Positions 1-64,000 of a DNA stretch of 64,000 bases are shown one piece after another. A program made the position numbers and the translations under genes. The DNA lies in IMG/VR virus record IMGVR_UViG_3300023174_002543, positions 123,664-187,663 of that record. One strand, 5' to 3'. Source of the stretch: a virus. The first letter of the stretch is position 1, and each line of letters opens with the position of its first letter. The notes below the pieces were generated by a model. The model was not told where the DNA came from and did not search any database. It saw nothing but the letters and a program-made list of their open reading frames with translations.

Positions 1-3000
1 CTTCAGTGGCTAAACAAAATACATGGACACATGTTGCGATTACACGAACCAACGGCGTAGTATATTTATTTGTCAATGGTTATAGAGTGGCTTCATCACT
101 AGCTAAAACAACATTGTGGGGTGGTACTGATACATTAAACATTGGTCGTTATCAGCCAAGTGGAAATCAATACTTTGTAGGATATATCACTAACGTGAGA
201 TTTGTATATGGAACGTCAGGAATATACACAAGTAATCCATTAACTCCACCTTACACTACACCATTGACTGCTGTTACAGGTACAACATTGTTATTGTTAC
301 AATCAACACTAACTAAAGATAATAGTGCTAATAACGTAACAGTTACAAATAATAATGTGATATTATCAACGTATACCAATCCGTATACAACAATGAAGTT
401 GCCATTCTTATTAAGTGCTCAAAATGGATATGGTATCAATGCCGGCACCGTAGTAAGAGATAATAGTATATTTAACACTTCATTACAAAGTACCAGCACT
501 AGTTATGTAACATATATGGCTGCAGTAAGTCCTTTTGGAGTGACCCCCACTCTACTAGTTGGTCAATCAGCCATGCAACGTGATGAAAGTATCAACAGCC
601 TAGTTCCACAAACAATTACCACAACAGCCACAATAATGCCTTATGTAACACCATTCAGTGGTAATGCAGTTGCATTTAACGGCAGTACAAGTTATATTAC
701 TGGTACTAACTTATACAACAGTTTGGGCGGGGACTTCACAATTGAATTCTTTATGATGGCAGGTCCACAAACTGCTACAGTCGGTGGATTACTGTTAGGC
801 AGAAACATAAGCTGGTCTACTACAAATAATAATTATTATATCATGTGTAGTTCACCCGGTGGAGTTGGGAAAAACTCATTACAAACTATACAAATTTATA
901 ACCCGCTTATTAGTATAACTTCACCTGTGTATTTAGGATTAACCTCGGTTTGTGATAGCAAATGGCATCATATTGCTATTGTAAGAATTAATGGTATTGT
1001 AAAAATATACATCGATGGAGTATTAGATACAAGTCCGTTTAGTAGCTTTGCGAATACGGGTATTTGGGACTATAGCAATTATACTATTGGTAGTAATCCA
1101 AATGACGCTGGGTCAACAGTAGCCCAATTAGCATACAACGGTATGTTAAGTAACTTGCGTATTATTAATGGTACCGGTATTTACACAGGCACGTTCACCC
1201 CTCCTACAAATAACTTAACAACATCACAATCTAGTAGAACAAATGTTGTTCAATATACATCAACAACACCAAGTTCAACAGGTTATAGTTTGCAATTTAA
1301 TTCAGCGACTGGTAGTTATCTAACTACAACCTATTCCCCTGTACTAAGTTTAGGAACAAATGACTATACGATTGAGTTCTGGCACTTCTTATCAGGTAAA
1401 TCAGCAGCAAATCAACCTTGTTTGTTCAGTAATGCTAATAGTTCTAGTGCTGGCGTTTTAAATATGTATGCCGGACATGCTAGTGCCAATGTACTAAAAT
1501 ATCAACTTGCATTTAACACTCAGTCGGTAATAGCTACTTATATAACCATGCAAAGTGTATCAAATATCATCTATGGCAAGTGGACACATATTGCATTGGT
1601 AAGAAGATCAGGGGTTGTGTATCTATATATTAATGGTACACTTGATTCTACTAGCGGTTTAGGTAATTATTCTGTATACAGTTCTCAATGGTACATAGGT
1701 AATGATGTGACAAATTCAGCTTTAGGATATATTTCTGGCTTCATCAGCAACTTCCGTGTCACAAACGGTCTAGCAGTTTATACCGGTAACTTTACAGTAC
1801 CAACTAGTGCATTAACAACAACACAAAGTTCAGGTACAAACATTGCTGCAATAACCAATACAAGTCTGGCTAATGGTGGTGCAATATCTATTGTAGCCAG
1901 TGGTTCACAATATATAAATACCACCATGGTATTAACAACTGCAACCACTAACATGACAGTTGAGGCTTGGGTAAATTTCACTTTATTCCCAACGTCAAAT
2001 ACTTGGATAGGTGGCACTGCAACTATTTTTAGTACAAGCGGTAATAGTTATTCAAGCGGTATACATTTTGTATTAGGTTCAACTAATATATATGTTGTAA
2101 TAACAAATACTGTATACGGTGGTTATGCACACAACATGGTTGCTGGAACTTGGTATCATCTTGCGTATGTTATAAATAACGGGGTCGTTACATTCTTTAT
2201 AAATGGTATTTCTGTGGGTAGTATATCAGGTATCCCTGTTACTTTTGGAGCACCTAGTTATTCTGTAATAGGTGCATCTGATACCAGCGGATCATATGGT
2301 ATCGGTAGTATTGGTGGCGGTAGCGTTGGGTACATTAGTAACCTAAGAGTATTAAAAGCAACTGCATTATATACCGGTAACTTTGTACCAAGCACCAGCC
2401 CACTAACTAACACCCAAAGTGCAGTAACTAATATCAGTGCAATCACAGGCACAAATACAAGTTTATTGTTACAAAGTTCTGCTACAACTGATGCAAGCGC
2501 AAATGCATTTACACTAACAGTTGGCGGAAGCCCAAGCGTTAATACTTCTGTGTTCCCCAAGTTTACAGTGACAAATGCATCTAGTGCATACTTTCAATCA
2601 AACGGAATTACTACTCAGTATGCATCACTAAGAGCTCCTACTGCTACTAGTATTCTTGGCACAGGTACATTTACAGTTGAATGCTGGATATATCCTATAC
2701 CATTCTTGGCAGCTACATCAGCATATCAAGTTATTATAGATAATGATACGGCTTCAGGATTAAATGCATTTAGTATAAATCCAAATGGTACTATATTTTA
2801 CGGTCTAACTCTTAGTACAGTATTAGGAACAACCTCATCGCTATACACAGTAAAATTTAATGCTTGGAATCATTTAGCATTGGTGAGAAATGTTACACCG
2901 GCGTCAAGCATAGCAACCATATATATTAATGGTGTAGCAGGATATGCCGGTACAGATACTACAAGTTATAACGGCGGTATTGTTCGTATAGGTACTCAGC

Positions 3001-6000
3001 GTTCAGGCATTACATTCCCTTATACAGGCTATATATCTAATCTAAGAATTGTTAATGGTGTTGCTGTTTATACAAGTAATTTTACAACTCCTACAGCACC
3101 TTTAACTGTTACTCAAAGTGCAAACATTAACGGTAACCCAAGTACTGCACTAGCAATTAATACATATGCAGGCAATTTTAACGGTACTTCACAATATCTA
3201 ACAGTTCCTACTAGTGCAACTGCAAACGTGATACCATTGATATTAGGTAATAGTAATTTTACTATTGAATGTTGGATTTATCCATTAACCTCAAGTCAAA
3301 GTACATGGTTTATTGATTTTAGACCTACTATAGAGGGTGCATATCCTGCATTAGGATTAACTAGTGGTACAATTTATTATTTTGTTAATAGTGCAACTAA
3401 AATCACTGGGTCAGTTGCTGGCTTGTATCAATGGACTCATGTAGCAGTAGTAAGAAACACCAATATAACTACACTATATATTAATGGCGCCGGTGTAGGT
3501 TCATTCACTGATACTACAACATATCTGCTTAATCAAAATGTAAGCCCTCCGGTCATAGGTACATATGGTGTTACACGTGGTGGTACTGGATTTGTTGGCT
3601 ATATAAGCAACGTGCGTATTGTTAATGGTACATCGGTATATAATAGTGCGTTTACACCCCCTACTACTCAGTTAACTGCTACTCAAAATGCAGGAACAAA
3701 TATCAGTCCAATTGGCTCACTAATAACTACCAATGGATATTATAGTAATTTCTTCAATGGTTCTACAAGTCAATATTTGTCAGTGCCAGGGCAAGCCTTA
3801 GTATTTGGTACCCTACCATTTACAGTTGAAGTTTGGATTTATACAACATCTCAAAACGGACCGGCAATTATCGATAACATGATAAGCACATCAGGTTCAT
3901 ATTCTATTGGACAGTGGTACTTTGCACTTACTACTACTACAGGGTATCCAGTATTTTATTATGCAACAGGTGTTTCTACTCTTGTTACAATTACTTCTGC
4001 CATAAGTGCTCCTATCGGTCAATGGACTCATCTTGCTGCAGTAAGAACGGGCACAGGTACAAATGGATTCACTATTTACGTTAACGGTCTTGTAGGTGTA
4101 ACTACAACAATAAGTGCTTCAATAGGTGCATTTAATACAACCACTTCAAATACAATTGGGTTGATGACAAGTCCTAGAAATGCACCCGTAGCAGGATTTC
4201 TATCTAACGTAAGGGTAACAACTGGTTTAGGCGTATATACAGGAGTATTCAGCCCGCAATTCACACCACTGACTAACACTCAAAGTATAGTAACTAGTAC
4301 ACAAAGTAGTTTACTAGCATTGCGAACAACTTCTATCATTGATGAAAGTACGAATGCATTTACATTAACATCAGTTGGCTCACCCGCAACAAGTGGTAGC
4401 GTAACACCGTTCGTAACAACTAATGGATACAGTGTATTGTTTACACCTAATCAATTCTTGGCTGCAGCCCCATTGAGTAGTATATATCAAGTGTTTACCG
4501 GGGATTTTACTGTTGAATTCTGGGCATACTGTACAAATTCTTCAACTGTTAATTGTTTGTTTATGAATTACAATGGAACAAGTGATATCAGTTTCTACAT
4601 GGGTTTTACCCCCGTTGCAGGGCAACTCAGTTATGGTGGCTATAATACATACACTACATTAAGTGCAGCAGCCACATCTGTATTGTTCAACGTATGGACA
4701 CACATTGCATATGTTAGAATTAATAGTGTCGAAACTGTGTATTTTAACGGTGTCTCTGTATCAACAAGTACACGTACTTTAAACTTTGCCACCGGTACTT
4801 TATATGTTGGTATTAATCCAGCAATTGGTCAATACTTCAGCGGCTACATGAGTAATTTTAGAGTTATTAAAGGACTCGGTGTTTATACTGGTAACTTTAC
4901 ACCTTCTACTACCCCATTAACTACAACGCAAAGTTCAAGTACAAACATTCAAGCAATTACAGGTACGGCACCTGCAAACGGTAATAGTGTTAATTTTAAT
5001 GGTAGTTCATATTTGAATACTACTGGTAATAGTCAACTTGAATTTGGTAATAATACATATACGATTGAATTTTGGTTCTATCTTACTTCAGTATCAGTAT
5101 ATCAACATCTATATGATTTAAGAGGTTCCGGTCCCAATAACATAGCATCTTATGTTTATTGCCAAACTAATGGCTCTATATATTATGGCATTGGTAGTAA
5201 TACGACAGTAATACCAGGATCAAGTACTGCTGTTGCTGTACAAACATGGTATCATCTAGCGATTGTAAGAACGAGCCAATCAACCAATGGCGTTACTATG
5301 TACTTAAACGGTATAAATGTTGGTGTTGGTACTGATGCTAATACTCATTTACAGTACGGATTACGTTTAGGTGCAGCTAGTCCCTCAGCCACAGCGTTTG
5401 CTACTGGTTACATGAGTAACTTTAGAATATTGATTGATACTGCTTTGTATACAAGTAATTTTGCAATGCCAAATAATACATTAACTGCAATAACAAACAC
5501 TAGAGTACTAGCATTACAAAATTCAACCACCACGGATGCAAGTGCAAATAATTTTACATTTACTGCAACCGGTACAGTAACATTAACTACAACAATATCA
5601 CCGTATATTTATACTACTAATTGGTTGATAATGCAAAATTCACCTACTACTGATGCAAGTATTTATAATTCAACCCCTAGCAATTCAGGCGGAGCCGTTA
5701 TTTCTATAAGGTCTCCCTTTATAGTAACTAACGGATACAGTACACAGTTTACAGGTAGCAGCCAATATATTCAAGCGCCAAGCGATGCAGCGTTTACATT
5801 TGGTACAAATGACTTTACAATTGAAGGTTGGATATATCTAAGTACCAATACATCAACTGGTACACTTTATGATGGTAGAACTGCAACTAACTCACTTAGC
5901 CCGGTAATTTATATTGATTCCAATCGAGTATACTATGCAGTTGGTAGTACTATTGTTATTACTGGAAGTTTTATAGCGTCTGCAACTTGGTATCATATTG

Positions 6001-9000
6001 CAATATCTCGTTTTTCAGGTAGTACAAGTTTATATGTAAACGGTCTACAAACAAGTAACATATATGCAGATACTAATAACTATGTAATTGGCGCACCGTA
6101 TATTGGTACTGGATATAACTCAAGCAACCCATTAACAGGTTATATCAGTAATATTCGTGTAGTTAAAACTGCATTGTATAATAATAGTTTTATTCAATCA
6201 ACTGTACCACTAGTTGCTACAGTAGGTGGAAATATCAGTGCGATTTCGGCACTTACTGCTACTAACGGTTATTATGCTTCTGCGTTTGGCGGTGCTAACG
6301 GTCTATCAATATCAACTGTAAGTGCTATATATGCATTAGGAACAACATATACAATTGAGATGTGGCACTATAGAATGAGCAACACATCTGCTGGATCATT
6401 TACAAGTGCATTGATACTAGTTGGAACAACAAATCTTGGAACTGCTTGTACAGGATTCCTACTTACATACAACACCAGTGGTGTTATTAATTTCTTTGAC
6501 AGTAGTAATGCCACAGTAATTAACTACGCTAATGCAACTACTAATATACCGTTGTATACTTGGACACATATTGCTGTAGTACGAAATAGCACCACAACAG
6601 TTACATTATATGTTAACGGTGTTAGCGTTGCAACAGGAACTAGTTCAGCAACTCAAGCAACTAACTCATCTGTATTCATAGGTGGTGATACTGCTAATCA
6701 AGGTAGATTTACAGGATATATAAGTAATTTACGTATTGTTAAAGGTGTAGCAGTATATACTGGTGCATTTACAACACCCACTGGTCCTCTATCTACTATT
6801 CAATCTAGTGGTACAAATATTTCTGCATTAGTTGGAACAGAAACAAGTTTATTAACATGCCGAAGTTCAACTATTGTGGACAACAGTACAAACAGTGCCA
6901 CAAACACTATTACAAATACCGGTATAGTTGGTACAGCAATTGCTATTGGATTGTTTGGTAATAACTCCGGTGTAGTATTATTAACCAGTCAAAGTTCAAC
7001 TATAGTTGATAATAGTGTTTATGCAGCTCCAATGACAAATACTGGATCAGTTCTCATTCAGCCAGTAATTAACTTGTATGCAAATAAGGGCGCAACACAA
7101 TTATTAGCACTACAGACTAATAATAATGTAACATTAGATACCAGTATCAATGCATATGCTCTTGTAAATAATGGTACTACAACTACATTGCCTGCAGCAG
7201 GATTATTTGGTACAGCAGTCGTTAATTTGTTAGCACTACAATCATCATTGACTACTGATGCCGGTTATTATGCAACTACACTAACACCAAGTGGATTGGT
7301 ACAGTTTGATGCACTATCACCTTATGCAGCACTCAACGGTAATAGTATATTCTTTAATGGTGATAACCAATATATTCAGGCACCAAGCAATGCTGCGTTC
7401 ACATTCGGCACAGGTGACTTTACTATTGAAGGTTGGATATATCTAATTGGTAATACTAAAACGGGTACATTATATGACGGTAGAACTGGTTTAACTACAG
7501 TAAGTCCGCAAGTCTATATAAACAATAATATTGTATACTACGCAGTTGCCAATGTTAATCGTATTACCGGACCTACAATAAATATTGCTACCTGGTATCA
7601 TATTGCAGTAGTAAGAATTTCAGGCATCACAGAGTTATTTGTTAATGGTAATCAATTTGGTATCGATTATATTGATACTAATAACTATGTTATTGGATCC
7701 CCTCTAATTGGTCAAGGTTATAATAATAGTAATTCGCTAATAGGATACATCAGTAATGTACGTGTAGTTAAAGGAACCGGAGTATATGTAAGTCGATTTA
7801 TTACACCTATAACAACACTAACAAATACACAGGCCAGTAGCACAAATACAAAAGCATTAGTTGCATTACCTACTTCAGGTTATTACAGTGGTTATTTTGG
7901 TTCAACTACACAAGCATATTGTGTCGTTACTACACCAACAACTATGCTTACACTATCAGGTAGTGCATTTACAATTGAAGCATGGGTATACTTTACTGAT
8001 TGGGGAAATGTTGTTAGTCTTGTGTATGGTGCAGGATTCTTTAGTACTGGAAACAGTGCCGGCTTTAACATTGTCTTTGCAGGCACAGTTTCTTCATATA
8101 CCGGTGTAACAATATATGCAGCAAGTGGTACGGTAAACAACTTATTTCCCTATGCTTTCCAATTAGGCACATGGTATCATGTTGCGGTTACAAGAACCAT
8201 TAATGGATTATACAACGCATTTGTCAATGGAACAAATATAGGAAATTATACTAGTACTAGTACTTGGGTAGATCCTACAAGTCAAAGCATAGCACTTAGT
8301 TATTCGCCAAGTGCCTATTATTTCTCTGGCTTTATAAGTAATCTTAGAATTACAATGGGTCAAGCAATATATATCGGTACTTATGCATCATTTACACCAA
8401 GTACTAATATATTGACAACCACACAAAGTGCAAATACAAATGGTAGTCCAAGTCTTGCAATTGCACAGTCAACTAGTGCCGGTTATTATAATTTAGGGTT
8501 CGTTGGTAATGCTTCACAATACTTGACATTATCTGGTGCAGGACATGTATTTGGTATAAACCCATTCACTATTGAATGTTGGGTATATGCAATAAGTTTT
8601 GCCACCAATATGCCAATAATTGATAACTTTACTAGTAATACAGCAGGTTCATATATTATTGGTAGTTGGAGATTATATTTGAGTGCTACCAGCGGTGTAC
8701 CTACTTTTATATACGCAACTAGTGTTTCTGCAACTAGTGCGTTTAGTACATTGATTGGGCCCTCACTAAAATCATGGACACATATTGCAGTGGTAAGAAC
8801 TAGTGCAAGTGTTGGTGGATTTAATATATATATCAACGGAGTATCAGGTCAAGCAAATACCCTAAGCCAATCGATTGGTGCAGTCAACAGTAATACACAA
8901 ATTGGTGCAGGTAAGGATGGTTACCCATTCAATGGATATATTACCAATATAAGATTAACAAATGGCGTGGCATTATATACTAATTTGTTTGTACCACAAA

Positions 9001-12000
9001 CTACACCTTTCACTGCAATACAAACGGCACAAACTCCTGTTATAAGTTCATTGTTGGCATTACAAAACTCTGTTACAACTGACGCAAGTGCGAATACATT
9101 TACATTAACTGCTACAGGTAGTCCAACTGTTAGTTCAACCGTTGTTCCTTATATGCCAGTTACTAACGGATATAGTGTTTACTTTAATGGTTCTAGTTAT
9201 GTATCATTAACCACGCAAACTGCTTTTGGACTAGGTACAGGGGACTTTACAATTGAAGTATGGATATATCCTACTCTAAATCCTGCTAACGGTATAGGTG
9301 CAATTGCTGACTTTAGGACAGGTGCCACTGCAACTGCTACATCAATAAGAATTAATAATGCTAGACAACTACTGTTTTATGACGGCCCACAAAATAATGA
9401 TGCTATATTTACCAATACTACTGTTGCTCTCAATCAATGGAGTCATATTGCTTATACAAGAATAGGTAATTTAGTTACTGGATACATCAACGGTGTAGTT
9501 GCTGGATCAGTGGCAGTAACTAGTAATTTAGGATCAACTCAACCAATATGGATTGGTAATAATCAAACTGCTGGTTATAATTTCAATGGTTACATGAGTA
9601 ATTTCCGCCTAGTAAAGGGTCTAGCAGTATACACCGGTGCATTTACTCCTCCAACAAGTCCATTAGCAACTACACAAAGTTCAGGTACAAATATTGTTGC
9701 ACTACCGGGTGGTAGTACTACATTCTATAATTCATTCAACGGTACTAGTCAATATTTAACTACACCAAATAATACTGCATTCTCATTGAGTGGTGGTAGT
9801 TATACAATTGAATTATGGGCATATTGGAATAACATATCCGGCGAGCAAGTAATCATTGAACGCTTTACTGCTGCCAGCGGTCCGGGATATACACTATATA
9901 AAACCGGTGGACACCAAATTCAATTGTATGGAAGCGCCACGGTAGTAACCAGCACTAGTACACTAGTAGCCGGAACTTGGTATCATATTGCAATATCTTA
10001 TAATGGAACAAACACACGTGTATTCATTAATGGAACACAAGAAGCTACTGCCACTTTAAACATCACAGACTCAGCTTCTCCACTAGTTATAGGTTCTCGT
10101 AATAGCGGAGCAAGTGCTTTCTTCAATGGATACATTTCCAATATAAGAATAGTAAAAGGTGTTGCAGTTTATACCGGTAACTTTACAGTACCAACTGCCC
10201 CATTAACTGCTACGCAATCTAGTGGTACAAACATCAGTGCTATTACTGCAGGTCAAACTGTATTACTAACTTGCCAAAGTTCACTCATTGTTGATAATAG
10301 TGCATCGTTGGTGACATTCACAAATCCGCTTGGTGTGACAACTACACCTACATCATTGACACCTGTCTATGTACAATTGTTAATGTTACAAAATTCAGTG
10401 AATAATGATGCAAGTGTTAATAGTTTTAATGCAGGTATTACCGGTACTCCAACAGTTAACACTACTAACATGACATATATGCCGTTCGTTAATACTAACG
10501 GACGTAGTGTACGCTTTACAGGTAGTACTCAGTATATCAACGCACCAAGTAATGCGGTATATACATTTGGTACAGGTGACTTTACTATTGAAGGTTATAT
10601 ATACTTGGCTAGCGGCACTAGTGGCACATTGTTTGATAACAGAACCGGCGCAACAACTGTTAGCCCACAAATTTATATAACTGCAAGTACCATTAATTAT
10701 GCAGTATCTGGTACAAGCGTTATAGTAAGCCCAACTATATTCTCTAGCACATGGTATCATGTTGCCGTAGTAAGAATATCAGGCGTTACTATACTATATG
10801 TTAATGGTATACAAGCAGGTGTTTCATATACAGATAGTAATGATTATGTAATTGGTAGTCCATTCATTGGCACAGGTTTTGGCAGTAGTAATCCATTGAA
10901 TGGATATATTAGTAACTTGCGAGTAGTCAACGGCACTGGATTGTATACTAATACGTTTGTTGTTCCTACTATACCATTAACTGCAAATGCAGTAAGTAGT
11001 GTTATAACTAATCTACCCGCACCAATAACTAGTAATGGATATTATGCTACTGCATATTCAGGATTAACAAGTCAATATCTATCAGTACCTGGTACACCGT
11101 TTGTATTCAGTACTAATGCATTTACAGTTGAATGCTGGGTTTACATAAATTCATTAGCCGCACAACAAACACTAGTTGATAATTTCGTAACCGGACCTAG
11201 TGGATCGTTCACGCCAAATCAATGGCAACTCTATATTACAACTAGTGGTACAGTTGCCTTCAACTATGCAACCAATGCATCTACAGTATTGACTCCAACA
11301 ACTACAACTACGGTAAGTCTTGGCGTATGGACACATATTGCAGTAGTTAGAACAAGTACAAGTACAAATGGATTTGTAATTTATATCAATGGTATTGCAG
11401 GTGTAATTGGTACAGTAAGTTTTGGATTAGGTGTTAACGTAACAAGTAGTATAGGTATACAAACTTATAGTAAAACATTACCTATGACTGGCTTTATAAG
11501 TAATTTAAGAATTACTAACTTGGCAGTTTATACAGGTACGTTTACTCCACAAACTTCCCCATTATCGTTAACTCAAGTAGGTGGTAGTTCAACTAACGCA
11601 ATTACCGGTACTCAAACATCGTTATTAGTATTACAGAATACAGTTACAACTGATGCAAGTACAAATAATTTAACATTAACCGCAACTGGTAATCCAGTTA
11701 TCTCACTAGTTATATCGCCGTACCCAACATCAGTAGCTAATAATTATAGTGCAAGTTTTAACGGAACTACAACGCAATATCTAATTACATCGGCACAAAC
11801 AAGTTCTACATATTTTGGTACAGGTGATTTTACTATTGAAGCATGGGTGTATTTAACATCAACCCCCTCACAGAATGCATCAATTACTTGCGTTAACGCT
11901 GATTGGCAAATAAGTTGGAACGTAAGTGGTTTCTGTTTCATGCCTGACGGGTCTGTTAGAAAAGTCAATACAAATAACTTAGCAGCCATATCAAATAATA

Positions 12001-14747
12001 CATGGTATCATGTGGCATTTACTAGACAATCAAATACTCTTAAATCATATTTAAATGGTGCCTTGGCAATGACGGATACAGATTCTGGAAATTATACTAG
12101 TTTAAACGGTATTCGCATTGGTGCAAATAGAAGTAACAACGTAGGATTCCCCGGATATATCAATAATTTACGTATAATTAAAGGTACTGTGGTCTATACT
12201 GGTAACTTTGCTGTACCTACAACTGCATTAGGAATTATACAAAATTCAAGTACTAACATTTCTGCATTAACTGGCAGTGAAACAATATTATTATCTGTAC
12301 AATCTAGTACAATTACTGATAATTCTCTTACTGGCTTTACTATAACTAATAATAGTGCTGTTACAACGACCAATAGTGTACGACCTAGTCTTTTAATAGC
12401 AGTTACTAATGGAAGTAGTGTATACTTCACGGGTAGTACTCGATATGTAAGAGCACCAAGTAACGCAGTATTTACATTTGGTACAGGTGACTTTACTATT
12501 GAAGGTTGGGTATACTTAAATGCTGCCGCAACCAGTGGTACATTATATGATGGTAGAACAGGTGCTTCAACCACAAGCCCTCAAATTTATATTGCATCAA
12601 ATGTAGTAAATTATGCAGTTGCAGGTTCTAGCGTAATTACTGGTGCAACATTAAGTACAATAACTTGGTATCATATTGCTGTAGTTAAAATTTCTGGTAT
12701 CACTAAGCTATATGTTAATGGCACACAATCAGGTAGTACATATACCGATAGTAATGATTATGTAATTGGTAGTCCATTCATTGGTACAGGTTTTGGTAGT
12801 AGTAATCCATTAAATGGATTTATATCTAATCTACGTGTAGTTAAGGGCGTCGGTGTCTATCCTAATAATTTTAATACTTCTTCATTACCGTTTAATTCTA
12901 CTCAAGTATCAGTGAGCGGTTCTGGTGTTAACACAATTACGGGTACATCGGTTTCACTATTAACCGCGCAAAATGCAACTATTGTTGATAACAGTACATT
13001 TGCAGTTACCATTACAAACGTTGGTACAGTTGTTCCTGCAGTGGCATTTGGATTGTTCAATAACTCAGGTGTTTCGTTATTAACTGCACAAAATAGTACA
13101 TTTGTTGATAATAGCGTTAACGGTGTTACAATTACAAATACTGTATCACCTGCAGTGACTACTCAACAGTTATATGGGTTGTTTGGAACCAGCTTGACTA
13201 CCCTATTGGCACTACAAAATAGTAACAGTCTAACTATAGAAGCAAGTGTGAATGCCCTTGCGGTGTCAGTGAGTGGTGTAGCAATAATGGAAAAATCATT
13301 TAGTGCAATTGGCGGATATGTAGTACCTTCATTGTTAACTGCACAATCAGGAAATACCATAGACAATAGCGTAAACTCATCAATATTCACTATTACAAAT
13401 AATTATGCTTTATACCAAACAACTGTAACACCATATGGTGCATTAACACCGGTAGCATTATTAACTGCACAGGGTAACGTGTTACTAAGTGACGCATCTG
13501 GGTACCACTCAAATGTCAATCCAGTAGTTGCTGCATCCATAATGTCGAATACGGCTAACGTAACTATTAACACAACGCATGGGCCATTCAATAATGATGT
13601 TCCATTATTAACATTCCAAAATGCATTGGTAACCGACTATGGCAATAACAGAACACAAATGACCACAGTTGGTTCGGGTATAGCACCAACCGATGCAAGT
13701 CCATTCAGTAGTAAATCATTGACAAGTTTCTTAGTACCATATGGTTATAATGATATTAGTATTAGTAATACTGCAACTACGGGTAACACATATCTTCTTA
13801 ATAATGCAAATATTGCATCAGCGAGCACATTACTAAATCCGTTTGTCATCCCAACTAGTGCAGTAACTGTTTTAGCACTACAAACTAGTAATATTCTAAT
13901 AGAATCTAGTATTAATAACGGAACATTTACTACTGCAAATACTACACCTACAAGCAATGCGTTTAGTCCATTCGGTACATATTATAGCAATGGAATGATT
14001 ACATTGAACGTTAGTGGTACTACGTATGCCAATCTTAATGTTACCAGTTCAACACCGGCGCCTAGCAGTACAAGTAATTATTCAATTGCAATATCATCAA
14101 CTTCAAATATTGGAAATAGAGAGGTATCAGGTGGTGCTATTACTCAAGGAGCAGGATCTTTGGGATATGGATTTAGTTATGCTAATGCAAACATAGTAAT
14201 TGCTGATGTTGCAAACAGTAACTTGGCAGAGTCATTTGGTAATGCTAACATAGCAACTGCAAATTATCGCATATCTTATGACGGTGCTATAACTATTAGC
14301 ACTGGGTACGGATTGCCCAATGTAGGGAATCTCACACTTAATATACTAGATAGTGCAAACATTACTTTGGATGAATCGCGGGCTAATGCAAATATAGCAA
14401 ATACTAATTACTTTAAGTCCTATGACGATGTTCTTGACAGTACAGGTTTTGGTCTACCTAATATAGGTCCAAGTAATGTAACACTATTCATTAGTAATGT
14501 AGCAGGTAGTAACTTGGCTGAAACATTAATAAGTAATAATTTAGGTAATGCTAATTATTATCGTCAATCAGACACTATACTATCTTCTCAGGCTGTTTCA
14601 AGTTATATACCCACACCGGTTGGTGGTGTAATATTGTTAATAACATATTCATATACTGACGGTGTTCCTATTGTAGCAGCAAACGTACAAAGTGGAAGTG
14701 GAAGTGGAACATTTGCTGCCAATACACAGATTTGGACACAGACTTAA
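1..14747 (+). CDS. giant LamG-repeat virion/adhesin protein (5' end outside window)
   Basis: The open frame runs in from the window edge (the codon before the first GTG is sense), so the N-terminus is missing; 4913 residues are visible. I count 20 copies of a LamG/concanavalin-A-like (Laminin_G_3-type) jelly roll. Each has a FTIEGWIY-like strand, a W(T/Y)H(I/V)A(V/I)R turn and a YVNG strand, followed by a linker of the type GYISNLRIVKG.ALYTGNF.PPT.PLT. The period is about 200-250 residues. Spacer segments carry degenerate LL..QSS..VDNS..TITNTG units. The last ~500 residues lack LamG and are rich in N, A, S and T. Composition is Thr/Ser/Asn/Gly-rich with almost no Cys, typical of extracellular beta proteins. 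LamG folds usually bind glycans, so a host-binding tail fibre or capsid decoration is likely. An Asn/Thr-rich fibre-like protein also lies at 61.2-62.8 kb. Confidence 0.9.
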   Translation, partial: SVAKQNTWTHVAITRTNGVVYLFVNGYRVASSLAKTTLWGGTDTLNIGRYQPSGNQYFVGYITNVRFVYGTSGIYTSNPLTPPYTTPLTAVTGTTLLLLQSTLTKDNSANNVTVTNNNVILSTYTNPYTTMKLPFLLSAQNGYGINAGTVVRDNSIFNTSLQSTSTSYVTYMAAVSPFGVTPTLLVGQSAMQRDESINSLVPQTITTTATIMPYVTPFSGNAVAFNGSTSYITGTNLYNSLGGDFTIEFFMMAGPQTATVGGLLLGRNISWSTTNNNYYIMCSSPGGVGKNSLQTIQIYNPLISITSPVYLGLTSVCDSKWHHIAIVRINGIVKIYIDGVLDTSPFSSFANTGIWDYSNYTIGSNPNDAGSTVAQLAYNGMLSNLRIINGTGIYTGTFTPPTNNLTTSQSSRTNVVQYTSTTPSSTGYSLQFNSATGSYLTTTYSPVLSLGTNDYTIEFWHFLSGKSAANQPCLFSNANSSSAGVLNMYAGHASANVLKYQLAFNTQSVIATYITMQSVSNIIYGKWTHIALVRRSGVVYLYINGTLDSTSGLGNYSVYSSQWYIGNDVTNSALGYISGFISNFRVTNGLAVYTGNFTVPTSALTTTQSSGTNIAAITNTSLANGGAISIVASGSQYINTTMVLTTATTNMTVEAWVNFTLFPTSNTWIGGTATIFSTSGNSYSSGIHFVLGSTNIYVVITNTVYGGYAHNMVAGTWYHLAYVINNGVVTFFINGISVGSISGIPVTFGAPSYSVIGASDTSGSYGIGSIGGGSVGYISNLRVLKATALYTGNFVPSTSPLTNTQSAVTNISAITGTNTSLLLQSSATTDASANAFTLTVGGSPSVNTSVFPKFTVTNASSAYFQSNGITTQYASLRAPTATSILGTGTFTVECWIYPIPFLAATSAYQVIIDNDTASGLNAFSINPNGTIFYGLTLSTVLGTTSSLYTVKFNAWNHLALVRNVTPASSIATIYINGVAGYAGTDTTSYNGGIVRIGTQRSGITFPYTGYISNLRIVNGVAVYTSNFTTPTAPLTVTQSANINGNPSTALAINTYAGNFNGTSQYLTVPTSATANVIPLILGNSNFTIECWIYPLTSSQSTWFIDFRPTIEGAYPALGLTSGTIYYFVNSATKITGSVAGLYQWTHVAVVRNTNITTLYINGAGVGSFTDTTTYLLNQNVSPPVIGTYGVTRGGTGFVGYISNVRIVNGTSVYNSAFTPPTTQLTATQNAGTNISPIGSLITTNGYYSNFFNGSTSQYLSVPGQALVFGTLPFTVEVWIYTTSQNGPAIIDNMISTSGSYSIGQWYFALTTTTGYPVFYYATGVSTLVTITSAISAPIGQWTHLAAVRTGTGTNGFTIYVNGLVGVTTTISASIGAFNTTTSNTIGLMTSPRNAPVAGFLSNVRVTTGLGVYTGVFSPQFTPLTNTQSIVTSTQSSLLALRTTSIIDESTNAFTLTSVGSPATSGSVTPFVTTNGYSVLFTPNQFLAAAPLSSIYQVFTGDFTVEFWAYCTNSSTVNCLFMNYNGTSDISFYMGFTPVAGQLSYGGYNTYTTLSAAATSVLFNVWTHIAYVRINSVETVYFNGVSVSTSTRTLNFATGTLYVGINPAIGQYFSGYMSNFRVIKGLGVYTGNFTPSTTPLTTTQSSSTNIQAITGTAPANGNSVNFNGSSYLNTTGNSQLEFGNNTYTIEFWFYLTSVSVYQHLYDLRGSGPNNIASYVYCQTNGSIYYGIGSNTTVIPGSSTAVAVQTWYHLAIVRTSQSTNGVTMYLNGINVGVGTDANTHLQYGLRLGAASPSATAFATGYMSNFRILIDTALYTSNFAMPNNTLTAITNTRVLALQNSTTTDASANNFTFTATGTVTLTTTISPYIYTTNWLIMQNSPTTDASIYNSTPSNSGGAVISIRSPFIVTNGYSTQFTGSSQYIQAPSDAAFTFGTNDFTIEGWIYLSTNTSTGTLYDGRTATNSLSPVIYIDSNRVYYAVGSTIVITGSFIASATWYHIAISRFSGSTSLYVNGLQTSNIYADTNNYVIGAPYIGTGYNSSNPLTGYISNIRVVKTALYNNSFIQSTVPLVATVGGNISAISALTATNGYYASAFGGANGLSISTVSAIYALGTTYTIEMWHYRMSNTSAGSFTSALILVGTTNLGTACTGFLLTYNTSGVINFFDSSNATVINYANATTNIPLYTWTHIAVVRNSTTTVTLYVNGVSVATGTSSATQATNSSVFIGGDTANQGRFTGYISNLRIVKGVAVYTGAFTTPTGPLSTIQSSGTNISALVGTETSLLTCRSSTIVDNSTNSATNTITNTGIVGTAIAIGLFGNNSGVVLLTSQSSTIVDNSVYAAPMTNTGSVLIQPVINLYANKGATQLLALQTNNNVTLDTSINAYALVNNGTTTTLPAAGLFGTAVVNLLALQSSLTTDAGYYATTLTPSGLVQFDALSPYAALNGNSIFFNGDNQYIQAPSNAAFTFGTGDFTIEGWIYLIGNTKTGTLYDGRTGLTTVSPQVYINNNIVYYAVANVNRITGPTINIATWYHIAVVRISGITELFVNGNQFGIDYIDTNNYVIGSPLIGQGYNNSNSLIGYISNVRVVKGTGVYVSRFITPITTLTNTQASSTNTKALVALPTSGYYSGYFGSTTQAYCVVTTPTTMLTLSGSAFTIEAWVYFTDWGNVVSLVYGAGFFSTGNSAGFNIVFAGTVSSYTGVTIYAASGTVNNLFPYAFQLGTWYHVAVTRTINGLYNAFVNGTNIGNYTSTSTWVDPTSQSIALSYSPSAYYFSGFISNLRITMGQAIYIGTYASFTPSTNILTTTQSANTNGSPSLAIAQSTSAGYYNLGFVGNASQYLTLSGAGHVFGINPFTIECWVYAISFATNMPIIDNFTSNTAGSYIIGSWRLYLSATSGVPTFIYATSVSATSAFSTLIGPSLKSWTHIAVVRTSASVGGFNIYINGVSGQANTLSQSIGAVNSNTQIGAGKDGYPFNGYITNIRLTNGVALYTNLFVPQTTPFTAIQTAQTPVISSLLALQNSVTTDASANTFTLTATGSPTVSSTVVPYMPVTNGYSVYFNGSSYVSLTTQTAFGLGTGDFTIEVWIYPTLNPANGIGAIADFRTGATATATSIRINNARQLLFYDGPQNNDAIFTNTTVALNQWSHIAYTRIGNLVTGYINGVVAGSVAVTSNLGSTQPIWIGNNQTAGYNFNGYMSNFRLVKGLAVYTGAFTPPTSPLATTQSSGTNIVALPGGSTTFYNSFNGTSQYLTTPNNTAFSLSGGSYTIELWAYWNNISGEQVIIERFTAASGPGYTLYKTGGHQIQLYGSATVVTSTSTLVAGTWYHIAISYNGTNTRVFINGTQEATATLNITDSASPLVIGSRNSGASAFFNGYISNIRIVKGVAVYTGNFTVPTAPLTATQSSGTNISAITAGQTVLLTCQSSLIVDNSASLVTFTNPLGVTTTPTSLTPVYVQLLMLQNSVNNDASVNSFNAGITGTPTVNTTNMTYMPFVNTNGRSVRFTGSTQYINAPSNAVYTFGTGDFTIEGYIYLASGTSGTLFDNRTGATTVSPQIYITASTINYAVSGTSVIVSPTIFSSTWYHVAVVRISGVTILYVNGIQAGVSYTDSNDYVIGSPFIGTGFGSSNPLNGYISNLRVVNGTGLYTNTFVVPTIPLTANAVSSVITNLPAPITSNGYYATAYSGLTSQYLSVPGTPFVFSTNAFTVECWVYINSLAAQQTLVDNFVTGPSGSFTPNQWQLYITTSGTVAFNYATNASTVLTPTTTTTVSLGVWTHIAVVRTSTSTNGFVIYINGIAGVIGTVSFGLGVNVTSSIGIQTYSKTLPMTGFISNLRITNLAVYTGTFTPQTSPLSLTQVGGSSTNAITGTQTSLLVLQNTVTTDASTNNLTLTATGNPVISLVISPYPTSVANNYSASFNGTTTQYLITSAQTSSTYFGTGDFTIEAWVYLTSTPSQNASITCVNADWQISWNVSGFCFMPDGSVRKVNTNNLAAISNNTWYHVAFTRQSNTLKSYLNGALAMTDTDSGNYTSLNGIRIGANRSNNVGFPGYINNLRIIKGTVVYTGNFAVPTTALGIIQNSSTNISALTGSETILLSVQSSTITDNSLTGFTITNNSAVTTTNSVRPSLLIAVTNGSSVYFTGSTRYVRAPSNAVFTFGTGDFTIEGWVYLNAAATSGTLYDGRTGASTTSPQIYIASNVVNYAVAGSSVITGATLSTITWYHIAVVKISGITKLYVNGTQSGSTYTDSNDYVIGSPFIGTGFGSSNPLNGFISNLRVVKGVGVYPNNFNTSSLPFNSTQVSVSGSGVNTITGTSVSLLTAQNATIVDNSTFAVTITNVGTVVPAVAFGLFNNSGVSLLTAQNSTFVDNSVNGVTITNTVSPAVTTQQLYGLFGTSLTTLLALQNSNSLTIEASVNALAVSVSGVAIMEKSFSAIGGYVVPSLLTAQSGNTIDNSVNSSIFTITNNYALYQTTVTPYGALTPVALLTAQGNVLLSDASGYHSNVNPVVAASIMSNTANVTINTTHGPFNNDVPLLTFQNALVTDYGNNRTQMTTVGSGIAPTDASPFSSKSLTSFLVPYGYNDISISNTATTGNTYLLNNANIASASTLLNPFVIPTSAVTVLALQTSNILIESSINNGTFTTANTTPTSNAFSPFGTYYSNGMITLNVSGTTYANLNVTSSTPAPSSTSNYSIAISSTSNIGNREVSGGAITQGAGSLGYGFSYANANIVIADVANSNLAESFGNANIATANYRISYDGAITISTGYGLPNVGNLTLNILDSANITLDESRANANIANTNYFKSYDDVLDSTGFGLPNIGPSNVTLFISNVAGSNLAETLISNNLGNANYYRQSDTILSSQAVSSYIPTPVGGVILLITYSYTDGVPIVAANVQSGSGSGTFAANTQIWTQT

Positions 14748-14786
14748 TAAATTATCTAGTAATCATAGTTTGATAAGTACATTGCA

Positions 14787-15224
14787 ATGAATGTATTCCA
14801 ATTAAATTATGATTCTAGGTTACGTAGTTGGTACGAACTTAGAACTGCGGTCGAATCACTAGATACCAAAAATAAATGCATAGAAATTGATAAATGGTGG
14901 CAAAAAGCCCCATTAGTAAACCATTACCTGCATATACTAGATGTTGAAACATGGCCAGGTCCTTGGGATCTTTTGGTAGAAAATACCTATTGTACGGTTG
15001 CAAGAGCACTAGGAATATGTTATACTCTATCACTTGTAGGAATAACTGACATAAAAATGGTAGAAGCAACAGATAAAATGGGTGAAGATGTAGTATTAGT
15101 CCTAGTTGACAACGCAAAATATGTACTTAATTACTGGCCCGATACGGTCATAAGTAATACTCAAGCAGATTTTACCATAAAACGTAATATAAACATTACA
15201 CACTTAGACAAAAAACTACAATAA
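14787..15224 (+). CDS. hypothetical protein, 145 aa
   Basis: Starts at an ATG 39 bases after the giant adhesin stop and ends 10 bases before nrdA. Trp-rich N-terminal half (KWWQKAP, ETWPGPWD) and a hydrophobic segment around residues 70-90 (TYCTVARALGICYTLSLV). The family is not recognised. Spacing suggests co-transcription with nrdA. No strong Shine-Dalgarno is visible. Confidence 0.75.
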   Translation: MNVFQLNYDSRLRSWYELRTAVESLDTKNKCIEIDKWWQKAPLVNHYLHILDVETWPGPWDLLVENTYCTVARALGICYTLSLVGITDIKMVEATDKMGEDVVLVLVDNAKYVLNYWPDTVISNTQADFTIKRNINITHLDKKLQ

Positions 15225-15234
15225 GGCATAACAG

Positions 15235-17568
15235 ATGAACAACATAAATGTCGTTAAGCGTAATGGAGAAACTGTTCCATTAGACATATCAAAAATTCAA
15301 AGACAAGTGGCATATGATTGCAAGGGTATAGACAACGTAAGCCCAAGTATGATAGAGATTAAATCACAAATAGAATTACACGACGGTATAAGTACTAAAA
15401 CAATTGATGAACTATTGCTTAAAGCAATGGTCAATTTAATTGATGAAACGGAAAACTCAGACATTAATAATGTCAATTATCAATATGTAGCAGGACGCCA
15501 AAAAGTATCTATGCTACGTAAAGAAGTATATGGTCAATATGAACCACCCAAACTTTATGAAATAGTTAAAAAGAATACTGAATTGGGAATGTATACGACA
15601 GAATTATTAGATTGGTATACGGAAGATGAATGGAATATTATTGATTTGTTCATCGACCATTCCAAAGATGAAAATTACACATATGCCGCCATTGCACAAT
15701 TATGCGAAAAATATCTAGTGCAAAATCGTGCCACTAGTAAAATATTCGAGACCCCTCAAGTACGTTATGCAATAGCAGCCGCCACTGCGTTCCACAATGA
15801 ACCCAAAGAAAAGAGATTAAAATATGTTAAAGAATATTACGAATGTGCCAGTGATGGCCAGTTTACTCTTGCTACTCCTGTGCTGGCCGGCCTTGGTACT
15901 ACTACAAAACAATTTAGTAGTTGCGTACTTATTAGTAGTGATGATACTTTGGATAGCATCTTTGCCGCCGGTGAAATGATGGCCAAGTATGCTAGTAAAC
16001 GTGCTGGCATAGGATTAGAAATAGGTCGTATTAGACCACTTGGTGCACCTATTCGTGGCGGAGAGATTAAACATACAGGTATGATTCCATTTTTAAAGAA
16101 ATGGTTTAGTGACCTACGTAGTTGCAGTCAGGGCGGAATACGTAATGCATCATGCACAGTTACATTCCCTATCTGGCATGCACAGTTTGAAGATTTAATC
16201 GTACTAAAGAACAATCAGGGTACAGAAGAAACACGTGTACGTCAAATGGATTACAGCGTTGTAATCAATAAAATGTTCTTTAACCGTTTCAAAAACAATG
16301 AGAACATTACGTTATTTGATCCGGCTGAAGTACCTGACTTATATGAAGCATATTATAGAGATAGTGCCGAGTTTGAAAAACTTTATAAAATGTATGAAAC
16401 TAAACGTGGCATCACTAAAAAAGTGTTACCAGCAGTTGAAATATTTAAAAATGGTATACTAAAAGAACGTACCGATACGGGTCGTATCTATCTAGTATTC
16501 ATTGACAACGTAATTAATCAAGGTCCGTTTGATACAAAACTTGACCCGATTTATCAGAGTAACTTATGCCAAGAAATACTATTACCTACTAAACCCTTTC
16601 AACGCATTGAAGACGAGGCAGGGCGTATTGCACTATGTACATTAGGCAGTATTAACTGGGGTGCATTTAAATCAGCCCAAGATATGCGTAAAAGTTGTAG
16701 AGTATTAGTTAGAAGTTTAAGTAATCTCCTTAGCTATCAAGATTTCCTTTCAATACAAAGTAAATTAGCTAACTTAGACTTTGAGCCTCTTGGTGTAGGC
16801 GTTACAAATTTAGCATATTGGCATGCAAAGCGTGGATTCAAATACGGAGAGTCAATCGCACTAAGTGAAGTTAAACGTTGGATGGAACATCAAGCATTTT
16901 ACTTAACAGAAGCCAGTGTAGAATTAGCCCAAGAACGTGGTGCATGTAAACGTAGCCAACATACATTCTACGGACAGGGCATCTTCCCTTGGGAACGTAG
17001 GGCAGAGGGTGTTAATGAATTAACTGACTTTACTCCTAGTACTAATTTAGATTGGGAAACACTTCGCCAAAATCTATTGCGTTATGGTATCAGAAATGCT
17101 ACGCTAATGGCTGTGGCACCGGTCGAATCCAGCTCAGTTGTGTTAAACTCCACCAACGGAATTGAAATGCCGATGGAATTGATTTCTGTGAAGGAATCAA
17201 AAGCTGGATCGTTTGTACAAGTTGTGCCAGAGTACAAACGTTTAAAGAATCGCTATCAATTGATGTGGGATCAAAAGGATTGTATTGAATACTTAAAGAC
17301 TTCGGCAGTTTTAGCAGTATACATTGACCAATCACTAAGTACTAATACGTTTTACAATCCTGCATATTTTGAAGGTGGTAAAGTTCCTGCAACATTGATT
17401 ACAAAGAATTTAATGTTGGCATATAAATGGGGATTAAAAACAATTTATTACAGCCTAATCAACAAGATGGGCAGTAAAGCGGGATTAACTGAAACTGACA
17501 ATGTAGTTCAGTTTCCATTACAACTTGATGAGTTGGATGAAGAAAACTGTGAGGCATGTGTATTGTAA
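15235..17568 (+). CDS. nrdA: ribonucleoside-diphosphate reductase, alpha subunit (class Ia)
   Basis: 777 aa, the usual length of phage NrdA. It reduces ribonucleoside diphosphates to deoxy forms for phage DNA synthesis, together with NrdB encoded just downstream. Residues 1-95 form an ATP-cone regulatory domain (VVKRNGETVPLDISKI). Catalytic landmarks are visible: the redox Cys in FSSC (about residue 230), the radical Cys and Glu in NLCQEI (about 445-447), the second redox Cys in LCTLGS (about 468), and a C-terminal CEACVL tail whose two cysteines (772, 775) would be re-reduced by a thioredoxin or glutaredoxin. A glutaredoxin gene lies at 20665. No intron or intein interrupts it. Confidence 0.97.
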   Translation: MNNINVVKRNGETVPLDISKIQRQVAYDCKGIDNVSPSMIEIKSQIELHDGISTKTIDELLLKAMVNLIDETENSDINNVNYQYVAGRQKVSMLRKEVYGQYEPPKLYEIVKKNTELGMYTTELLDWYTEDEWNIIDLFIDHSKDENYTYAAIAQLCEKYLVQNRATSKIFETPQVRYAIAAATAFHNEPKEKRLKYVKEYYECASDGQFTLATPVLAGLGTTTKQFSSCVLISSDDTLDSIFAAGEMMAKYASKRAGIGLEIGRIRPLGAPIRGGEIKHTGMIPFLKKWFSDLRSCSQGGIRNASCTVTFPIWHAQFEDLIVLKNNQGTEETRVRQMDYSVVINKMFFNRFKNNENITLFDPAEVPDLYEAYYRDSAEFEKLYKMYETKRGITKKVLPAVEIFKNGILKERTDTGRIYLVFIDNVINQGPFDTKLDPIYQSNLCQEILLPTKPFQRIEDEAGRIALCTLGSINWGAFKSAQDMRKSCRVLVRSLSNLLSYQDFLSIQSKLANLDFEPLGVGVTNLAYWHAKRGFKYGESIALSEVKRWMEHQAFYLTEASVELAQERGACKRSQHTFYGQGIFPWERRAEGVNELTDFTPSTNLDWETLRQNLLRYGIRNATLMAVAPVESSSVVLNSTNGIEMPMELISVKESKAGSFVQVVPEYKRLKNRYQLMWDQKDCIEYLKTSAVLAVYIDQSLSTNTFYNPAYFEGGKVPATLITKNLMLAYKWGLKTIYYSLINKMGSKAGLTETDNVVQFPLQLDELDEENCEACVL

Positions 17569-17795
17569 TGTTAGTAGAATTTAATGATGAACTGTTAACT
17601 TTAACTAATGAAGAAAAGTTAAAAATATTATTAGCCTATCATAATCTCCCAATGGATTGCAAGATAGATAAAGAAGATATACCTATGATTATAATGGCGC
17701 TTAATCAAGATGACGTTGAAAGTGTTAAAGTAGATGATGAGGGCGCAATAGAAATAGAATATTCCGGAAACGAATGGCAGAATCAATATGAGTAA
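17568..17795 (+). CDS. small acidic hypothetical protein between nrdA and nrdB
   Basis: 75 aa from the ATG that overlaps the nrdA stop (TAATG). An in-frame ATG 12 bases upstream lies inside nrdA and is less likely. Strongly acidic C-terminal half (QDDVESVKVDDEGAIEIEYSG). The 3' end overlaps the nrdB start by 8 bases, so it is translationally coupled in the nrd operon. Function not recognised; the position hints at a reductase-associated role, but this is inference. Confidence 0.8.
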   Translation: MLVEFNDELLTLTNEEKLKILLAYHNLPMDCKIDKEDIPMIIMALNQDDVESVKVDDEGAIEIEYSGNEWQNQYE

Positions 17796-18888
17796 AAAAC
17801 AATATAATTTAAGTAAACAGACAAATTACCTACATCGCACTATGTTTCTTGACCCAGAAGGTCCTGTAACCGTACAGCGATTTGAAGAAGTCAAGTACCC
17901 AAGACTTGCCAAATATGAAGAAACTGCACGTGGCTTCTTTTGGGTACCGGAAGAAATTAGTTTAACTAAAGATAAGATTGACCACAAAGATAGTAGCGAT
18001 GCAATTAAGCATATCTTTACTAGCAACTTGTTAAGACAAACTGCGCTTGATAGTATTCAGGGTCGTGCACCAAGTCAAGTATTCAGTCCAGTCATCAGTA
18101 TCCCTGAATTAGAAGCACTAGTAAGTAACTGGAGTTTCTTTGAGACTAATATACACTCAAAATCTTACAGTCATATTATTCGTAATGTTTATGGTGTACC
18201 TAAAGAAGAATTCAATAAAATTCACGATACAAAAGAAATAGTTGAAATGGCAAGTAACGTAGGAGACTACTATGAAAAGTTACACCAATTAAATTGCTTC
18301 AAAGAAACAGGCACAGAAGTTACTGAGAGTCACCACATTAAAGCAATATGGATGGCATTGAATGCTAGTTATGCACTAGAAGCACTACGCTTCATGGTAA
18401 GTTTTGCAACAAGTCTTGCTATGGTAGAGAACAAGATTTACATTGGTAACGGAAACATTATCAGTTTGATTTTACAAGACGAATTGTTGCATACAGAATG
18501 GACAGCATGGTTAATCAATAACGTAGTTAAAGATGACCCAAGATTTGTTATTGCTAAACAGCAATGTGAACGTGAAGTTTATCAATTGTATATGGATGTT
18601 ATACGTGAAGAAAAAGAATGGGCACAATACTTATTCAGTAAGGGTGTTGTAATTGGATTGAACGCTGATATACTAAGTGATTTTGTAGACTATACTGCAT
18701 TTACTAGATTAAAAGATATTGGAATCAAATATAACGAGAATCATCCTAAGCATTCACCTATTCCATGGTTTAACAAACACGTAAACATTAATAAGAAACA
18801 AAGTGCATTACAAGAAACCGAATCAACTAATTATGTGGTGGGTGTAATGTCAGATAGTGTATCATATGAGGAGTTACCGACACTATGA
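17788..18888 (+). CDS. nrdB: ribonucleoside-diphosphate reductase, beta subunit
   Basis: 366 aa, normal for NrdB, the ferritin-like di-iron subunit that houses the tyrosyl radical needed by NrdA. Helix motifs with iron-ligand residues are visible: WSFFETNIHSKSYSHI (E..H), TEVTESHHIKAIW and LQDELLHTEWTAW (E..H). The final residues are acidic with a short C-terminal tail (SDSVSYEELPTL), the part that normally docks into NrdA. Overlaps the next gene by 4 bases (ATGA). Confidence 0.96.
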   Translation: MSKKQYNLSKQTNYLHRTMFLDPEGPVTVQRFEEVKYPRLAKYEETARGFFWVPEEISLTKDKIDHKDSSDAIKHIFTSNLLRQTALDSIQGRAPSQVFSPVISIPELEALVSNWSFFETNIHSKSYSHIIRNVYGVPKEEFNKIHDTKEIVEMASNVGDYYEKLHQLNCFKETGTEVTESHHIKAIWMALNASYALEALRFMVSFATSLAMVENKIYIGNGNIISLILQDELLHTEWTAWLINNVVKDDPRFVIAKQQCEREVYQLYMDVIREEKEWAQYLFSKGVVIGLNADILSDFVDYTAFTRLKDIGIKYNENHPKHSPIPWFNKHVNINKKQSALQETESTNYVVGVMSDSVSYEELPTL

Positions 18889-19322
18889 TAGAAAAAGATA
18901 TTAGAAACACAATAAACATGATTGACGAAAATACTGCCTTTCATGAAGATCCAGTAGTCACTTTTGCTAGTTTAGCGCACGACCAATGGCGTAAGAACTA
19001 TGACCCCACTGGTACAAAACCTAGAATTAAAAAGAATAGTGATGGGAGTGAGGGTGATATAAATCAACCTTTTAATAAAATTCATTCTGATTGGCAAAAA
19101 GAAAACTTAGCCGCCGGAGAAGCAGCTTTAGACGCAGTTAAAAAATTCCCAGATGATGATGAAAAAGCCGCTGAGTTTATTCACATTCAATGGATGAGAC
19201 GTAATCCTAAGGCAGACTACAATGCGGCACAACATGTTCCATATAATGAATTATCTTATGAAGAAAAAGAAAAAGACAGATTACATGTCATAGTGATGAG
19301 AAAAATAATAGGAGTGTTATAA
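18885..19322 (+). CDS. RyR-domain-like protein
   Basis: 145 aa, overlapping the nrdB stop by ATGA. The central part (LAHDQWRKNYDPTGTKPR, then DINQPFNKIHSDWQKENL) and the C-terminal VPYNELSYEEKEKDR followed by MRKI resemble the RyR (ryanodine receptor) domain, whose bacterial and phage versions end in a similar VPY.EL...EK..DR block. The family is thought to bind nucleotide-type ligands, but the phage role is unknown. Coupling to nrdAB suggests an early nucleotide-metabolism context. A short peptide at 20238 echoes this C-terminus. Confidence 0.7.
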   Translation: MIEKDIRNTINMIDENTAFHEDPVVTFASLAHDQWRKNYDPTGTKPRIKKNSDGSEGDINQPFNKIHSDWQKENLAAGEAALDAVKKFPDDDEKAAEFIHIQWMRRNPKADYNAAQHVPYNELSYEEKEKDRLHVIVMRKIIGVL

Positions 19323-19326
19323 AGAA

Positions 19327-19623
19327 ATGAACGAATTATACGAAAAATTAACCAAAGAACAAAAACAATATCGTTTTGAACAAGCTAAAATACATACAGA
19401 TTATATTGTTAATGAATCACAAAAACAAGGATACAAACAAGCAGTAGATACAACTAAAAATGTATATGAAAAATTCAAACAAATTGAACAAAAAGAACGT
19501 TGCCTAAGAGTTAAGTTTTTAGATTGGCTATCAGCCAAACTATTATCATGGAGTAAGAGTGTACATCAAATGTCAGTTAGTATTGACAGTCCATGCGTTA
19601 TTAGATTACCAGAAAAGAAATAA
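19327..19623 (+). CDS. hypothetical protein, 98 aa, helical and Lys/Gln-rich
   Basis: Begins 4 bases after the preceding stop in the same operon. The N-terminal 60 residues are Lys/Glu/Gln-rich (KEQKQYRFEQAKIHTDYIV) and predicted helical or coiled coil. The C-terminus is more hydrophobic (FLDWLSAKLLSWSKSVHQM), possibly amphipathic. No family recognised. Confidence 0.75.
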   Translation: MNELYEKLTKEQKQYRFEQAKIHTDYIVNESQKQGYKQAVDTTKNVYEKFKQIEQKERCLRVKFLDWLSAKLLSWSKSVHQMSVSIDSPCVIRLPEKK

Positions 19624-19626
19624 GGT

Positions 19627-20241
19627 ATGAAAATAGATGAACTAAGAAGTGTAGAACCTAAAGACTCTTTGGGAATGTTGACTTTTAATTCAAGTGTGAT
19701 GAAAGAAATACTTAGCACAGCTAAACAGTTACCAAATAGTCCTTATTTCTATTCTGTTATACCTAGCGGAGGAAATCAATCATCAAATGATGATGATGTG
19801 TGCTTAATAAGCCCTGATAAAAAGTTAGTAGGAGTATTGACTATTCAAATTGCTGAAGATACTGCTTACGTAATGGGAGTAGAAATTAGCAAAAATATGA
19901 GGGGCAAGGGTTTAGCTACTAGCTTATATGGTATAGTATTATCAATACTTAAATTAAATCTAGTATCAGATTCTACACAGACCCCTGGTGGTGCAAGGAC
20001 ATGGGTCAGTTTAAGTAAAATACCCAATGTATCAGTCATGGGTTTGATGTACAATCCTTCACCCGAAGAAATCAAAACACTAGGAGCTAGAAATTTACGA
20101 GGTGGAGGCACAGCCTATGTTTTTCCGGTAACTGTCGTAAACGACACTATAGTTCCTGTAAATAGTAGTGAAACTAAACTATACTCACCCACTGATACTA
20201 AATTTAAATTAATAGCATTTTACAATAAAAAAGTAATATGA
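19627..20241 (+). CDS. GNAT-family acetyltransferase
   Basis: 204 aa. Contains a GNAT acetyl-CoA binding motif A: a beta strand (AYVMGVEIS) followed by NMRGKGLATSLYG, i.e. R-G-x-G-x-A, at about residues 78-103. Upstream strands KKLVGVLTIQIAEDT match the conserved beta-hairpin of the fold. GNAT enzymes transfer an acyl group to an amine; the substrate cannot be inferred. It sits in the chain of small genes after nrdB and overlaps the next mini-ORF by ATGA. Confidence 0.75.
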   Translation: MKIDELRSVEPKDSLGMLTFNSSVMKEILSTAKQLPNSPYFYSVIPSGGNQSSNDDDVCLISPDKKLVGVLTIQIAEDTAYVMGVEISKNMRGKGLATSLYGIVLSILKLNLVSDSTQTPGGARTWVSLSKIPNVSVMGLMYNPSPEEIKTLGARNLRGGGTAYVFPVTVVNDTIVPVNSSETKLYSPTDTKFKLIAFYNKKVI

Positions 20242-20285
20242 AAGCACATGTAGGAATGATGAGAAAAATAATAGGACAAATTTAA
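20238..20285 (+). pseudogene. 15-codon mini-ORF resembling the tail of the RyR-like gene
   Basis: Overlaps the GNAT stop by ATGA. The peptide MKAHVGMMRKIIGQI matches the last residues of the RyR-like protein (LHVIVMRKIIGVL) at HV..MRKIIG. The codons also match (atgagaaaaataatagga in both). The simplest reading is the scar of a duplicated and then deleted gene end. It may still act as a translational coupler to the next gene. Confidence 0.45.
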
Positions 20286-20297
20286 AAGGAGTTAGAT

Positions 20298-20441
20298 ATG
20301 ATAGAGACATTAATTTATATAGCAATAGGAGCATTTTTAGGTTGGAATTTCCCTCAACCACAATATGCAAAAGACTTTCAAACCAAATACTTACAAAAGT
20401 ATATTGACAAGTTAAAAATGATATTATTTTTCTGGAGATAA
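20298..20441 (+). CDS. small membrane-anchored protein, 47 aa
   Basis: ATG follows a strong AAAGGAG. An N-terminal hydrophobic helix (TLIYIAIGAFLGWNF) is followed by a polar Lys/Gln segment and a hydrophobic end (MILFFWR). One membrane pass is likely. Its place next to a holin-like gene suggests a lysis or membrane accessory, which is only inference. Confidence 0.65.
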   Translation: MIETLIYIAIGAFLGWNFPQPQYAKDFQTKYLQKYIDKLKMILFFWR

Positions 20442-20443
20442 TT

Positions 20444-20656
20444 ATGAACGCAATAAGAAGTATGTTAAGTGATGACACCGGAGCAGTAAGCAGTAAGCGT
20501 ACTATCACCTTTTTGTCATTTTTGCTATGTGCCGCCGGGTTCATTGCTAACACGTGGTTTGAAACTAAAATAGACGCAGGACTATTCAATAGTATTATGT
20601 ACATGGTTATCGGTGGACTAGGATTTACAGCAAGCGAAAAGTTTGCGGCTAAATAA
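20444..20656 (+). CDS. holin-like two-TM protein
   Basis: 70 aa, starting 2 bases after the preceding stop. Polar, charged N-terminus (MNAIRSMLSDDTGAVSSKR) then two membrane helices (about residues 21-40 and 48-63) and a short charged tail. This size and topology fit phage holins, and the cell-wall hydrolase lies 3 kb downstream. Holins have little conserved sequence, so the call rests on topology and context. Confidence 0.55.
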   Translation: MNAIRSMLSDDTGAVSSKRTITFLSFLLCAAGFIANTWFETKIDAGLFNSIMYMVIGGLGFTASEKFAAK

Positions 20657-20664
20657 GGATTGAT

Positions 20665-20892
20665 ATGACAGCAATTGTATGGAGCAAAGACCAGTGCCCT
20701 TTCTGCGACCAAGCCAAAAGTCTATTAACTAGCAGAGGGATACAATATGAAGAACGTAATGTATCACGTGACTGGACAAAAGAACAACTATTAGAGGCAG
20801 TACCAACTGCCCGATCAGTACCCCAAATATTTTTAGATGAAGAATATATTGGTGGATTTAACGAACTAAGAAAGAAATTAAATGACGTATGA
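20665..20892 (+). CDS. glutaredoxin
   Basis: 75 aa. Thioredoxin-fold start (AIVWSKDQCPFC) with dithiol active site CPFC at residues 9-12, cis-Pro in RSVPQIF, and the GG(F/Y)xx glutathione-binding end (YIGGFNELRKKL). This is the standard phage partner for recycling ribonucleotide reductase, whose genes lie 2 kb upstream. Overlaps the next gene by 11 bases. Confidence 0.93.
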   Translation: MTAIVWSKDQCPFCDQAKSLLTSRGIQYEERNVSRDWTKEQLLEAVPTARSVPQIFLDEEYIGGFNELRKKLNDV

Positions 20893-21181
20893 AGTCGGTC
20901 AAGTTTACACCATTAAGTTGAACAGTGGCGAAGAGTTAGTTGCTAAAGTAATTGAGATTACAGACACCCAATTATCTATTACAGATCCATTAAGTATTGC
21001 TCAAGGACCTAAGGGAATGACACTAATTCCAAGTATGTTTACTTGTGATCCTGAGAAACCTATCAGACTAAATACTAGTAGTGTTACGTTATATGGATTT
21101 ACTGAAGACAATGTAAAGGATCAGTATATCACTATGACGACAGGTATACAATTACCTGACAAAAAAATTATAATGGGATAA
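20882..21181 (+). CDS. Sm/Hfq-like beta-barrel protein
   Basis: 99 aa. The N-terminal 60 residues read as an Sm-type barrel: KLNSGEELVAKVIEITDTQLSITDPLSI, with the G-E/D-x-V-A-K turn often seen in Lsm/Hfq-like phage proteins, then a strand pair around PIRLNTSSVTLYGF. Might bind RNA, which would fit a genome full of structured RNA, or be a virion part. The stop overlaps the start of the PAAR gene (TAATG). Confidence 0.5.
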   Translation: MTYEVGQVYTIKLNSGEELVAKVIEITDTQLSITDPLSIAQGPKGMTLIPSMFTCDPEKPIRLNTSSVTLYGFTEDNVKDQYITMTTGIQLPDKKIIMG

Positions 21182-21462
21182 TGCCAAGATTAAGCCGTCA
21201 GAACGACCAAAACAATGTAGGTGGAAAGATTATTAGAGGGTCACAAACCGTCTTAGTTGATAATATTCCGGCTGGATTGCACGTAAGTAAAATTACTCCG
21301 CACTCACCATTTGGTACTCCTCACCCACCGCATGCGGCGTCGGTTACAACAACCGGTAGTAATTATATATTGATTGACAATGTTCCTGTATTAATGGTTG
21401 GATCAAGTACTAGTTGTGGTCATCCTATTGCAACCGGTAGTCCAACAGTGGAGATAAAATGA
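21181..21462 (+). CDS. PAAR-repeat tail spike tip protein
   Basis: 93 aa. Contains PAAR-type elements: a PHPPHA stretch, ILIDNVPVLMVGSS, and CGHPIATGSPTVEIK at the end, with His/Cys metal ligands. PAAR proteins cap the membrane-piercing spike of contractile tails, supporting a myovirus assignment. Overlaps the next large gene by 4 bases. Confidence 0.88.
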   Translation: MPRLSRQNDQNNVGGKIIRGSQTVLVDNIPAGLHVSKITPHSPFGTPHPPHAASVTTTGSNYILIDNVPVLMVGSSTSCGHPIATGSPTVEIK

Positions 21463-23702
21463 GTACTTATACCCCGATGAATCTTAATTGTATTGGGTCC
21501 TTTTTAAATAATCAAGGACTCAGTATTAATCCAGAGGCTGCAAGTTACATGGGTTATTACAATAATGGTACTTATAGTGCAGGCACTGTGACCGGCGGGA
21601 CTTTTTTAGAAATAACCGCGCAAATTTTTAATCTAGCGTTTGACGCAAGATACCCAGTTAGAACTATGGGGCAATTAGTAGTTGGTAGAAAATATTATAT
21701 TAGGTCATTAGGTACGCCAGGATTATATACTGATTTTACTTTAGTAGGTGCAGCAGTAAATCGTATAGGAATAATATTTAAAGCAGTAGGCACCGGCGGT
21801 GATATAGCCGGCACAAATGGTACATGTAATGAAGTATCTAGCGTTGACCAAACAGGTATGACATTAGGACAATATACTAATTTGTTAACAATGGGGTCAG
21901 CAGTACCCATATTAACTAATACACCGCCTTATTATTATACTACTGATTTCTATACTACAAATTGTAGATATGGATTTATAGGTGAATTTGCGGTACAAGC
22001 ATATGAAGAATTCTATATTAATAACGGATCCTATAGTGATTTCTTTAATTCAGTCAGTACGATATTAGGATATAAAGATACTACAAACGGAGTAATAGAC
22101 AGTCTTACATTAAGTCTTACTCACTTAGATGGTATATATTCAAATATGAATGATTTGATTACTAGTGATATTACAGGTGTAAGTATAAGTACATTCTTTT
22201 GGGGGCAAGATTTAATTAGATTGGGTCGTGCTTTAGATTTACAAACTATTCAAAGTTTTGGAAATCCAGATAATCTATTACGCACATTGGCTAAGAATAA
22301 GGCTATTACCACAGGACTTAACGTGGTATTTGCAGCAGCTGGTATTAATCCTGACGATATTACACATATAATTAATGGTAAATCTGCAACTAATGAACAA
22401 CAAAAGTTATTATACGCATGTTTTTGTTTGGTTACAGGTAGTGATTTAGATGAAATATTAATGCCATTGAATTGTCATACTGAGGATCTAGATAGTCTAG
22501 CAGATTTATTAAATCTCAAAAAGATTTTCCCTAAGAGTTATGAAACATTAACCTTCCCTCAATATAATAGTGAGCCAAGACAGACCAATAGTAAAACATA
22601 TTATCTATTGTATGAGGGAACACAAGTTAATAGAATACCTAGTTTAACATACGGTGAAAGGTTATTTGGAATATTACCTAGTGACCTTGCATATGCAGTA
22701 GATGCATTTAGTATGAGTATGAGACAAATTAAAAATATTCAAAATATAGATATTGAAAAATTTGCTCAGGTAGTTACTAACTTAGAAAATGTAAATGATT
22801 TGTCAGTAAATGGTACTAGTACTCCAACGAATAAAACTGCGATTGAAGCTGCATTGAGTAAGATAGCATATGGGTCAAGTACTAGTGGAAAGTTCTTAAC
22901 AATAGACTTCTTTGGATGCATAACTAATTTATATTATCCATGGAGCCAAGTACAAGAGGCAATAACTGCATTAGCAGAGTTGCCTGAGGTTGTAGAGCTG
23001 CAGGGGCATTTGCAAACTATATATAATGCATTAAATGTAGGCTTAGGTACATTCACCGTACAAAAGTTTATTGACCAAGTACAACCTTCAATTGACCAAA
23101 TTAATCTACTAGTAACTAGTATCTTTAATGCACACAGAGACTTAATTGCACCCATAAATGATTTATATAATCGTATGGGCGCTGGTTTATCCAGAGAGCA
23201 ATATATTAGAAAATTAGCAATACCCGGTGGTGCTGAGTTTATTAGCAGTTCATCCACTGATGTTTATTCTTTTATAAACAGTTTAAGCACTTATTCTTCG
23301 GAAACCGAACCAGGAGAAACTGCTGTTGTTATAGAAAACATAGCAGACGGTGCAACCTTAGGAGGACAAAGTTTAATCGGTAGTATGCGTGAGGCACGCA
23401 ATAGTCAGCGTATGGGTTTAATGGGTGGTGAATTAGATAATCTAGTTCAACGTACACCTATTAATGTACCTGTCGCTAATGGGACCAGAGCTACATTATC
23501 AACAACCACTGGTAATGTAGAAATTTCCGTAGTCAATGGCGGCCCTATGGCAGGAAGCCTAGGCGGAAGTCCCCAGTCAACACTAATACCTAGTAATTTA
23601 AATATACTAAACATGGCAACAGGCCCGTCGGTATTAGTGCCCAGTGCAGCAGTAGCACATGTATCAGCATGTAATTGCGATTGCTGGGATTTATTACAAT
23701 AA
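21459..23702 (+). CDS. large tail/baseplate-associated structural protein, 747 aa
   Basis: Follows the PAAR gene with ATGA overlap, implying a baseplate or tail-tip role. N-terminal 130 residues are Gly/Tyr/Asn-rich beta sequence (VGRKYYIRSLG, IIFKAVGTGGDIAGTNGTC), as in fibre-attachment domains. The middle (about 180-620) is helical, with regular leucines and no membrane segment. The last ~130 residues are disordered, ending in a Cys-rich CNCDCWDLLQ. I do not recognise a T4 homologue. Confidence 0.75.
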   Translation: MSTYTPMNLNCIGSFLNNQGLSINPEAASYMGYYNNGTYSAGTVTGGTFLEITAQIFNLAFDARYPVRTMGQLVVGRKYYIRSLGTPGLYTDFTLVGAAVNRIGIIFKAVGTGGDIAGTNGTCNEVSSVDQTGMTLGQYTNLLTMGSAVPILTNTPPYYYTTDFYTTNCRYGFIGEFAVQAYEEFYINNGSYSDFFNSVSTILGYKDTTNGVIDSLTLSLTHLDGIYSNMNDLITSDITGVSISTFFWGQDLIRLGRALDLQTIQSFGNPDNLLRTLAKNKAITTGLNVVFAAAGINPDDITHIINGKSATNEQQKLLYACFCLVTGSDLDEILMPLNCHTEDLDSLADLLNLKKIFPKSYETLTFPQYNSEPRQTNSKTYYLLYEGTQVNRIPSLTYGERLFGILPSDLAYAVDAFSMSMRQIKNIQNIDIEKFAQVVTNLENVNDLSVNGTSTPTNKTAIEAALSKIAYGSSTSGKFLTIDFFGCITNLYYPWSQVQEAITALAELPEVVELQGHLQTIYNALNVGLGTFTVQKFIDQVQPSIDQINLLVTSIFNAHRDLIAPINDLYNRMGAGLSREQYIRKLAIPGGAEFISSSSTDVYSFINSLSTYSSETEPGETAVVIENIADGATLGGQSLIGSMREARNSQRMGLMGGELDNLVQRTPINVPVANGTRATLSTTTGNVEISVVNGGPMAGSLGGSPQSTLIPSNLNILNMATGPSVLVPSAAVAHVSACNCDCWDLLQ

Positions 23703-23755
23703 TAGTTATCTATACTATCGTATAGTTTTATCCGTTAATATATCTATATATATTA

Positions 23756-23767
23756 ATTGATAGTATA
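23756..23767 (+). promoter_or_regulatory. possible -10 region before the lysin gene
   Basis: The 95-base gap between the tail protein and the hydrolase holds a CTATAC-TATC-GTATAG hairpin near 23710 and a TATAAT box near 23762, without a clear -35. An AGAAAGGA Shine-Dalgarno precedes the ATG at 23798. Confidence 0.35.
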
Positions 23768-23797
23768 ATAGTATTGGTACCTTTAGAAAGGATTCTT

Positions 23798-24394
23798 ATG
23801 ACAAAAATCATTAGTGGGAAAAATGTCTTAATGTCTGTAGTAGTTTTATTACTTACAATGATGACATTTAATCAGAATGTACGTGAGGAAGTTATACGTG
23901 CAGAACTTAAAGTAGCAAAGTTTGTTGACCCAAAGCAAATTATCTGTATGGCTACTAATATATTCTATGAAGCAGGAAGTGAAAGCACGGCCGGTAAAGC
24001 CGCCGTAGCACGTGTTACATTAAATCGGGTTAATAGTGGATTTGCTAGTACACCATGCAACGTAGTATATCAAACAACAGTCCGCGATGACAGGAAATTC
24101 TGTCAATTTAGCTGGGTATGTGAGGGTAAAGGCAACCCAAATAAAAATAGTCAAAGTTACCAGGCTAGTTTACAAGTAGCCTATGAAGTGTTAGTATTAG
24201 ATAAGTATAAAGATGTAGTACCGAAAAATACATTATTCTTCCATAACAAAACGGTCGAACCTGACTGGGAACACTATGAAAGAGTTCAAGTAATCGGGAA
24301 TCATATATTCTATAGTAAGAAAAAGAAAGCTAAGAAAACACATGACCGACGACACCAAGTTAGAGCCGAAAGTGAGTTACAGTCCGGATCGTAA
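23798..24394 (+). CDS. SleB-family cell-wall hydrolase (endolysin)
   Basis: 198 aa from the ATG preceded by AGAAAGGATTCTT; an upstream in-frame start is less likely. Residues ~4-26 (IISGKNVLMSVVVLLLTMMTF) form a signal-anchor. The catalytic domain matches the SleB/Hydrolase_2 family: ICMATNIFYEAGSE with the catalytic Glu, AAVARVTLNRV, then DRKFCQFSWVC and TLFFHN. It cleaves peptidoglycan glycan strands. The C-terminus is very basic (KKKKAKKTHDRRHQ) and its last 53 bases overlap the next gene. Confidence 0.85.
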   Translation: MTKIISGKNVLMSVVVLLLTMMTFNQNVREEVIRAELKVAKFVDPKQIICMATNIFYEAGSESTAGKAAVARVTLNRVNSGFASTPCNVVYQTTVRDDRKFCQFSWVCEGKGNPNKNSQSYQASLQVAYEVLVLDKYKDVVPKNTLFFHNKTVEPDWEHYERVQVIGNHIFYSKKKKAKKTHDRRHQVRAESELQSGS

Positions 24395-24902
24395 TACTTT
24401 TCAGGAACAATCTTACCTAGATAATAAAGCAGAAAAGGGTGAAGAACCTGATACTGCTTATCTAGAAATGTTTAAAAGTATTAGGCTAAATGAAAAGAAT
24501 AAAATGCGGGATCCAGAGTGGCGTAAAAACAATATGGAATACGATTTACGTATTGCAGACTGGATGCTAGATAAAGTACGTAATAGTGATACCTACGCAC
24601 AGAATCTATACGCTGCATTGTGTAATAACAATTTTATTCAAAATGACGTATGGCCTATATTATTAGAAAAAGAATGGGGTTGTAGTTGGCGGCATGCCGG
24701 TGGAATTGTTGCGGACATGAAAGAAAAGGGTGATTATATTGACTGGTACTGTAGTGGTATAGGTGATGGATTAGGTAATGGTGACATTGATGGCACTAGA
24801 GGATATGTACCTGAAGGTCAAATAACAGATGAGATTAGAACAGATTTATTAAAGCTAGGCTGGATCATAGCACCAGGGGGCGATAATGAGTTATATTCCT
24901 AA
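24342..24902 (+). CDS. hypothetical protein, 186 aa
   Basis: Starts inside the lysin gene in another frame and continues well beyond it. Charged N-terminus, then RIADWMLDKVRNSDTYAQNLYAALCNNNF and a Trp-rich segment (WGCSWRHAGGIVADM), followed by a Gly/Asp-rich loop (GDGLGNGDIDG). Codon use matches its neighbours. No family recognised. Confidence 0.75.
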   Translation: MTDDTKLEPKVSYSPDRNTFQEQSYLDNKAEKGEEPDTAYLEMFKSIRLNEKNKMRDPEWRKNNMEYDLRIADWMLDKVRNSDTYAQNLYAALCNNNFIQNDVWPILLEKEWGCSWRHAGGIVADMKEKGDYIDWYCSGIGDGLGNGDIDGTRGYVPEGQITDEIRTDLLKLGWIIAPGGDNELYS

Positions 24903-25044
24903 ATATCCAGACGTTAAGAAGGCTATAAAAGAGATAGCTTCTACTAGGATGAGTATCCAACAAAAACTTAATCATATTAAATCAACAGATAAGTCGGAAC
25001 TTATTTTGGCTATTAAAACAATGTTGAATAAAGATAGAAAATAA
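24886..25044 (+). CDS. small basic hypothetical protein, 52 aa
   Basis: ATG overlaps the end of the previous gene; ends TAA at 25044. Lys-rich helical protein (KYPDVKKAIKEIASTRM ... LILAIKTMLNKDRK). No family recognised. Confidence 0.6.
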   Translation: MSYIPKYPDVKKAIKEIASTRMSIQQKLNHIKSTDKSELILAIKTMLNKDRK

Positions 25045-25094
25045 TTCAACCATGTTAGTTCACATTAAATATTATTATATTTAAAAGGACTAAC

Positions 25095-25958
25095 ATGCCA
25101 AAAGCAGCAAAAAAAGAAGCTAATAAAACAGCTTTTGAAACATTTAAGCCAAAACTAGATTTAGTGCAAGCCAGACCAGGGCCCATGTATGTATATAAGA
25201 ATGACCAATTTGTAAGTAAGGCTATTAAAGTATATGGTGAATATTGCCATGCTGAAGTAGATATTATGAAATTGTTTGTTGAAAAAGATACGATGTATAT
25301 TGACGTTGGGGTAAACATTGGCTATCATGCACTAGCAGTACACAAAGAAACAGAATGTTCAGTTATTGGGTTTGAACCTAATCCAACACACTTTGCAATA
25401 GCCGCAGAAAATTGTAAAGACTTGCCTATTCAAATCTTTAACGCCGCATTAGGATCACGAAAAGATACTATTAAAATGACTGACGTTACTATAGATGATG
25501 CGGGTAATTATGGTGAAACTAAACAAGATGATGAAGGTACTATTGAAGCAGAGTGTATCACATTAGATTCATTAAACGTACCCAAAGTATCTGTTATGAA
25601 GATTGACGTTGAGGGCTTTGAGTTAGGTGTAATGAAGGGCGGTGAGCAAACAATCAATAAGTACAGACCTGTTATATTCTATGAGGCATTGGGATTAGAT
25701 TGGACTGGATGCTTTGACTTTTTAGAAGGTAAAGGGTACGCACAATATTGGGTAGCTTGTTTAAATACTCCATTGAAGTCCAATACATTTATCCCCAAAG
25801 ACCCTAACAATGATCCAGGATTCGGTATGGGCGGAGTTACTAATATATTAGCTATCCCATTAGAGAAGCCACAGGTAGGTAACTTAATGCCAGTTAAACA
25901 AAATGAAACATACGGTGAGTGTGCTAAACGAATCAAATCATATGTAATGGCATTCTAA
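25095..25958 (+). CDS. FkbM-family SAM methyltransferase
   Basis: 287 aa behind an AAAGGAC Shine-Dalgarno. A Rossmann SAM-binding core is visible: YIDVGVNIGYHAL (motif I, about residues 73-85), VIGFEPNP (motif II acidic strand), IQIFNAALGS, and SVMKIDVEGFELGVMKGG, the FkbM signature. The family O-methylates small molecules and sugars. It starts a block with a PP-loop enzyme, oxygenase-like, glycosyltransferase-like and hydrolase genes, suggesting glycan or base modification. Confidence 0.85.
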   Translation: MPKAAKKEANKTAFETFKPKLDLVQARPGPMYVYKNDQFVSKAIKVYGEYCHAEVDIMKLFVEKDTMYIDVGVNIGYHALAVHKETECSVIGFEPNPTHFAIAAENCKDLPIQIFNAALGSRKDTIKMTDVTIDDAGNYGETKQDDEGTIEAECITLDSLNVPKVSVMKIDVEGFELGVMKGGEQTINKYRPVIFYEALGLDWTGCFDFLEGKGYAQYWVACLNTPLKSNTFIPKDPNNDPGFGMGGVTNILAIPLEKPQVGNLMPVKQNETYGECAKRIKSYVMAF

Positions 25959-25959
25959 T

Positions 25960-26661
25960 ATGGATATTAAGATTCCAAGCGTTACCCCCTTAGGAGTACC
26001 TATCGTAACGATAGGGGTTTGGATGAGCGGTGGAGTAGATAGCACTTTAATGTGCTATCTATTAGCAAAAAAGATTAAAGAACAAAATCTACCAGTTAAG
26101 ATACAACCAGTTTCAGTAGATAACAAAAGACCATTTGCTTATATCGCAGGTACTGTTAGACAGAAAATAGAAGAATTATTAGATTGTAGTGACATTTTTC
26201 TTGAGCATTTATTCTATACTCCTCCTGATGATATTAATAAATGGACTCAGAAAGAATTTAAACAAGAGTTCTTAGATAGAAACTACGACAATTTTAAGAA
26301 TGACCGTATGCAAGCATTATATACGGGAACAACTCTTAATCCTCCACAAGATATACAATTAAAGTTCAATTATGGTATATTACCTGACATTGAAGCAATC
26401 CGAGGGGAAGGGGTACCCAAGATTATTGAGAAATATAGTGTACATGAAGTGGAGGGTATGACTAAAGAATTCATAGAAATACGTCCTTTCTTGGAAATAA
26501 ATAAACAAGGTATACATCAATTATACATAGATAATAATATCATGGACTCATTATTTCCATTAACTAGAAGCTGTGAAGATATTACCCCCGGAGTCGTTCA
26601 TGGGCATTGTGGAATATGTTGGTGGTGCGAGGAACGTAAATGGGGCTTTAATACACTATGA
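25960..26661 (+). CDS. QueC-like PP-loop ATP pyrophosphatase
   Basis: 233 aa, starting 1 base after the FkbM stop. PP-loop SGGVDS at residues 23-28 binds ATP pyrophosphate. The C-terminus SCED ... CGICWWCEERKWGF has the four-Cys zinc pattern of QueC, which makes preQ0 (7-cyano-7-deazaguanine). The middle insertion is unusual, so it may be a divergent adenylating enzyme rather than true QueC. No queD/queE/folE or DpdA partner lies in this window. Confidence 0.72.
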   Translation: MDIKIPSVTPLGVPIVTIGVWMSGGVDSTLMCYLLAKKIKEQNLPVKIQPVSVDNKRPFAYIAGTVRQKIEELLDCSDIFLEHLFYTPPDDINKWTQKEFKQEFLDRNYDNFKNDRMQALYTGTTLNPPQDIQLKFNYGILPDIEAIRGEGVPKIIEKYSVHEVEGMTKEFIEIRPFLEINKQGIHQLYIDNNIMDSLFPLTRSCEDITPGVVHGHCGICWWCEERKWGFNTL

Positions 26662-27230
26662 ATTTCATTACTAAAACAGATTTTACAGCCGATTATACAT
26701 TAATGCATAAAGACTTAACAGACTTTATCAATAATGTGGGCTGGCCTGAGGCTCAGACTATTAATGGTAAGTATTATTCAGGAAATCAAATTGGATTAAA
26801 ATGTCGTAAAGACGCTGAACATCCATTAATAGATAGTAATGGTAGTTTATATGACAAAGTTAATCAAGTCTTTGTTGCCCAAGAAAGTGACTTTAATGAG
26901 TGGGTAGATGTTGCCCCAAGCTATACTAAAACAGTTATTGAACAATTAGAAATCGCACATAATGTTAAGTTTGGTCGTATACGATATATGAGATTAATGA
27001 CCAAGAATGGATTAAGCGTACATTACGATACAGAGCCTAGATACCATTATGTACTTGAAACTAATATTAATGCTTTCTTTGGCGAAAAGACTGAGGGTGA
27101 GTTAGCCGCAAAGTGTTATCATATTCCGTCCGATGGTAATTTTTATCAAGTAGATACTACCCGCAATCATTTTGTATATAATGGTGGCTGGGAACCAAGA
27201 ATACATCTAGTATTAAATGTCCTTAGATGA
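26658..27230 (+). CDS. aspartyl/asparaginyl hydroxylase-like Fe(II)/2OG oxygenase
   Basis: 190 aa, ATGA overlap with the PP-loop gene. The double-stranded beta-helix signature is seen late in the protein: VHYDTEPRYHYVLETN (H-x-D iron pair), then NHFVYNGGWEPRIHLVLNV with a distal His and the 2OG-binding Arg. Such enzymes hydroxylate proteins or small molecules; the substrate is unknown. Several oxygenase-like genes of this fold occur in the window. Confidence 0.65.
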   Translation: MNFITKTDFTADYTLMHKDLTDFINNVGWPEAQTINGKYYSGNQIGLKCRKDAEHPLIDSNGSLYDKVNQVFVAQESDFNEWVDVAPSYTKTVIEQLEIAHNVKFGRIRYMRLMTKNGLSVHYDTEPRYHYVLETNINAFFGEKTEGELAAKCYHIPSDGNFYQVDTTRNHFVYNGGWEPRIHLVLNVLR

Positions 27231-27801
27231 ATTTCGTTTAGTCACTAAAGATTCCTCAGAATGGCTAAGCATTTACGACTATGCACGTAATGACAAATCA
27301 CATGAACTCTGGGAAAACTATCAAAATATAGACTTAGATACGTATGAACATATGATTGTTCAATTGCGTGATAATAAACCTATTAGTTTTCACGGTATAT
27401 TCAATAATAATAGATGGCCCGGTAATGTTTCCCGTGTATGCAATAGATTATATACATTACCCGAATATAGAGATTTAAAGTGTTCTACGACGGGTGACAG
27501 TATTAAGTTTGACTGTGATAACTATGATAAATGGGGTAAGGATATATTGTTCATTAGTAGAGGTATTCAATATAATGATATACAAACCAGTTATAAAAAG
27601 TTTGCATTAAGCGTTCGTTGGGCAAGAAAATATACAGGATATAATTGGGTGCATGATGATAGACTATATAAATGCTGTAATAATGAATGTAAAGAATGCT
27701 ACCAGTTCTGCTTATGGTATGACCCTAAAAACATACGTCATACACTAGATATACACAGTATTAGTATAGATGAGTGGAATTTATTGCCTATATCCAATTA
27801 A
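27217..27801 (+). CDS. hypothetical protein, 194 aa
   Basis: Overlaps the oxygenase end by 14 bases. Contains a Cys-rich patch near the C-terminus (YKCCNNECKECYQFCLW), perhaps a metal site. An earlier segment (KPISFHGIFNNNRWPGNVSR) reads like the central sheet of an N-acyltransferase fold, but this is weak. Ends tail-to-tail with the next minus-strand gene, overlapping 21 bases. Confidence 0.7.
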   Translation: MSLDEFRLVTKDSSEWLSIYDYARNDKSHELWENYQNIDLDTYEHMIVQLRDNKPISFHGIFNNNRWPGNVSRVCNRLYTLPEYRDLKCSTTGDSIKFDCDNYDKWGKDILFISRGIQYNDIQTSYKKFALSVRWARKYTGYNWVHDDRLYKCCNNECKECYQFCLWYDPKNIRHTLDIHSISIDEWNLLPISN

Positions 27802-28389
27802 CATATAGCGTGTATACATCGGTAACTCTAGCTTCTCACTAAAAATCACGTTAATATTACTTTGCTTTTTAAATTCGTCTAAGTTCTCGCAAGTTCTTAT
27901 ATGTTCGTCTATCTTGTAGTTATTACTCTGTAAAACAAGCATACTTTTGCTCGGTAGCCTAGATAGCCATAAGTCGTACTGTTTTTGAGTTATGTGCTCG
28001 CAGCTAGTGTTTATAATGATATCGGCTGTTGTATTCACATCTAGCATATCGCCCGTAATAGCCTCAAAGCGTTGTTCTATTTCTTCCATCTTATTCATAG
28101 CATAGGCCACTTGTTGGCAGTGCGGATCAATGTCTATACTACGTATTTTACTGATAGGGATATTGCTACAAAATAACAGACTAGATAATGTACCGACCCA
28201 CCCGCCGTGTATATCGATAGATAATAATTCTTTATTAATGTGAGGGCGTATAACAAATTCTAGTCTGTCTATGAGCCATTCTTTACTTTTTAACTGCCCA
28301 CTCCAAAATGCATCCATTGTACGCATAGGGTTATTACTTTGGCGTATTGCTTGCATCCAGTGATGTATGTGGTCTATGTCTATTTTCAT
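27781..28389 (-). CDS. SAM-dependent methyltransferase-like protein
   Basis: 202 aa from the ATG at 28389, chosen because it makes an ATGA overlap with the upstream gene's stop; a start 10 codons earlier is possible. Rossmann features: LLSIDIHGGWVGTLSSLLF, SIDIDPHCQQVAYAMN, EAITGDMLDV, and the later ADIIINTSCEH. Last gene of a three-gene minus-strand operon. Confidence 0.65.
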   Translation of the reverse strand: MKIDIDHIHHWMQAIRQSNNPMRTMDAFWSGQLKSKEWLIDRLEFVIRPHINKELLSIDIHGGWVGTLSSLLFCSNIPISKIRSIDIDPHCQQVAYAMNKMEEIEQRFEAITGDMLDVNTTADIIINTSCEHITQKQYDLWLSRLPSKSMLVLQSNNYKIDEHIRTCENLDEFKKQSNINVIFSEKLELPMYTRYMLIGYRQ

Positions 28390-29996
28390 TGATTGTCCTG
28401 ATATTTCTGTTTTAACCAATTATAATCATTGATTTTCATTAGTTTTTCTTTATCTTTGCTATTACGCATTCCATATTTCTGTCCTAGTATAGCGCCGGCT
28501 AATGCATATATACCGTAATCTCTGTCTCTACCCACGCTAGTCCAGATATCTAATCTATTTTGCGTTTCATTGTCAATTTGTCCATTGATTATTCTACTAG
28601 ATAATTTAACACATTCACGGAAACTACTACGCCATGTAGTAAATGGATCAACGTTAAACTTAGTAATATTGCTAACGACCATAATTGGTTCGTAATTTTT
28701 ACTAATACTAGTAGTCATATCGGGTTTTTCTATATTATAATAATTATTAAACTTCTTTAATACACTTGTTCTAGGTAATAACTTAACACCACCATACCCA
28801 TATACTAAATCATTGATTGGATTAATACTACGCCAAACACGTACACGTTCATAATCATAGAATCCCACAACATAATCAAAGTTAAACTCGGGTACTATTT
28901 CACTATCTCCATCAACTACCCAAAAATAGTCACTAGTGCATAACTTAGCGGCTTCAATATGTGCTTTATATATACCCTGTACTCCGTGAATTCGTTTTAT
29001 TCTAGGGAATCGTTTTACTAGTTTATTATAGTTTTCATCGGCTTTTGGTTCATCATAGCTAATGAATACAATATCGTATTCTGTACTAGTGGGAGTCATT
29101 AAAAACGTCTGTGGGCTACGATATATAGGCTTAACTGTTTTCTTATATTCTATGCTATCCAATGTAGAATATATGTAAGTTATTCTATGGTCATCAGTTA
29201 ATCCTTTAATTAAATTACCATATATGTTTCCATAGTTTAATGGTTCTTTATTAAACTTTGCTGAAACTATATCAAACACATCATTTAAATAATCAAAATC
29301 ATTAATTTTTTCAATATTAAATGTTTCTCTATGTAACCAATGCACAGCACATCTAGCACCCAATATAGCATAGACTCCGTTAACTACATCCATACCTATA
29401 TGCATCCAGTTCCATAGTCTGTCATAATTGCGCCAATCAAGTTCGGTTAGTTTATATCTGATTTCCCCGTCATTTAAGCATAACTTAATACCCTCACGGA
29501 ATCCAGCACGAAATGCTTGTAATGGGGTTTTATTAATAACTACTGTGCTACCATATTCATTAAGTTGTAGATATTTGGTAAAGTCAAAGTCTATTTTTGT
29601 ATTAGTGTTATGACTTTCCTCATGTGTTTTCATATCTAATAATAGCTGTACGGGCCATACTTTAATTCCACCGTTACCATAACATGTTCCGTTAACTATG
29701 TTTAATCCACTGTAACTCAATACGTGATTGTTTAAATCTACATCATCCTTTAATATAATGGTTTTATCATAAAAATCATCATTGACTAGATTATCTCCGT
29801 CTACTATAATTACGTTTGATGATATATCTTTAACTAAGTTAGCAACCATTTTATGTGCGCGGTCACTGCCCTTAACTCCATGCACCCTATATACATATTT
29901 AGGGCTTATCTTAGATAAATGGTTATAGTTTTCTTCCGCATTGGGTTCATCATAACTTAAAAAAACGGTAGGGTAGTCTTTTGGGTCGAATATCAT
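28386..29996 (-). CDS. glycosyltransferase-like protein with two tandem homologous halves
   Basis: 536 aa. The two halves are clearly related: VFLSYDEPNAEENYNHLSK with VFISYDEPKADENYNKLVK, VHGVKGSDRAHKMVANL with IHGVQGIYKAHIEAAKL, VDGDN with VDGDS, YGNGGIKVWP with YGYGGVKLLP, and FRAGFREGIKLC with WRSSFRECVKLS. The D-x-D-like VDGD fits a GT-A nucleotide-sugar site. It starts 1 base after the SGNH gene stop. The role may be glycosylation of phage DNA or virion, or host surface alteration. Confidence 0.7.
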   Translation of the reverse strand: MIFDPKDYPTVFLSYDEPNAEENYNHLSKISPKYVYRVHGVKGSDRAHKMVANLVKDISSNVIIVDGDNLVNDDFYDKTIILKDDVDLNNHVLSYSGLNIVNGTCYGNGGIKVWPVQLLLDMKTHEESHNTNTKIDFDFTKYLQLNEYGSTVVINKTPLQAFRAGFREGIKLCLNDGEIRYKLTELDWRNYDRLWNWMHIGMDVVNGVYAILGARCAVHWLHRETFNIEKINDFDYLNDVFDIVSAKFNKEPLNYGNIYGNLIKGLTDDHRITYIYSTLDSIEYKKTVKPIYRSPQTFLMTPTSTEYDIVFISYDEPKADENYNKLVKRFPRIKRIHGVQGIYKAHIEAAKLCTSDYFWVVDGDSEIVPEFNFDYVVGFYDYERVRVWRSINPINDLVYGYGGVKLLPRTSVLKKFNNYYNIEKPDMTTSISKNYEPIMVVSNITKFNVDPFTTWRSSFRECVKLSSRIINGQIDNETQNRLDIWTSVGRDRDYGIYALAGAILGQKYGMRNSKDKEKLMKINDYNWLKQKYQDNQ

Positions 29997-30695
29997 TTAA
30001 TCCACTCTTCCTATTATTTGGGTATAGTAATTCTTTGCTATAGTCTCACACCCTTCTACATTGGGATGCTTACAACTTTGTGCATACTGATTGTTATTTG
30101 CTATAAAATCCGATAGTGTTTTATAATTAGTGTCTGGGTTAAGAAATGATTCGTTATATAGTAGTTGTCGTTTATCAGGTCCTACTAAATGACCAAATAC
30201 ATCATAATGGTCACATACACTATAATAGAATTTGCACTTTACTTTATTTCTAATATATTCGTTATATGCAATTATTCTGTATATTTCTTGGTCAGCATCA
30301 TAAAAACTATCTTTATACGTATTAATTAGTTGATTTAATTTTTGAGATGACATATTGTCATACCAAGATACTTCATATTCTTTGTCAGTATTTTTAACAA
30401 GCGAGTCCTTTAGCCAAATTGGTGCAATATGATTAGTGTGTATTTTTTCTATATGCGCCCATTGAAATATAATAATATCGTCTGCATGCGGAAAAACACT
30501 GTTTGTAGTAAACTTAGACAATATTTGATAGTTACATGCGCCCGCCCAACTTTTATTGTTAAGATCCATGTTCAATAGTTTTGCAAGATAAAATGGTATT
30601 GAATTTTCAGTAATCCATTTATGTGCGTTGGGGTTGTTACCGTCACTTGTACCGTATAAACCATAACTGCAACCGTAAAAATGTAATGTAGGCAT
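29997..30695 (-). CDS. SGNH/GDSL-like hydrolase
   Basis: 232 aa. Block I-like FYGCSYGLYG (nucleophile Ser in G-C-S-Y) near the N-terminus, KSWAGACNYQI where block II/III glycine lies, and a C-terminal CKHPNVEGCETIAKNYY block with the catalytic His. Family members deacylate sugars or lipids. First gene of the minus operon, with a late-promoter motif directly before its ATG (30701-30708). A second SGNH-like gene is at 36361. Confidence 0.7.
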   Translation of the reverse strand: MPTLHFYGCSYGLYGTSDGNNPNAHKWITENSIPFYLAKLLNMDLNNKSWAGACNYQILSKFTTNSVFPHADDIIIFQWAHIEKIHTNHIAPIWLKDSLVKNTDKEYEVSWYDNMSSQKLNQLINTYKDSFYDADQEIYRIIAYNEYIRNKVKCKFYYSVCDHYDVFGHLVGPDKRQLLYNESFLNPDTNYKTLSDFIANNNQYAQSCKHPNVEGCETIAKNYYTQIIGRVD

Positions 30696-30700
30696 GAAAA

Positions 30701-30708
30701 TATTTATT
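30701..30708 (-). promoter_or_regulatory. late promoter motif AATAAATA, 5 nt before ATG
   Basis: On the minus strand AATAAATA is followed by 5 bases and the SGNH gene ATG. If it acts like the T4/cyanophage late -10 box, transcription would begin at or next to the A of the start codon. Confidence 0.6.
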
Positions 30709-30760
30709 GACTATTTACGTACTAGATAAAATTAAATGGGTAAACAAGTTGAAAAAAATG

Positions 30761-30789
30761 TTGACACTAAAAGAATTTTGATATATACT
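30761..30789 (+). promoter_or_regulatory. sigma70-type promoter TTGACA-17-TATACT
   Basis: Consensus -35 and near-consensus -10 at 17-bp spacing. It opens the tRNA super-cluster and would transcribe toward the terminator at 31035. Between them, ATG at 30796 opens a 20-codon peptide and ATG at 30865 a 46-codon one. Confidence 0.75.
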
Positions 30790-30864
30790 ACACACATGAA
30801 TTGCAAAAGGCATAAAAACAATGCTTATTTCAAAGAATTTTTAACCAGGACTAAATAAAAGACT

Positions 30865-31005
30865 ATGATGAATAAATCTTGTAACATGCAGAAACATAAC
30901 GGACAATGGCTAACGCTAGCCATATCGTTTGTACCAGCATATCCTACAAGTATTCGCGGCGCAAATGAGTCAATCGACAATTTAAGAGGCCCGGGGACTA
31001 GGTAA
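30865..31005 (+). other. short ORF (46 codons) or small RNA between promoter and terminator
   Basis: Open frame ATGATGAATAAATC... to TAA. The codons are GC-richer than neighbouring genes (for example CCG GGG, CTA GCC), no Shine-Dalgarno is visible, and GGCTAACGCTAGCC folds back, so a small RNA of about 270 nt is at least as likely as a protein. The whole unit is bounded by a strong promoter and a strong terminator. Confidence 0.4.
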
Positions 31006-31034
31006 CAAGTTTAACATCATAAACACATTTATCT

Positions 31035-31069
31035 AACCCCTGGGAAACTAAAAAGTCTCAGGGGTTTTT
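31035..31069 (+). terminator. rho-independent terminator
   Basis: AACCCCTG stem pairing with CAGGGGTT, extended by GA and ACT pairs, then TTTTTG. Clean intrinsic terminator ending the 30761 transcript. Confidence 0.9.
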
Positions 31070-31101
31070 GTTTGTGTGTTGTAATAAAACAACAATGGAG
31101 T

Positions 31102-31130
31102 TTGACAACAAATGAAAAATGAATTACAAT
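31102..31130 (+). promoter_or_regulatory. sigma70-type promoter TTGACA-17-TACAAT
   Basis: Perfect -35 with 17-bp spacing to TACAAT. It overlaps the first codons of the ORF at 31112. It would produce a transcript starting near 31137 and running into the structured RNA and first tRNAs. Confidence 0.65.
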
Positions 31131-31270
31131 TGGTTGCTTCTGATAAGGTAAATTGGTTCAAGAATCATACTATGTCAGAGGAACAACGAAAAAAATTGAT
31201 TGAAGACAAATTAAAACGTGCCTTCAAACGAGTAGAGTTAGACAGCAAAATTAAAGTTTTGCCCAAGTAA
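31112..31270 (+). CDS. small basic hypothetical protein, 52 aa
   Basis: ATG to TAA, Lys/Glu-rich helical peptide (MSEEQRKKLIEDKLKRAFKRVELDSKIKVLPK in the C-terminal part is given here only as its character: amphipathic, basic). Confidence 0.55.
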   Translation: MKNELQLVASDKVNWFKNHTMSEEQRKKLIEDKLKRAFKRVELDSKIKVLPK

Positions 31271-31309
31271 TCTCAAAGTGGTAGTAGTAACGAGGACTAC
31301 ATTACACAC

Positions 31310-31555
31310 TATAAACAGTAATAAACGGGCGGACAGTATACATGAAATTCATGGCGACAACGTGGAAAGTAAGACTACTGGTTAGGGTATCGACCCTAAC
31401 ATAGCATCGAAAGATGCTATTCTAAAACATATTTTAGTGGAACAACTGGTACTATAACTACCTACCCACACGACTCGGGAGTACTGAATGTGTTTTAGAA
31501 TAGCATAGTGCGAGGAAAAGAATCACACCTCCTGACGGGTGAAGTACGCACTTGA
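31310..31555 (+). ncRNA. structured non-coding RNA segment upstream of tRNA-Gln
   Basis: No ORF. A 20-nt arm 31414-31433 pairs with 31487-31506 (one G-T wobble). Beside it are hairpins TTAGGGT-ATCG-ACCCTAA (31382-31399) and AGCATC-GAAA-GATGCT (31403-31418), a GNRA-capped stem that partly competes with the long stem. Further down, GTGCG...CGCAC encloses CACC-TCCTGACG-GGTG. Many compensated stems in 250 nt argue for a functional RNA. Family not recognised. Confidence 0.6.
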
Positions 31556-31570
31556 CTATTAAAAACATGT

Positions 31571-31644
31571 TGGCGTATAGTGTAATGGTAACACCACAGA
31601 CTTTGACTCTGTTATTCTAGGTTCGAGTCCTAGTACGCCTGCCA
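31571..31644 (+). tRNA. tRNA-Gln (TTG)
   Basis: Cloverleaf with ACAGA/TCTGT anticodon stem, loop CTTTGAC, T-loop TTCGAGT and encoded CCA. Position 1 is T opposite T, as weak first pairs are common in Gln tRNAs. Confidence 0.92.
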
Positions 31645-31649
31645 AATTT

Positions 31650-31724
31650 GGGCTGTTAGTGATAATGGGAGCACGGGGGCTTTGCACGTCCTAGGTAAGA
31701 GTTCGATTCTCTTACGGTCCACCA
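31650..31724 (+). tRNA. tRNA-Ala (TGC)
   Basis: Acceptor GGGCTGT/ACGGTCC with two G-T pairs, anticodon loop CTTTGCA, T-loop TTCGATT, CCA encoded. One mismatch in the anticodon stem; a second, better Ala(TGC) tRNA is at 46192. Confidence 0.8.
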
Positions 31725-31822
31725 AACATTCTCCCTTGCATATGGAGTACAATGTGATAAGTTATATGCAGTCTACAGACCTCTGCTTTCCTGGTTGTGC
31801 AGCAAACAATCAGGCCTAATTT

Positions 31823-31899
31823 GCGACCATAGTTCATTTGGATAGAATACAACGCTACGAACGTTGGGGTGGGAGGTTCGAATCCTTCTGGTCGCACCA
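31823..31899 (+). tRNA. tRNA-Arg (ACG)
   Basis: Acceptor GCGACCA/TGGTCGC, anticodon arm AACG-CTACGAA-CGTT, CCA encoded. A34 would need TadA editing to inosine by the host. About 100 bases without a feature precede it. Confidence 0.92.
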
Positions 31900-31900
31900 T

Positions 31901-31974
31901 GCTCTCATAGTATAAAGGCATTACACTACATTGGTAATGTAGAAACACTGGATCGTTACCAGTTGGGAGCACCA
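31901..31974 (+). tRNA. tRNA-Thr (GGT)
   Basis: Acceptor GCTCTCA/TGGGAGC, anticodon arm CTACA-TTGGTAA-TGTAG, CCA encoded. Starts 1 base after tRNA-Arg. Its ACCA end is also the first part of the 19-bp inverted repeat that follows. Confidence 0.88.
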
Positions 31975-32042
31975 TTATAGAAACATACTCTAACTTTATT
32001 GTGACACGTGGGTTCATCCATGAAGTATGTTTCTATAATGGT
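31971..32042 (+). repeat. 19-bp perfect inverted repeat bridging tRNA-Thr and tRNA-Met
   Basis: Left arm ACCATTATAGAAACATACT (31971-31989) and right arm AGTATGTTTCTATAATGGT (32024-32042) are perfectly complementary with a 34-nt loop. The arms include the CCA end of tRNA-Thr and the first three bases of tRNA-Met, so forming the stem ties the two tRNA ends together, perhaps as a processing signal. Member of the stem family described in the findings. Confidence 0.9.
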
Positions 32043-32115
32043 TGAGTAGCATAGTGGCTAATGCACCACCTTCATACGGTGTTTATCGTCGGTTCGAGTC
32101 CGACCTCAACTACCA
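32040..32115 (+). tRNA. tRNA-Met (CAT)
   Basis: Acceptor GGTTGAG/CTCAACT, anticodon loop TTCATAC, T-loop TTCGAGT, CCA encoded. Has no C1-A72 mismatch, so an elongator; a C34-modified Ile tRNA cannot be excluded. Confidence 0.85.
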
Positions 32116-32117
32116 GA

Positions 32118-32273
32118 TTTCTGAGATAGACGATAGGTTTGAGTCCCTGCCAATCTAGCCACAGTGTGGTGTACTGTGGTAACACTACAGTATGATTGAA
32201 GCCGGTTAGTTAAACTTGCCTATACGAGACAATCATGTGAGTCCTCCCAGGAGGATAGTGTGGCTCTCAGAAA
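32118..32273 (+). ncRNA. cloverleaf-like structured RNA between tRNA genes
   Basis: Outer stem TTTCTGAGA/TCTCAGAAA (32118-32126 with 32265-32273, 9 bp). Inside it AGCCACA/TGTGGCT (32157-32163 with 32259-32265) closes a junction of three arms: TACTGT/ACAGTA (6 bp), ATGATTG/CAATCAT (7 bp, 31-nt loop) and TCCTC-CCAG-GAGGA (5 bp). No T-loop and no CCA, so it is not an ordinary tRNA. No ORF. Confidence 0.65.
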
Positions 32274-32281
32274 CCTATATA

Positions 32282-32356
32282 GGGTCTTTGGTGAAATGGA
32301 TATCATCTCGGTCTTCGAAACCGAGGGTGGGAGTTCGATCCTCTCAAGACCCGCCA
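32282..32356 (+). tRNA. tRNA-Arg (TCG)
   Basis: Acceptor GGGTCTT/AAGACCC, anticodon arm TCGGT-CTTCGAA-ACCGA, T-loop TTCGATC, CCA encoded. Confidence 0.92.
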
Positions 32357-32369
32357 ACAAGGAGTTATT

Positions 32370-32723
32370 ATGGATTTTACTTTAGATGAATCTTGTATTT
32401 GTGATGTACAAATTAAAGAAGTATATAGTGTATTCAAAGGTAGAAATCCTGATAGTCTTACACCAGATGAGTTGATGAGGATACTTAAAGGTACAGATAA
32501 GATGACAAGTGTGTTTTCTAAGGATCATCCAGAATTTAATAGATTTAGAGAACAGTTAGGTGTTGAAGGTTACATAAGAATAGAACGTGGTTGGTGGAAT
32601 GGTGATAGAGTGTTAAAGCCATTTACATTGAACGGTGTGAAATTTATAGTAGGTGACCAGTTTTCTTCAGCATGTGCAATGAAACATCACCTAGAGTTTG
32701 CAAGAAAATATAACCGAGTATAG
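32370..32723 (+). CDS. hypothetical protein, 117 aa
   Basis: ATG behind AAGGAG, 13 bases after tRNA-Arg. Acidic N-terminal half, then ERGWWNGDRVLKPFTLNGVKFIVGDQF. Its last 10 bases form the acceptor strand of tRNA-Pro, so gene and tRNA share sequence and RNA processing would cut the mRNA end. Family not recognised. Confidence 0.8.
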   Translation: MDFTLDESCICDVQIKEVYSVFKGRNPDSLTPDELMRILKGTDKMTSVFSKDHPEFNRFREQLGVEGYIRIERGWWNGDRVLKPFTLNGVKFIVGDQFSSACAMKHHLEFARKYNRV

Positions 32724-32789
32724 CGTAATCAGGTAGCGTTCATGGTTTGGGACCATGCGGTCAAGGTTCAAATCCTTGTACTCGGACCA
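32714..32789 (+). tRNA. tRNA-Pro (TGG)
   Basis: Acceptor CCGAGTA/TACTCGG, anticodon arm CATGG-TTTGGGA-CCATG, CCA encoded. Overlaps the stop codon of the preceding CDS. Confidence 0.92.
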
Positions 32790-32794
32790 ATTTA

Positions 32795-32886
32795 GGAAAG
32801 TAATGCAGGTGGGATGGTCCGCCGACGAGCCTTGAAAACTCGGTTCTCAGAAATGGGATGGGGTTCGACTCCTCTGCTTTCCGCCA
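32795..32886 (+). tRNA. tRNA-Ser (TGA)
   Basis: Class II body with long variable arm; acceptor GGAAAGT/GCTTTCC, anticodon loop CTTGAAA, CCA encoded. A second Ser(TGA) is at 46274. Confidence 0.88.
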
Positions 32887-32895
32887 ATAACATAT

Positions 32896-32971
32896 GGTGT
32901 TGGTAGCTCAATGGTAGAGCCCTGGATTGTGATTCCAGTTGTTGCGAGTTCGAGTCTCGTCCTTCACCCCA
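32896..32971 (+). tRNA. tRNA-His (GTG)
   Basis: G-1 present and C73 discriminator, the His identity pair; anticodon arm CTGGA-TTGTGAT-TCCAG. The acceptor carries two adjacent T-T mismatches (positions 4-69 and 5-68), unusual for a working tRNA. Confidence 0.85.
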
Positions 32972-32980
32972 ATTTTAAAT

Positions 32981-33072
32981 GCCAGCGAGACTTGGTAGTC
33001 AGAGAGGTCTTATACACCTTTTAGCGCCAGATTAGCGTTCTTGAGTGAGTTCGATTCTCACCGCTGGTACCA
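32981..33072 (+). tRNA. class II tRNA with anticodon TAT
   Basis: Acceptor GCCAGCG/CGCTGGT, Leu-like D-loop TTGGTAGTCA, long variable arm with CGC/GCG pairing, T-arm GTGAG-TTCGATT-CTCAC, CCA encoded. The anticodon stem GAGGT/ACCTT leaves loop CTTATAC, giving TAT (AUA codon). A long variable arm is normal for Leu, Ser or Tyr, not Ile. Confidence 0.75.
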
Positions 33073-33076
33073 ATAT

Positions 33077-33140
<64 letters not shown>

Positions 33141-33152
<12 letters not shown>

Positions 33153-33338
33153 TTCAGGATTCAAAATGAATTCGGCTTTTTCAAGTACAGGATCAGGTAT
33201 ATATTCTTGTATATCAAGTTTAGGATCAGGTACAAATGTAGTACTAGTAGTCCATGATGAAGTTGGTTTATATGGCTCATTACTAAAACGATATAGTATA
33301 TCGTAATTGTTAAGAGTTTTTTCAAATGAACGTGCCAT
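33141..33338 (-). CDS. hypothetical protein, 65 aa, antisense between two tRNAs
   Basis: ATG at 33338 is preceded by TATAAATA with a 5-nt gap, which supports the reading. Proline-rich C-terminal half (FVPDPKLDIQEYIPDPVLEKAEF). No Shine-Dalgarno, as with other genes carrying this motif. Family not recognised. Confidence 0.6.
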
Positions 33339-33343
33339 AACAT

Positions 33344-33351
33344 TATTTATA
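33344..33351 (-). promoter_or_regulatory. late promoter motif TATAAATA, 5 nt before ATG
   Basis: Minus-strand TATAAATA followed by ATGTT and the ATG of the 65-aa gene; its far end touches the first base of the next plus-strand tRNA. Confidence 0.65.
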
Positions 33352-33427
33352 CCCCAGTGACGTAATTGGCAAACGTGTCTCTCTCAAAAGGAGAATTCTG
33401 CAGGTTCAAATCCTGCCTGGGGTACCA
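33351..33427 (+). tRNA. class I tRNA with anticodon CAA
   Basis: Textbook class I geometry: ACCCCAG/CTGGGGT acceptor, D-stem ACGT/ACGT, anticodon stem TCTCT/GGAGA with loop CTCAAAA, 5-nt variable loop, T-arm GCAGG-TTCAAAT-CCTGC, CCA. CAA reads UUG (Leu), yet Leu tRNAs in bacteria have a long variable arm, which is absent here. Confidence 0.8.
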
Positions 33428-33473
33428 ATCGTGTTAAATAATATTAGTGACAACAACATAGAAGGAGAAAGTA

Positions 33474-34034
33474 ATGTCTGTTTTAGCACTAGATGTGTCA
33501 GGAGTTCCAAGACAATGGATCTCTAAAGATGACGCAATCACCTATCATGCCAAAAATGCAGTAGCATGGGCACTAGGTGAAGTTGTAGCAAAGTATCGCG
33601 GTGGATTTCAAAAGTCCGGCGAGATGAGTTACATTGAATCACAAAGTATAATTGCTATTAAAGGACATGGCTTCAATCCATATAAACATTCAACCGTTGC
33701 ATTAACAAACAGAACATTGTTTGGTCGTGACCGGCATGTGTGTGCATATTGTGGAGTACATTATCCGAACTATCATAATCTAAGTAGGGACCACATTGTC
33801 CCTAAATTTTTAGGTGGTGAAAACACTTGGATGAATGTGGTTACTGCTTGCCGTGAATGTAATAGCAAGAAAGGTCATAAGACATTGAAAGAATCACGTA
33901 TGGAATTACTGTATGTGCCTTATGCACCTAATCACTATGAAAACATGATACTGCAACAACGTAACATACTTGCGGATCAAATGGAATATCTGTTAGCAGG
34001 TGTCCCAAAACATAGTAGAATCTTACTATCGTAG
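33474..34034 (+). CDS. HNH endonuclease
   Basis: 186 aa behind AGAAGGAGAAAG. The HNH/zinc module spans about residues 85-140: VCAYCGVHY (CxxC), LSRDHIVPKFLGGENTWMNVV (D-H of the beta-beta-alpha metal site, N), then ACRECNSKKG (CxxC). The N-terminal 80 residues are a separate domain (WISKDDAITYHAKNAVAW). Within a tRNA cluster it could be a homing-type nuclease that spreads the region, or a free-standing defence or DNA-processing enzyme. Confidence 0.92.
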   Translation: MSVLALDVSGVPRQWISKDDAITYHAKNAVAWALGEVVAKYRGGFQKSGEMSYIESQSIIAIKGHGFNPYKHSTVALTNRTLFGRDRHVCAYCGVHYPNYHNLSRDHIVPKFLGGENTWMNVVTACRECNSKKGHKTLKESRMELLYVPYAPNHYENMILQQRNILADQMEYLLAGVPKHSRILLS

Positions 34035-34053
34035 AAGGATTTCACCGAGATGG

Positions 34054-34082
34054 TTGACAATAAATTATCTCGGTGATACAAT
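34054..34082 (+). promoter_or_regulatory. sigma70-type promoter TTGACA-17-TACAAT
   Basis: Begins with the recurrent TTGACAATAAAT block. CACCGAGAT before it and ATCTCGGTG within its spacer form an inverted repeat, a possible operator or the end of the HNH transcript. Drives tRNA-Thr and tRNA-Asn. Confidence 0.8.
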
Positions 34083-34101
34083 ACACATTAAATAAAAAGA
34101 C

Positions 34102-34176
34102 GCCGACTTAGCACAGTGGTAGTGCAATCGCCTTGTAAGCGATAGGTCATCAGTTCGAATCCGATAGTCGGCACCA
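34102..34176 (+). tRNA. tRNA-Thr (TGT)
   Basis: Acceptor GCCGACT/AGTCGGC, anticodon arm ATCGC-CTTGTAA-GCGAT, CCA encoded. Confidence 0.93.
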
Positions 34177-34183
34177 AATTTAT

Positions 34184-34259
34184 TCCTCGATAGCTCAGTT
34201 GGTAGAGTGCCGGACTGTTAATCCGTTGGTCCCTGGTTCGAGCCCAGGTCGAGGAGCCA
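34184..34259 (+). tRNA. tRNA-Asn (GTT)
   Basis: Acceptor TCCTCGA/TCGAGGA, anticodon arm CGGA-CTGTTAA-TCCG, CCA encoded. Confidence 0.93.
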
Positions 34260-34278
34260 ATTACTCAATGGAGAAATT

Positions 34279-34473
34279 ATGTTAGTTAGTGAAAACGCAG
34301 GTTATAAATTGTATTGTGAAGTTCGCAAACTTGATATACATCCTCAGGATAATCATGTCCGAATCTATACAACTTATGATTGGGCTAAGAACCCAGATGC
34401 TGAACAAAATAAATTAGAGTTATTCCTTAGTGATAATGAATTAGAGGTACTTAGACAATCATTGACTGCTTAA
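34279..34473 (+). CDS. hypothetical protein, 64 aa
   Basis: ATG behind GGAGAAATT. Mixed beta/helix peptide (GYKLYCEVRKLDIHPQDNHVRIYTTYDW) with a charged C-terminus. Overlaps the minus-strand J-domain gene end by 4 bases. Not recognised. Confidence 0.7.
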   Translation: MLVSENAGYKLYCEVRKLDIHPQDNHVRIYTTYDWAKNPDAEQNKLELFLSDNELEVLRQSLTA

Positions 34474-35060
34474 TTGTTTTGTATAAACAATTGCCAGTCT
34501 TCAAAGCTATAGTGATAGTTTTCCAAAACTTCTAACATCTTATCAAACACTAGTAATGTTCGTTTGTGACCAGCAAGTTCAGTTTGTACTTGTGTTATTT
34601 TTGTTTCAACAATAGATTTTAGAAAATTATCACCCTCATCTTGTTTCAATTTAATTTTTTTACTGATAATGGTTAATTTTCTTATGAGTTCATTGCACAT
34701 GCCAATACCCTTGGTTGTATTACGTTGTGCTTCATAAATATCAACTTTCATCTTTAATATTAAATCATCAAGTTCAGGGTTGATTTGCTGAGTAAAATGA
34801 TTTATCATATTAGAAAGTCTATTTTTGACTTCATTGCTGATATTAGTGTCCTCATAATAATTGCCGGTACTATCATAATGCTGGCGTTTTATAGGATCAA
34901 TTAGTGTTTCATACGCTTCTTTGATTCGTATGAATTTTTTTTCATCACCCCCTTTGTCGGGATGATTGATTTGAGCAAGCGTTCTATATTTTTGTTTGAT
35001 TTCTTCAAAGGTACAATTTTTTGGTAATTCTAATTCATCATAAAGGGTATTGGTATCCAT
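34470..35060 (-). CDS. J-domain (DnaJ-like) protein
   Basis: 196 aa. The N-terminal J-domain (residues 1-66) has helix II KQKYRTLAQINHPDK with the HPD tripeptide at 33-35 and helix III FIRIKEAYETLIDP. The remainder is a long charged helical region, probably coiled coil, with no zinc finger or C-terminal peptide-binding domain. It should recruit and stimulate host DnaK. The ATG lies 4 nt after GATAAATA. Confidence 0.93.
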   Translation of the reverse strand: MDTNTLYDELELPKNCTFEEIKQKYRTLAQINHPDKGGDEKKFIRIKEAYETLIDPIKRQHYDSTGNYYEDTNISNEVKNRLSNMINHFTQQINPELDDLILKMKVDIYEAQRNTTKGIGMCNELIRKLTIISKKIKLKQDEGDNFLKSIVETKITQVQTELAGHKRTLLVFDKMLEVLENYHYSFEDWQLFIQNN

Positions 35061-35064
35061 AACA

Positions 35065-35072
35065 TATTTATC
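35065..35072 (-). promoter_or_regulatory. late promoter motif GATAAATA, 4 nt before ATG
   Basis: Minus-strand GATAAATA, TGTT, ATG of the J-domain gene. Overlaps the first base of the divergent tRNA-Arg. Confidence 0.65.
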
Positions 35073-35146
35073 TGGCGTTCGTTCAACGGATAGGACATCA
35101 TTCTTCTAAAGTGATTATAGTGGTTCGATTCCACTACGCCGGACCA
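35072..35146 (+). tRNA. tRNA-Arg (TCT)
   Basis: Acceptor CTGGCGT/ACGCCGG, anticodon arm TCATT-CTTCTAA-AGTGA, T-loop TTCGATT, CCA encoded. Reads AGA/AGG, codons common in AT-rich phage genes. Confidence 0.88.
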
Positions 35147-35148
35147 AT

Positions 35149-35156
35149 CATAAATA
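35149..35156 (+). promoter_or_regulatory. late promoter motif CATAAATA, 4 nt before ATG
   Basis: CATAAATA, ATTC, ATG of the oxygenase-like gene at 35161. Confidence 0.6.
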
Positions 35157-35160
35157 ATTC

Positions 35161-35865
35161 ATGCGAACAACATCCCAAATAGAAAAGATTAAGTCTGATA
35201 TAATTCAACCTTATGTAGTTGATAACTTTCTTACGGATGATGAAGTTCAATATCTTATTAATATATTTGAGTCCAGAGACTTAGAACCTGCTAAAGTGTA
35301 TAAGAATACAGGCCCAACAACATTAGATATATTAGAGATAATGGATGATAGTGTTATACAAAATGTATTAACAAAAGTAAAAAATGAAATAGGTGATTTT
35401 GCACTTACTGCAGGGTTATTTTTCTATACAAATTATCCACACATAATTCACAACGATGACACGTTTGAATTACCTGATAGTGTGTATAGAGCAATAACTA
35501 TCCCATTGAAACTATATGGGAATGGTAATGGTTATCCTAGACTTTGTATGTTTGACCAGTTTTATTTTCATGGTCCTGCAAAGTTCTTTAAAGGTGAAAC
35601 ACACATTGATTCATTCTTTAATAAATGTCTTTATGATTATAAAGATGTAGATGGAATAGTAGATACACCGATCAATGATACTGAAAATTTATTAACTCAT
35701 CTAAAGCCAGAATGGTTAGATGGGTTAAGCATTCATTCTACCTTTGAATGGAAACCAACTAGTGCAATAATATTTGACAGTGTTAGATTACATAGTGCAA
35801 GTGACTTTAGGTCATTGGGCTATAATTTTAAGTTGGGTCTTAGTATCTTTACAAAACATGGTTGA
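35161..35865 (+). CDS. Fe(II)/2OG dioxygenase-like protein
   Basis: 234 aa. Core strands of a double-stranded beta-helix: PHIIHNDDTFELPD (H-x-D metal pair), RAITIPLKLYGNG, then FKGETHIDSFF and a C-terminal SAIIFDSVRLHSASDF with the distal His. Phage proteins of this shape are usually annotated as 2OG-Fe(II) oxygenases. No Shine-Dalgarno; the late motif lies directly upstream. Overlaps the next gene by 8 bases. Confidence 0.55.
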   Translation: MRTTSQIEKIKSDIIQPYVVDNFLTDDEVQYLINIFESRDLEPAKVYKNTGPTTLDILEIMDDSVIQNVLTKVKNEIGDFALTAGLFFYTNYPHIIHNDDTFELPDSVYRAITIPLKLYGNGNGYPRLCMFDQFYFHGPAKFFKGETHIDSFFNKCLYDYKDVDGIVDTPINDTENLLTHLKPEWLDGLSIHSTFEWKPTSAIIFDSVRLHSASDFRSLGYNFKLGLSIFTKHG

Positions 35866-36364
35866 ATACTTTAAAAAACTTGATATTGTTTTACCTGACT
35901 TAGATTTCAATGATATGAATTCGGGTGAAGTATTACATAATCCTAGAGGATTAGACTTTACTTATTATAAGATTAAGGAAGAATATATACCTTCATTGAC
36001 TCTCACATTACCAGTAGAGTATAGAGATAAAGTTTCTTTAATCGTTTATGTTATAGTAGGTGGACCTTATGTATTTCTTCCACATAGAGATAAAGCAGGT
36101 AAAACTGCAATTAACTATTATATAAAAACAGGACCTAGTGAAACTTCATTTTATGAAGCCAAAACTGAAAACCCTAGATATGTAGTTATTGATGGTGAAG
36201 AGTATGAGGGATGGTTTGATTATGATGACATTACTAAGGTAGCAAGTTTTCAAGCAAACACCAATGACTGTTATAAGTTGTCTATTGGCTCTATGCACGA
36301 TTTGAAATTATACACAGAAGAAAAAAGACACTTCATACAATTTATATTTGAAGAAGAACTATGA
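35858..36364 (+). CDS. Fe(II)/2OG dioxygenase-like protein, 168 aa
   Basis: Start chosen at the ATG overlapping the previous stop; a longer reading begins inside the upstream gene and would be implausible. FLPHRDKAGKTAINYYIK gives the H-x-D pair in the typical strand, and SFQANTNDCYKLSIGSMHDLK the late His. Appears to form a translationally coupled pair with the preceding oxygenase-like gene. Ends ATGA-overlapped with the SGNH-like gene. Confidence 0.6.
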   Translation: MVEYFKKLDIVLPDLDFNDMNSGEVLHNPRGLDFTYYKIKEEYIPSLTLTLPVEYRDKVSLIVYVIVGGPYVFLPHRDKAGKTAINYYIKTGPSETSFYEAKTENPRYVVIDGEEYEGWFDYDDITKVASFQANTNDCYKLSIGSMHDLKLYTEEKRHFIQFIFEEEL

Positions 36365-37020
36365 ACATTGGGTTTTACGGTCATAGCAATTGTGCATACA
36401 GGTCACCGGATAGTTTTTTAGATTTGGTTGCAACACATTACAATGGTAAAGTTGTAAACAAGGGATGCAAACAGGGCAGTGAAGAACGTATTCTATTTGA
36501 ATTAAAGAAAACAAAACATATAGATGTTGCAGTAATTTTTCACTGCCATCATAATGCATTATTCATTCCCAATAGTGATAGAGATGTACATGCGATAGAT
36601 GTAACATATAATCGGGCAACTGATTTGTTTCGTACAACTCATTTAGATACTGAGTTTGAAAAAGAGAACAGCCCAAAGTTTATCAATTTGTTTAAGAATG
36701 ATGATAACCTATTGAATGTTATTGATACATATAAGAATTATCTATATCATCAGGATCTAGAACTAAACAGATATTACGGTGCTTTAATGCAAATTGACCA
36801 ATATCTAGCATATAAGAAAATTAAAGCAATTCACGTAATAGATAAACGTTGTGCCATACCATTATGGTTCAAGTTTAATGGTTATGTGGATGATACCATA
36901 ATGCAAATTTGTGAACAAGAGTTGGCAAAAAACCCTTTCTTTGTGAATTGTGTCAGTAAACACGGTAATGTGTTGATTGCTGATAAAATTATTCAAATAA
37001 TTGAATCGTATAAATACTAA
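36361..37020 (+). CDS. SGNH-like hydrolase, second copy
   Basis: 219 aa. Block I FYGHSNCAYR, conserved Gly/Ser in NKGCKQGSEERI, a VIFHCHHNAL strand, and a terminal CVSKHGNVLIADKI with a His in the catalytic position. It shares domain plan but little sequence with the minus-strand gene at 29997. Part of a three-gene unit with two oxygenase-like genes, hinting at sequential modification of one substrate. Confidence 0.55.
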   Translation: MNIGFYGHSNCAYRSPDSFLDLVATHYNGKVVNKGCKQGSEERILFELKKTKHIDVAVIFHCHHNALFIPNSDRDVHAIDVTYNRATDLFRTTHLDTEFEKENSPKFINLFKNDDNLLNVIDTYKNYLYHQDLELNRYYGALMQIDQYLAYKKIKAIHVIDKRCAIPLWFKFNGYVDDTIMQICEQELAKNPFFVNCVSKHGNVLIADKIIQIIESYKY

Positions 37021-37021
37021 T

Positions 37022-37095
37022 GCGGTTTGTGGTAGAGCGGTCTTACGCCTGCGTGAAACACAGGAGACGGAGGTTCGAATCCCCCGGCCGCCCCA
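37022..37095 (+). tRNA. tRNA-like gene, anticodon GAA by position (degenerate)
   Basis: Ends in CCA and has a T-loop TTCGAAT and an anticodon stem CCTGC/ACAGG with loop GTGAAAC, but it shows mismatches in the acceptor, T-stem and anticodon stem and a G at position 32. A TATAAATA lies 5-6 bases upstream. It may be a decayed Phe tRNA, a second copy of the gene at 33077, or a regulatory mimic. Confidence 0.5.
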
Positions 37096-37117
37096 AAAAC
37101 ATGAATTGTGAATAATT

Positions 37118-37540
37118 ATGACTAACTATAAAATATTTGAATATACCTATGATAAAGATAGTTTATTATCTTTGTATAATTCATTAAAAGATGAAGGTAA
37201 ATCTAAAGTTGAGTTATGCTTTAATACAGCAGATTTAACTGACGTACCGCATGATATCCTCCCTAATATGGATATCTATGAAAGAACATTGGCTATCGGA
37301 GAATATGGATTGGCAGAATTATTATCCGATACCGGATATCATGTTAATCCAGGCAATAATGGATTAATAATTTTCCCAGTGTCTGGTGTAATTAATTTTA
37401 CATTTGAAGATGGAACTAGTATTGATATTACTCAACCTACATATACAAACGGTAAAGTAAGTCATACATACAGTCCAAAAGACGGTTCTGCTGTTTTCTT
37501 TGCTATTAAGATTCCATCTGATGTAGCATGGGAGGATTAA
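37118..37540 (+). CDS. hypothetical protein, cupin-like, 140 aa
   Basis: Predominantly beta: GLIIFPVSGVINFTFEDGTSIDIT ... AVFFAIKIPS, resembling a single cupin barrel, but the usual metal His ligands are not obvious. Overlaps the following oxygenase-like gene by 13 bases, suggesting the two work together. Confidence 0.65.
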   Translation: MTNYKIFEYTYDKDSLLSLYNSLKDEGKSKVELCFNTADLTDVPHDILPNMDIYERTLAIGEYGLAELLSDTGYHVNPGNNGLIIFPVSGVINFTFEDGTSIDITQPTYTNGKVSHTYSPKDGSAVFFAIKIPSDVAWED

Positions 37541-38046
37541 TATTCTACCCGAATATTGATTTTGATTATTCTTACTTAACTCAATTAGTATACACATCAA
37601 AACCAATAGAAGGTAGACCCAATCATCATAGATTGGTAGCAGACGATAATTATCTAGTAAGTATCAGGGAAAGATATAATTTTCTTAGCCCGATATACAA
37701 TGTGTATGTAATGCCAGATGGGCTACCGGTGCATACAGACGCCGGAAGAAAATGCACACTAAACATTCCCTTAGTTAATTGTAAAGATACAATAACTATA
37801 GTTTACCAATCAATAGATACTGAAACAGTATATGATAGTAGCAAAGTGGTAAACAAACTTAATTTAACAGAAAATCTAACAGAATTGTATAGATTTGAAT
37901 TAGATAGACCTATGTTATTCAATACTACTTATCCACATGAAGTAGTTACTAATGGTAAAGAAAGAATTTCTATTAGTTGGAGTCTTATGCCAGAGATAAC
38001 ATTTGACGAGGCTGTAGCACTTTTTAATGAGTGTGAGCAAGACTAG
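37528..38046 (+). CDS. aspartyl/asparaginyl hydroxylase-like oxygenase, 172 aa
   Basis: VHTDAGRKCTLNIPLVNC shows the H-x-D pair and adjoining strand, followed by FNTTYPHEVVTNGKERISISW with the distal His and an Arg for 2-oxoglutarate. This is the cleanest 2OG signature in the window. Ends tail-to-tail with a minus-strand oxygenase-like gene (23-bp overlap). Confidence 0.75.
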   Translation: MGGLIFYPNIDFDYSYLTQLVYTSKPIEGRPNHHRLVADDNYLVSIRERYNFLSPIYNVYVMPDGLPVHTDAGRKCTLNIPLVNCKDTITIVYQSIDTETVYDSSKVVNKLNLTENLTELYRFELDRPMLFNTTYPHEVVTNGKERISISWSLMPEITFDEAVALFNECEQD

Positions 38047-38719
38047 CAATTACCTTTTTTACATTTGCTGTAGTAAAAGGTATATTAAGAATTAAATGGT
38101 GACTGTCGTTAACCCAACTAATGGTGCGATGTGTCATACGTGTGTTAACATAATATAGTTGACCTTGTTGTATATTCATCTTTTTGTCGTCCATTAACCA
38201 ATCATATTGTAATGGGCCGCAATTGTTTAAAAATGCAACTAGCCTAAAACATTCACGTGGCATACTTGGTGCATCACGGTGAGGAACAAAATATCCACCT
38301 ATGTCACTACGTATAATCATAGAGCGACCAAGAGGTTGCCATTGTTCCAATACCGAATGTAAACTAGGACAACGATTATATACATCGGTTGGTGTGTTGA
38401 ATTCTAATTCACTTAATTGACGACCGGCAGCATAACTTGCTTCGGCAAGGCTTGTATTTTCTTTGTGAGATTTACCGGGCAATGCCATTAATGTCATTGC
38501 TTTACGATTGTTGGGTCTATCTGTGCGAGGCAAATAATTTACCCAATCATTGTCAAATTGACTAATCTCTTGCATATACTTGCCTGTGTCAATATACATG
38601 TTAAGTGGCTCAAAGTTACCTAAGTTAAGTAATGCTAATTCATTAGCCATTATTTCGTGTGTAACATTAGTCGGGTCATATTCTTGGGGTCTGCCGCTGA
38701 TTCCTGGTGGTACAAGCAT
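38024..38719 (-). CDS. Fe(II)/2OG oxygenase-like protein, 231 aa
   Basis: YFVPHRDAPSMPRECFRLVAFLNNC carries H-x-D and the following strand; NTRMTHRTISWVNDSHHLILNIPF carries the distal His region. The N-terminal 100 residues are a helical extension. Convergent with the preceding oxygenase-like gene, as if two related cassettes had been inserted back to back. Confidence 0.7.
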   Translation of the reverse strand: MLVPPGISGRPQEYDPTNVTHEIMANELALLNLGNFEPLNMYIDTGKYMQEISQFDNDWVNYLPRTDRPNNRKAMTLMALPGKSHKENTSLAEASYAAGRQLSELEFNTPTDVYNRCPSLHSVLEQWQPLGRSMIIRSDIGGYFVPHRDAPSMPRECFRLVAFLNNCGPLQYDWLMDDKKMNIQQGQLYYVNTRMTHRTISWVNDSHHLILNIPFTTANVKKVIASLAHTH

Positions 38720-38730
38720 TATAATGTTCT

Positions 38731-39387
38731 TTAAATATAAGTTATCATTTGATCCATTGTAGGTCTTCTGTTCCTTGTATGGATATTTCTAATTGAAGAA
38801 TCTAGATTTTTCAGGTCAAACCCAATTTCTATACCGTCTTTATAAACTTTAGAAATTGGATAATCACTGTGGTCACTGGTTGCGTAACCAAATCCAAGAG
38901 TGATGATAGCACTATGTTCTGGTTTGTTTAATCTGTCAGCAATTTCTCTGCCACCTATACAACCACAAAATCCAGTGCTAACACCTAATTCTTCGGCTTG
39001 ACACATTGCCATAGTAGCACTAACTATGCAATCATTGTTAGTACGAAGGAATTCGTTTTCGGTATATGAATTCATTGGTTGATTGAATTGTTTGCCTAGC
39101 CAAATCATTACAATGGGTGCAGCCATTTGACCATTATATCTACGTAAACCAGGACCTTGCTTGGCTCTAATCATATCCAAGCAACTAGTATCTTCGTAGT
39201 ATAACCATTGTTTAAACTCTTTGCCAGCAGGACTATCAGTAAGCACTATAATTTCATAGTCATAGTGACCTTGTTTGCTTGGTGCAAGATATGCACATTC
39301 AAGGATAGCATTAATTTTTTCGTTTTCTACAGTTTGGTCATTCCACCATTTTGCTGTATAACGGGTTCGCAAATAATCTAATAACAT
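38731..39387 (-). CDS. nitroreductase-family flavoprotein
   Basis: Start set at 39387 (MLLDYLRTRYTAK), 5 nt after TATAAATA; the longer open frame upstream runs across two plus-strand promoters and is not believed. 218 aa. FMN-binding nitroreductase hallmarks: RTRYTAKWWND, ILECAYLAPSKQGHYDYEIIVL, DCIVSATMAMCQAEELGVSTGFCGCIG and IITLGFGYA. It reduces nitro groups or flavin-linked substrates using NAD(P)H; the phage role is unknown. Confidence 0.85.
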   Translation of the reverse strand: MLLDYLRTRYTAKWWNDQTVENEKINAILECAYLAPSKQGHYDYEIIVLTDSPAGKEFKQWLYYEDTSCLDMIRAKQGPGLRRYNGQMAAPIVMIWLGKQFNQPMNSYTENEFLRTNNDCIVSATMAMCQAEELGVSTGFCGCIGGREIADRLNKPEHSAIITLGFGYATSDHSDYPISKVYKDGIEIGFDLKNLDSSIRNIHTRNRRPTMDQMITYI

Positions 39388-39392
39388 AGAAA

Positions 39393-39400
39393 TATTTATA
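39393..39400 (-). promoter_or_regulatory. late promoter motif TATAAATA, 5 nt before ATG
   Basis: Minus-strand TATAAATA, TTTCT, ATG. Predicts transcription starting at the start codon of the nitroreductase gene and fixes that start. Confidence 0.7.
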
Positions 39401-39452
39401 CGTTTAAATGCCCATGAGAAACAATTAGTGTTGTTTTTTTGCAACAAACAGT

Positions 39453-39481
39453 TTGACAAGATATCCAACTTAGTATATAAT
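39453..39481 (+). promoter_or_regulatory. sigma70-type promoter P1, TTGACA-17-TATAAT
   Basis: Fully consensus. First of two tandem, similar promoters; downstream lie non-coding RNA and tRNA-Asp/Glu/Tyr. Confidence 0.88.
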
Positions 39482-39554
39482 TCATTTATGAATTGAGAAA
39501 TTGATTCGCTGGGTGAATTGAAGAATTTGTTGTAATAATACAACACAAAAAGAT

Positions 39555-39583
39555 TTGACAATAAATCCAATTAGATGTATAAT
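39555..39583 (+). promoter_or_regulatory. sigma70-type promoter P2, TTGACA-17-TATAAT
   Basis: Fully consensus, with the TTGACAATAAATCCAA block. P1 and P2 share spacer and downstream similarity (ATCCAACTTAG / ATCCAATTAGA; GAGTTGAGAAATCAAC / GAATTGAGAAATTGAT), indicating a local duplication. Confidence 0.9.
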
Positions 39584-39589
39584 ACATTT

Positions 39590-39900
39590 AATGAGTTGAG
39601 AAATCAACATGTTCTTTAAAAAGTTAATTTTTCATATAGCCCTGTTTAAGTTACAGGGACTATATGCAAACACATTGGGTTACCTTCCCAGTAGGTAACT
39701 TAGATAGTGAGTAACCAGTTGACGGACTGGCACTTCTGAGTTACACGAAACCTTGAGACTATTAGTTATAGTAGTCAGGAGGACGCTGGAACAAGTTGGC
39801 ACGTAATGTGGTTGACAAACAAGTCCGTGGACGGCACGGTAGGGCAGGATCAAAACTGTTATTTTTGTCAAACACCCCAATGTCTTTTCATATAGTGTGT
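39590..39900 (+). ncRNA. structured non-coding RNA downstream of tandem promoters
   Basis: No ORF. Hairpins in order: CATATAG.CCCTGT / ACAGGG.CTATATG near 39634, GTTACC/GGTAAC near 39680, CCAGT-TGACGG-ACTGG near 39717 inside an outer GTAAC/GTTAC pair, and CCTTGA-ACTAT / ATAGT-TCAGGAGG near 39750. Consecutive strong stems suggest a stable RNA. Family not recognised. Confidence 0.6.
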
Positions 39901-39901
39901 T

Positions 39902-40022
39902 ATTAGTTCTATCCTCTGTAAGCACAGAGGCAAACTAGATGCGTTATGTAACCTATCCGATAAACAGTAATCGGCCGTAAAGCTGTTGAGGGTAGGCAAA
40001 TAGTGCAGTGGATAGAACTAAT
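39902..40022 (+). ncRNA. small structured RNA closed by a 13-bp stem
   Basis: ATTAGTTCTATCC (39902-39914) pairs perfectly with GGATAGAACTAAT (40010-40022). Inside: CCTCTG-TAAGCA-CAGAGG hairpin, CCTATCC/GGGTAGG stem, and competing CCGAT/ATCGG and AACAG/CTGTT pairings. The right arm ends 8 bases before tRNA-Asp, so it may be cut out with the tRNA. Confidence 0.65.
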
Positions 40023-40029
40023 AATATTT

Positions 40030-40106
40030 GCACCGTTAGCGCAGTTGGTTAGCGCACCGCCCTGTCACGGCGGGGGTCAGGGGTTCGAGTCCCCTACGGT
40101 GCGCCA
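40030..40106 (+). tRNA. tRNA-Asp (GTC)
   Basis: Acceptor GCACCGT/ACGGTGC, anticodon arm CCGCC-CTGTCAC-GGCGG, CCA encoded. Very well-formed. Confidence 0.95.
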
Positions 40107-40113
40107 AGTTTTT

Positions 40114-40189
40114 GCTGGGTTCGTCTATCGGTTTAGGACACATGCCTTTCACGTATGTAAGACGGGTTCGATTCCCGTACCCAGTACCA
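40114..40189 (+). tRNA. tRNA-Glu (TTC)
   Basis: Acceptor GCTGGGT/ACCCAGT, anticodon arm CATGC-CTTTCAC-GTATG, T-arm ACGGG-TTCGATT-CCCGT, CCA encoded. Confidence 0.9.
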
Positions 40190-40195
40190 AGTTTT

Positions 40196-40280
40196 GGAGA
40201 TGTAGGAAAATTGGTAACCCCAGGAGACTGTAAATCTTCCGCCTCTGGCACTGTTGGTTCAACTCCAACCGTCTCCACCA
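40196..40280 (+). tRNA. tRNA-Tyr (GTA)
   Basis: Class II body, acceptor GGAGATG/CGTCTCC, anticodon arm GGAGA-CTGTAAA-TCTTC, T-arm GTTGG-TTCAACT-CCAAC, CCA encoded. Confidence 0.92.
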
Positions 40281-40758
40281 GAAACATGTTAGTAAAGAAT
40301 TTGGGGGCATAGCCTCTTTAAGATAAGTCACGTGAGTGACCCAAAGCAGTATCCTCCTACAGGACTGCGCCAGTAATGGTCTATCTATGCAAGCCTGCTC
40401 TCACCCGCGAGGGTGCGTTCACTGATAAGACCGGTGGATGTAACAGTAAAGCAAGTGTGTTGGAAAGAATGTCTGTTTATGTTCCCGTGAGGGTAAGACA
40501 GGCGGACAGAGAGTAACAGGTGGTGCTGACCTCAACACAAAACCAACTTGTCAATTGGTAAGAGAAAGGGTAGTGTATTGATTCGAAGGGTCGCTCCTAA
40601 GAGTTCGTATGCAGTTTGAGTGTTTGATGGATATGTAGTAATACATATACATTGGTCGCAAAAAACTACTGATTACTCCGCGAGAGGAAAGGTACGTGGC
40701 GTGTTGTATTTTGTAGTCCAAAAGATTATGAAGCAACTGAGACAGCACATCACAGTAG

Positions 40759-40830
40759 GTTGTTATAGGCTAATGGTAGGCCGATTTCCTTTTAAGAAAT
40801 AGACTGTTGGTTCAACTCCAACTAACATTA
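40759..40830 (+). tRNA. tRNA-Lys-like cloverleaf (TTT) without CCA, inside the giant RNA
   Basis: Acceptor GTTGTTA/TAACATT (one mismatch, one G-T), D-stem GGCT/GGCC, anticodon arm ATTTC-CTTTTAA-GAAAT, T-arm GTTGG-TTCAACT-CCAAC. Unlike almost all tRNAs here, no CCA is encoded (TAA follows the discriminator). A normal Lys(TTT) tRNA exists at 42422. Confidence 0.6.
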
Positions 40831-41165
40831 TAAAAACGCAAAGTCTGTCTCGGTGGTATGTGAAAAACATCTAATACTTGAGTGGCAACACAATCAAGTC
40901 TGACGTAACTCGCAAGGTGAAATCAGTTTATGCAGGAAGTATCGTAACTACTTAGCGGTAGTGAATGGCTCTAAAGGTCAACGGTGTAGAAAGCGTAGAA
41001 TAGCATATCATGTCAAGTCTAATGCCTGACTTAAAACGGCGATGTTGGTAACAGACTAGGATATGTAGTAATACAGTCTTAGTGGAAATCAGAAGAAAGT
41101 AGGCTCGCAAGGCTTACAATAATGTCTGAGGTGTTACTCGGTAAGCATGTATTCTCAGTGCTCCA

Positions 41166-41268
41166 CTTTATATAAAAACATACTGGACGCCACACAACGG
41201 CGGTCTAGCGTCAACTAGGCGATGTTACGTTTGACGATGTAACAGATTTAGTGTGTTTCTATATAAAG
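41166..41268 (+). repeat. long stem element of the AACATACT/AGTGTGTT family
   Basis: Left arm 41166-41184 (CTTTATATAAAAACATACT) pairs with 41250-41268 (AGTGTGTTTCTATATAAAG), 17 Watson-Crick pairs, one G-T and one A-C mismatch. The loop contains GACGC/GCGTC and TGTTAC/GTAACA stems. Confidence 0.8.
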
Positions 41269-41493
41269 GTTTTGTAAGTGTCAGCAAGAGAATGTCACGC
41301 TATAAAAGTTTCTTCGAAGGACTGATATAGTAAAAGGGGACGGGTTCAACTCCCGGTGGATCGGAAGATCCGCGCAGATTGGTTGCTAACTGGACTAGTA
41401 TCCCAAGTGACGTACCGAGTCCTGGCCCGGGCTTTATGCAAATCAGGTGAATGGTGTCAATAACGATGGTGGCACAACTTACAAATTTAATAT

Positions 41494-41581
41494 GGAGTAT
41501 TGGCCGACCGGTTAAGGCAACGGATTGCTAATCCGTCGTTCAGAAATGGGCGAGTAGGTTCGATTCCTACATACTCCGCCA
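41494..41581 (+). tRNA. tRNA-Ser (GCT)
   Basis: Class II with long variable arm; acceptor GGAGTAT/ATACTCC, anticodon arm CGGA-TTGCTAA-TCCG, CCA encoded. Confidence 0.93.
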
Positions 41582-41849
41582 AAACGTTCCGTTGTCAACG
41601 GATACTCTGACCCAGAGGATGAGAAGTGATGTGACAATCACGGGTGGTTCTGAAACGGAAAAGTTTCACACAGAAGCCATGATTGAACATGGATGTATGT
41701 GCGGTCTAACCAAACCGGCGTTAGCAATACGAGAACGGTCCCTGTCGGGAAGCGGGTGGAGGTCGTGCGTGATGTTGTCGTGGATTATTCGTCTAGTCCG
41801 ATGATTGATGCGATATAATTACCGCCGAGGGATGTCAGAGCATTTATAT
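41582..41849 (+). ncRNA. chain of short hairpins between tRNA-Ser and tRNA-Cys
   Basis: Consecutive local stems: CCGTT-GTC-AACGG, CTCTG-ACC-CAGAG, GTGAT-GTGACA-ATCAC, GGTTCTG/CAGAAGCC enclosing GAAAC/GTTTC, CCATG-ATTGAA-CATGG, CGGT/ACCG and TCCC-TGTC-GGGA. A 70-codon frame here has unlike-phage composition and no ribosome site, so it is not called a gene. Function unknown. Confidence 0.6.
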
Positions 41850-41927
41850 GTAGGAGTGGCAGAGCGGCCCATTGCAACGGATTGCAAATCCGTAAAACCG
41901 TGAGTTCAAATCTCACCTCCTACTCCA
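41850..41927 (+). tRNA. tRNA-Cys (GCA)
   Basis: Acceptor GTAGGAG/CTCCTAC, T discriminator typical of Cys, anticodon arm CGGA-TTGCAAA-TCCG, CCA encoded. Confidence 0.93.
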
Positions 41928-41946
41928 AATATTGAAAGGAAATGTA

Positions 41947-42327
41947 ATGTATTATGATTATGAATCGTCTGCTAAGTTAACAGACATGGTAGGTAAAGTG
42001 TTTACCTCAGTTAAAGAAACTGGTGATACTATGGTGTTTGAAAATGCAACTGACCGTTATGTTTTCTTTCACTCACAAGATTGTTGCGAATCAGTTAGCA
42101 TCAATGATATAGTAGGTGATTTGTCTGACCTAGTAGGGGAACCTCTATTAGTGGCAGATGAAGTGTCTGGAGAAGCTCCGGTTGGATTTGAAGATGAATA
42201 TCACGAATCAGTAACTTGGACATTTTACAAATTTGCTACTCGCAAAGGGTATGTGGATGTACGATGGCTAGGTGAATCTAATGGGTACTATAGCGAAAGC
42301 GTAGACCTAGGTTACGAAAAAGTTTAA
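41947..42327 (+). CDS. hypothetical protein, 126 aa
   Basis: Start at the ATG following GAAAGGAAATGTA; an upstream TTG is possible but would bury the Shine-Dalgarno. Acidic, mixed fold (DRYVFFHSQDCCESVSINDIVGDLSDLVG, then SVTWTFYKFATRKGYVDVRW). The DCCESVSI.DI.GDL.DL segment resembles a family of small phage proteins of unknown function. The 94 bases that follow hold a 6-codon ORF behind AAAGGAAA and a TAGAC-TTCCGTAG-GTCTA hairpin. Confidence 0.8.
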   Translation: MYYDYESSAKLTDMVGKVFTSVKETGDTMVFENATDRYVFFHSQDCCESVSINDIVGDLSDLVGEPLLVADEVSGEAPVGFEDEYHESVTWTFYKFATRKGYVDVRWLGESNGYYSESVDLGYEKV

Positions 42328-42421
42328 CAAAAGGAAATGACATGAAACGAGGTAAGAAATAGTGTCATCATAGACTTCCGTAGGTCTATGATTGGCACGT
42401 AAAATCAATCATACGACTTAT

Positions 42422-42498
42422 GGAAGCATAACTCAACTGGCTAGAGTATCGGACTTTTAATCCGAGAGTTGTGGGTTCGAGTCCCACTGCTTCTACCA
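42422..42498 (+). tRNA. tRNA-Lys (TTT)
   Basis: Acceptor GGAAGCA/TGCTTCT, anticodon arm TCGGA-CTTTTAA-TCCGA, T-arm GTGGG-TTCGAGT-CCCAC, CCA encoded. Confidence 0.94.
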
Positions 42499-42576
42499 TA
42501 TAAGAACATACTGCCTTCTGGTGAGTAAGATAACAATGCTTACAATAAAAGTCCAAGTAGTGTGTTCCTATATGGT
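42495..42576 (+). repeat. long stem element of the AACATACT/AGTGTGTT family
   Basis: Left arm ACCATATAAGAACATACT (42495-42512), including the tRNA-Lys CCA, pairs with AGTGTGTTCCTATATGGT (42559-42576) with one A-C mismatch and one G-T pair at the same relative places as the 41166 element. GTAAG-ATAACAATG-CTTAC forms the loop hairpin. The right arm ends where the late promoter of the next gene begins. Confidence 0.82.
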
Positions 42577-42583
42577 ATAAATA
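42576..42583 (+). promoter_or_regulatory. late promoter motif TATAAATA, 5 nt before ATG
   Basis: TATAAATA, TTTTT, ATG of the following small gene. Confidence 0.68.
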
Positions 42584-42588
42584 TTTTT

Positions 42589-42810
42589 ATGATAAATGAA
42601 TTTAAATTTTTATTCACAAATAAAGAAGAATATCATCGTAGGTATGATATTTGCAAAAGTTGTGATAGGTTCAATAGCTTAACCAAGCAATGTAAAGAAT
42701 GTAATTGCTTTATGCCAATGAAATGTAAGATAAGCAATTTGCCCTGCCCCTTAGGCTATTGGGCTAATGCAATAGATGTATCTGAAACAGATAATTTAGA
42801 AACGTTATAA
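42589..42810 (+). CDS. small Cys-rich zinc-ribbon-like protein, 73 aa
   Basis: Start chosen at the ATG 5 nt after TATAAATA; earlier in-frame ATG lies in the stem element. Cysteine pattern C-x2-C (ICKSCDRF), then C-x2-C-x-C (QCKECNCF) and C..C (MKCKISNLPCPLGYW) suggests a zinc-binding knuckle. DNA/RNA or protein binding possible. Confidence 0.7.
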   Translation: MINEFKFLFTNKEEYHRRYDICKSCDRFNSLTKQCKECNCFMPMKCKISNLPCPLGYWANAIDVSETDNLETL

Positions 42811-42812
42811 AA

Positions 42813-42886
42813 GTCTCCTTGGTGTAACGGCAGCATGATGGTCTCCAAAACCATTCGTGGGGGTTCAAATCCCTCAGGGGACGCCA
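42813..42886 (+). tRNA. tRNA-Trp (CCA)
   Basis: Acceptor GTCTCCT/AGGGGAC, anticodon arm ATGGT-CTCCAAA-ACCAT, G discriminator, CCA encoded. Confidence 0.92.
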
Positions 42887-42888
42887 AA

Positions 42889-43089
42889 TTATTTTCTAAA
42901 CTCAAGTTCCTTGAGTTTTTTGATTACTAAATCAAAAGTATGTGAATCATTTAATGATAGACTAGCAATTAGGGCAAGAAGGATACCCTGTTCATACAAC
43001 AGTTGTTGTTCTCTTGTATTAAAATTCTTTTTATTAGAAATATATACAAGATGTTCTCGCAGGCGTTCTGCTATTTTTAATGGATCCAT
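42889..43089 (-). CDS. hypothetical helical protein, 66 aa
   Basis: Antisense gene filling the space between tRNA-Trp and tRNA-Ile. ATG at 43089, 4 nt after TATAAATA. Entirely helical, charged (LKIAERLREHLVYISNKK, LLYEQGILLALIASL). Not recognised. Confidence 0.65.
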   Translation of the reverse strand: MDPLKIAERLREHLVYISNKKNFNTREQQLLYEQGILLALIASLSLNDSHTFDLVIKKLKELEFRK

Positions 43090-43093
43090 ATAT

Positions 43094-43101
43094 TATTTAT
43101 A
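43094..43101 (-). promoter_or_regulatory. late promoter motif TATAAATA, 4 nt before ATG
   Basis: Minus-strand TATAAATA, ATAT, ATG; ends 1 base before tRNA-Ile begins on the other strand. Confidence 0.65.
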
Positions 43102-43102
43102 A

Positions 43103-43179
43103 GCCTCAATAGCTCATTTGGTTAGAGCACCGTCTTGATAAGGCGGGGGTGCCTAGTTCGAATCTAGGTTGAGGCACCA
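43103..43179 (+). tRNA. tRNA-Ile (GAT)
   Basis: Acceptor GCCTCAA/TTGAGGC, anticodon arm CCGTC-TTGATAA-GGCGG, T-arm CCTAG-TTCGAAT-CTAGG, CCA encoded. Confidence 0.94.
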
Positions 43180-43185
43180 GAATAT

Positions 43186-43214
43186 TTGACAAGTACTAAC
43201 TAGTGCTATATAAT
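43186..43214 (+). promoter_or_regulatory. sigma70-type promoter TTGACA-17-TATAAT
   Basis: Fully consensus, 12 bases before tRNA-Met; starts a new tRNA transcript. The spacer contains GTACTAACTAGTGC, an imperfect palindrome. Confidence 0.9.
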
Positions 43215-43225
43215 AGAGACATGTT

Positions 43226-43302
<77 letters not shown>

Positions 43303-43319
43303 CCTAATAAGAAAGTATC

Positions 43320-43736
43320 ATGGATTTAACAAAAGAAGACGGCGACAAACGCAATAGTTTACCTTATCCAATGGAGTTAGGTAGTCCTGCATTTGCACCC
43401 ATCGATGTTAAAAAAGAAAGTGATGTGTTATACAATGCTGGCAAATTACATGCCAAGCAAGAGTATGATAGAATCATGGAACAAGTAGAAGTTCTAAGAC
43501 GCCAAGCAGAAAGTTTGGAGCATAGAATGCAAGTAAGTGACATGATGCATAATATTACTATTACCTTTAAGCCGGTGCATGGTAAGATTTATTATGTGTA
43601 TTTGGATACACTTAAAAATAAACACTGGCTTTCACTGAACCATCCTAATAGTTGGTCAGCACTAGGTATACATCATAAATTTGTAGTTGCTGTCCAACTA
43701 ATGGGTGATAGTAATTGGCAAAAAGTAGAAATTTAA
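43320..43736 (+). CDS. hypothetical protein with coiled-coil, 138 aa
   Basis: ATG 17 bases after tRNA-Met. Central heptads (KQEYDRIMEQVEVLRRQAESLEHRM) predict a coiled coil; the C-terminal domain is beta-rich (ITITFKPVHGKIYYVYLD, KHWLSLNHPNSW). Small phage proteins of this plan are common but uncharacterised. Confidence 0.8.
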   Translation: MDLTKEDGDKRNSLPYPMELGSPAFAPIDVKKESDVLYNAGKLHAKQEYDRIMEQVEVLRRQAESLEHRMQVSDMMHNITITFKPVHGKIYYVYLDTLKNKHWLSLNHPNSWSALGIHHKFVVAVQLMGDSNWQKVEI

Positions 43737-43737
43737 T

Positions 43738-43811
43738 GCGGGGTTAGTTTAATGGTAAAACAGCAGATTTCCAATCTTCGGTCGAGAGTTCGATTCTCTC
43801 ACTCCGCTCCA
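43738..43811 (+). tRNA. tRNA-Gly (TCC)
   Basis: Acceptor GCGGGGT/ACTCCGC, anticodon loop TTTCCAA, T discriminator, CCA encoded. Confidence 0.92.
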
Positions 43812-43830
43812 ATCAATAGGAATATTATTT

Positions 43831-44007
43831 ATGAATATGAAAATTACATACGACAATCCTGATAACTTACAAGAAGACAGTACTCCTATACCGGAGGACG
43901 CTAAAAAAGGTCTTGCAATTCCATTTCATGTTCAGATTGGACTACAAGAATCAATACCGGTATCAATAAGTACTACTCAAGTTCCAATAGAACCAAGTGA
44001 GAAATAG
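43831..44007 (+). CDS. small hypothetical protein, 58 aa
   Basis: ATG behind an ATAGGAAT Shine-Dalgarno, ending TAG. Pro/Ser/Thr-rich and acidic (DSTPIPEDAKKG, TTQVPIEPSEK). The stop abuts the TTG start of the next gene. Not recognised. Confidence 0.6.
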   Translation: MNMKITYDNPDNLQEDSTPIPEDAKKGLAIPFHVQIGLQESIPVSISTTQVPIEPSEK

Positions 44008-44247
44008 TTGACAGACTACATAACAACATTTTTTGCAATCTTTTTACTTGATATTGTTTACACATACTACTTAAGATGTGTGGCAAATGATAACGTGTTA
44101 GGTGCAAGTTTTTGGAGTGTAGCCTGTTATATCTTAGGAAGTGTGGCAGTTATAAATTACACAACCAATCATTGGTTAATGATTCCAGCAATGGCTGGTG
44201 CGTTTTGTGGCACCTTTATTGGAATGAAGATTAGAAAGAAAGATTGA
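44008..44247 (+). CDS. small membrane protein, 79 aa, TTG start
   Basis: TTG directly follows the previous stop. Three hydrophobic segments: ITTFFAIFLLDIVYTYYL, SFWSVACYILGSVAVI and HWLMIPAMAGAFCGTFIGM, then KIRKKD. Multi-pass inner-membrane protein; a NAD(P)-binding or transport role is not evident. Confidence 0.7.
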   Translation: MTDYITTFFAIFLLDIVYTYYLRCVANDNVLGASFWSVACYILGSVAVINYTTNHWLMIPAMAGAFCGTFIGMKIRKKD

Positions 44248-44249
44248 TT

Positions 44250-44333
44250 GCCCCGGTGGTGGAATGGTAGACACGTTGGTCTTAGAAGCCAATGTCGAAA
44301 GGCGTGCGAGTTCGAGTCTCGCCTGGGGCACCA
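44250..44333 (+). tRNA. tRNA-Leu (TAG)
   Basis: Class II, acceptor GCCCCGG/CTGGGGC (one G-T), anticodon arm TTGGT-CTTAGAA-GCCAA, CCA encoded. Confidence 0.94.
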
Positions 44334-44337
44334 AATT

Positions 44338-44421
44338 GCGAGAGTGGTGGAATGGTATACACAGCAGACTTAAAATCTGCCGCCGAAGGGCTTACGGGTT
44401 CGAGTCCCGTCTCTCGTACCA
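44338..44421 (+). tRNA. tRNA-Leu (TAA)
   Basis: Class II, acceptor GCGAGAG/CTCTCGT, anticodon arm GCAGA-CTTAAAA-TCTGC, CCA encoded. Confidence 0.94.
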
Positions 44422-44527
44422 TTATAGAGTACAGGCTCTTTATAAATCCTGTCTTTGCGTGGAACCGAGCAACGCTACTGCTTGTATAAGCATCGGTTCA
44501 TATTACTACTATAGATAAATAGTAGTA
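44422..44527 (+). ncRNA. structured leader or small RNA after tRNA-Leu
   Basis: ACAGG/CCTGT hairpin, GAACCGA/TCGGTTC stem enclosing GCTT-GTAT-AAGC, then a perfect 9-bp hairpin TACTACTAT-AGATAA-ATAGTAGTA (44504-44527) whose last base is the A of the next gene's ATG. The first two may be spacer processing stems. Confidence 0.5.
44514..44521 (+). promoter_or_regulatory. late promoter motif GATAAATA, 5 nt before ATG
   Basis: GATAAATA, GTAGT, ATG. Lies in the loop and right arm of the 9-bp hairpin, so the hairpin and a late transcript starting at ATG would exclude each other. Confidence 0.6.
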
Positions 44528-44703
44528 TGAAATTCAATATATTCATCAATAATAAACTATATAAAACAGTTACCGTTCAGGGCGACACTTTTAATCCTAC
44601 TTCAATTTGGCCTCAAATTGAAGCCGATAAAAAATCCGGACTATTAAGTAGTTACAATGTCAGCGAACAACTGTCTATCAAAGTAGAAAAAGTCAAAAAT
44701 TAA
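44527..44703 (+). CDS. small hypothetical protein, 58 aa
   Basis: ATG to TAA, 59 codons. Beta-strand start (MKFNIFINNKLYKTVTVQG) with Lys-rich end. No Shine-Dalgarno. Not recognised. Confidence 0.62.
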   Translation: MKFNIFINNKLYKTVTVQGDTFNPTSIWPQIEADKKSGLLSSYNVSEQLSIKVEKVKN

Positions 44704-44706
44704 TCT

Positions 44707-44781
44707 ACATGATTAACTCAGTGGTAGAGTCCTGTCCTGACTCGACAGTGGTCAATAGTTCGAATCTATTATCATGTACCA
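44707..44781 (+). tRNA. tRNA-Val (GAC)
   Basis: Acceptor ACATGAT/ATCATGT, anticodon arm CTGTC-CTGACTC-GACAG, T-loop TTCGAAT, CCA encoded. Confidence 0.88.
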
Positions 44782-44787
44782 AAACAC

Positions 44788-44816
44788 TTGCAAGTATTTT
44801 AAATCAGTGCTATACT
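44788..44816 (+). promoter_or_regulatory. sigma70-type promoter TTGCAA-17-TATACT
   Basis: Near-consensus boxes at 17-bp spacing, followed at 44821 by TATAAATA just before the initiator tRNA, so early and late initiation could both feed this tRNA. Confidence 0.6.
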
Positions 44817-44831
44817 TGCGTATAAATATTT

Positions 44832-44906
44832 CGTGGGGTGGAGAAGTAGTATCTCACTAGTCTCATAAGCTAGAGAACGGCGGTGCGATTCCGTCCCCCG
44901 CAACCA
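44832..44906 (+). tRNA. initiator tRNA-fMet (CAT)
   Basis: Acceptor CGTGGGG/CCCCGCA: C1 faces A72, the mismatch that marks bacterial initiator tRNAs; GTGGGGTGGAG start and CCCCGCAACCA end resemble host fMet tRNA. The three G-C pairs normally at the bottom of the anticodon stem are not kept (CTAGT/GCTAG). Confidence 0.85.
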
Positions 44907-44924
44907 AACAACTAAAGGAAAATA

Positions 44925-45194
44925 ATGAAAGTAAGAGCAAGACATATTTTAGTACCGACGCTTAATGAAGCAGTTGAAGTCTTTAACAAGATTAAAGAAG
45001 GTGAAGATTTTGGTGCTGTAGCACGTAAAATGTCAAAGTGTCCTAGTGGTCAAAATGGTGGCGACTTGGGTGAGTTTGGTCACGGTCAAATGGTTAAGCC
45101 TTTTGAAGATGCCTCATTCGGGTTAGAGGTAGGTCAACTGAGCGAACCTGTTCAAACACAGTTCGGTTATCATTTAATTCAACGTACAGGATAA
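44925..45194 (+). CDS. parvulin-type peptidyl-prolyl isomerase (PpiC-like)
   Basis: 89 aa, a stand-alone parvulin domain. RARHILVPTLNEA (active-site His in ARHIL), FGAVARKMSKCPSGQNGGDLGEFGHGQMVKPFEDA, and FGYHLIQRTG are the family's conserved blocks. Shine-Dalgarno AAAGGAAA. No signal peptide, so it works in the cytoplasm, perhaps helping virion protein folding. Confidence 0.94.
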   Translation: MKVRARHILVPTLNEAVEVFNKIKEGEDFGAVARKMSKCPSGQNGGDLGEFGHGQMVKPFEDASFGLEVGQLSEPVQTQFGYHLIQRTG

Positions 45195-45196
45195 TT

Positions 45197-45358
45197 ATGA
45201 CTTGTAGGGGATATGATTCTAAAACCGTTAAAATCGGCAAAGATGTGAAACGTGCCGCGGCATTAATTCATGACCAACATAAACGCGGTGAGTTCATTCG
45301 CAGTTTTGTAAAAATTGCACAGAGTGAATCACGTACTGGTCGTAAAGACAGCAAGTAA
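45197..45358 (+). CDS. small basic hypothetical protein, 53 aa
   Basis: Starts 2 bases after the PPIase stop. Arg/Lys-rich (KTVKIGKDVKRAAALIHDQHKRGEF). Probably nucleic-acid or protein binding; not recognised. Confidence 0.65.
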   Translation: MTCRGYDSKTVKIGKDVKRAAALIHDQHKRGEFIRSFVKIAQSESRTGRKDSK

Positions 45359-45378
45359 TATTTCTTAGAAAGATTATC

Positions 45379-45468
45379 ATGCAAATTAGAGTTAAAGAAA
45401 ATGTAGAAGACTTTGGCAAATGCGGTTGCGGTCGTAGTCCAATTGGTAAATGCATTGGCTGGCATTAG
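45379..45468 (+). CDS. 29-aa CDGSH-like Fe-S/zinc mini-protein
   Basis: Contains KCGCGRSPIGKCIGWH: C-x-C ... C-x2-x-H arrangement close to the CDGSH iron-sulfur motif (3 Cys, 1 His), though spacing is one residue short and D is replaced. Shine-Dalgarno TTAGAAAG is weak. Overlaps the next ORF. Confidence 0.5.
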   Translation: MQIRVKENVEDFGKCGCGRSPIGKCIGWH

Positions 45469-45563
45469 GATTAACTGAAGAAGCATTTCGTCATGCACAA
45501 ATGCTTTGGATGGAAGAAGAATTACGTAAAGATGCAGAAATTGAAAATCTAAACAAAGAATAA
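45450..45563 (+). CDS. 37-aa helical mini-protein
   Basis: ATG inside the previous mini-gene; acidic amphipathic helix (LTEEAFRHAQMLWMEEELRKDAEIENL). Ends one base before tRNA-Val. Its codon pattern is ordinary for this genome. Confidence 0.5.
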   Translation: MHWLALGLTEEAFRHAQMLWMEEELRKDAEIENLNKE

Positions 45564-45564
45564 C

Positions 45565-45640
45565 GCATCCTTAACTCAGTTGGTAGAGTGTCGCCTTTAC
45601 ACGGCGAATGTCGGCGGTTCGAGCCCGTCAGGATGTACCA
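45565..45640 (+). tRNA. tRNA-Val (TAC)
   Basis: Acceptor GCATCCT/AGGATGT, anticodon arm TCGCC-TTTACAC-GGCGA, CCA encoded. Confidence 0.93.
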
Positions 45641-45641
45641 G

Positions 45642-45649
45642 AATAAATA
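45642..45649 (+). promoter_or_regulatory. late promoter motif AATAAATA, 6 nt before ATG
   Basis: AATAAATA, CACATT, ATG of the next small gene. Confidence 0.5.
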
Positions 45650-45655
45650 CACATT

Positions 45656-45841
45656 ATGAACAACGAAAATCAAAATAAATTATCTGACGAAGTTATCACA
45701 TGCGTTACCTTTCTAGTTGACGATAGTGATAATGATAGTGTACAATCTGAATCTACACTAGTAGGACTTGATACTAAGCGCAAGCCTACTAATGTTAGTC
45801 AACCCGGTAAACATGTAAATGTCATCAGTGAAAAAGTTTAA
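45656..45841 (+). CDS. small acidic hypothetical protein, 61 aa
   Basis: Asn/Asp/Ser-rich, likely disordered (VTFLVDDSDNDSVQSESTLVG; basic C-terminus). No Shine-Dalgarno; late motif upstream. Not recognised. Confidence 0.6.
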   Translation: MNNENQNKLSDEVITCVTFLVDDSDNDSVQSESTLVGLDTKRKPTNVSQPGKHVNVISEKV

Positions 45842-45842
45842 T

Positions 45843-45916
45843 GCGGGATTAGTTTAATGGTCAAACGAAACCTTGCCAAGGTTTAGTCAGGAGTTCGATT
45901 CTCCTATCCCGCTCCA
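45843..45916 (+). tRNA. tRNA-Gly (GCC)
   Basis: Acceptor GCGGGAT/ATCCCGC, anticodon arm AAACC-TTGCCAA-GGTTT, T discriminator, CCA encoded. Confidence 0.93.
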
Positions 45917-45936
45917 AATAACAACGAAAGAAAATT

Positions 45937-46185
45937 ATGCCAAGACAATGTAGTGAAGCCGCAGTACAATCAGTAGGTAATCGTTATGACTTAGTTCTTA
46001 TTGCAAGTGCAAGAGTAAGAGAACTAGTAAGAGGTGATATGCCTAAGTTAACAACAACGGCTAAACCCAGTGTTACTGCATTACTTGAAATTGAAAATGG
46101 TTTAGTTGGACGTGAGTATCTTAAGAAAATTAAAGATGAACCACGCAAAGAACGTAAGTACGACAAGTACGATAGTAGATATTAA
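45937..46185 (+). CDS. RNA polymerase omega subunit-like protein
   Basis: 82 aa. GNRYDLVLIASARVREL, then KPSVTALLEIENGLVGREYL matches the conserved RpoZ core (GNRFDLVLVAARRARQ ... TTVIALREIEEG). Omega binds the beta-prime subunit and aids its assembly. A phage copy could replace the host subunit in RNA polymerase and alter promoter choice or ppGpp response. Shine-Dalgarno CGAAAGAAA. Encoded between tRNA-Gly and tRNA-Ala. Confidence 0.88.
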   Translation: MPRQCSEAAVQSVGNRYDLVLIASARVRELVRGDMPKLTTTAKPSVTALLEIENGLVGREYLKKIKDEPRKERKYDKYDSRY

Positions 46186-46191
46186 AAATTT

Positions 46192-46267
46192 GGGGGTGTA
46201 GCTCACCAGGGAGAGCGGTTCCTTTGCAAGGAATAGGTAGCGGGTTCGAGTCCTGTCACCTCCACCA
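46192..46267 (+). tRNA. tRNA-Ala (TGC), second copy
   Basis: Acceptor GGGGGTG/CACCTCC, anticodon arm GTTCC-TTTGCAA-GGAAT, CCA encoded. Better formed than the copy at 31650. Confidence 0.92.
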
Positions 46268-46273
46268 AGATAA

Positions 46274-46365
46274 GGAAGCGTGGCCGAGCCCGGTTTAAGG
46301 TACCTGACTTGAAATCAGACGAGGGGGCAACCTCTCCGTGAGTTCGAATCTCACCGCTTCCGCCA
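46274..46365 (+). tRNA. tRNA-Ser (TGA), second copy
   Basis: Class II, acceptor GGAAGCG/CGCTTCC, anticodon arm CTGA-CTTGAAA-TCAG, variable arm GAGGG-GGCAA-CCTCT, CCA encoded. Last tRNA of the cluster. Confidence 0.93.
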
Positions 46366-46368
46366 AGT

Positions 46369-46406
46369 AATGGTCATAGTATTAATTTACTATGACCATT
46401 TTTTTT
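46369..46406 (+). terminator. rho-independent terminator closing the tRNA cluster
   Basis: 13-bp perfect stem AATGGTCATAGTA/TACTATGACCATT with loop TTAATT, followed by eight T. Confidence 0.95.
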
Positions 46407-46472
46407 GTCCCTATTACCTTGACAATAACATAATTGGGTTTTTGACATTGACCTAACTATGTAGATAAATAT

Positions 46473-46556
46473 TATAATGGTTTTATAAGTGTTCTATATT
46501 GCACCCTGCTGATAAGACAGGCCCTGTTTGTGAAAAAGATATTAGAATACTTATAA
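46473..46556 (+). ncRNA. small RNA candidate with its own terminator
   Basis: A TATAAT at 46473 (with TTGACC 19 bp upstream) precedes TTATAAGTGTTCTA (46483-46496), which pairs with TAGAATACTTATAA (46543-46556), enclosing CCTG/CAGG stems. No ORF. A long-loop terminator follows. Confidence 0.5.
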
Positions 46557-46557
46557 A

Positions 46558-46640
46558 AACACCCTAGCCAAACATTGCAAACATTTGAGTTTACATACTC
46601 CTAGTTCTTTAATACTTTTTAGCGCATCTAGGGTGTTTTT
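46558..46640 (+). terminator. terminator-like stem AACACCCTAG/CTAGGGTGTT plus T-run
   Basis: 10-bp perfect stem with a 60-nt loop; right arm runs into TTTTTAT. Ends the small RNA and insulates the operon that follows. Confidence 0.6.
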
Positions 46641-46648
46641 ATTTGCGC

Positions 46649-46677
46649 TTGACAATAATTCCCAAATCACGTATAAT
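46649..46677 (+). promoter_or_regulatory. sigma70-type promoter TTGACA-17-TATAAT
   Basis: Fully consensus, with the recurring TTGACAATAA start. Drives the phosphatase/kinase operon. Confidence 0.92.
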
Positions 46678-46699
46678 ACTCACAATGAAGGAGAATAGT

Positions 46700-47194
46700 A
46701 TGCCATGGATTCAAAACGTAGCACTTAGTGATATCAAAAAAGGGTTTCATATTGACCCCGGACCCAACAACCTGTTGATTCAGATTGTTGATACAGGTAT
46801 GGAATTTCCTGAACCAAAATATAAATTCAATAGTGTGCATCAATTTCAATTTTTAGATTTGGAAAAGAATGATTTGTGCATTGAACCAGAAATGAAAATC
46901 AGTGACGACCAAGCAAATAGTTTGGTAATACTACTAAAGCAAGCATTGCTTAATCGTAGTAATGTAATTGTGCATTGTGTTGCAGGTGTGTGTCGTAGCG
47001 GTGCAGTATGCGAAGTTGGTGTAATGATGGGTTTTGATGACACAGAAGTTTTTCGTAGCCCTAACTTGTTAGTGAAACACAAAATGATGAAAGTGTTGGG
47101 TTTAACTTATGATGAGAATGAACCTCATACTATCAATGGTATAACATTAGATTCTGGGCTAATTGTGCCTAAGAATTATGAAGGTGATATATGA
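46700..47194 (+). CDS. cysteine-dependent (dual-specificity-like) phosphatase
   Basis: 164 aa from the ATG 7 nt after AAGGAGA; upstream ATG would encode the Shine-Dalgarno itself. The P-loop VIVHCVAGVCRSGAV fits HCx5R(S/T), with the nucleophilic Cys and Arg at about residues 96-102. The preceding segment (QANSLVILLKQALLNRSN) fits a DSP helix. It could dephosphorylate proteins, RNA 5' ends or nucleotides. First gene of a five-gene operon with kinase and phosphoesterase. Confidence 0.82.
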   Translation: MPWIQNVALSDIKKGFHIDPGPNNLLIQIVDTGMEFPEPKYKFNSVHQFQFLDLEKNDLCIEPEMKISDDQANSLVILLKQALLNRSNVIVHCVAGVCRSGAVCEVGVMMGFDDTEVFRSPNLLVKHKMMKVLGLTYDENEPHTINGITLDSGLIVPKNYEGDI

Positions 47195-47508
47195 AAGTAT
47201 TGCGTAAGTTAGTACGTGATGGGCATGTTGCAATACTAATCAGTTCTGATTATGGTAGTGGTTGGTATAGTTGGAATCCTGACTATCCTGAAATACTTTT
47301 TGATCCGGCAATGATTAGACTTGTAGAGGAAAATAAATTTGATGAATTAGAAATTTATGTTACACTGAAGTATCCAGAAATACATAAACATGCATTACGT
47401 GATTTAGAAGTTGAGTGGGTACGTGAGGGTGCAGAGTTTCGCATTAAAGAACATGATGGTGCTGAAACTATTGAATTTAAAGATGAAGTAGATTGGATTG
47501 TAGCATGA
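47191..47508 (+). CDS. hypothetical protein, 105 aa
   Basis: ATGA overlap with the phosphatase. VRDGHVAILISSDYGSGWYSWNPDYPEILFDP near the N-terminus is a strongly patterned, aromatic-rich motif, followed by an acidic helical part (FDELEIYVTLKYPEIHKHAL). Frequently seen as a conserved phage protein of unknown function. Confidence 0.8.
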   Translation: MKVLRKLVRDGHVAILISSDYGSGWYSWNPDYPEILFDPAMIRLVEENKFDELEIYVTLKYPEIHKHALRDLEVEWVREGAEFRIKEHDGAETIEFKDEVDWIVA

Positions 47509-47738
47509 CATATATTGTAGAACACAACGAATTTGAAAAAGAATTCGTATCACTTGACATGGCAATGGACTATGCTAAGACATTAGATGTGTTTGTTGTC
47601 ATTAAAGGTGACGATGGGTTAGAGATTGCAGGTAAGTTTGGTGTTGATAGCGTTGAGAACGGCAAAACACCCGATGGCATTGCATATACATGGAATAAAG
47701 AAAGTCGTATTGGTCGAGTACAGAAGGAGCGGTCATGA
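47505..47738 (+). CDS. hypothetical protein, 77 aa
   Basis: Start at the ATG overlapping the previous stop. VEHNEFEKEFVSLDMAMDYAKTLDVFVVIKGDDGLEIAGKFGVDSVENG; alpha/beta single domain. The 3' end overlaps the kinase start by 4 bases. Unknown function, coupled to the kinase. Confidence 0.8.
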   Translation: MTYIVEHNEFEKEFVSLDMAMDYAKTLDVFVVIKGDDGLEIAGKFGVDSVENGKTPDGIAYTWNKESRIGRVQKERS

Positions 47739-48208
47739 ACAAGTGTTATCAGTTAATAGGTGTGCCTGGTGCAGGTAAAAGTACTTGGTATAAAAATCAA
47801 GACTGGCTAGGCAAGGATAAAAAGGATCACAAGTATGTTTCTACTGACCAGCATGTTGAAGGATATGCTCAGGATCAAGGTAAGACCTACCGTGAAGTCT
47901 TTGAAGAATACATGCCTATTGCTATTAAGCAAATGATGGTCAATGTTAACATGGCTTCGGCAATGCGATTGGACATTGTTTGGGATCAAACTAGTACTAC
48001 ATTAAAAAGTCGTACTCGCAAGTTTAATGCTTTACCGGACTATGACCATGTTGCTGTTGTATTTTCTACGCCCGATTTAAAAGAATTAAAACGTAGATTA
48101 AACAGTCGTCCAGGTAAAGTTATTCCTTGGGAAGTAGTACAGGGTATGATTGACAATTGGGAAGAGCCTACCCTTGAAGAAGGCTTTAAAGAAATTTGGA
48201 GAGTATAA
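47735..48208 (+). CDS. P-loop polynucleotide kinase-like protein
   Basis: 157 aa. Walker A GVPGAGKST at residues 9-17; the STDQHVEGYA segment supplies the acidic Mg/substrate residue typical of T4 Pnkp-type and zeta-toxin-like kinases; RLDIVWDQTSTTLKSRTRK resembles the lid region. T4 Pnkp repairs cleaved tRNAs; this protein lacks the phosphatase half, which the neighbouring phosphatase or metallophosphoesterase might supply. Confidence 0.85.
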   Translation: MNKCYQLIGVPGAGKSTWYKNQDWLGKDKKDHKYVSTDQHVEGYAQDQGKTYREVFEEYMPIAIKQMMVNVNMASAMRLDIVWDQTSTTLKSRTRKFNALPDYDHVAVVFSTPDLKELKRRLNSRPGKVIPWEVVQGMIDNWEEPTLEEGFKEIWRV

Positions 48209-48789
48209 TGCCATCAGTATTTTTAGTTAGTGATACTCACTTTGGACATTTAGGTGTATGTAAATTTACACGTAACGATGGGGTGACAAAGTTACGCCCA
48301 TGGACTGATCCAGATGAAATGGATGAAGAAATGGTAAAGCGTTGGAACGAACGTGTGAAGCCTAGTGATAAAGTATATCACTTAGGTGATGTAGTCATCA
48401 ACCGCAAAGCATTAAAGATTATGCACCGCTTAAATGGTGACAAAGTTTTAATTCGTGGTAACCATGATATTTTCCGTGACACTGAATACCGTGAACACTT
48501 CCGTGAATTACGTGCTTATCATGTTATGAATGGAATGATATTAAGTCATATACCTATACACGAAGAAAGTTTAGGTAGATTTGGTGTTAACATTCATGGT
48601 CACCTACATGCCAATCGTGTAATGACAAGTAAGCATAAAGGTTCTACTCCTATAGTGGATGTTAGGTATCATTGCGTATGCGTAGAACAAACAGACTTTG
48701 CACCTATACTCTTTGAAGATGTTATCAAACGCATTGAAGAGGAAGGTGGTTCAATTGGGTTTAAGAGTGGTAATGGACCTACTATGTAG
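48208..48789 (+). CDS. calcineurin-type metallophosphoesterase
   Basis: 193 aa, ATG overlapping the kinase stop. All metal motifs are present: VSDTHFGH (residues 7-14), HLGDVV, RGNHDIF, MILSHIPIHEE and NIHGHLHAN. Phage members hydrolyse 2',3'-cyclic phosphate or 5' phosphate ends of RNA or small nucleotides. Adjacent to the polynucleotide kinase, so an RNA-end processing pair is plausible. Confidence 0.93.
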   Translation: MPSVFLVSDTHFGHLGVCKFTRNDGVTKLRPWTDPDEMDEEMVKRWNERVKPSDKVYHLGDVVINRKALKIMHRLNGDKVLIRGNHDIFRDTEYREHFRELRAYHVMNGMILSHIPIHEESLGRFGVNIHGHLHANRVMTSKHKGSTPIVDVRYHCVCVEQTDFAPILFEDVIKRIEEEGGSIGFKSGNGPTM

Positions 48790-48822
48790 TTCTAAAGTAT
48801 ATTATTATTCATATAAATGGGT

Positions 48823-48830
48823 ATAAATAT
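48823..48830 (+). promoter_or_regulatory. late-type motif TATAAATA with leader
   Basis: TATAAATA followed by ~20 nt holding AAGGGGGA Shine-Dalgarno and the ATG at 48850; unlike most others this transcript would keep a leader. Confidence 0.55.
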
Positions 48831-48849
48831 ATATCAAGGGGGATAAGTT

Positions 48850-49002
48850 ATGAAACAAAAGAAGTTAATTCGTAAAATGTATCAGGCTTGTTTTACTCAC
48901 GATGTAGAAAAGGAAAAGGCTCTTTATCTTAAAGAATTGCATAAAATCTTCAAGCACCGCGCAGAAGGCAAAACTTTTACACACAAATGGACAGTAGTCT
49001 AA
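48850..49002 (+). CDS. small basic hypothetical protein, 50 aa
   Basis: ATG behind AAGGGGGATAAG; Lys/His-rich helical peptide (LIRKMYQACFTHDVEKEKALYL). Followed by a terminator. Not recognised. Confidence 0.7.
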   Translation: MKQKKLIRKMYQACFTHDVEKEKALYLKELHKIFKHRAEGKTFTHKWTVV

Positions 49003-49004
49003 TA

Positions 49005-49032
49005 AAAAAGGGCTCTCAAGAGCCCTTTTTTT
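49005..49032 (+). terminator. rho-independent terminator
   Basis: AAAAAAGGGCTCT-CA-AGAGCCCTTTTTTT, works on both strands. Confidence 0.93.
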
Positions 49033-49077
49033 GTCTATTCAACCTTAACTATTGCTAATCAGTCATTATTAAAATAT

Positions 49078-49085
49078 AATAAATA
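49078..49085 (+). promoter_or_regulatory. late promoter motif AATAAATA, 4 nt before ATG
   Basis: AATAAATA, TCTA, ATG of the DD-peptidase gene; no Shine-Dalgarno. Confidence 0.6.
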
Positions 49086-49089
49086 TCTA

Positions 49090-49860
49090 ATGACTAAGTT
49101 TTTAATAACTCTATTATTCTTACCACTAAGTGTGTTTGCACACACAAATTCGGTAGTATATAACATAACAAATAACCAAATTGTTTCAGGATCATTAGAT
49201 AGTAGTGAGGTGTCTATTGCTAGTATTAGTAAATTGATGACCGTATATACTGTACTGAAACAAGAACAAGACCTTGACGAACGTTTAACAGTGGACAATA
49301 CAAAAACTCCTACTACAAGATTGAATAAAGGAATGAAACTAACTAGATTAGAACTAATTAATTTAGCACTAATATCTAGCGATAATAAGGCAGCAATTAC
49401 ATTATCACAAAATTTTCCCGGTGGTCAACCTCATTTCATTCGTACAATGAATCAAAATACTAGAGAATTGGGAATGAAACACACTGGTTTTGTAGAACCA
49501 ACTGGATTAAGTCCCATGAACTATTCAAGTATAGAGGATATAGTCAAACTTACCCAAGCTGTAAGTCAGTTTGATTTAGTACAAGAAGCCGCCAGGTCAA
49601 CTAAATCAGTAGCATTGCCCGCTAAGACTAAAAAGGGTAAGAAACCTGTAAAGGTCAGTGGCAGACCAACAAGTCACTATTTTGGTAAAGATGGTATAAT
49701 TACAATCAAAACGGGTTTTACTAATGCCGCAGGATTTTGTATTACTATGCTTGTGCAAGCAAATGACCAATTATATAATATAACGGTCCTAGGGGCAAAA
49801 TCTAAACAAGAACGTGAACGTATTATTAAGAAATCTTTGGATAAAATTTACAACGCATAA
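49090..49860 (+). CDS. D-alanyl-D-alanine carboxypeptidase (peptidase S11) with signal peptide
   Basis: 256 aa. N-terminal signal peptide (about 1-17, LITLLFLPLSVFA). Penicillin-binding-protein motifs: SISK at residues 45-48 (Ser nucleophile and Lys), SSDN (S-x-N) near 98, and KTGF near 213. PBP5/6-type enzymes trim pentapeptides in the periplasm. The C-terminal membrane anchor of bacterial PBP5 is missing, so the protein would be a free periplasmic enzyme. A phage copy could remodel the host wall before lysis, block superinfection or aid entry. Confidence 0.93.
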   Translation: MTKFLITLLFLPLSVFAHTNSVVYNITNNQIVSGSLDSSEVSIASISKLMTVYTVLKQEQDLDERLTVDNTKTPTTRLNKGMKLTRLELINLALISSDNKAAITLSQNFPGGQPHFIRTMNQNTRELGMKHTGFVEPTGLSPMNYSSIEDIVKLTQAVSQFDLVQEAARSTKSVALPAKTKKGKKPVKVSGRPTSHYFGKDGIITIKTGFTNAAGFCITMLVQANDQLYNITVLGAKSKQERERIIKKSLDKIYNA

Positions 49861-49882
49861 AATACTCATATTATAATTGTGG

Positions 49883-49890
49883 CATAAATA
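49883..49890 (+). promoter_or_regulatory. late promoter motif CATAAATA, 7 nt before ATG
   Basis: CATAAATA, GCATTAT, ATG of the GNAT-like gene. Confidence 0.5.
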
Positions 49891-49897
49891 GCATTAT

Positions 49898-50359
49898 ATG
49901 CTAACATTTATCAAAGAAATCGGAAACGCCTTATTAGACTTTATCAAAGATGATCCTGTACGTCCTGAGATCCCAACTGATTTTCGTGTTACTAACGGTA
50001 GAATGGTGGCAGCACTAGTAGATGAAGAACAGCCCGAAGCTATGGTATGTGTTAGTTTTCACGACTTTGTTCCAGAAGATGTTAAAGATTTAAACACTAC
50101 CGCAGTTGTACCTACTACCGCAGTATTCTATACTATTTGGAGTTATAAAGCAGGTAAGGGTAAAGAGTTACTTATTCAAGCAGTAAGAGAAATACAAAAG
50201 ACTCATCCAAGCGTAACTCGTTTTGTAACATTAAGTCCTAAGACTGAAGTGGCAAGACGATTCCATCTACGTAATGGTGCTATCGTTTTCCGTGAAAACA
50301 TAGACACTACTAATTACGAATATATCAAACCAACTGAAGTACTTGACACAACTAAATAG
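49898..50359 (+). CDS. GNAT-like acyltransferase, 153 aa
   Basis: Strands and helix in GNAT order: AMVCVSFHDF, TAVFYTIWSYKAGKGKELLIQAVREI (K-A-G-K-G-K in the acetyl-CoA loop), THPSVTRFVTLSPKT and ARRFHLRNGAIVF (the typical FY..GF region). N-terminal amphipathic helix. Substrate unknown. Confidence 0.7.
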   Translation: MLTFIKEIGNALLDFIKDDPVRPEIPTDFRVTNGRMVAALVDEEQPEAMVCVSFHDFVPEDVKDLNTTAVVPTTAVFYTIWSYKAGKGKELLIQAVREIQKTHPSVTRFVTLSPKTEVARRFHLRNGAIVFRENIDTTNYEYIKPTEVLDTTK

Positions 50360-50362
50360 TTT

Positions 50363-50803
50363 GTGAACATATATTTCTATTATAAAAATAATAAACCTTG
50401 TACTAGGCGTGAAGATATAATTTCACGATTGACCAATGCCATATCAAAAATAATAGATTTGCCTGATAGCTTAGAAGTTTGCATCTATCCTCTAGGTAAA
50501 AACGTATACGGCGGTATAGACAAGTACTACACAAACCGACTAGCACTTAACTACGATTTAGATTATAATTCTATTCCCCTCATCCTCACGCACGAATTAA
50601 TTCACGTAAGCCAAAAGCATACAAAAATGCTTGAAATAAAAAACAATGGACACTACTATTGGTATGGGATCCCCTATACTAAGGTACTTCCTGAGGAAAT
50701 GTCGTATGAAGAATATAGAAATTTACCATGGGAACTAGATGTACAACGTAGAGAAACAAAAGTACTACAAATGGCATTAGAGTTAGCAGTGTCAAAAACT
50801 TGA
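50363..50803 (+). CDS. HExxH zinc metallopeptidase-like protein, 146 aa, GTG start
   Basis: LILTHELIHVSQKH contains HELIH, the gluzincin/metzincin zinc site (His-Glu-x-x-His) at about residues 76-80; PWELDVQRRE further down can give the third ligand Glu. Small single-domain peptidase. No signal peptide. Starts 3 bases after the previous stop. Confidence 0.75.
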   Translation: MNIYFYYKNNKPCTRREDIISRLTNAISKIIDLPDSLEVCIYPLGKNVYGGIDKYYTNRLALNYDLDYNSIPLILTHELIHVSQKHTKMLEIKNNGHYYWYGIPYTKVLPEEMSYEEYRNLPWELDVQRRETKVLQMALELAVSKT

Positions 50804-50828
50804 CAATAAATCGTTTCGGGTATAAAAT
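50800..50828 (+). promoter_or_regulatory. early promoter TTGACA-17-TAAAAT
   Basis: TTGACAATAAATCG block with spacer ending TTTCGGGTA. Overlaps the end of the metallopeptidase gene. Confidence 0.85.
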
Positions 50829-50857
50829 AGCATTTCAATCACATGAAAGGGCCAGTT

Positions 50858-51076
50858 ATGTCTTACGATATTGATATGTTTGTGAACACTAACAAAGCAT
50901 ACATCACTTTTGAGGACCAGTCAGACGAGGACCAGTGTCAATCTCAATTTGAGAAACTTATCAACTTTGATAAAGTTAATACAGAAGCATACCCTGTGCT
51001 TGTCTATGAAATGAATACTAAAGCAGTAGCTTGGTATGACATTGAAATGTTCACCGGGTTTGCAAAAGTAAACTAA
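50858..51076 (+). CDS. hypothetical protein, 72 aa
   Basis: Start at the ATG following GAAAGGGCC. Acidic, mixed fold (DIDMFVNTNKAYITFEDQSDEDQ). First of the chain of small early genes, each with its own promoter. Not recognised. Confidence 0.8.
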   Translation: MSYDIDMFVNTNKAYITFEDQSDEDQCQSQFEKLINFDKVNTEAYPVLVYEMNTKAVAWYDIEMFTGFAKVN

Positions 51077-51096
51077 AAGTATTATATACTCAAAAC

Positions 51097-51125
51097 TTGA
51101 CAATAAATCACATTGGGTATACAAT
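51097..51125 (+). promoter_or_regulatory. early promoter TTGACA-17-TACAAT
   Basis: TTGACAATAAATCACATTGGGTA family member; strong AAAGGAG follows near 51145. Confidence 0.9.
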
Positions 51126-51155
51126 GCATTTATCAATTCACTAAAGGAGCTATTC

Positions 51156-51479
51156 ATGTTTGAAAAAGAAACTGAACACAAATCTGCCGGCAAATTTGCT
51201 TGGTTCGCTGAACGTGATGCACGTATGCGTAGTGCAGTAAATAGTTCTCTTTTTTCTGATAGTCAAAAACTCAGGGCCGAACGAGTCAAATTGGCCCTTG
51301 AAATTGTATATAATGCTGATAAATTTTATATTGAATTTCGTAAGAAATTTATTAGTGTTAAAGTACAAAATCCTAGGGTCAAAGATAGTAAGACATTGGC
51401 CCTGCTTGAACAAGACTACAAGAGTGAAGGTTACACAAAAGTATTAACCAAGCAGGGTTTTACATACAGAATTTCTTAA
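51156..51479 (+). CDS. hypothetical protein, 107 aa
   Basis: ATG behind AAAGGAGCT. Basic, helical (KFAWFAERDARMRSAVNSSLF, RAERVKLALEIVYNADKFY). Basic charge would allow nucleic-acid binding. Not recognised. Confidence 0.8.
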   Translation: MFEKETEHKSAGKFAWFAERDARMRSAVNSSLFSDSQKLRAERVKLALEIVYNADKFYIEFRKKFISVKVQNPRVKDSKTLALLEQDYKSEGYTKVLTKQGFTYRIS

Positions 51480-51482
51480 TAA

Positions 51483-51557
51483 AAATGAATACTTATGTAT
51501 TCATTTGTATGTCAGGTGCTCTAGGACCAATTCTATAGTTGGCCTCGAACTCTGACA
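51483..51557 (+). terminator. hairpin pair after the 107-aa gene
   Basis: Perfect 10-bp hairpin AAATGAATAC-TTAT-GTATTCATTT (51483-51506), then TGTCAG/CTGACA (51510-51557) enclosing CCAA/TTGG. Works as a transcription end or a small stable RNA. Confidence 0.5.
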
Positions 51558-51580
51558 CACAAACAAAGAAAATCTACAGG

Positions 51581-51609
51581 TTGACAATAAATCGGATTGG
51601 GTATATAAT
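51581..51609 (+). promoter_or_regulatory. early promoter TTGACA-17-TATAAT
   Basis: TTGACAATAAATCGGATTGGGTA then TATAAT. The GIY-YIG gene ATG is only 7 bases after the -10 box, so its mRNA would be leaderless. Confidence 0.93.
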
Positions 51610-51615
51610 ACATCT

Positions 51616-51954
51616 ATGAATTCGAAAATTACCCGCAAACGTAGAACAGACCGCAATCAAGTGATATACTTTATTCAAGATAAAGTAACACTTGAGTACT
51701 ACATTGGTTTGACTGCTGTTTGCTTTGCAGGTAATGTTCGTAAGACATTGACACGCCGTATGCAAAAACACATGCAACGTGCCTTGACTGAGAACAAAAA
51801 TTGGGGTTTGTCACGTGCCTTGCGTGAACGTGGTGCTGATAGTTTTGTATTTGGGGTTATTGAGGTTGTGCGTGGTAAGCGTCCTGCTCATGCCCGCGAG
51901 ACAGAATTAATTAACACATTGCGTCCAGCATTAAACACATTTGGAGTAAAATGA
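51616..51954 (+). CDS. GIY-YIG endonuclease
   Basis: 112 aa, one compact domain. VIYFIQDKVTLEYYIGLT gives the two strands with the GIY- and YIG-like tripeptides; RMQKHMQRAL and NWGLSRALRERGADSFVFGVIEVV are the following helices with conserved Arg and aromatic; RETELINTLRPALN holds the catalytic Glu. No DNA-binding extension, like phage Seg-type or repair-type nucleases. Confidence 0.88.
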   Translation: MNSKITRKRRTDRNQVIYFIQDKVTLEYYIGLTAVCFAGNVRKTLTRRMQKHMQRALTENKNWGLSRALRERGADSFVFGVIEVVRGKRPAHARETELINTLRPALNTFGVK

Positions 51955-52127
51955 TGAACAAACGAATTGAACAAGGTAAAGAACCTTCAACCAAGGATGT
52001 TGAAAAGCGTATGAAAGAAACGAACAACAAAAGTTTCTATCAAGTCCGTGAAAAAATGCGGAATGAAGAATATGGACCCTTGCCCCCTGGATATTCATCT
52101 TGGGGAATGTATTGGAAATCGCAATGA
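51954..52127 (+). CDS. small hypothetical protein, 57 aa
   Basis: ATG at or just before the GIY-YIG stop. Charged helix then Pro/Tyr/Trp-rich end (GPLPPGYSSWGMYWKSQ). The stop overlaps the next start. Not recognised. Confidence 0.65.
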   Translation: MNKRIEQGKEPSTKDVEKRMKETNNKSFYQVREKMRNEEYGPLPPGYSSWGMYWKSQ

Positions 52128-52324
52128 ACGAACGAATTAAAGAACTTATGGAGCAGGCTGGGCTATACGATTTCGTTATTGAGTCAATGGGCATTGATGA
52201 AGAAATGGAAAAGTTCGCCGATTCGCTTGTATGGGAATGTATGAAAATCTGTGAAGATGTTATGAAAAAAGATAATTCTGCACTTGGCTGTTGGAGTGAA
52301 ATCAAAAGAACATTTCGGAGTTGA
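52124..52324 (+). CDS. small acidic helical protein, 66 aa
   Basis: Starts at the ATGA overlap with the previous gene. All helical (NERIKELMEQAGLYDFVIESMGIDEEMEKFADSLVWECMKI). A similar plan (ERFAELVVKECMQ) is seen in the gene at 52557, suggesting one small-protein family present twice. Confidence 0.75.
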   Translation: MNERIKELMEQAGLYDFVIESMGIDEEMEKFADSLVWECMKICEDVMKKDNSALGCWSEIKRTFRS

Positions 52325-52327
52325 AGA

Positions 52328-52555
52328 ATGAAATTAAACGATATCATACAATGGACCGGTGCAGTATTCATTATTGCAGGACACGTGTGTAATGCAATTG
52401 GTCCTAGTGTTTATCCCTACAATATTGTAGCATTCACATTAGGCACTATCATGTTTATGGCATGGACTATCCGTGTAAAGAATCGTCCTCAACTAATCGT
52501 AAACATTGTGGCAATTGTCACTTGTTTAATAGGTTTAATTAACGCATGGAAATAA
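52328..52555 (+). CDS. three-TM small membrane protein
   Basis: 75 aa. TM helices at about 8-26, 32-48 and 53-72 (IIQWTGAVFIIAGHVCNAIG, NIVAFTLGTIMFMAWTI, LIVNIVAIVTCLIGLINAW). The size and N..P..YN pattern recall half-transporter (SemiSWEET/PQ-loop) proteins, but this is tentative. Confidence 0.75.
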   Translation: MKLNDIIQWTGAVFIIAGHVCNAIGPSVYPYNIVAFTLGTIMFMAWTIRVKNRPQLIVNIVAIVTCLIGLINAWK

Positions 52556-52556
52556 T

Positions 52557-52772
52557 ATGAATACACTATTAATCAATAAATTGAAATCCCAATGTATCGT
52601 CCGTGAACAACGCGGTACTACTGCATTTAACAGTTACATGGTAGACCGTTTTGATACAGAAAGGTTCGCTGAGTTGGTTGTTAAGGAGTGTATGCAAACG
52701 CTAATTGACAACGGATATGATGATGCGTATGATTGTTTAAATAAAGAAGTATTAAATGAGAAACACAATTGA
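52557..52772 (+). CDS. hypothetical protein, 71 aa
   Basis: Starts one base after the previous stop. RFDTERFAELVVKECMQTLIDNGYDDAYDCLN: same F.E.VV.EC helix found in the 52124 gene. Not recognised. Confidence 0.75.
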   Translation: MNTLLINKLKSQCIVREQRGTTAFNSYMVDRFDTERFAELVVKECMQTLIDNGYDDAYDCLNKEVLNEKHN

Positions 52773-52896
52773 TATTGTGGTGTATGTTTGTATGTTTATC
52801 GCTTTATACCACAATTTGACTAGCATACCACATCCACAACCTGTTAGAGAAATCAGGGGTTTGTTAGAAAAGTTTCAGTATGAATTACCAAATTAA
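52756..52896 (+). CDS. 46-aa membrane-anchored peptide
   Basis: ATG inside the end of the previous gene. Hydrophobic N-terminal helix (IDIVVYVCMFIALYHNL), then a polar tail. Not recognised. Confidence 0.55.
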   Translation: MRNTIDIVVYVCMFIALYHNLTSIPHPQPVREIRGLLEKFQYELPN

Positions 52897-52910
52897 GATA
52901 GGACAAAGAT

Positions 52911-53108
52911 ATGTATGAATTGATTTTTACAATGTTAATTATTACTAAAACAGGACTGCCTGGATTTAACATAGAACAGGTTTCTAGGTTCCAGACAATA
53001 GAAGAATGCGAAAAGGCTAAGGGGTCTATGCAGTCCTATATTGATAAATTAGTAAGTGAGGGGAAAGTATTCCCCGGCATATTTGATTGTAGAAGGATTG
53101 CAAGATGA
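52911..53108 (+). CDS. hypothetical protein with hydrophobic N-terminus, 65 aa
   Basis: ATG after AGGACAAAG. MYELIFTMLIITKTG looks like a weak signal segment; RFQTIEECEKAKGSM and two Cys toward the end suggest a small periplasmic or disulfide protein. Overlaps next ORF. Confidence 0.65.
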   Translation: MYELIFTMLIITKTGLPGFNIEQVSRFQTIEECEKAKGSMQSYIDKLVSEGKVFPGIFDCRRIAR

Positions 53109-53212
53109 ATGAATTTGAAAAAATAGTTGATAATCCATTTACCTATATTGTGGCATGCTTGATAATAAGTTTGTTCGGATTTAGTTTAGGATTATTGATA
53201 GGATTAGTATGA
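53105..53212 (+). CDS. 35-aa single-TM peptide
   Basis: ATGA overlap with the previous gene; TM helix TYIVACLIISLFGFSLGLLIGLV; stop overlaps the following ATG. Couples the translation of its neighbours. Confidence 0.6.
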   Translation: MNEFEKIVDNPFTYIVACLIISLFGFSLGLLIGLV

Positions 53213-53457
53213 CTGACAAAAAATTAAAAGTTATATTTGCTCCTGGAGCCTTTGATAATTTTGATGGAACTCAGGAAGAATTAGATGAACTAATGGCGGA
53301 GATTACTGGACTAGTAGAGTCCGGTGAAATCAATGAAAAATCTAGGTTGTTAACTGAGGAAGACTTTGAAGAAATGGACGATGAGACATTAGAATTACTT
53401 GCCAAACAATTAGGTATGGTAGAAGATGATGAATCTCCTGATAGGAAATTACACTAA
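53209..53457 (+). CDS. very acidic hypothetical protein, 82 aa
   Basis: ATGA overlap. FAPGAFDNFDGTQEELDELMAEITGLVESGE with a strongly negative C-terminus (LTEEDFEEMDDETLELL). A DNA-mimic or chaperone-like role is conceivable but not shown. Confidence 0.78.
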   Translation: MTDKKLKVIFAPGAFDNFDGTQEELDELMAEITGLVESGEINEKSRLLTEEDFEEMDDETLELLAKQLGMVEDDESPDRKLH

Positions 53458-53729
53458 TGATTAACATCAATTTTAAAATTGACAATCCTTTTATAGATAG
53501 GTTTGCTAACCTATTCAATCATAATGGCATGTTAACCAAATACAAAGCATGGGAGTTTGAAGTGTTAAAGGTTAACTGTATAGTTAATTTTTCATTAAGT
53601 CTTACGACAAAGACAGACCATGCTGGATTACAACTTGAATTTGGTTTGCTAGGGTATGAATTGTGTTTTATAGTGTACGATACCCGGCACTGGGATTATG
53701 ACAAGAATACTTGGCAAATATGTAACTAA
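53457..53729 (+). CDS. hypothetical protein, 90 aa
   Basis: TAATG overlap with the acidic gene. FKIDNPFIDRFANLF.HNGMLTKYKAWEFEVLK, then GLLGYELCFIVYDTRHWDYD. This pattern recurs in T4-like marine phages as a conserved unknown. Confidence 0.8.
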   Translation: MININFKIDNPFIDRFANLFNHNGMLTKYKAWEFEVLKVNCIVNFSLSLTTKTDHAGLQLEFGLLGYELCFIVYDTRHWDYDKNTWQICN

Positions 53730-53780
53730 AAAGTATTACCTTTTTGTTGCATAAAAACAACAGGCCTATAAGGCCTATAT

Positions 53781-53809
53781 TTGACAATAAATCACTTTGG
53801 GTATATAAT
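53781..53809 (+). promoter_or_regulatory. early promoter TTGACA-17-TATAAT (repeat copy 1)
   Basis: Shares at least 49 identical bases with the promoter at 59125, extending past the -10 to the Shine-Dalgarno. Preceded by AACAACAGGCCTATAAGGCCT hairpin material. Confidence 0.95.
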
Positions 53810-53841
53810 AGAGTCTTATTCAGTTGATTCAAGGAGTTTTT

Positions 53842-54075
53842 ATGTCAGCAACGATTCAATTTCCGTATTATAGTATGTATACTGATGTAGGCAATACTGC
53901 AATTCATGCTATTGTACTTACCGCTAAAAGTGCAAAATTGTCTTGGGTTCAAACTTACAAGGCTTTGAGTGAATTGGCAAAAAGTGATCCTGACATGTTT
54001 GGTGAGGCAATGGATACAATGGTTCGTGAAATGGTTTATGATGCAATTGGTTCTAGCGAAAACTTTTATCTGTAA
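53842..54075 (+). CDS. hypothetical protein, 77 aa
   Basis: ATG behind CAAGGAGTTTTT. Helical after a beta N-terminus (LTAKSAKLSWVQTYKALSELAKSDPDMFGEAM). Not recognised. Confidence 0.8.
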   Translation: MSATIQFPYYSMYTDVGNTAIHAIVLTAKSAKLSWVQTYKALSELAKSDPDMFGEAMDTMVREMVYDAIGSSENFYL

Positions 54076-54089
54076 TTAAAGGAAACAAA

Positions 54090-54356
54090 ATGAAAGCACT
54101 TCAAAAATACATCGACCAAAAAAATGCATGGAATGCAATTTTCAAAGGTACTCAATATGAGATTAAGAGTGCCGAAGGTCGCAAACGTATTGCACAAAGT
54201 ATTGATGCCGAACTGAGTCCGGAGAATTTGACCTGTGACGGTGAACTTCCTCGTAGTCAAGTACAAGCCCGTTATCGTGCGTTGACTTCCGCGGCTAAGG
54301 ATCTAATCAAATTGGATCCTAGTGTTGCACAATATATGTATGAATTTTCGGAGTAA
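54090..54356 (+). CDS. hypothetical protein, 88 aa
   Basis: ATG behind AAAGGAAAC. Basic helical N-terminus, then SQVQARYRALTSAAKDLIKLDPSVAQYMYEFSE. The two genes of this promoter unit share the phrase LAKSDP/LIKLDP near the end, so they may be old paralogues. Confidence 0.78.
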   Translation: MKALQKYIDQKNAWNAIFKGTQYEIKSAEGRKRIAQSIDAELSPENLTCDGELPRSQVQARYRALTSAAKDLIKLDPSVAQYMYEFSE

Positions 54357-54361
54357 TAATC

Positions 54362-54577
54362 ATGGAAAAAATTGCTATTATGATTGGGGCAATTGTCATT
54401 GCTATTGCAGGACTATTGTTACTTAGTTTCTTACTAAGTTGGCCGGTGTACATGCTTTGGAATGGTTGTTTGGTCGGAGCCGTTGCAGGAGTTAATGAAG
54501 TGTCCTGGCTGCAGGCTTGGGGAATTACGGTGTTGTTTGGATTTTTGTTTAAAACTACAGTGAGTAATTCAAAATGA
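54362..54577 (+). CDS. two-TM membrane protein, 71 aa
   Basis: KIAIMIGAIVIAIAGLLLLSFLLSWPVYMLW (TM1), then VSWLQAWGITVLFGFLFKT (TM2). Similar short proteins with SWPVYMLWN.C and W.QAWGI..L are common in phages of marine T4 type; function unknown. Confidence 0.75.
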   Translation: MEKIAIMIGAIVIAIAGLLLLSFLLSWPVYMLWNGCLVGAVAGVNEVSWLQAWGITVLFGFLFKTTVSNSK

Positions 54578-54744
54578 CCAATGCAGAGAAAATGAAATTG
54601 GCAATTGAAAAATTAGAAGAAGCCAGAGAACTAATGGCTGATGCATTTGATGATGAAGATTTTTTACAGAATCATGTTATTTTCATTGATACTATGATTG
54701 ACGAAATAGGTTACTATATGGGTGAGGAGTTAGAAAATGAGTAA
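54574..54744 (+). CDS. small acidic helical protein, 56 aa
   Basis: ATGA overlap. KMKLAIEKLEEARELMADAFDDEDF; helical hairpin. Not recognised. Confidence 0.65.
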   Translation: MTNAEKMKLAIEKLEEARELMADAFDDEDFLQNHVIFIDTMIDEIGYYMGEELENE

Positions 54745-54910
54745 AATGGCTGATTTGATGTTGGATGTTGAAATGATGATTGAACAGGGAACCCACCCTA
54801 CTTTAATCGCTCAACGGCTTAATATACCTATTACTTGGGTGTATGATACACTTGAACAAATGGAACCAAATGAAGAAGAACTAAGTCCCTTTTCAACAAT
54901 AAATTCATAA
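54737..54910 (+). CDS. small HTH-like protein, 57 aa
   Basis: Overlaps previous gene by 8 bases. IEQGTHPTLIAQRLNIPITWVYDTLEQM has helix-turn-helix spacing, so a DNA-binding regulator is possible. Followed by a terminator. Confidence 0.6.
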   Translation: MSKMADLMLDVEMMIEQGTHPTLIAQRLNIPITWVYDTLEQMEPNEEELSPFSTINS

Positions 54911-54913
54911 ACA

Positions 54914-54936
54914 GGGCACTTCGGTGCTCTTTTTTA
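54914..54936 (+). terminator. rho-independent terminator, UUCG loop
   Basis: GGGCAC-TTCG-GTGCTC then TTTTTTA. Typical stable tetraloop terminator. Confidence 0.92.
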
Positions 54937-54965
54937 TTGACAAATTCCCTAGTATAGTATATACT
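54937..54965 (+). promoter_or_regulatory. promoter TTGACA-17-TATACT
   Basis: Directly abuts the terminator. The spacer lacks the AATAAATC block, so it may belong to a different regulatory group. AGAGGAAA precedes the ATG at 55000. Confidence 0.88.
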
Positions 54966-54999
54966 AGCACTTGAAACAATTATTCGCTTAGAGGAAAAA

Positions 55000-56061
55000 A
55001 TGAGTTATTTTTTGAAGTCTGGTAATACCTATCGTGTTGCAAGTGATGAGGCAATGGACATTCATCGCAAACTGCCCGCCGGCAATTATGTTATTAAACT
55101 AAATGAAATGACAGGAGAATTATATTTGGAGGGTATTGATGATTTCAATATCCCAAGTAAAATCTATGGCAACTGCCTAAAGCATACAGATAAAATTCTT
55201 AGAACCTTTATGGATCGTGATAACGCAACTGGTGTAATGATGACCGGTGAAAAAGGTAGTGGTAAAACATTGCTTACCAAGAATGTCTCTATTCAATTGG
55301 CTAAACAGGGTATCCCTACAATTGTTATCAATGCTCCCTGGAATGGTGATAAGTTTAACACATTTATTCAAAATATTGAACAGCCTTGCGCTATTCTGTT
55401 TGATGAATTTGAAAAGACTTATAATGAACGTGATGAGCAAGAAGCTATTCTGACATTGTTGGATGGTGTATTTCCAACTAAGAAGTTATTCATGTTGACT
55501 TGTAATGACAAGTGGCGTGTTGATTCTCACATGCGTAATCGTCCAGGTCGTATCTATTACATGATTGACTTCAAAGGTTTGGATGCAGACTTCATCCGTC
55601 AATACTGTAATGATAATTTGGATAACAAGGTTCACATTGAAACTATTGTTAACGTTGGTAGTTTGTTTGCCGAATTTAATTTTGATATGCTGAAAGCATT
55701 AGTTGAAGAAATGAATCGCTATAACGAATCTCCGCAAGAGGCATTGGAAATGCTTAACGCTAAGCCTGAGTTTGATAGTGGTACTGAGTACAGCGTTAAG
55801 ATTGTACACAACGGTAAGGAAATCAAAGAAACTCGCCGAGATAAATTTGCAGGTAATCCACTACAACCAAAAGGTGTTGACATTGAGTTTGATAGTGATC
55901 CAGATAATGATGAAGGTGAGTACATTTGGAAGACTTTCAAGCCTGATGCATTGATTCACGTTGATGGTCGTAAAGGTGAGTTTACTTTCCAAGACAATGG
56001 AACCACTGTTACATTGACCAAAATCGAAAAGAAAGTGTACCATCTATACGATGCATTTTGA
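55000..56061 (+). CDS. AAA+ ATPase, 353 aa
   Basis: Walker A GEKGSGKT at 83-90; Walker B AILFDEFEK about 129-137; sensor-1-like LFMLTCNDKW; arginine-finger region HMRNRPGRIYYMIDF. The N-terminal 80 residues are a small beta domain; the C-terminal ~100 residues (VKIVHNGKEIKETRRDKF ...) another beta domain. Looks like a single-subunit AAA+ loader or remodeller of phage replication or gene regulation. Confidence 0.92.
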   Translation: MSYFLKSGNTYRVASDEAMDIHRKLPAGNYVIKLNEMTGELYLEGIDDFNIPSKIYGNCLKHTDKILRTFMDRDNATGVMMTGEKGSGKTLLTKNVSIQLAKQGIPTIVINAPWNGDKFNTFIQNIEQPCAILFDEFEKTYNERDEQEAILTLLDGVFPTKKLFMLTCNDKWRVDSHMRNRPGRIYYMIDFKGLDADFIRQYCNDNLDNKVHIETIVNVGSLFAEFNFDMLKALVEEMNRYNESPQEALEMLNAKPEFDSGTEYSVKIVHNGKEIKETRRDKFAGNPLQPKGVDIEFDSDPDNDEGEYIWKTFKPDALIHVDGRKGEFTFQDNGTTVTLTKIEKKVYHLYDAF

Positions 56062-56072
56062 TGGAGTTATGA

Positions 56073-56243
56073 ATGTATAAATTTTTTGAATGGTGTAGAT
56101 ATTATCATACTGAGATTACATGGTTCATTATTGGTTTTTTAGTTTACGCTGGATTGGATGAACTAAGTCACGGTAATATTGTAGCCGCCCTAATAAATTT
56201 TGGTTTGGCTTTTTTAAATTATTCATTTTATAGAAAGAATTAA
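56073..56243 (+). CDS. two-TM hypothetical protein, 56 aa
   Basis: ATG 10 bases after GGAG. ITWFIIGFLVYAGLDELSHGNIVAALINFGLAFLNYSF: two short TM helices. Stop overlaps next ATG. Confidence 0.65.
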   Translation: MYKFFEWCRYYHTEITWFIIGFLVYAGLDELSHGNIVAALINFGLAFLNYSFYRKN

Positions 56244-56464
56244 TGAGTCCAAATAGAATAGCAGAATTTGTAAAACCATTTCTTGTATTAATATCGGTTT
56301 TATTTGTATTAGTATTCTTTTATGGAGTACTTACTGGTGAAGATGATGATAATGATTTTACTGTCACCGTTGTCTATGATTGCAATACCGTATTGGCTAA
56401 CAAGAATGACTATTCTAATAGTTTAGTTGACACTTGTGAAAGATTGCGGATAAGTTCTCTATGA
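56243..56464 (+). CDS. single-TM hypothetical protein, 73 aa
   Basis: N-terminal TM (PFLVLISVLFVLVFFYGVL) then acidic GEDDDNDF and a small outer domain with two Cys, probably a disulfide. ATGA overlap with next gene. Confidence 0.7.
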   Translation: MSPNRIAEFVKPFLVLISVLFVLVFFYGVLTGEDDDNDFTVTVVYDCNTVLANKNDYSNSLVDTCERLRISSL

Positions 56465-56712
56465 ATTCAAAAGAGGAAGTTATTTATAGTATGTGCGTAA
56501 CATATCGCCCAGATTATGAAATAAGAAAAGAACCCAATGATCCAAGTTGGCTAGTTGGAATGACAGAGGATGAAGCCAAAATGCTTTACAAAGTAATGGA
56601 ATCATTGTATAATGATGACTTAGAGCCTGTATTAAAGAGAATGTTAAATCGCAATAACTTATTTGGAGAGAGAAATGCATCTTGCAGACGTAAACGAAAA
56701 ACTAAATCATAA
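56461..56712 (+). CDS. hypothetical protein, 83 aa
   Basis: CVTYRPDYEIRKEPNDPSWLVGMTEDEAKMLYKVMESLYNDDLEPVLKRM, then very basic end. Overlaps the next gene by 38 bases in another frame. Confidence 0.75.
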   Translation: MNSKEEVIYSMCVTYRPDYEIRKEPNDPSWLVGMTEDEAKMLYKVMESLYNDDLEPVLKRMLNRNNLFGERNASCRRKRKTKS

Positions 56713-57184
56713 GATTGTCAGTGGTAGTGACTATACTTGGAACTGCTATCCCAATGCACGATATATGGAATATGAAAGTGAATATGCACATGTTTCAGTT
56801 ATTTTTAGTACAGTAAACCAAGAAGTATATGAGGCTGAAGTTTCTGTTAAACGTGATGCATGGCCCAAAGATTCACGCCCATATCGTTGGTTAAATCCCG
56901 ATAGTAAAGACTTTATGATTGCCGAAGCCGAACAACGTAGTATTGATTGGCAACAAGCATGGGACGATGTTAAGTGGATAGACTTGGACGTGGAACAAGA
57001 CTTTTTTGAAAAAGCAGTTGCTATTTTTAATGGTGAAGAATTTGATACTCGTATTCAAGTGCCCGTAGATTTGGATGATGATGTGATGTTGAAACTGTGT
57101 ATGGAAGCACACAAACGTGATATTACACTAAACAAAATGGTTGAAGAAATTTTACAAAAAATGATTGACAAACATAATGAATAA
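56675..57184 (+). CDS. hypothetical protein with C-terminal ribbon-helix-helix-like domain, 169 aa
   Basis: ATG after GGAGAGAGAA. N-terminal 110 residues hold SGSDYTWNCYPNARYMEYESEYAHVSVI, perhaps a small-ligand or antitoxin-like fold. The end (LDDDVMLKLCMEAHKRDITLNKMVEEIL) matches the Arc/CopG strand-helix-helix pattern, so DNA binding is likely. Confidence 0.7.
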   Translation: MHLADVNEKLNHKIVSGSDYTWNCYPNARYMEYESEYAHVSVIFSTVNQEVYEAEVSVKRDAWPKDSRPYRWLNPDSKDFMIAEAEQRSIDWQQAWDDVKWIDLDVEQDFFEKAVAIFNGEEFDTRIQVPVDLDDDVMLKLCMEAHKRDITLNKMVEEILQKMIDKHNE

Positions 57185-57464
57185 TATACTATATGGAATT
57201 TTTAATTGGATAAAAGATGATTACAAAAGCAATAGACTACGTTTTTGTTTTGAGGTTTTGGCTTGGGCTATATCTATTGGCTGTGCTATCACTATGGCCG
57301 TCACCGTGCCTAATCCTCCTCTTCTCATCTTGTACCCAATTTGGATTGCAGGTTGTGCTATATACGCTGGGTGCGCTTATACTAGGCGTTCCTTTGGTAT
57401 GCTTGCTAATTATGTCTTACTTACAACCATCGACGGAATCGGACTCATAAGGATGTTAACATGA
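57177..57464 (+). CDS. three-TM membrane protein, 95 aa
   Basis: Start at the ATG overlapping the previous stop. EVLAWAISIGCAITMAVTV, LILYPIWIAGCAIYAGCAY and FGMLANYVLLTTIDGIGLIR are three helices. LYP.WI.GC..Y and FGMLANY..L..ID..GL.RM form a highly conserved pattern in marine phage proteins of unknown function. Confidence 0.78.
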   Translation: MNNILYGIFNWIKDDYKSNRLRFCFEVLAWAISIGCAITMAVTVPNPPLLILYPIWIAGCAIYAGCAYTRRSFGMLANYVLLTTIDGIGLIRMLT

Positions 57465-57934
57465 ATGAAAAACACATTGTAAGATTACAAGAAGACCCTG
57501 TAACAGGAGATCTGATATTGCCCTTCCCTGAGGGCATGTTAGAACAAATGGGATGGGATATCGGTGATACACTTAAATTTAAAACACACAAAGACGGTAG
57601 CTTTACCTTGACTAAAAAAGAAAAACAAGAAACACAATGGGTGCTTGTTGAATGTGTCAGTACATTCCGTCAACGTTATATGGTTGAAGTACCTGTTGGT
57701 ATTGACAAGTATGGCAAAGACAAAGCTGAATGGGCATTAGATACTGTCACTATGCAGGAAGCCAAAGAGTTTAGTCAAGAATATATTGGTGAACAGATTG
57801 TTAGCCATCGTGTTGTCTCTAAAGAAGAAGCACTGGCATTATGTGATAAAGACAATGATTATGGTAGTACCTGGCCCGAGGAGACAAAAATCAAAAACTT
57901 TTTTACAACTTGGAAAGAACAGGAAGAAGAATGA
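57461..57934 (+). CDS. AbrB/SpoVT-like domain protein, 157 aa
   Basis: ATGA overlap. Residues 5-55 (VTGDLILPFPEGMLEQMGWDIGDTLKFKTHKDGSFTLTKK) match the swapped-hairpin AbrB DNA-binding fold (LxLP..ml..lg...GD.l). The C-terminal ~100 residues are an unfamiliar domain. Likely transcription regulator of the early region. Confidence 0.78.
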   Translation: MNEKHIVRLQEDPVTGDLILPFPEGMLEQMGWDIGDTLKFKTHKDGSFTLTKKEKQETQWVLVECVSTFRQRYMVEVPVGIDKYGKDKAEWALDTVTMQEAKEFSQEYIGEQIVSHRVVSKEEALALCDKDNDYGSTWPEETKIKNFFTTWKEQEEE

Positions 57935-58245
57935 ATATCTCTACTGAATGGACAGATAAAGATTGGAACAAACTTGACAAGTGGTTGAGGGGAGTCCTGC
58001 AAACTGAAACAGTTACTGTAACTTTTACTAAGAAGGATGGTACTGAACGTATAATGAATTGCACAACTAATCCTGATATTGTTCCTAAGGTTGAAGTTAA
58101 GGAAGATGCGAAGCCTCGCAAAGTATCAGAAACAACTATGCGTGTGTTTGATACAGATATTAAAGAGTGGCGCAGTTTTACTACAAAATCGATTAAACAT
58201 TTGAGTGTTACATTTGACTTTGGAGCAAAAGATGATAAGGTATGA
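57931..58245 (+). CDS. SH3-like beta-barrel protein, 104 aa
   Basis: ATG overlapping the previous stop. TVTVTFTKKDGTERIMNCTTN ... VSETTMRVFDTDIKEWRSFTTKSIKHLSV is the phage family (DUF2693-like SH3) signature with K.DGT.R.M.CT and V.D.....WR.F....I. Small regulator of unknown target. Confidence 0.72.
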   Translation: MNISTEWTDKDWNKLDKWLRGVLQTETVTVTFTKKDGTERIMNCTTNPDIVPKVEVKEDAKPRKVSETTMRVFDTDIKEWRSFTTKSIKHLSVTFDFGAKDDKV

Positions 58246-58462
58246 TGAAGATTGTAAAGTAACATGTGTTGATAATAAAGAAACTGTTACCGCAGAAGTA
58301 TTAGAGTTTAGACCTCAATTATCGCTTAGTGTAAGCCTGCACCGTAGTATTAAATTGGTACTAAAGTATTCGACTAGTAGTGACGAGTACCAAGGTGATA
58401 TGTACGGTAGAACTTTTGTTTCTAAAGGTCCTAAAGCCACTCATTACACTACCGGACGATAA
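58232..58462 (+). CDS. hypothetical protein, 76 aa
   Basis: Overlaps the previous gene by 14 bases. Beta-rich (CKVTCVDNKETVTAEVLEFRPQLSLSVSLHRSIKLVLKY). Not recognised. Confidence 0.72.
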   Translation: MIRYDEDCKVTCVDNKETVTAEVLEFRPQLSLSVSLHRSIKLVLKYSTSSDEYQGDMYGRTFVSKGPKATHYTTGR

Positions 58463-58465
58463 CGG

Positions 58466-58494
58466 TTGACAATAAATACGGGTTGTGCTATACT
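58466..58494 (+). promoter_or_regulatory. early promoter TTGACA-17-TATACT
   Basis: TTGACAATAAATACGGG. The -10 ends 6 bases before ATG at 58501, predicting a leaderless transcript. Confidence 0.9.
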
Positions 58495-58500
58495 ACTCGT

Positions 58501-58659
58501 ATGAAAAATAAAACACTATCTTTCACTATTGAACAACCCAAACACAGGGCTCACCGTGTATTATTCCAAGAAAATACACCTTTCAAACCTAAGGTTGTGC
58601 AAAGCAAAATTGTGTACAATCGTAAACCTAAACATAAAGGAAATCAAAATGAGTATTAA
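58501..58659 (+). CDS. small basic protein, 52 aa
   Basis: ATG directly after the promoter, no room for a ribosome site. Lys/Arg/Gln-rich and probably disordered (QPKHRAHRVLFQENTPFKPK ends in KPKHKGNQNEY). Could bind nucleic acid. Overlaps the next start. Confidence 0.65.
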   Translation: MKNKTLSFTIEQPKHRAHRVLFQENTPFKPKVVQSKIVYNRKPKHKGNQNEY

Positions 58660-58873
58660 AACAAAAGCACTACTTCAGGCAGTCGCCGCAGTTGTATTAA
58701 TTATTGGCACTTCAATGGGCACAATTTATTTATTGTCTATGCTAGATCCACAAGCACCTGCTATTGTTAGTATTGGAATGCTACTGGGTGTGTTTCTATA
58801 CATGACGTATGGTTTTATTCTAAATCGATTAGAATCAAAAGAAATTTTAGATAAACTTAATTCAACCAAATAA
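58649..58873 (+). CDS. two-TM membrane protein, 74 aa
   Basis: ATG after AAAGGAAATCAA. Hydrophobic stretches LLQAVAAVVLIIGTSMGTIYLL and AIVSIGMLLGVFLYMTYGFIL. Not recognised. Confidence 0.72.
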   Translation: MSIKTKALLQAVAAVVLIIGTSMGTIYLLSMLDPQAPAIVSIGMLLGVFLYMTYGFILNRLESKEILDKLNSTK

Positions 58874-58886
58874 GCAAGGAGTCAAC

Positions 58887-59120
58887 ATGACTACAGGTGT
58901 ATGTCCGGTCTGTAATGGAACTGGAAAAGATGAAAACGACCGCGAATGTAGGAATTGCGGCGGGCAACAAATGTATGGTAGGGCTACTGGTAAAGTCAAT
59001 TTACGACAAGATGGAACTCCATGTAAACATGAATACACAAGTACTAATATTGGTCGTTGTCTAACTGCATACAAATGTATTCATTGTTCTTATAAATTTG
59101 ACATTGATTCAGGCGACTAA
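58887..59120 (+). CDS. DnaJ-type zinc-finger protein, 77 aa
   Basis: CPVCNGTGKDENDRECRNCGG repeats C-x2-C-x-G-x-G and C-x2-C-G-G, one DnaJ cysteine-rich unit, then CKHEY ... CLTAYKCIHCSYKF. Stand-alone zinc finger without J-domain; the J-domain protein at 34470 lacks this finger, so they could be complementary. Confidence 0.85.
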   Translation: MTTGVCPVCNGTGKDENDRECRNCGGQQMYGRATGKVNLRQDGTPCKHEYTSTNIGRCLTAYKCIHCSYKFDIDSGD

Positions 59121-59124
59121 AAGG

Positions 59125-59153
59125 TTGACAATAAATCACTTTGGGTATATAAT
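59125..59153 (+). promoter_or_regulatory. early promoter TTGACA-17-TATAAT (repeat copy 2)
   Basis: Identical to 53781 promoter over 49 bases, then AAAGGAG. Confidence 0.95.
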
Positions 59154-59187
59154 AGAGTCTTATTCAGTTGATTAAAGGAGTTTTCAA

Positions 59188-59490
59188 ATGGAACGTCTTA
59201 CACAAATCCAGCAAGTAAATCAAGCAATTATGTTTGGTAATTTCACTAATACAGAACTTGATAGCATCATCTCCGCAATTAAATTTGCTCGTTCAGGCAT
59301 TGCTAAACAAAACAAGCAAGCCATGACAATTGGATCGATTGTCAAATTTACAAGTAGCCGTTCTGGTGCTACTATCACGGGTACTGTGAAAAAGATAAAC
59401 AGAAAATACATCCTTGTAAATGAACAAAAAGCAGGCAGTCTAATTGGTTCAACTTGGAGAGTCCCTGCTAACATGCTAGAAGTTGCGTAA
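59188..59490 (+). CDS. hypothetical protein, 100 aa
   Basis: ATG behind AAAGGAGTTTTCAA. Helical N-terminus, then a KOW/SH3-like barrel: IGSIVKFTSSRSGATITGTVKKINRKYILVNEQ. This barrel usually binds nucleic acid or ribosomes. Confidence 0.78.
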   Translation: MERLTQIQQVNQAIMFGNFTNTELDSIISAIKFARSGIAKQNKQAMTIGSIVKFTSSRSGATITGTVKKINRKYILVNEQKAGSLIGSTWRVPANMLEVA

Positions 59491-59507
59491 AAACAACAGA
59501 CCCAAAT

Positions 59508-59536
59508 TTGACAATAAATCAATTTGGGTATATAAT
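59508..59536 (+). promoter_or_regulatory. early promoter TTGACA-17-TATAAT
   Basis: TTGACAATAAATCAATTTGGGTA member of the repeated promoter family; the following leader shares CTTGTTCAGTTGAT. Confidence 0.95.
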
Positions 59537-59567
59537 ATAGTCTTGTTCAGTTGATAAAGGATCTCAG

Positions 59568-59768
59568 ATGGCTTATGTCTCTTACAAAACAAATCAAAAT
59601 TATGGTCCTCGTAAGGGCTTAGAAGGTCCTTTTCAATATCCAAATGGTCAGGTATTGTATTATGACCCTAAAGAAGGGGCATACTATGATCCATCTACAG
59701 ACTTTTATGTCCCTGATCAGGATGTTGCAGAATTACAACGGTCTATCTTTGACATTTTGCGTAAATAA
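59568..59768 (+). CDS. Tyr/Pro-rich hypothetical protein, 66 aa
   Basis: ATG behind AAAGGATCTCAG. GPFQYPNGQVLYYDPKEGAYYDPSTDFYV contains three tyrosine-rich repeats of YYDP type. Not recognised. Confidence 0.8.
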   Translation: MAYVSYKTNQNYGPRKGLEGPFQYPNGQVLYYDPKEGAYYDPSTDFYVPDQDVAELQRSIFDILRK

Positions 59769-59776
59769 TCCAAAGG

Positions 59777-59805
59777 TTGACAATAAATCACTTTGGGTAT
59801 ATAAT
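59777..59805 (+). promoter_or_regulatory. early promoter TTGACA-17-TATAAT
   Basis: Same TTGACAATAAATCACTTTGG core as 53781 and 59125, diverging after the -10. Confidence 0.95.
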
Positions 59806-59838
59806 AGAATCTTAAACAGTCGAAACAAGGAGTAACAA

Positions 59839-60249
59839 ATGGCTTATATGTCTCAGGAACGCAAATCAGAAATCGCCCCTAAAGTTAAATCCATTCTTAA
59901 CAAGTTTGGTATCAAGGGCTCACTGAGTGTCCGTCATCATTCTACATTGTCACTGACCTTGAAGTCAGGTAAAATTGACTTTATCGCAAACTCCAATCGT
60001 GTGTGTGGATCCGATCACTACCAAGTCGCACGTGGTTTCAAGCCTAATTCAAGTAATTATGACTCTATCAACCCTTACTGGTTCCATGAACATTACGACG
60101 GTGATGCTAAGGCATTTCTCACCGAAGTGTTGGAAGCAATGAACGATGGTAATTGGGACAAGAGCGATATCCAATCCGATTACTTTAACGTAGGTTGGTA
60201 TGTTGAAGTGCATATCGGTAAATGGAACAAGCCCTACATTGTGGGCTAA
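59839..60249 (+). CDS. hypothetical protein, 136 aa
   Basis: ATG behind CAAGGAGTAACAA. SILNKFGIKGSLSVRHHSTLSLTLKSGKIDFI, then NPYWFHEHYDGDAKAFLTEVLEAMNDGNWDKSD. The pattern HHSTLSL and YWFHEHY..D is seen across many phages and plasmids as an unknown domain. Confidence 0.85.
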   Translation: MAYMSQERKSEIAPKVKSILNKFGIKGSLSVRHHSTLSLTLKSGKIDFIANSNRVCGSDHYQVARGFKPNSSNYDSINPYWFHEHYDGDAKAFLTEVLEAMNDGNWDKSDIQSDYFNVGWYVEVHIGKWNKPYIVG

Positions 60250-60276
60250 TCAACAAGATTTTGGTAACACAAATGG

Positions 60277-60305
60277 TTGACAATAAAGACTGTTTGTGTT
60301 ATCAT
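60277..60305 (+). promoter_or_regulatory. early promoter TTGACA-17-TATCAT
   Basis: TTGACAATAAAGACTG; -10 is weaker. AAAGGAAA precedes the ATG 60 bases on. Confidence 0.82.
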
Positions 60306-60366
60306 TATAACTGTGCTGAAAAGCATAAATTTTTTAACTTAACTTAATTTTCAAAGGAAAATCAAA

Positions 60367-60732
60367 ATGGCAAAAGACACTTTCAAAGTAGCCGGCATTA
60401 CTGTTCACAATGGTAACGCTAAAGTTCGTTTTACTGATGACATGGTCCGTCGTGTCAAACAATTCGGTAAAGGTGGTGCAACTCGTATTGACTTGGTTGA
60501 ATTGCCGAGCGAGATGACTAAGGTTGAGGCATTGAAGTATTTGCAGGCGCATACAGACTTTCAAAGTGCTGATGACCAAGCATTGATTAGTGACAGTCTA
60601 GCAGACCGTGAGAAGGCTCCTAAAGCTGTTAAAGTTAAAGTTACTAAGGCAAACAAGCCTAGCATGGCAAGTATTAAAGCCAAAGCTACTGCTAAGAAAG
60701 CAGAAACTACAGAAACAGAAACTACTGTTTGA
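60367..60732 (+). CDS. hypothetical protein with basic Ala/Lys tail, 121 aa
   Basis: N-terminal domain (FKVAGITVHNGNAKVRFTDDMVRRVKQFGKGGATRIDLVEL) and a histone-H1-like Lys/Ala tail (VKVKVTKANKPSMASIKAKAT). Tail suggests DNA or RNA condensation; strong expression is suggested by its own promoter and ribosome site. A GGGGC/GCCCC hairpin follows (60739-60755). Confidence 0.82.
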   Translation: MAKDTFKVAGITVHNGNAKVRFTDDMVRRVKQFGKGGATRIDLVELPSEMTKVEALKYLQAHTDFQSADDQALISDSLADREKAPKAVKVKVTKANKPSMASIKAKATAKKAETTETETTV

Positions 60733-60775
60733 TGTATAAGGGGCGCAATGCCCCTATTACCTTTAAGGAAATAAA

Positions 60776-60964
60776 ATGCAAGTATCAGATAAATTATCTA
60801 AATCAAATGATAACGTAAACGTATATTTTTACGATAACGGTTTCATGGTTGAAGTGTCCGGTCAGGATCATAATGACGATTGGAAGACTGCAAAAATTAT
60901 GTGCAATACACTAGATGAAGTTATGGCTGTCATCAAGGAAGCACATGAAATGGAACGCAATTAA
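60776..60964 (+). CDS. hypothetical protein, 62 aa
   Basis: ATG behind TAAGGAAATAAA. Beta-hairpin then helix (NVYFYDNGFMVEVSGQDHNDDW). Overlaps next ATG by one base. Confidence 0.75.
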   Translation: MQVSDKLSKSNDNVNVYFYDNGFMVEVSGQDHNDDWKTAKIMCNTLDEVMAVIKEAHEMERN

Positions 60965-61185
60965 TGAACTTTGATAGCTGGACTAGACTAAGCGACTTTG
61001 CTAACAGGCGCCATCGGTTTGATCCTAATAGCAAAGAAGATTTAAAAGAGTTTTCTTATTTTAAGAAACACAGTCGATGGCGTGACACTTGTCCATTCTT
61101 TTTAGAATGGCCCTATCAGGATATCTCTACAATGTGCAATTCAAAGTATGCAGATTTCATGTTAACAAAACTTACTAAGAAATAA
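60964..61185 (+). CDS. hypothetical protein, 73 aa
   Basis: RHRFDPNSKEDLKEFSYFKKHSRWRDTCPFFLEWPYQDISTMCNSKY. Aromatic- and Arg-rich; two Cys. Last gene of the early region before a bidirectional terminator. Confidence 0.75.
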   Translation: MNFDSWTRLSDFANRRHRFDPNSKEDLKEFSYFKKHSRWRDTCPFFLEWPYQDISTMCNSKYADFMLTKLTKK

Positions 61186-61214
61186 AAAAGCCCCTTACAT
61201 GGGGCTTTTTTTAT
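61186..61214 (+). terminator. bidirectional rho-independent terminator
   Basis: AAAAAAGCCCC-TTACAT-GGGGCTTTTTTT between convergent genes; T-runs on both strands. Confidence 0.95.
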
Positions 61215-62797
61215 GTTAATGTAGCATAATGCCAATCACCACCATAGTAGATACCTATTCTATTATTAGCACTATCAATAGCAAACGTACCGTTAATAGG
61301 AGTACCGGTCGGCATACCTAAACTTTGTACTAAGAAGCCTTTGAAAGCCGGCAAACCAAAAGTACTTCCACCAACAAACATATTACCTACTGTATACTGA
61401 CTACCAAACATGGTATATGATGTTGTACTCAAACTGATAATATTTGCATTTGCACTAATGATGTTACCATTTGTGTATCCATATAATTCTTTTATAGTAG
61501 CATTTCCTGAGGTAGTTATGCTTGTTAATGTACCCACACTAGTAATATTAGGTTGTGATGCAACCGTTACAGTACCTGATGTAGTGGAATTATCGACTGT
61601 ACCAGTTACATTAGCACCAGTAATACTAGTCAATAAACTACCGTTACCAGTGAAATAGTTACTTGTTGTTAAGTTACCTAAGGTAGCATTAGACGCTTTT
61701 AGATTGCCACTTACGTTTGCAAAATTAGTTATTGATAAATTATTACCACCTATGTTACCGGTTACTGTAACGTTAGAACTGACTGATACATTAGTAAATG
61801 TACCATTAGCAGGAGTTGTGCCACCTATGATACCATTAACATTGCCTGTTAAATTACCACTTAATGATGTTGCACCAAATGTACCAGTTAATGAAAGGTT
61901 ACCTGCGCTGATATTACCTGTAGTAATAATATTACCTACAGTTAAATTACCTGTTGCTGACATAGGACCAGTGCTAACTATATTAGCGCCGGTTACTTTT
62001 GTAAATACTGCATTCGCAGGTAGTTCTATACTTAAAGTACCACTGCTTGTTATTGGACTACCGGTGATAGTTAGTGACTGACTTTGTACATCAATGCGTG
62101 TTACAGTACCAACACTTGGATTAATGCCTGAAATTGTAATTGCACCTGTGTTGCCACTCAATGAAATACCCGGGCCTGCAGTTAGCTTAGTTACTCCGGT
62201 GTTAGTTATACTAATAGTACCGGAATCAATGATCGGGCTACCTGCAATACCAATACCATCGCCGGCAGTAACTGCTACCCTAGTAACTGTACCGGATGTA
62301 CTTATATTACTAATACCTACAATACGACCATATTGGTCAATGGTTAATGTTGGGCTAACATATGTACCGGGATTAAAATCAGCACTTGTTGGAATAGCAG
62401 GCAATTCAATAGAAATAATACCACGACTAATAATTGGACTACCGCTAATGTTCAATGTAGTACTACGAATACCAACGTTAGTCACACCTGCTACTACACC
62501 ACTTAAACTACCACTGACACTTATAGTTACGTTTCCGTTACTATTATCCAATGTAATACCTGTACCGGATGTAAGTTTAGTAACCCCTGTATTAAGTATG
62601 CTTAGTGAATTGGCACTGGGATTAGTTACTAATATGCCAGTACTGCCCGTGACGGTTAAATACGGGCTAGAATTGGTGAATAGATTTTCAAAGTTTGTTT
62701 CTACTTTAGTAAAGGCGGTATATAAATCATCAGAACCCGTAGCCTGATTTTGTACCCCTACATTAATTATTTGTCTTCCTGGAATTGTATCTGCCAT
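61211..62797 (-). CDS. repetitive tail-fibre/virion protein, 528 aa
   Basis: Ser/Thr/Gly/Asn-rich beta-repeat protein: repeats such as VTKLTSGTGITLDNSNGNVTIS, SPIISRGIISIELP and GNLTVGNIITTGNISAGNLS. A C-terminal folded domain ends in IGIYYGGDWHYATL. Late-type GATAAATA and an AGGGTG Shine-Dalgarno precede the ATG. Probably a trimeric fibre; composition similar to the giant LamG protein, suggesting that both are virion surface parts. Confidence 0.82.
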   Translation of the reverse strand: MADTIPGRQIINVGVQNQATGSDDLYTAFTKVETNFENLFTNSSPYLTVTGSTGILVTNPSANSLSILNTGVTKLTSGTGITLDNSNGNVTISVSGSLSGVVAGVTNVGIRSTTLNISGSPIISRGIISIELPAIPTSADFNPGTYVSPTLTIDQYGRIVGISNISTSGTVTRVAVTAGDGIGIAGSPIIDSGTISITNTGVTKLTAGPGISLSGNTGAITISGINPSVGTVTRIDVQSQSLTITGSPITSSGTLSIELPANAVFTKVTGANIVSTGPMSATGNLTVGNIITTGNISAGNLSLTGTFGATSLSGNLTGNVNGIIGGTTPANGTFTNVSVSSNVTVTGNIGGNNLSITNFANVSGNLKASNATLGNLTTSNYFTGNGSLLTSITGANVTGTVDNSTTSGTVTVASQPNITSVGTLTSITTSGNATIKELYGYTNGNIISANANIISLSTTSYTMFGSQYTVGNMFVGGSTFGLPAFKGFLVQSLGMPTGTPINGTFAIDSANNRIGIYYGGDWHYATLT

Positions 62798-62828
62798 TTT
62801 ATCACCCTATTGAGTATTTATCTTAAAT

Positions 62829-63152
62829 CTAAACGCTAAATGAACTTCCGCATCCACATGTACTTACCGTATTGGGATTGCTTATCTTAAATTCCGACCC
62901 CATTAAGTCCTCTGTATAATCAATTTCCGCGCCTTGCACATATTGAGCCGACATTGAGTCAACCAGGACACTTGTGGAACCTATCTCAAATTCAAAGTCA
63001 TCTTCGTTTTTCATTTCATCTAGTGTAAAGCCATAACTAAATCCAGCACATCCTCCACCTTGCACAAACATACGTAGTTTGAGATCAGGATTGTTTTCCT
63101 CTGCTAAAATATCTGCTATCTTAACTTGTGCTGATTGTGTTATTGTTATCAT
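62829..63152 (-). CDS. A-type iron-sulfur cluster carrier (IscA/ErpA-like)
   Basis: 107 aa. [21 protein letters not shown] carries the first conserved Cys (about residue 35) and STCGCGSSF the C-terminal C-G-C (about 99-101), the three ligands of IscA/ErpA/HesB. It delivers Fe-S clusters to apoproteins. Overlaps the upstream gene by 4 bases. Confidence 0.93.
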
Positions 63153-63694
63153 ATATATCCTCTTACTTTATCAAAGAAACTTGGTTTATTTACTTCTGGA
63201 CCTTTTACGTCACCATGACGTTTATGTTGGCTAGCATAATCATAGTACTTACCAACAACATCAAATCCTGGTTTAAAGAATATAGCTGCGGGTGGTCTGC
63301 TCATACGTAACATACCTACACGTTCTTTACCTTCTGGTGCAGTAACAATACCCTTTGTATTGTAGTCAACTTTTTGCAACCATGCATTGGGTTTTAACTT
63401 CACAAGCCAGACGTATGGATGCTCCCCGGCAAACAAACTATCTGCATTAATATATTCTTTTAAGGGATAGAACCAAAGAGCCGGACGTCCCTTCCCTGCA
63501 CCGATATAGTCTACACTAAAGTCAGGATCTTCTAGGTCGGGACTACGACCAAACTTTTGTTTTGCACTGAATGCTAATTGGTCCAATCTAGTGAAACGCA
63601 CAAAGTATTCACCAGAACCATGTTTACGTACATCACGCATAATTTGATCCTTGATGCTGACCTTGGCTTCAGTAATAAATTCAGTAGCTCTCAT
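63149..63694 (-). CDS. hypothetical protein with T4-like capsid-targeting N-terminus, 181 aa
   Basis: Starts [18 protein letters not shown], close to the capsid-targeting peptide of T4 internal proteins (M-K-T-x-x-E-F-I-A-E-A), with ITE|A fitting the T4 prohead protease consensus (I/L-x-E). The rest is globular ([27 protein letters not shown] ... [13 protein letters not shown]), with an ADP-ribosyltransferase-like Y/F-V-R start only as a guess. Confidence 0.68.
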
Positions 63695-63698
63695 TATT

Positions 63699-64000
63699 TT
63701 ATTTCTTTATAGGTTTCCAATGGAATATAATCATACCCATATTAGGATATTCTTCATGTTGCCATTTTGGTCCTAATATATTCTGAATTACTGGGACGAA
63801 ATATTTACGATACAAACTAGCACGGTTATCGCCTTTGGCAGTAAATGATATAGCCGGCGGCCGAGCCTTAGCCATGTATTCAGGCAACTGCTTTTTAACA
63901 ATATTGAGAACTGTGCTTAATATCTTAATCGTTGATTTACTAGCCGAAGTAGGCATCTCGGGTGCATCATAATCTCCATTCACTGTAAACGTAATATGTA
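63699..64000 (-). CDS. hypothetical protein, partial (start lies outside window)
   Basis: The frame stays open to the right edge, continuing upstream of the GTG at 63983 (H-I-T-F-T-V), so the N-terminus is missing. ARPPAISFTAKGDNRASLYRKYF then GPKWQHEEYPNMGMIIFHW. The phrases ARPPAISF here and SRPPAAIFF in the 63149 protein match, so the two may be related. Confidence 0.7.
   Translation of the reverse strand, partial: HITFTVNGDYDAPEMPTSASKSTIKILSTVLNIVKKQLPEYMAKARPPAISFTAKGDNRASLYRKYFVPVIQNILGPKWQHEEYPNMGMIIFHWKPIKK

Follow-up and report, generated by a model that had tools for sequence, protein, structure and literature searches.

A GOLLD RNA of a T4-type jumbo phage carries a swappable tRNA-like linker domain that looks unable to carry an amino acid

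We identified a GOLLD RNA in a 64,000-nt stretch (here referred to as the window) of the IMG/VR virus record IMGVR_UViG_3300023174_002543. GOLLD is a known phage RNA whose best-studied relative assembles into a hollow cage, and in this group of giant phages its linker contains a tRNA-shaped domain that appears to be non-chargeable and is exchanged as a cassette between otherwise near-identical GOLLD RNAs. A tRNA or pseudo tRNA inside GOLLD has been reported previously (PMC12286853 and PMC6582537), but we did not find its selection, acceptor loss, or swapping reported in the openly accessible literature. What GOLLD cages are for is an open question, and because the linker is the only part in the lumen, a conserved and exchangeable tRNA mimic at this position provides a testable clue to what the cage holds. 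It also means that tRNA finders count non-tRNAs as phage tRNA genes and shows that the tRNA islands of large phages hold further structured RNAs absent from Rfam.

Identity and genomic setting of the RNA

A first-pass annotation made from the sequence alone described the interval 40290-41490 as a giant ornate RNA candidate of the GOLLD/ROOL type in a T4-like phage, either a new member or a new class. The underlying observations are confirmed. The longest open reading frames inside the interval are only 65 and 60 aa. We counted eight GNRA hairpins with at least three Watson-Crick pairs and five with at least four, whereas shuffled sequences gave averages of 0.8 and 0.14, respectively, and 0 of 500 shuffles reached the observed number. 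A 17-nt hairpin motif, GGATATGTAGTAATACA, occurs exactly twice, and the long nested stem is present. Two tandem sigma-70 promoters match the consensus at 12 of 12 positions, although they lie upstream of the preceding tRNAs rather than directly before the RNA. The single-sequence folding energy is not unusual (z = -0.99), and therefore the case rests on homology and covariation. The coordinates of these and other features are collected in Table 1.

The Rfam GOLLD model (RF02032) matches over its whole length (model positions 1-416) at 201.2 bits (E value of 2.6e-55), above the curated cutoff of 150 bits. No ROOL, OLE, or HEARO match was detected, with ROOL lacking a match both at the gathering level and at E <= 1. 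The RNA is therefore a member of GOLLD, as the first-pass annotation suggested, and neither a ROOL RNA nor a new class. The window lies in a 367,104-bp virus record that contains one GOLLD and a T4-type gp23 capsid gene, and 33 tRNAs were called within the window. The Rfam model covers only the 3' domain. We aligned the region with Sinorhizobium phage Phosso (PV764938), a cultured phage with an unannotated GOLLD and linker tRNA-like unit, and with 17 metagenomic relatives. Conservation across this clade extends the RNA to about 40299-41165 (approximately 867 nt). RNAalifold applied to the 5' domain of 17 sequences predicted 94 pairs, 70 of them with two-sided compensatory change, and the helix that closes the linker is paired in all 18 sequences tested, with 15 compensatory cells against 2.9 in shuffles.

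A search of 151 genomes of one class found no GOLLD but is uninformative, and a GOLLD pattern gave 19 hits in genome contigs, although an Rfam search of the records behind those hits found no GOLLD. A DNA query with a freshwater-type GOLLD found no annotated phage. We detected a second, weak GOLLD match (40 bits; G226:C1:167864-168218) in a 424-kb record that also contains a full GOLLD.

Table 1. Coordinates of features in and around the GOLLD locus, numbered from the first nucleotide of the window
Position	Strand	Feature	Notes
6-14747		4913-aa ORF	Many similar repeats that read like LamG-type (laminin G-like) domains by eye
39453-39481	+	sigma-70 promoter	12/12 consensus (TTGACA-17-TATAAT)
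39555-39583	+	Second tandem sigma-70 promoter	12/12 consensus
39640-40028		Noncoding stretch downstream of the promoters	Partial homologs (73-78%) in several phage loci; may be a further structured RNA
ends 40280		tRNA-Tyr	Flanks the interval
40299-40695	+		RNAalifold on the 5' domain: 94 pairs, 70 with two-sided compensatory change
40629-40645	+	17-nt GNRA hairpin motif, copy 1	5' domain, variable hairpin
40696-41165	+	GOLLD 3' (ring) domain	RF02032 match at 40696-41161
40739-40745	+	5' strand of the helix that closes the linker	GAGACAG; 18/18 paired, 4 of 7 pairs with two-sided changes
40759-40830	+	Linker tRNA-like domain (Lys UUU anticodon)	D, anticodon, and T arms and inner acceptor pairs; no CCA, imperfect acceptor end
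40845-40851	+	3' strand of the helix that closes the linker	CTGTCTC
41059-41075	+	17-nt GNRA hairpin motif, copy 2	3' domain
41166-41268	+	Long hairpin after the GOLLD 3' end	Stem conserved in the clade, interior variable
41269-41487	+	Second, separate conserved structured RNA (RNA B)	47 predicted pairs, 32 with two-sided changes; not in Rfam
starts 41494		tRNA-Ser	Flanks the interval
41582-41847		Conserved structured RNA (RNA C)	Between tRNA-Ser and tRNA-Cys; not in Rfam
42422-42498		tRNA-Lys	57% identity to the linker unit

The first-pass annotation treated the interval as a single RNA, but its last ~220 nt belong to a different RNA, which we refer to as RNA B. RNA B occurs at positions from 5.3 kb before to 2.1 kb after GOLLD, on the same strand where both were located, and had no match among 50,697 phage records. 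RNA C, which lies next door, was likewise not found in any annotated phage, and 14 large RNA C records tested had no GOLLD. One phage record with RNA C (L355) also encodes a permuted tmRNA at 3150-3572 on the minus strand (104 bits, against a cutoff of 47).

A tRNA-like domain in the linker

Between the two strands of the linker-closing helix lies a unit that both ARAGORN and Rfam call a tRNA-Lys, which the first-pass annotation did not see. In the solved structure of the GOLLD env-38 cage, the linker is disordered and lies in the lumen, and the authors note that tRNAs are sometimes present there (PMC12286853). To ask whether these units are tRNAs at all, we collected relatives by scanning viral sequences and verified GOLLD in 39 of 39 sampled linker-tRNA records, 38 of which were over the cutoff. 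We then parsed 93 distinct linker units with a custom script. Outer acceptor pairs 1 to 3 are paired in 47% of cells, compared to 48% in shuffles, whereas inner pairs 4 to 7 are paired in 94% against 60%, the D stem in 98% against 69%, the anticodon stem in 99% against 62%, and the T stem in 98% against 76%. Because the sequences are related, shuffles overstate significance, and because the last linker scan fixed the T-loop letters, T-loop conservation is not independent. CCA follows the unit in only 1 of 93 linkers. In contrast, among free tRNAs of the first clade loci, 219 of 224 have CCA and 207 of 219 have all three outer pairs, and 1302 of 1429 have CCA in a broader set. Within the window, 32 of 33 tRNA calls end in CCA, with the linker unit being the exception; its acceptor stem also has a U-U mismatch and a terminal G-U. 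The domain is therefore a selected, apparently non-chargeable tRNA mimic.

The linker units are not recent captures. Two matches of 93% and 98% are to the linker unit of one of the loci itself (L224); otherwise, the best match to a free tRNA is about 84%, with a median of 75%, whereas free tRNAs match each other across loci at a median of 87%. Recent capture of the window unit from the phage's own tRNA-Lys was also rejected, as the unit is at most 59% identical to any other tRNA in the window. The shape is thus kept by compensatory change while the charging end is lost. Anticodons are skewed, with Asn GUU (31), Lys UUU (18), Arg UCU (8), and Lys CUU (5) together making up 62 of 82 seven-nucleotide loops.

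The units also behave as exchangeable cassettes. For example, two loci, L245 and L313, have GOLLD backbones that are 96% identical (94-100% in every other GOLLD segment compared) but linker units that are only 56% identical. Conversely, units 97-99% identical sit in backbones only 50-79% identical, and across pairs with backbones 85-95% alike, mean unit identity is only 0.68-0.69. With a linker-independent pattern, 15 of 16 loci carry the unit. The remaining clade member (L207) and the other GOLLD type (loci L144-L155) have no tRNA in the linker, so the mimic is optional. More distant GOLLDs with a linker unit, namely those with Gln CUG (L156) and Pro UGG (L166) and those of Erythrobacter phages vB_EliS-L02 and XM05, also lack CCA, whereas other freshwater-type GOLLDs have no tRNA there. 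The two Erythrobacter phages have an unannotated GOLLD-like RNA (141.9 bits in L02, below the cutoff) with linker units that differ in the anticodon arm, and XM05 has G33 instead of U33.

Possible roles of the linker domain

We are fairly confident that the interval encodes a GOLLD RNA of a T4-type jumbo phage with the covarying, acceptor-deficient linker domain described above. How it works is inferred. The RNA is probably cut from a polycistronic transcript started at the tandem promoters, with its ends set near the flanking tRNA-Tyr and tRNA-Ser. Assuming that it assembles into a homo-oligomeric cage as GOLLD env-38 does, with the linker inside, up to 14 tRNA mimics would face the lumen. 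The least certain inference, which we consider less likely than not, is that the mimics serve as bait or docking sites for a tRNA-binding factor, most likely a host tRNA-targeting defense enzyme, with cassette swapping changing which factor is engaged. Lys, Thr, and Asn tRNAs are targets of AriB (PMC12409363); however, only 6 of 82 mimics with seven-nucleotide loops carry the U39 that Escherichia coli AriB cleavage needs, so an AriB-substrate decoy is not supported. Most anticodon loops look canonical, so a decoding-like role is not excluded. A bolder version, in which GOLLD of T4-type jumbo phages is an RNA compartment armed with interchangeable, non-chargeable mimics that trap such an enzyme and swapping reflects an arms race over which enzyme is bound, is not excluded but is doubtful.

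Other explanations are possible to differing degrees. An ordinary phage tRNA gene that happens to lie inside the GOLLD gene and is released by RNase P and CCA addition would fit the ARAGORN and Rfam calls and the common presence of U33 (88 of 93) and sensible anticodons. Nevertheless, this explanation is very unlikely given the chance-level outer acceptor pairing and the missing CCA; in addition, 11 of 93 parsed anticodon loops are not seven nucleotides long, one anticodon is UUA, and in Mycobacterium the tRNA inside GOLLD was called a pseudo tRNA with no separate transcript detected (PMC6582537). Docking of the translation machinery (the ribosome or an aminoacyl-tRNA synthetase), such that the cage stores, protects, or inhibits it late in infection, also seems unlikely. 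The cage is large enough for ribosomal subunits, ribosome binding is cited in PMC12286853, and the elbow and anticodon arms are conserved, with GG in 92 of 93 D loops. However, the anticodons are variable, some loop sizes are odd, there is no acceptor end for synthetase active sites or the peptidyl transferase center, and we have no direct data for such docking.

A passive insertion, in which tRNA genes recombine into a tolerant loop within tRNA arrays and stay without a function beyond filling or stiffening it, is a stronger rival but still less likely than not. GOLLD sits in tRNA arrays, linkers differ greatly, some GOLLDs have no tRNA, and cassette swapping could be array recombination. Against this, the arms keep pairing through many compensatory changes (182 compensatory cells in the anticodon stem against 60 in shuffles) although the mimics are only about 75% like free tRNAs, so the shape is maintained and not merely recent, and most loci found independently of the linker carry the unit.

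Comparison with known systems

The RNA shares with GOLLD env-38, a 14-mer cage (PMC12286853), the full-length Rfam match, a conserved 3' domain with a divergent 5' domain, a length of more than 800 nt, a tRNA-island phage setting, and a linker at the same place. Here, however, the linker holds a covarying tRNA-like domain instead of a disordered 42-nt loop; the 5' domain was compared only within the jumbo-phage clade. In mycobacterial GOLLD (PMC6582537), a tRNA-like unit within the gene was likewise judged a pseudo tRNA, with no separate transcript detected. There it was noted in a few genomes, whereas the 93 distinct cases here show selection on shape, loss of the outer acceptor, and cassette exchange. 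ROOL is also a large phage cage RNA found near tRNAs (PMC12286853), but the RNA described here has no Rfam ROOL match. Finally, phage tRNAs that evade tRNA-targeting defenses (PMC10264068, PMC11555353, and PMC12409363) are also tRNA-shaped phage RNAs, and Lys and Asn are among the known nuclease targets. Those are functional replacement tRNAs, whereas the linker mimic appears non-chargeable and is part of a larger RNA.
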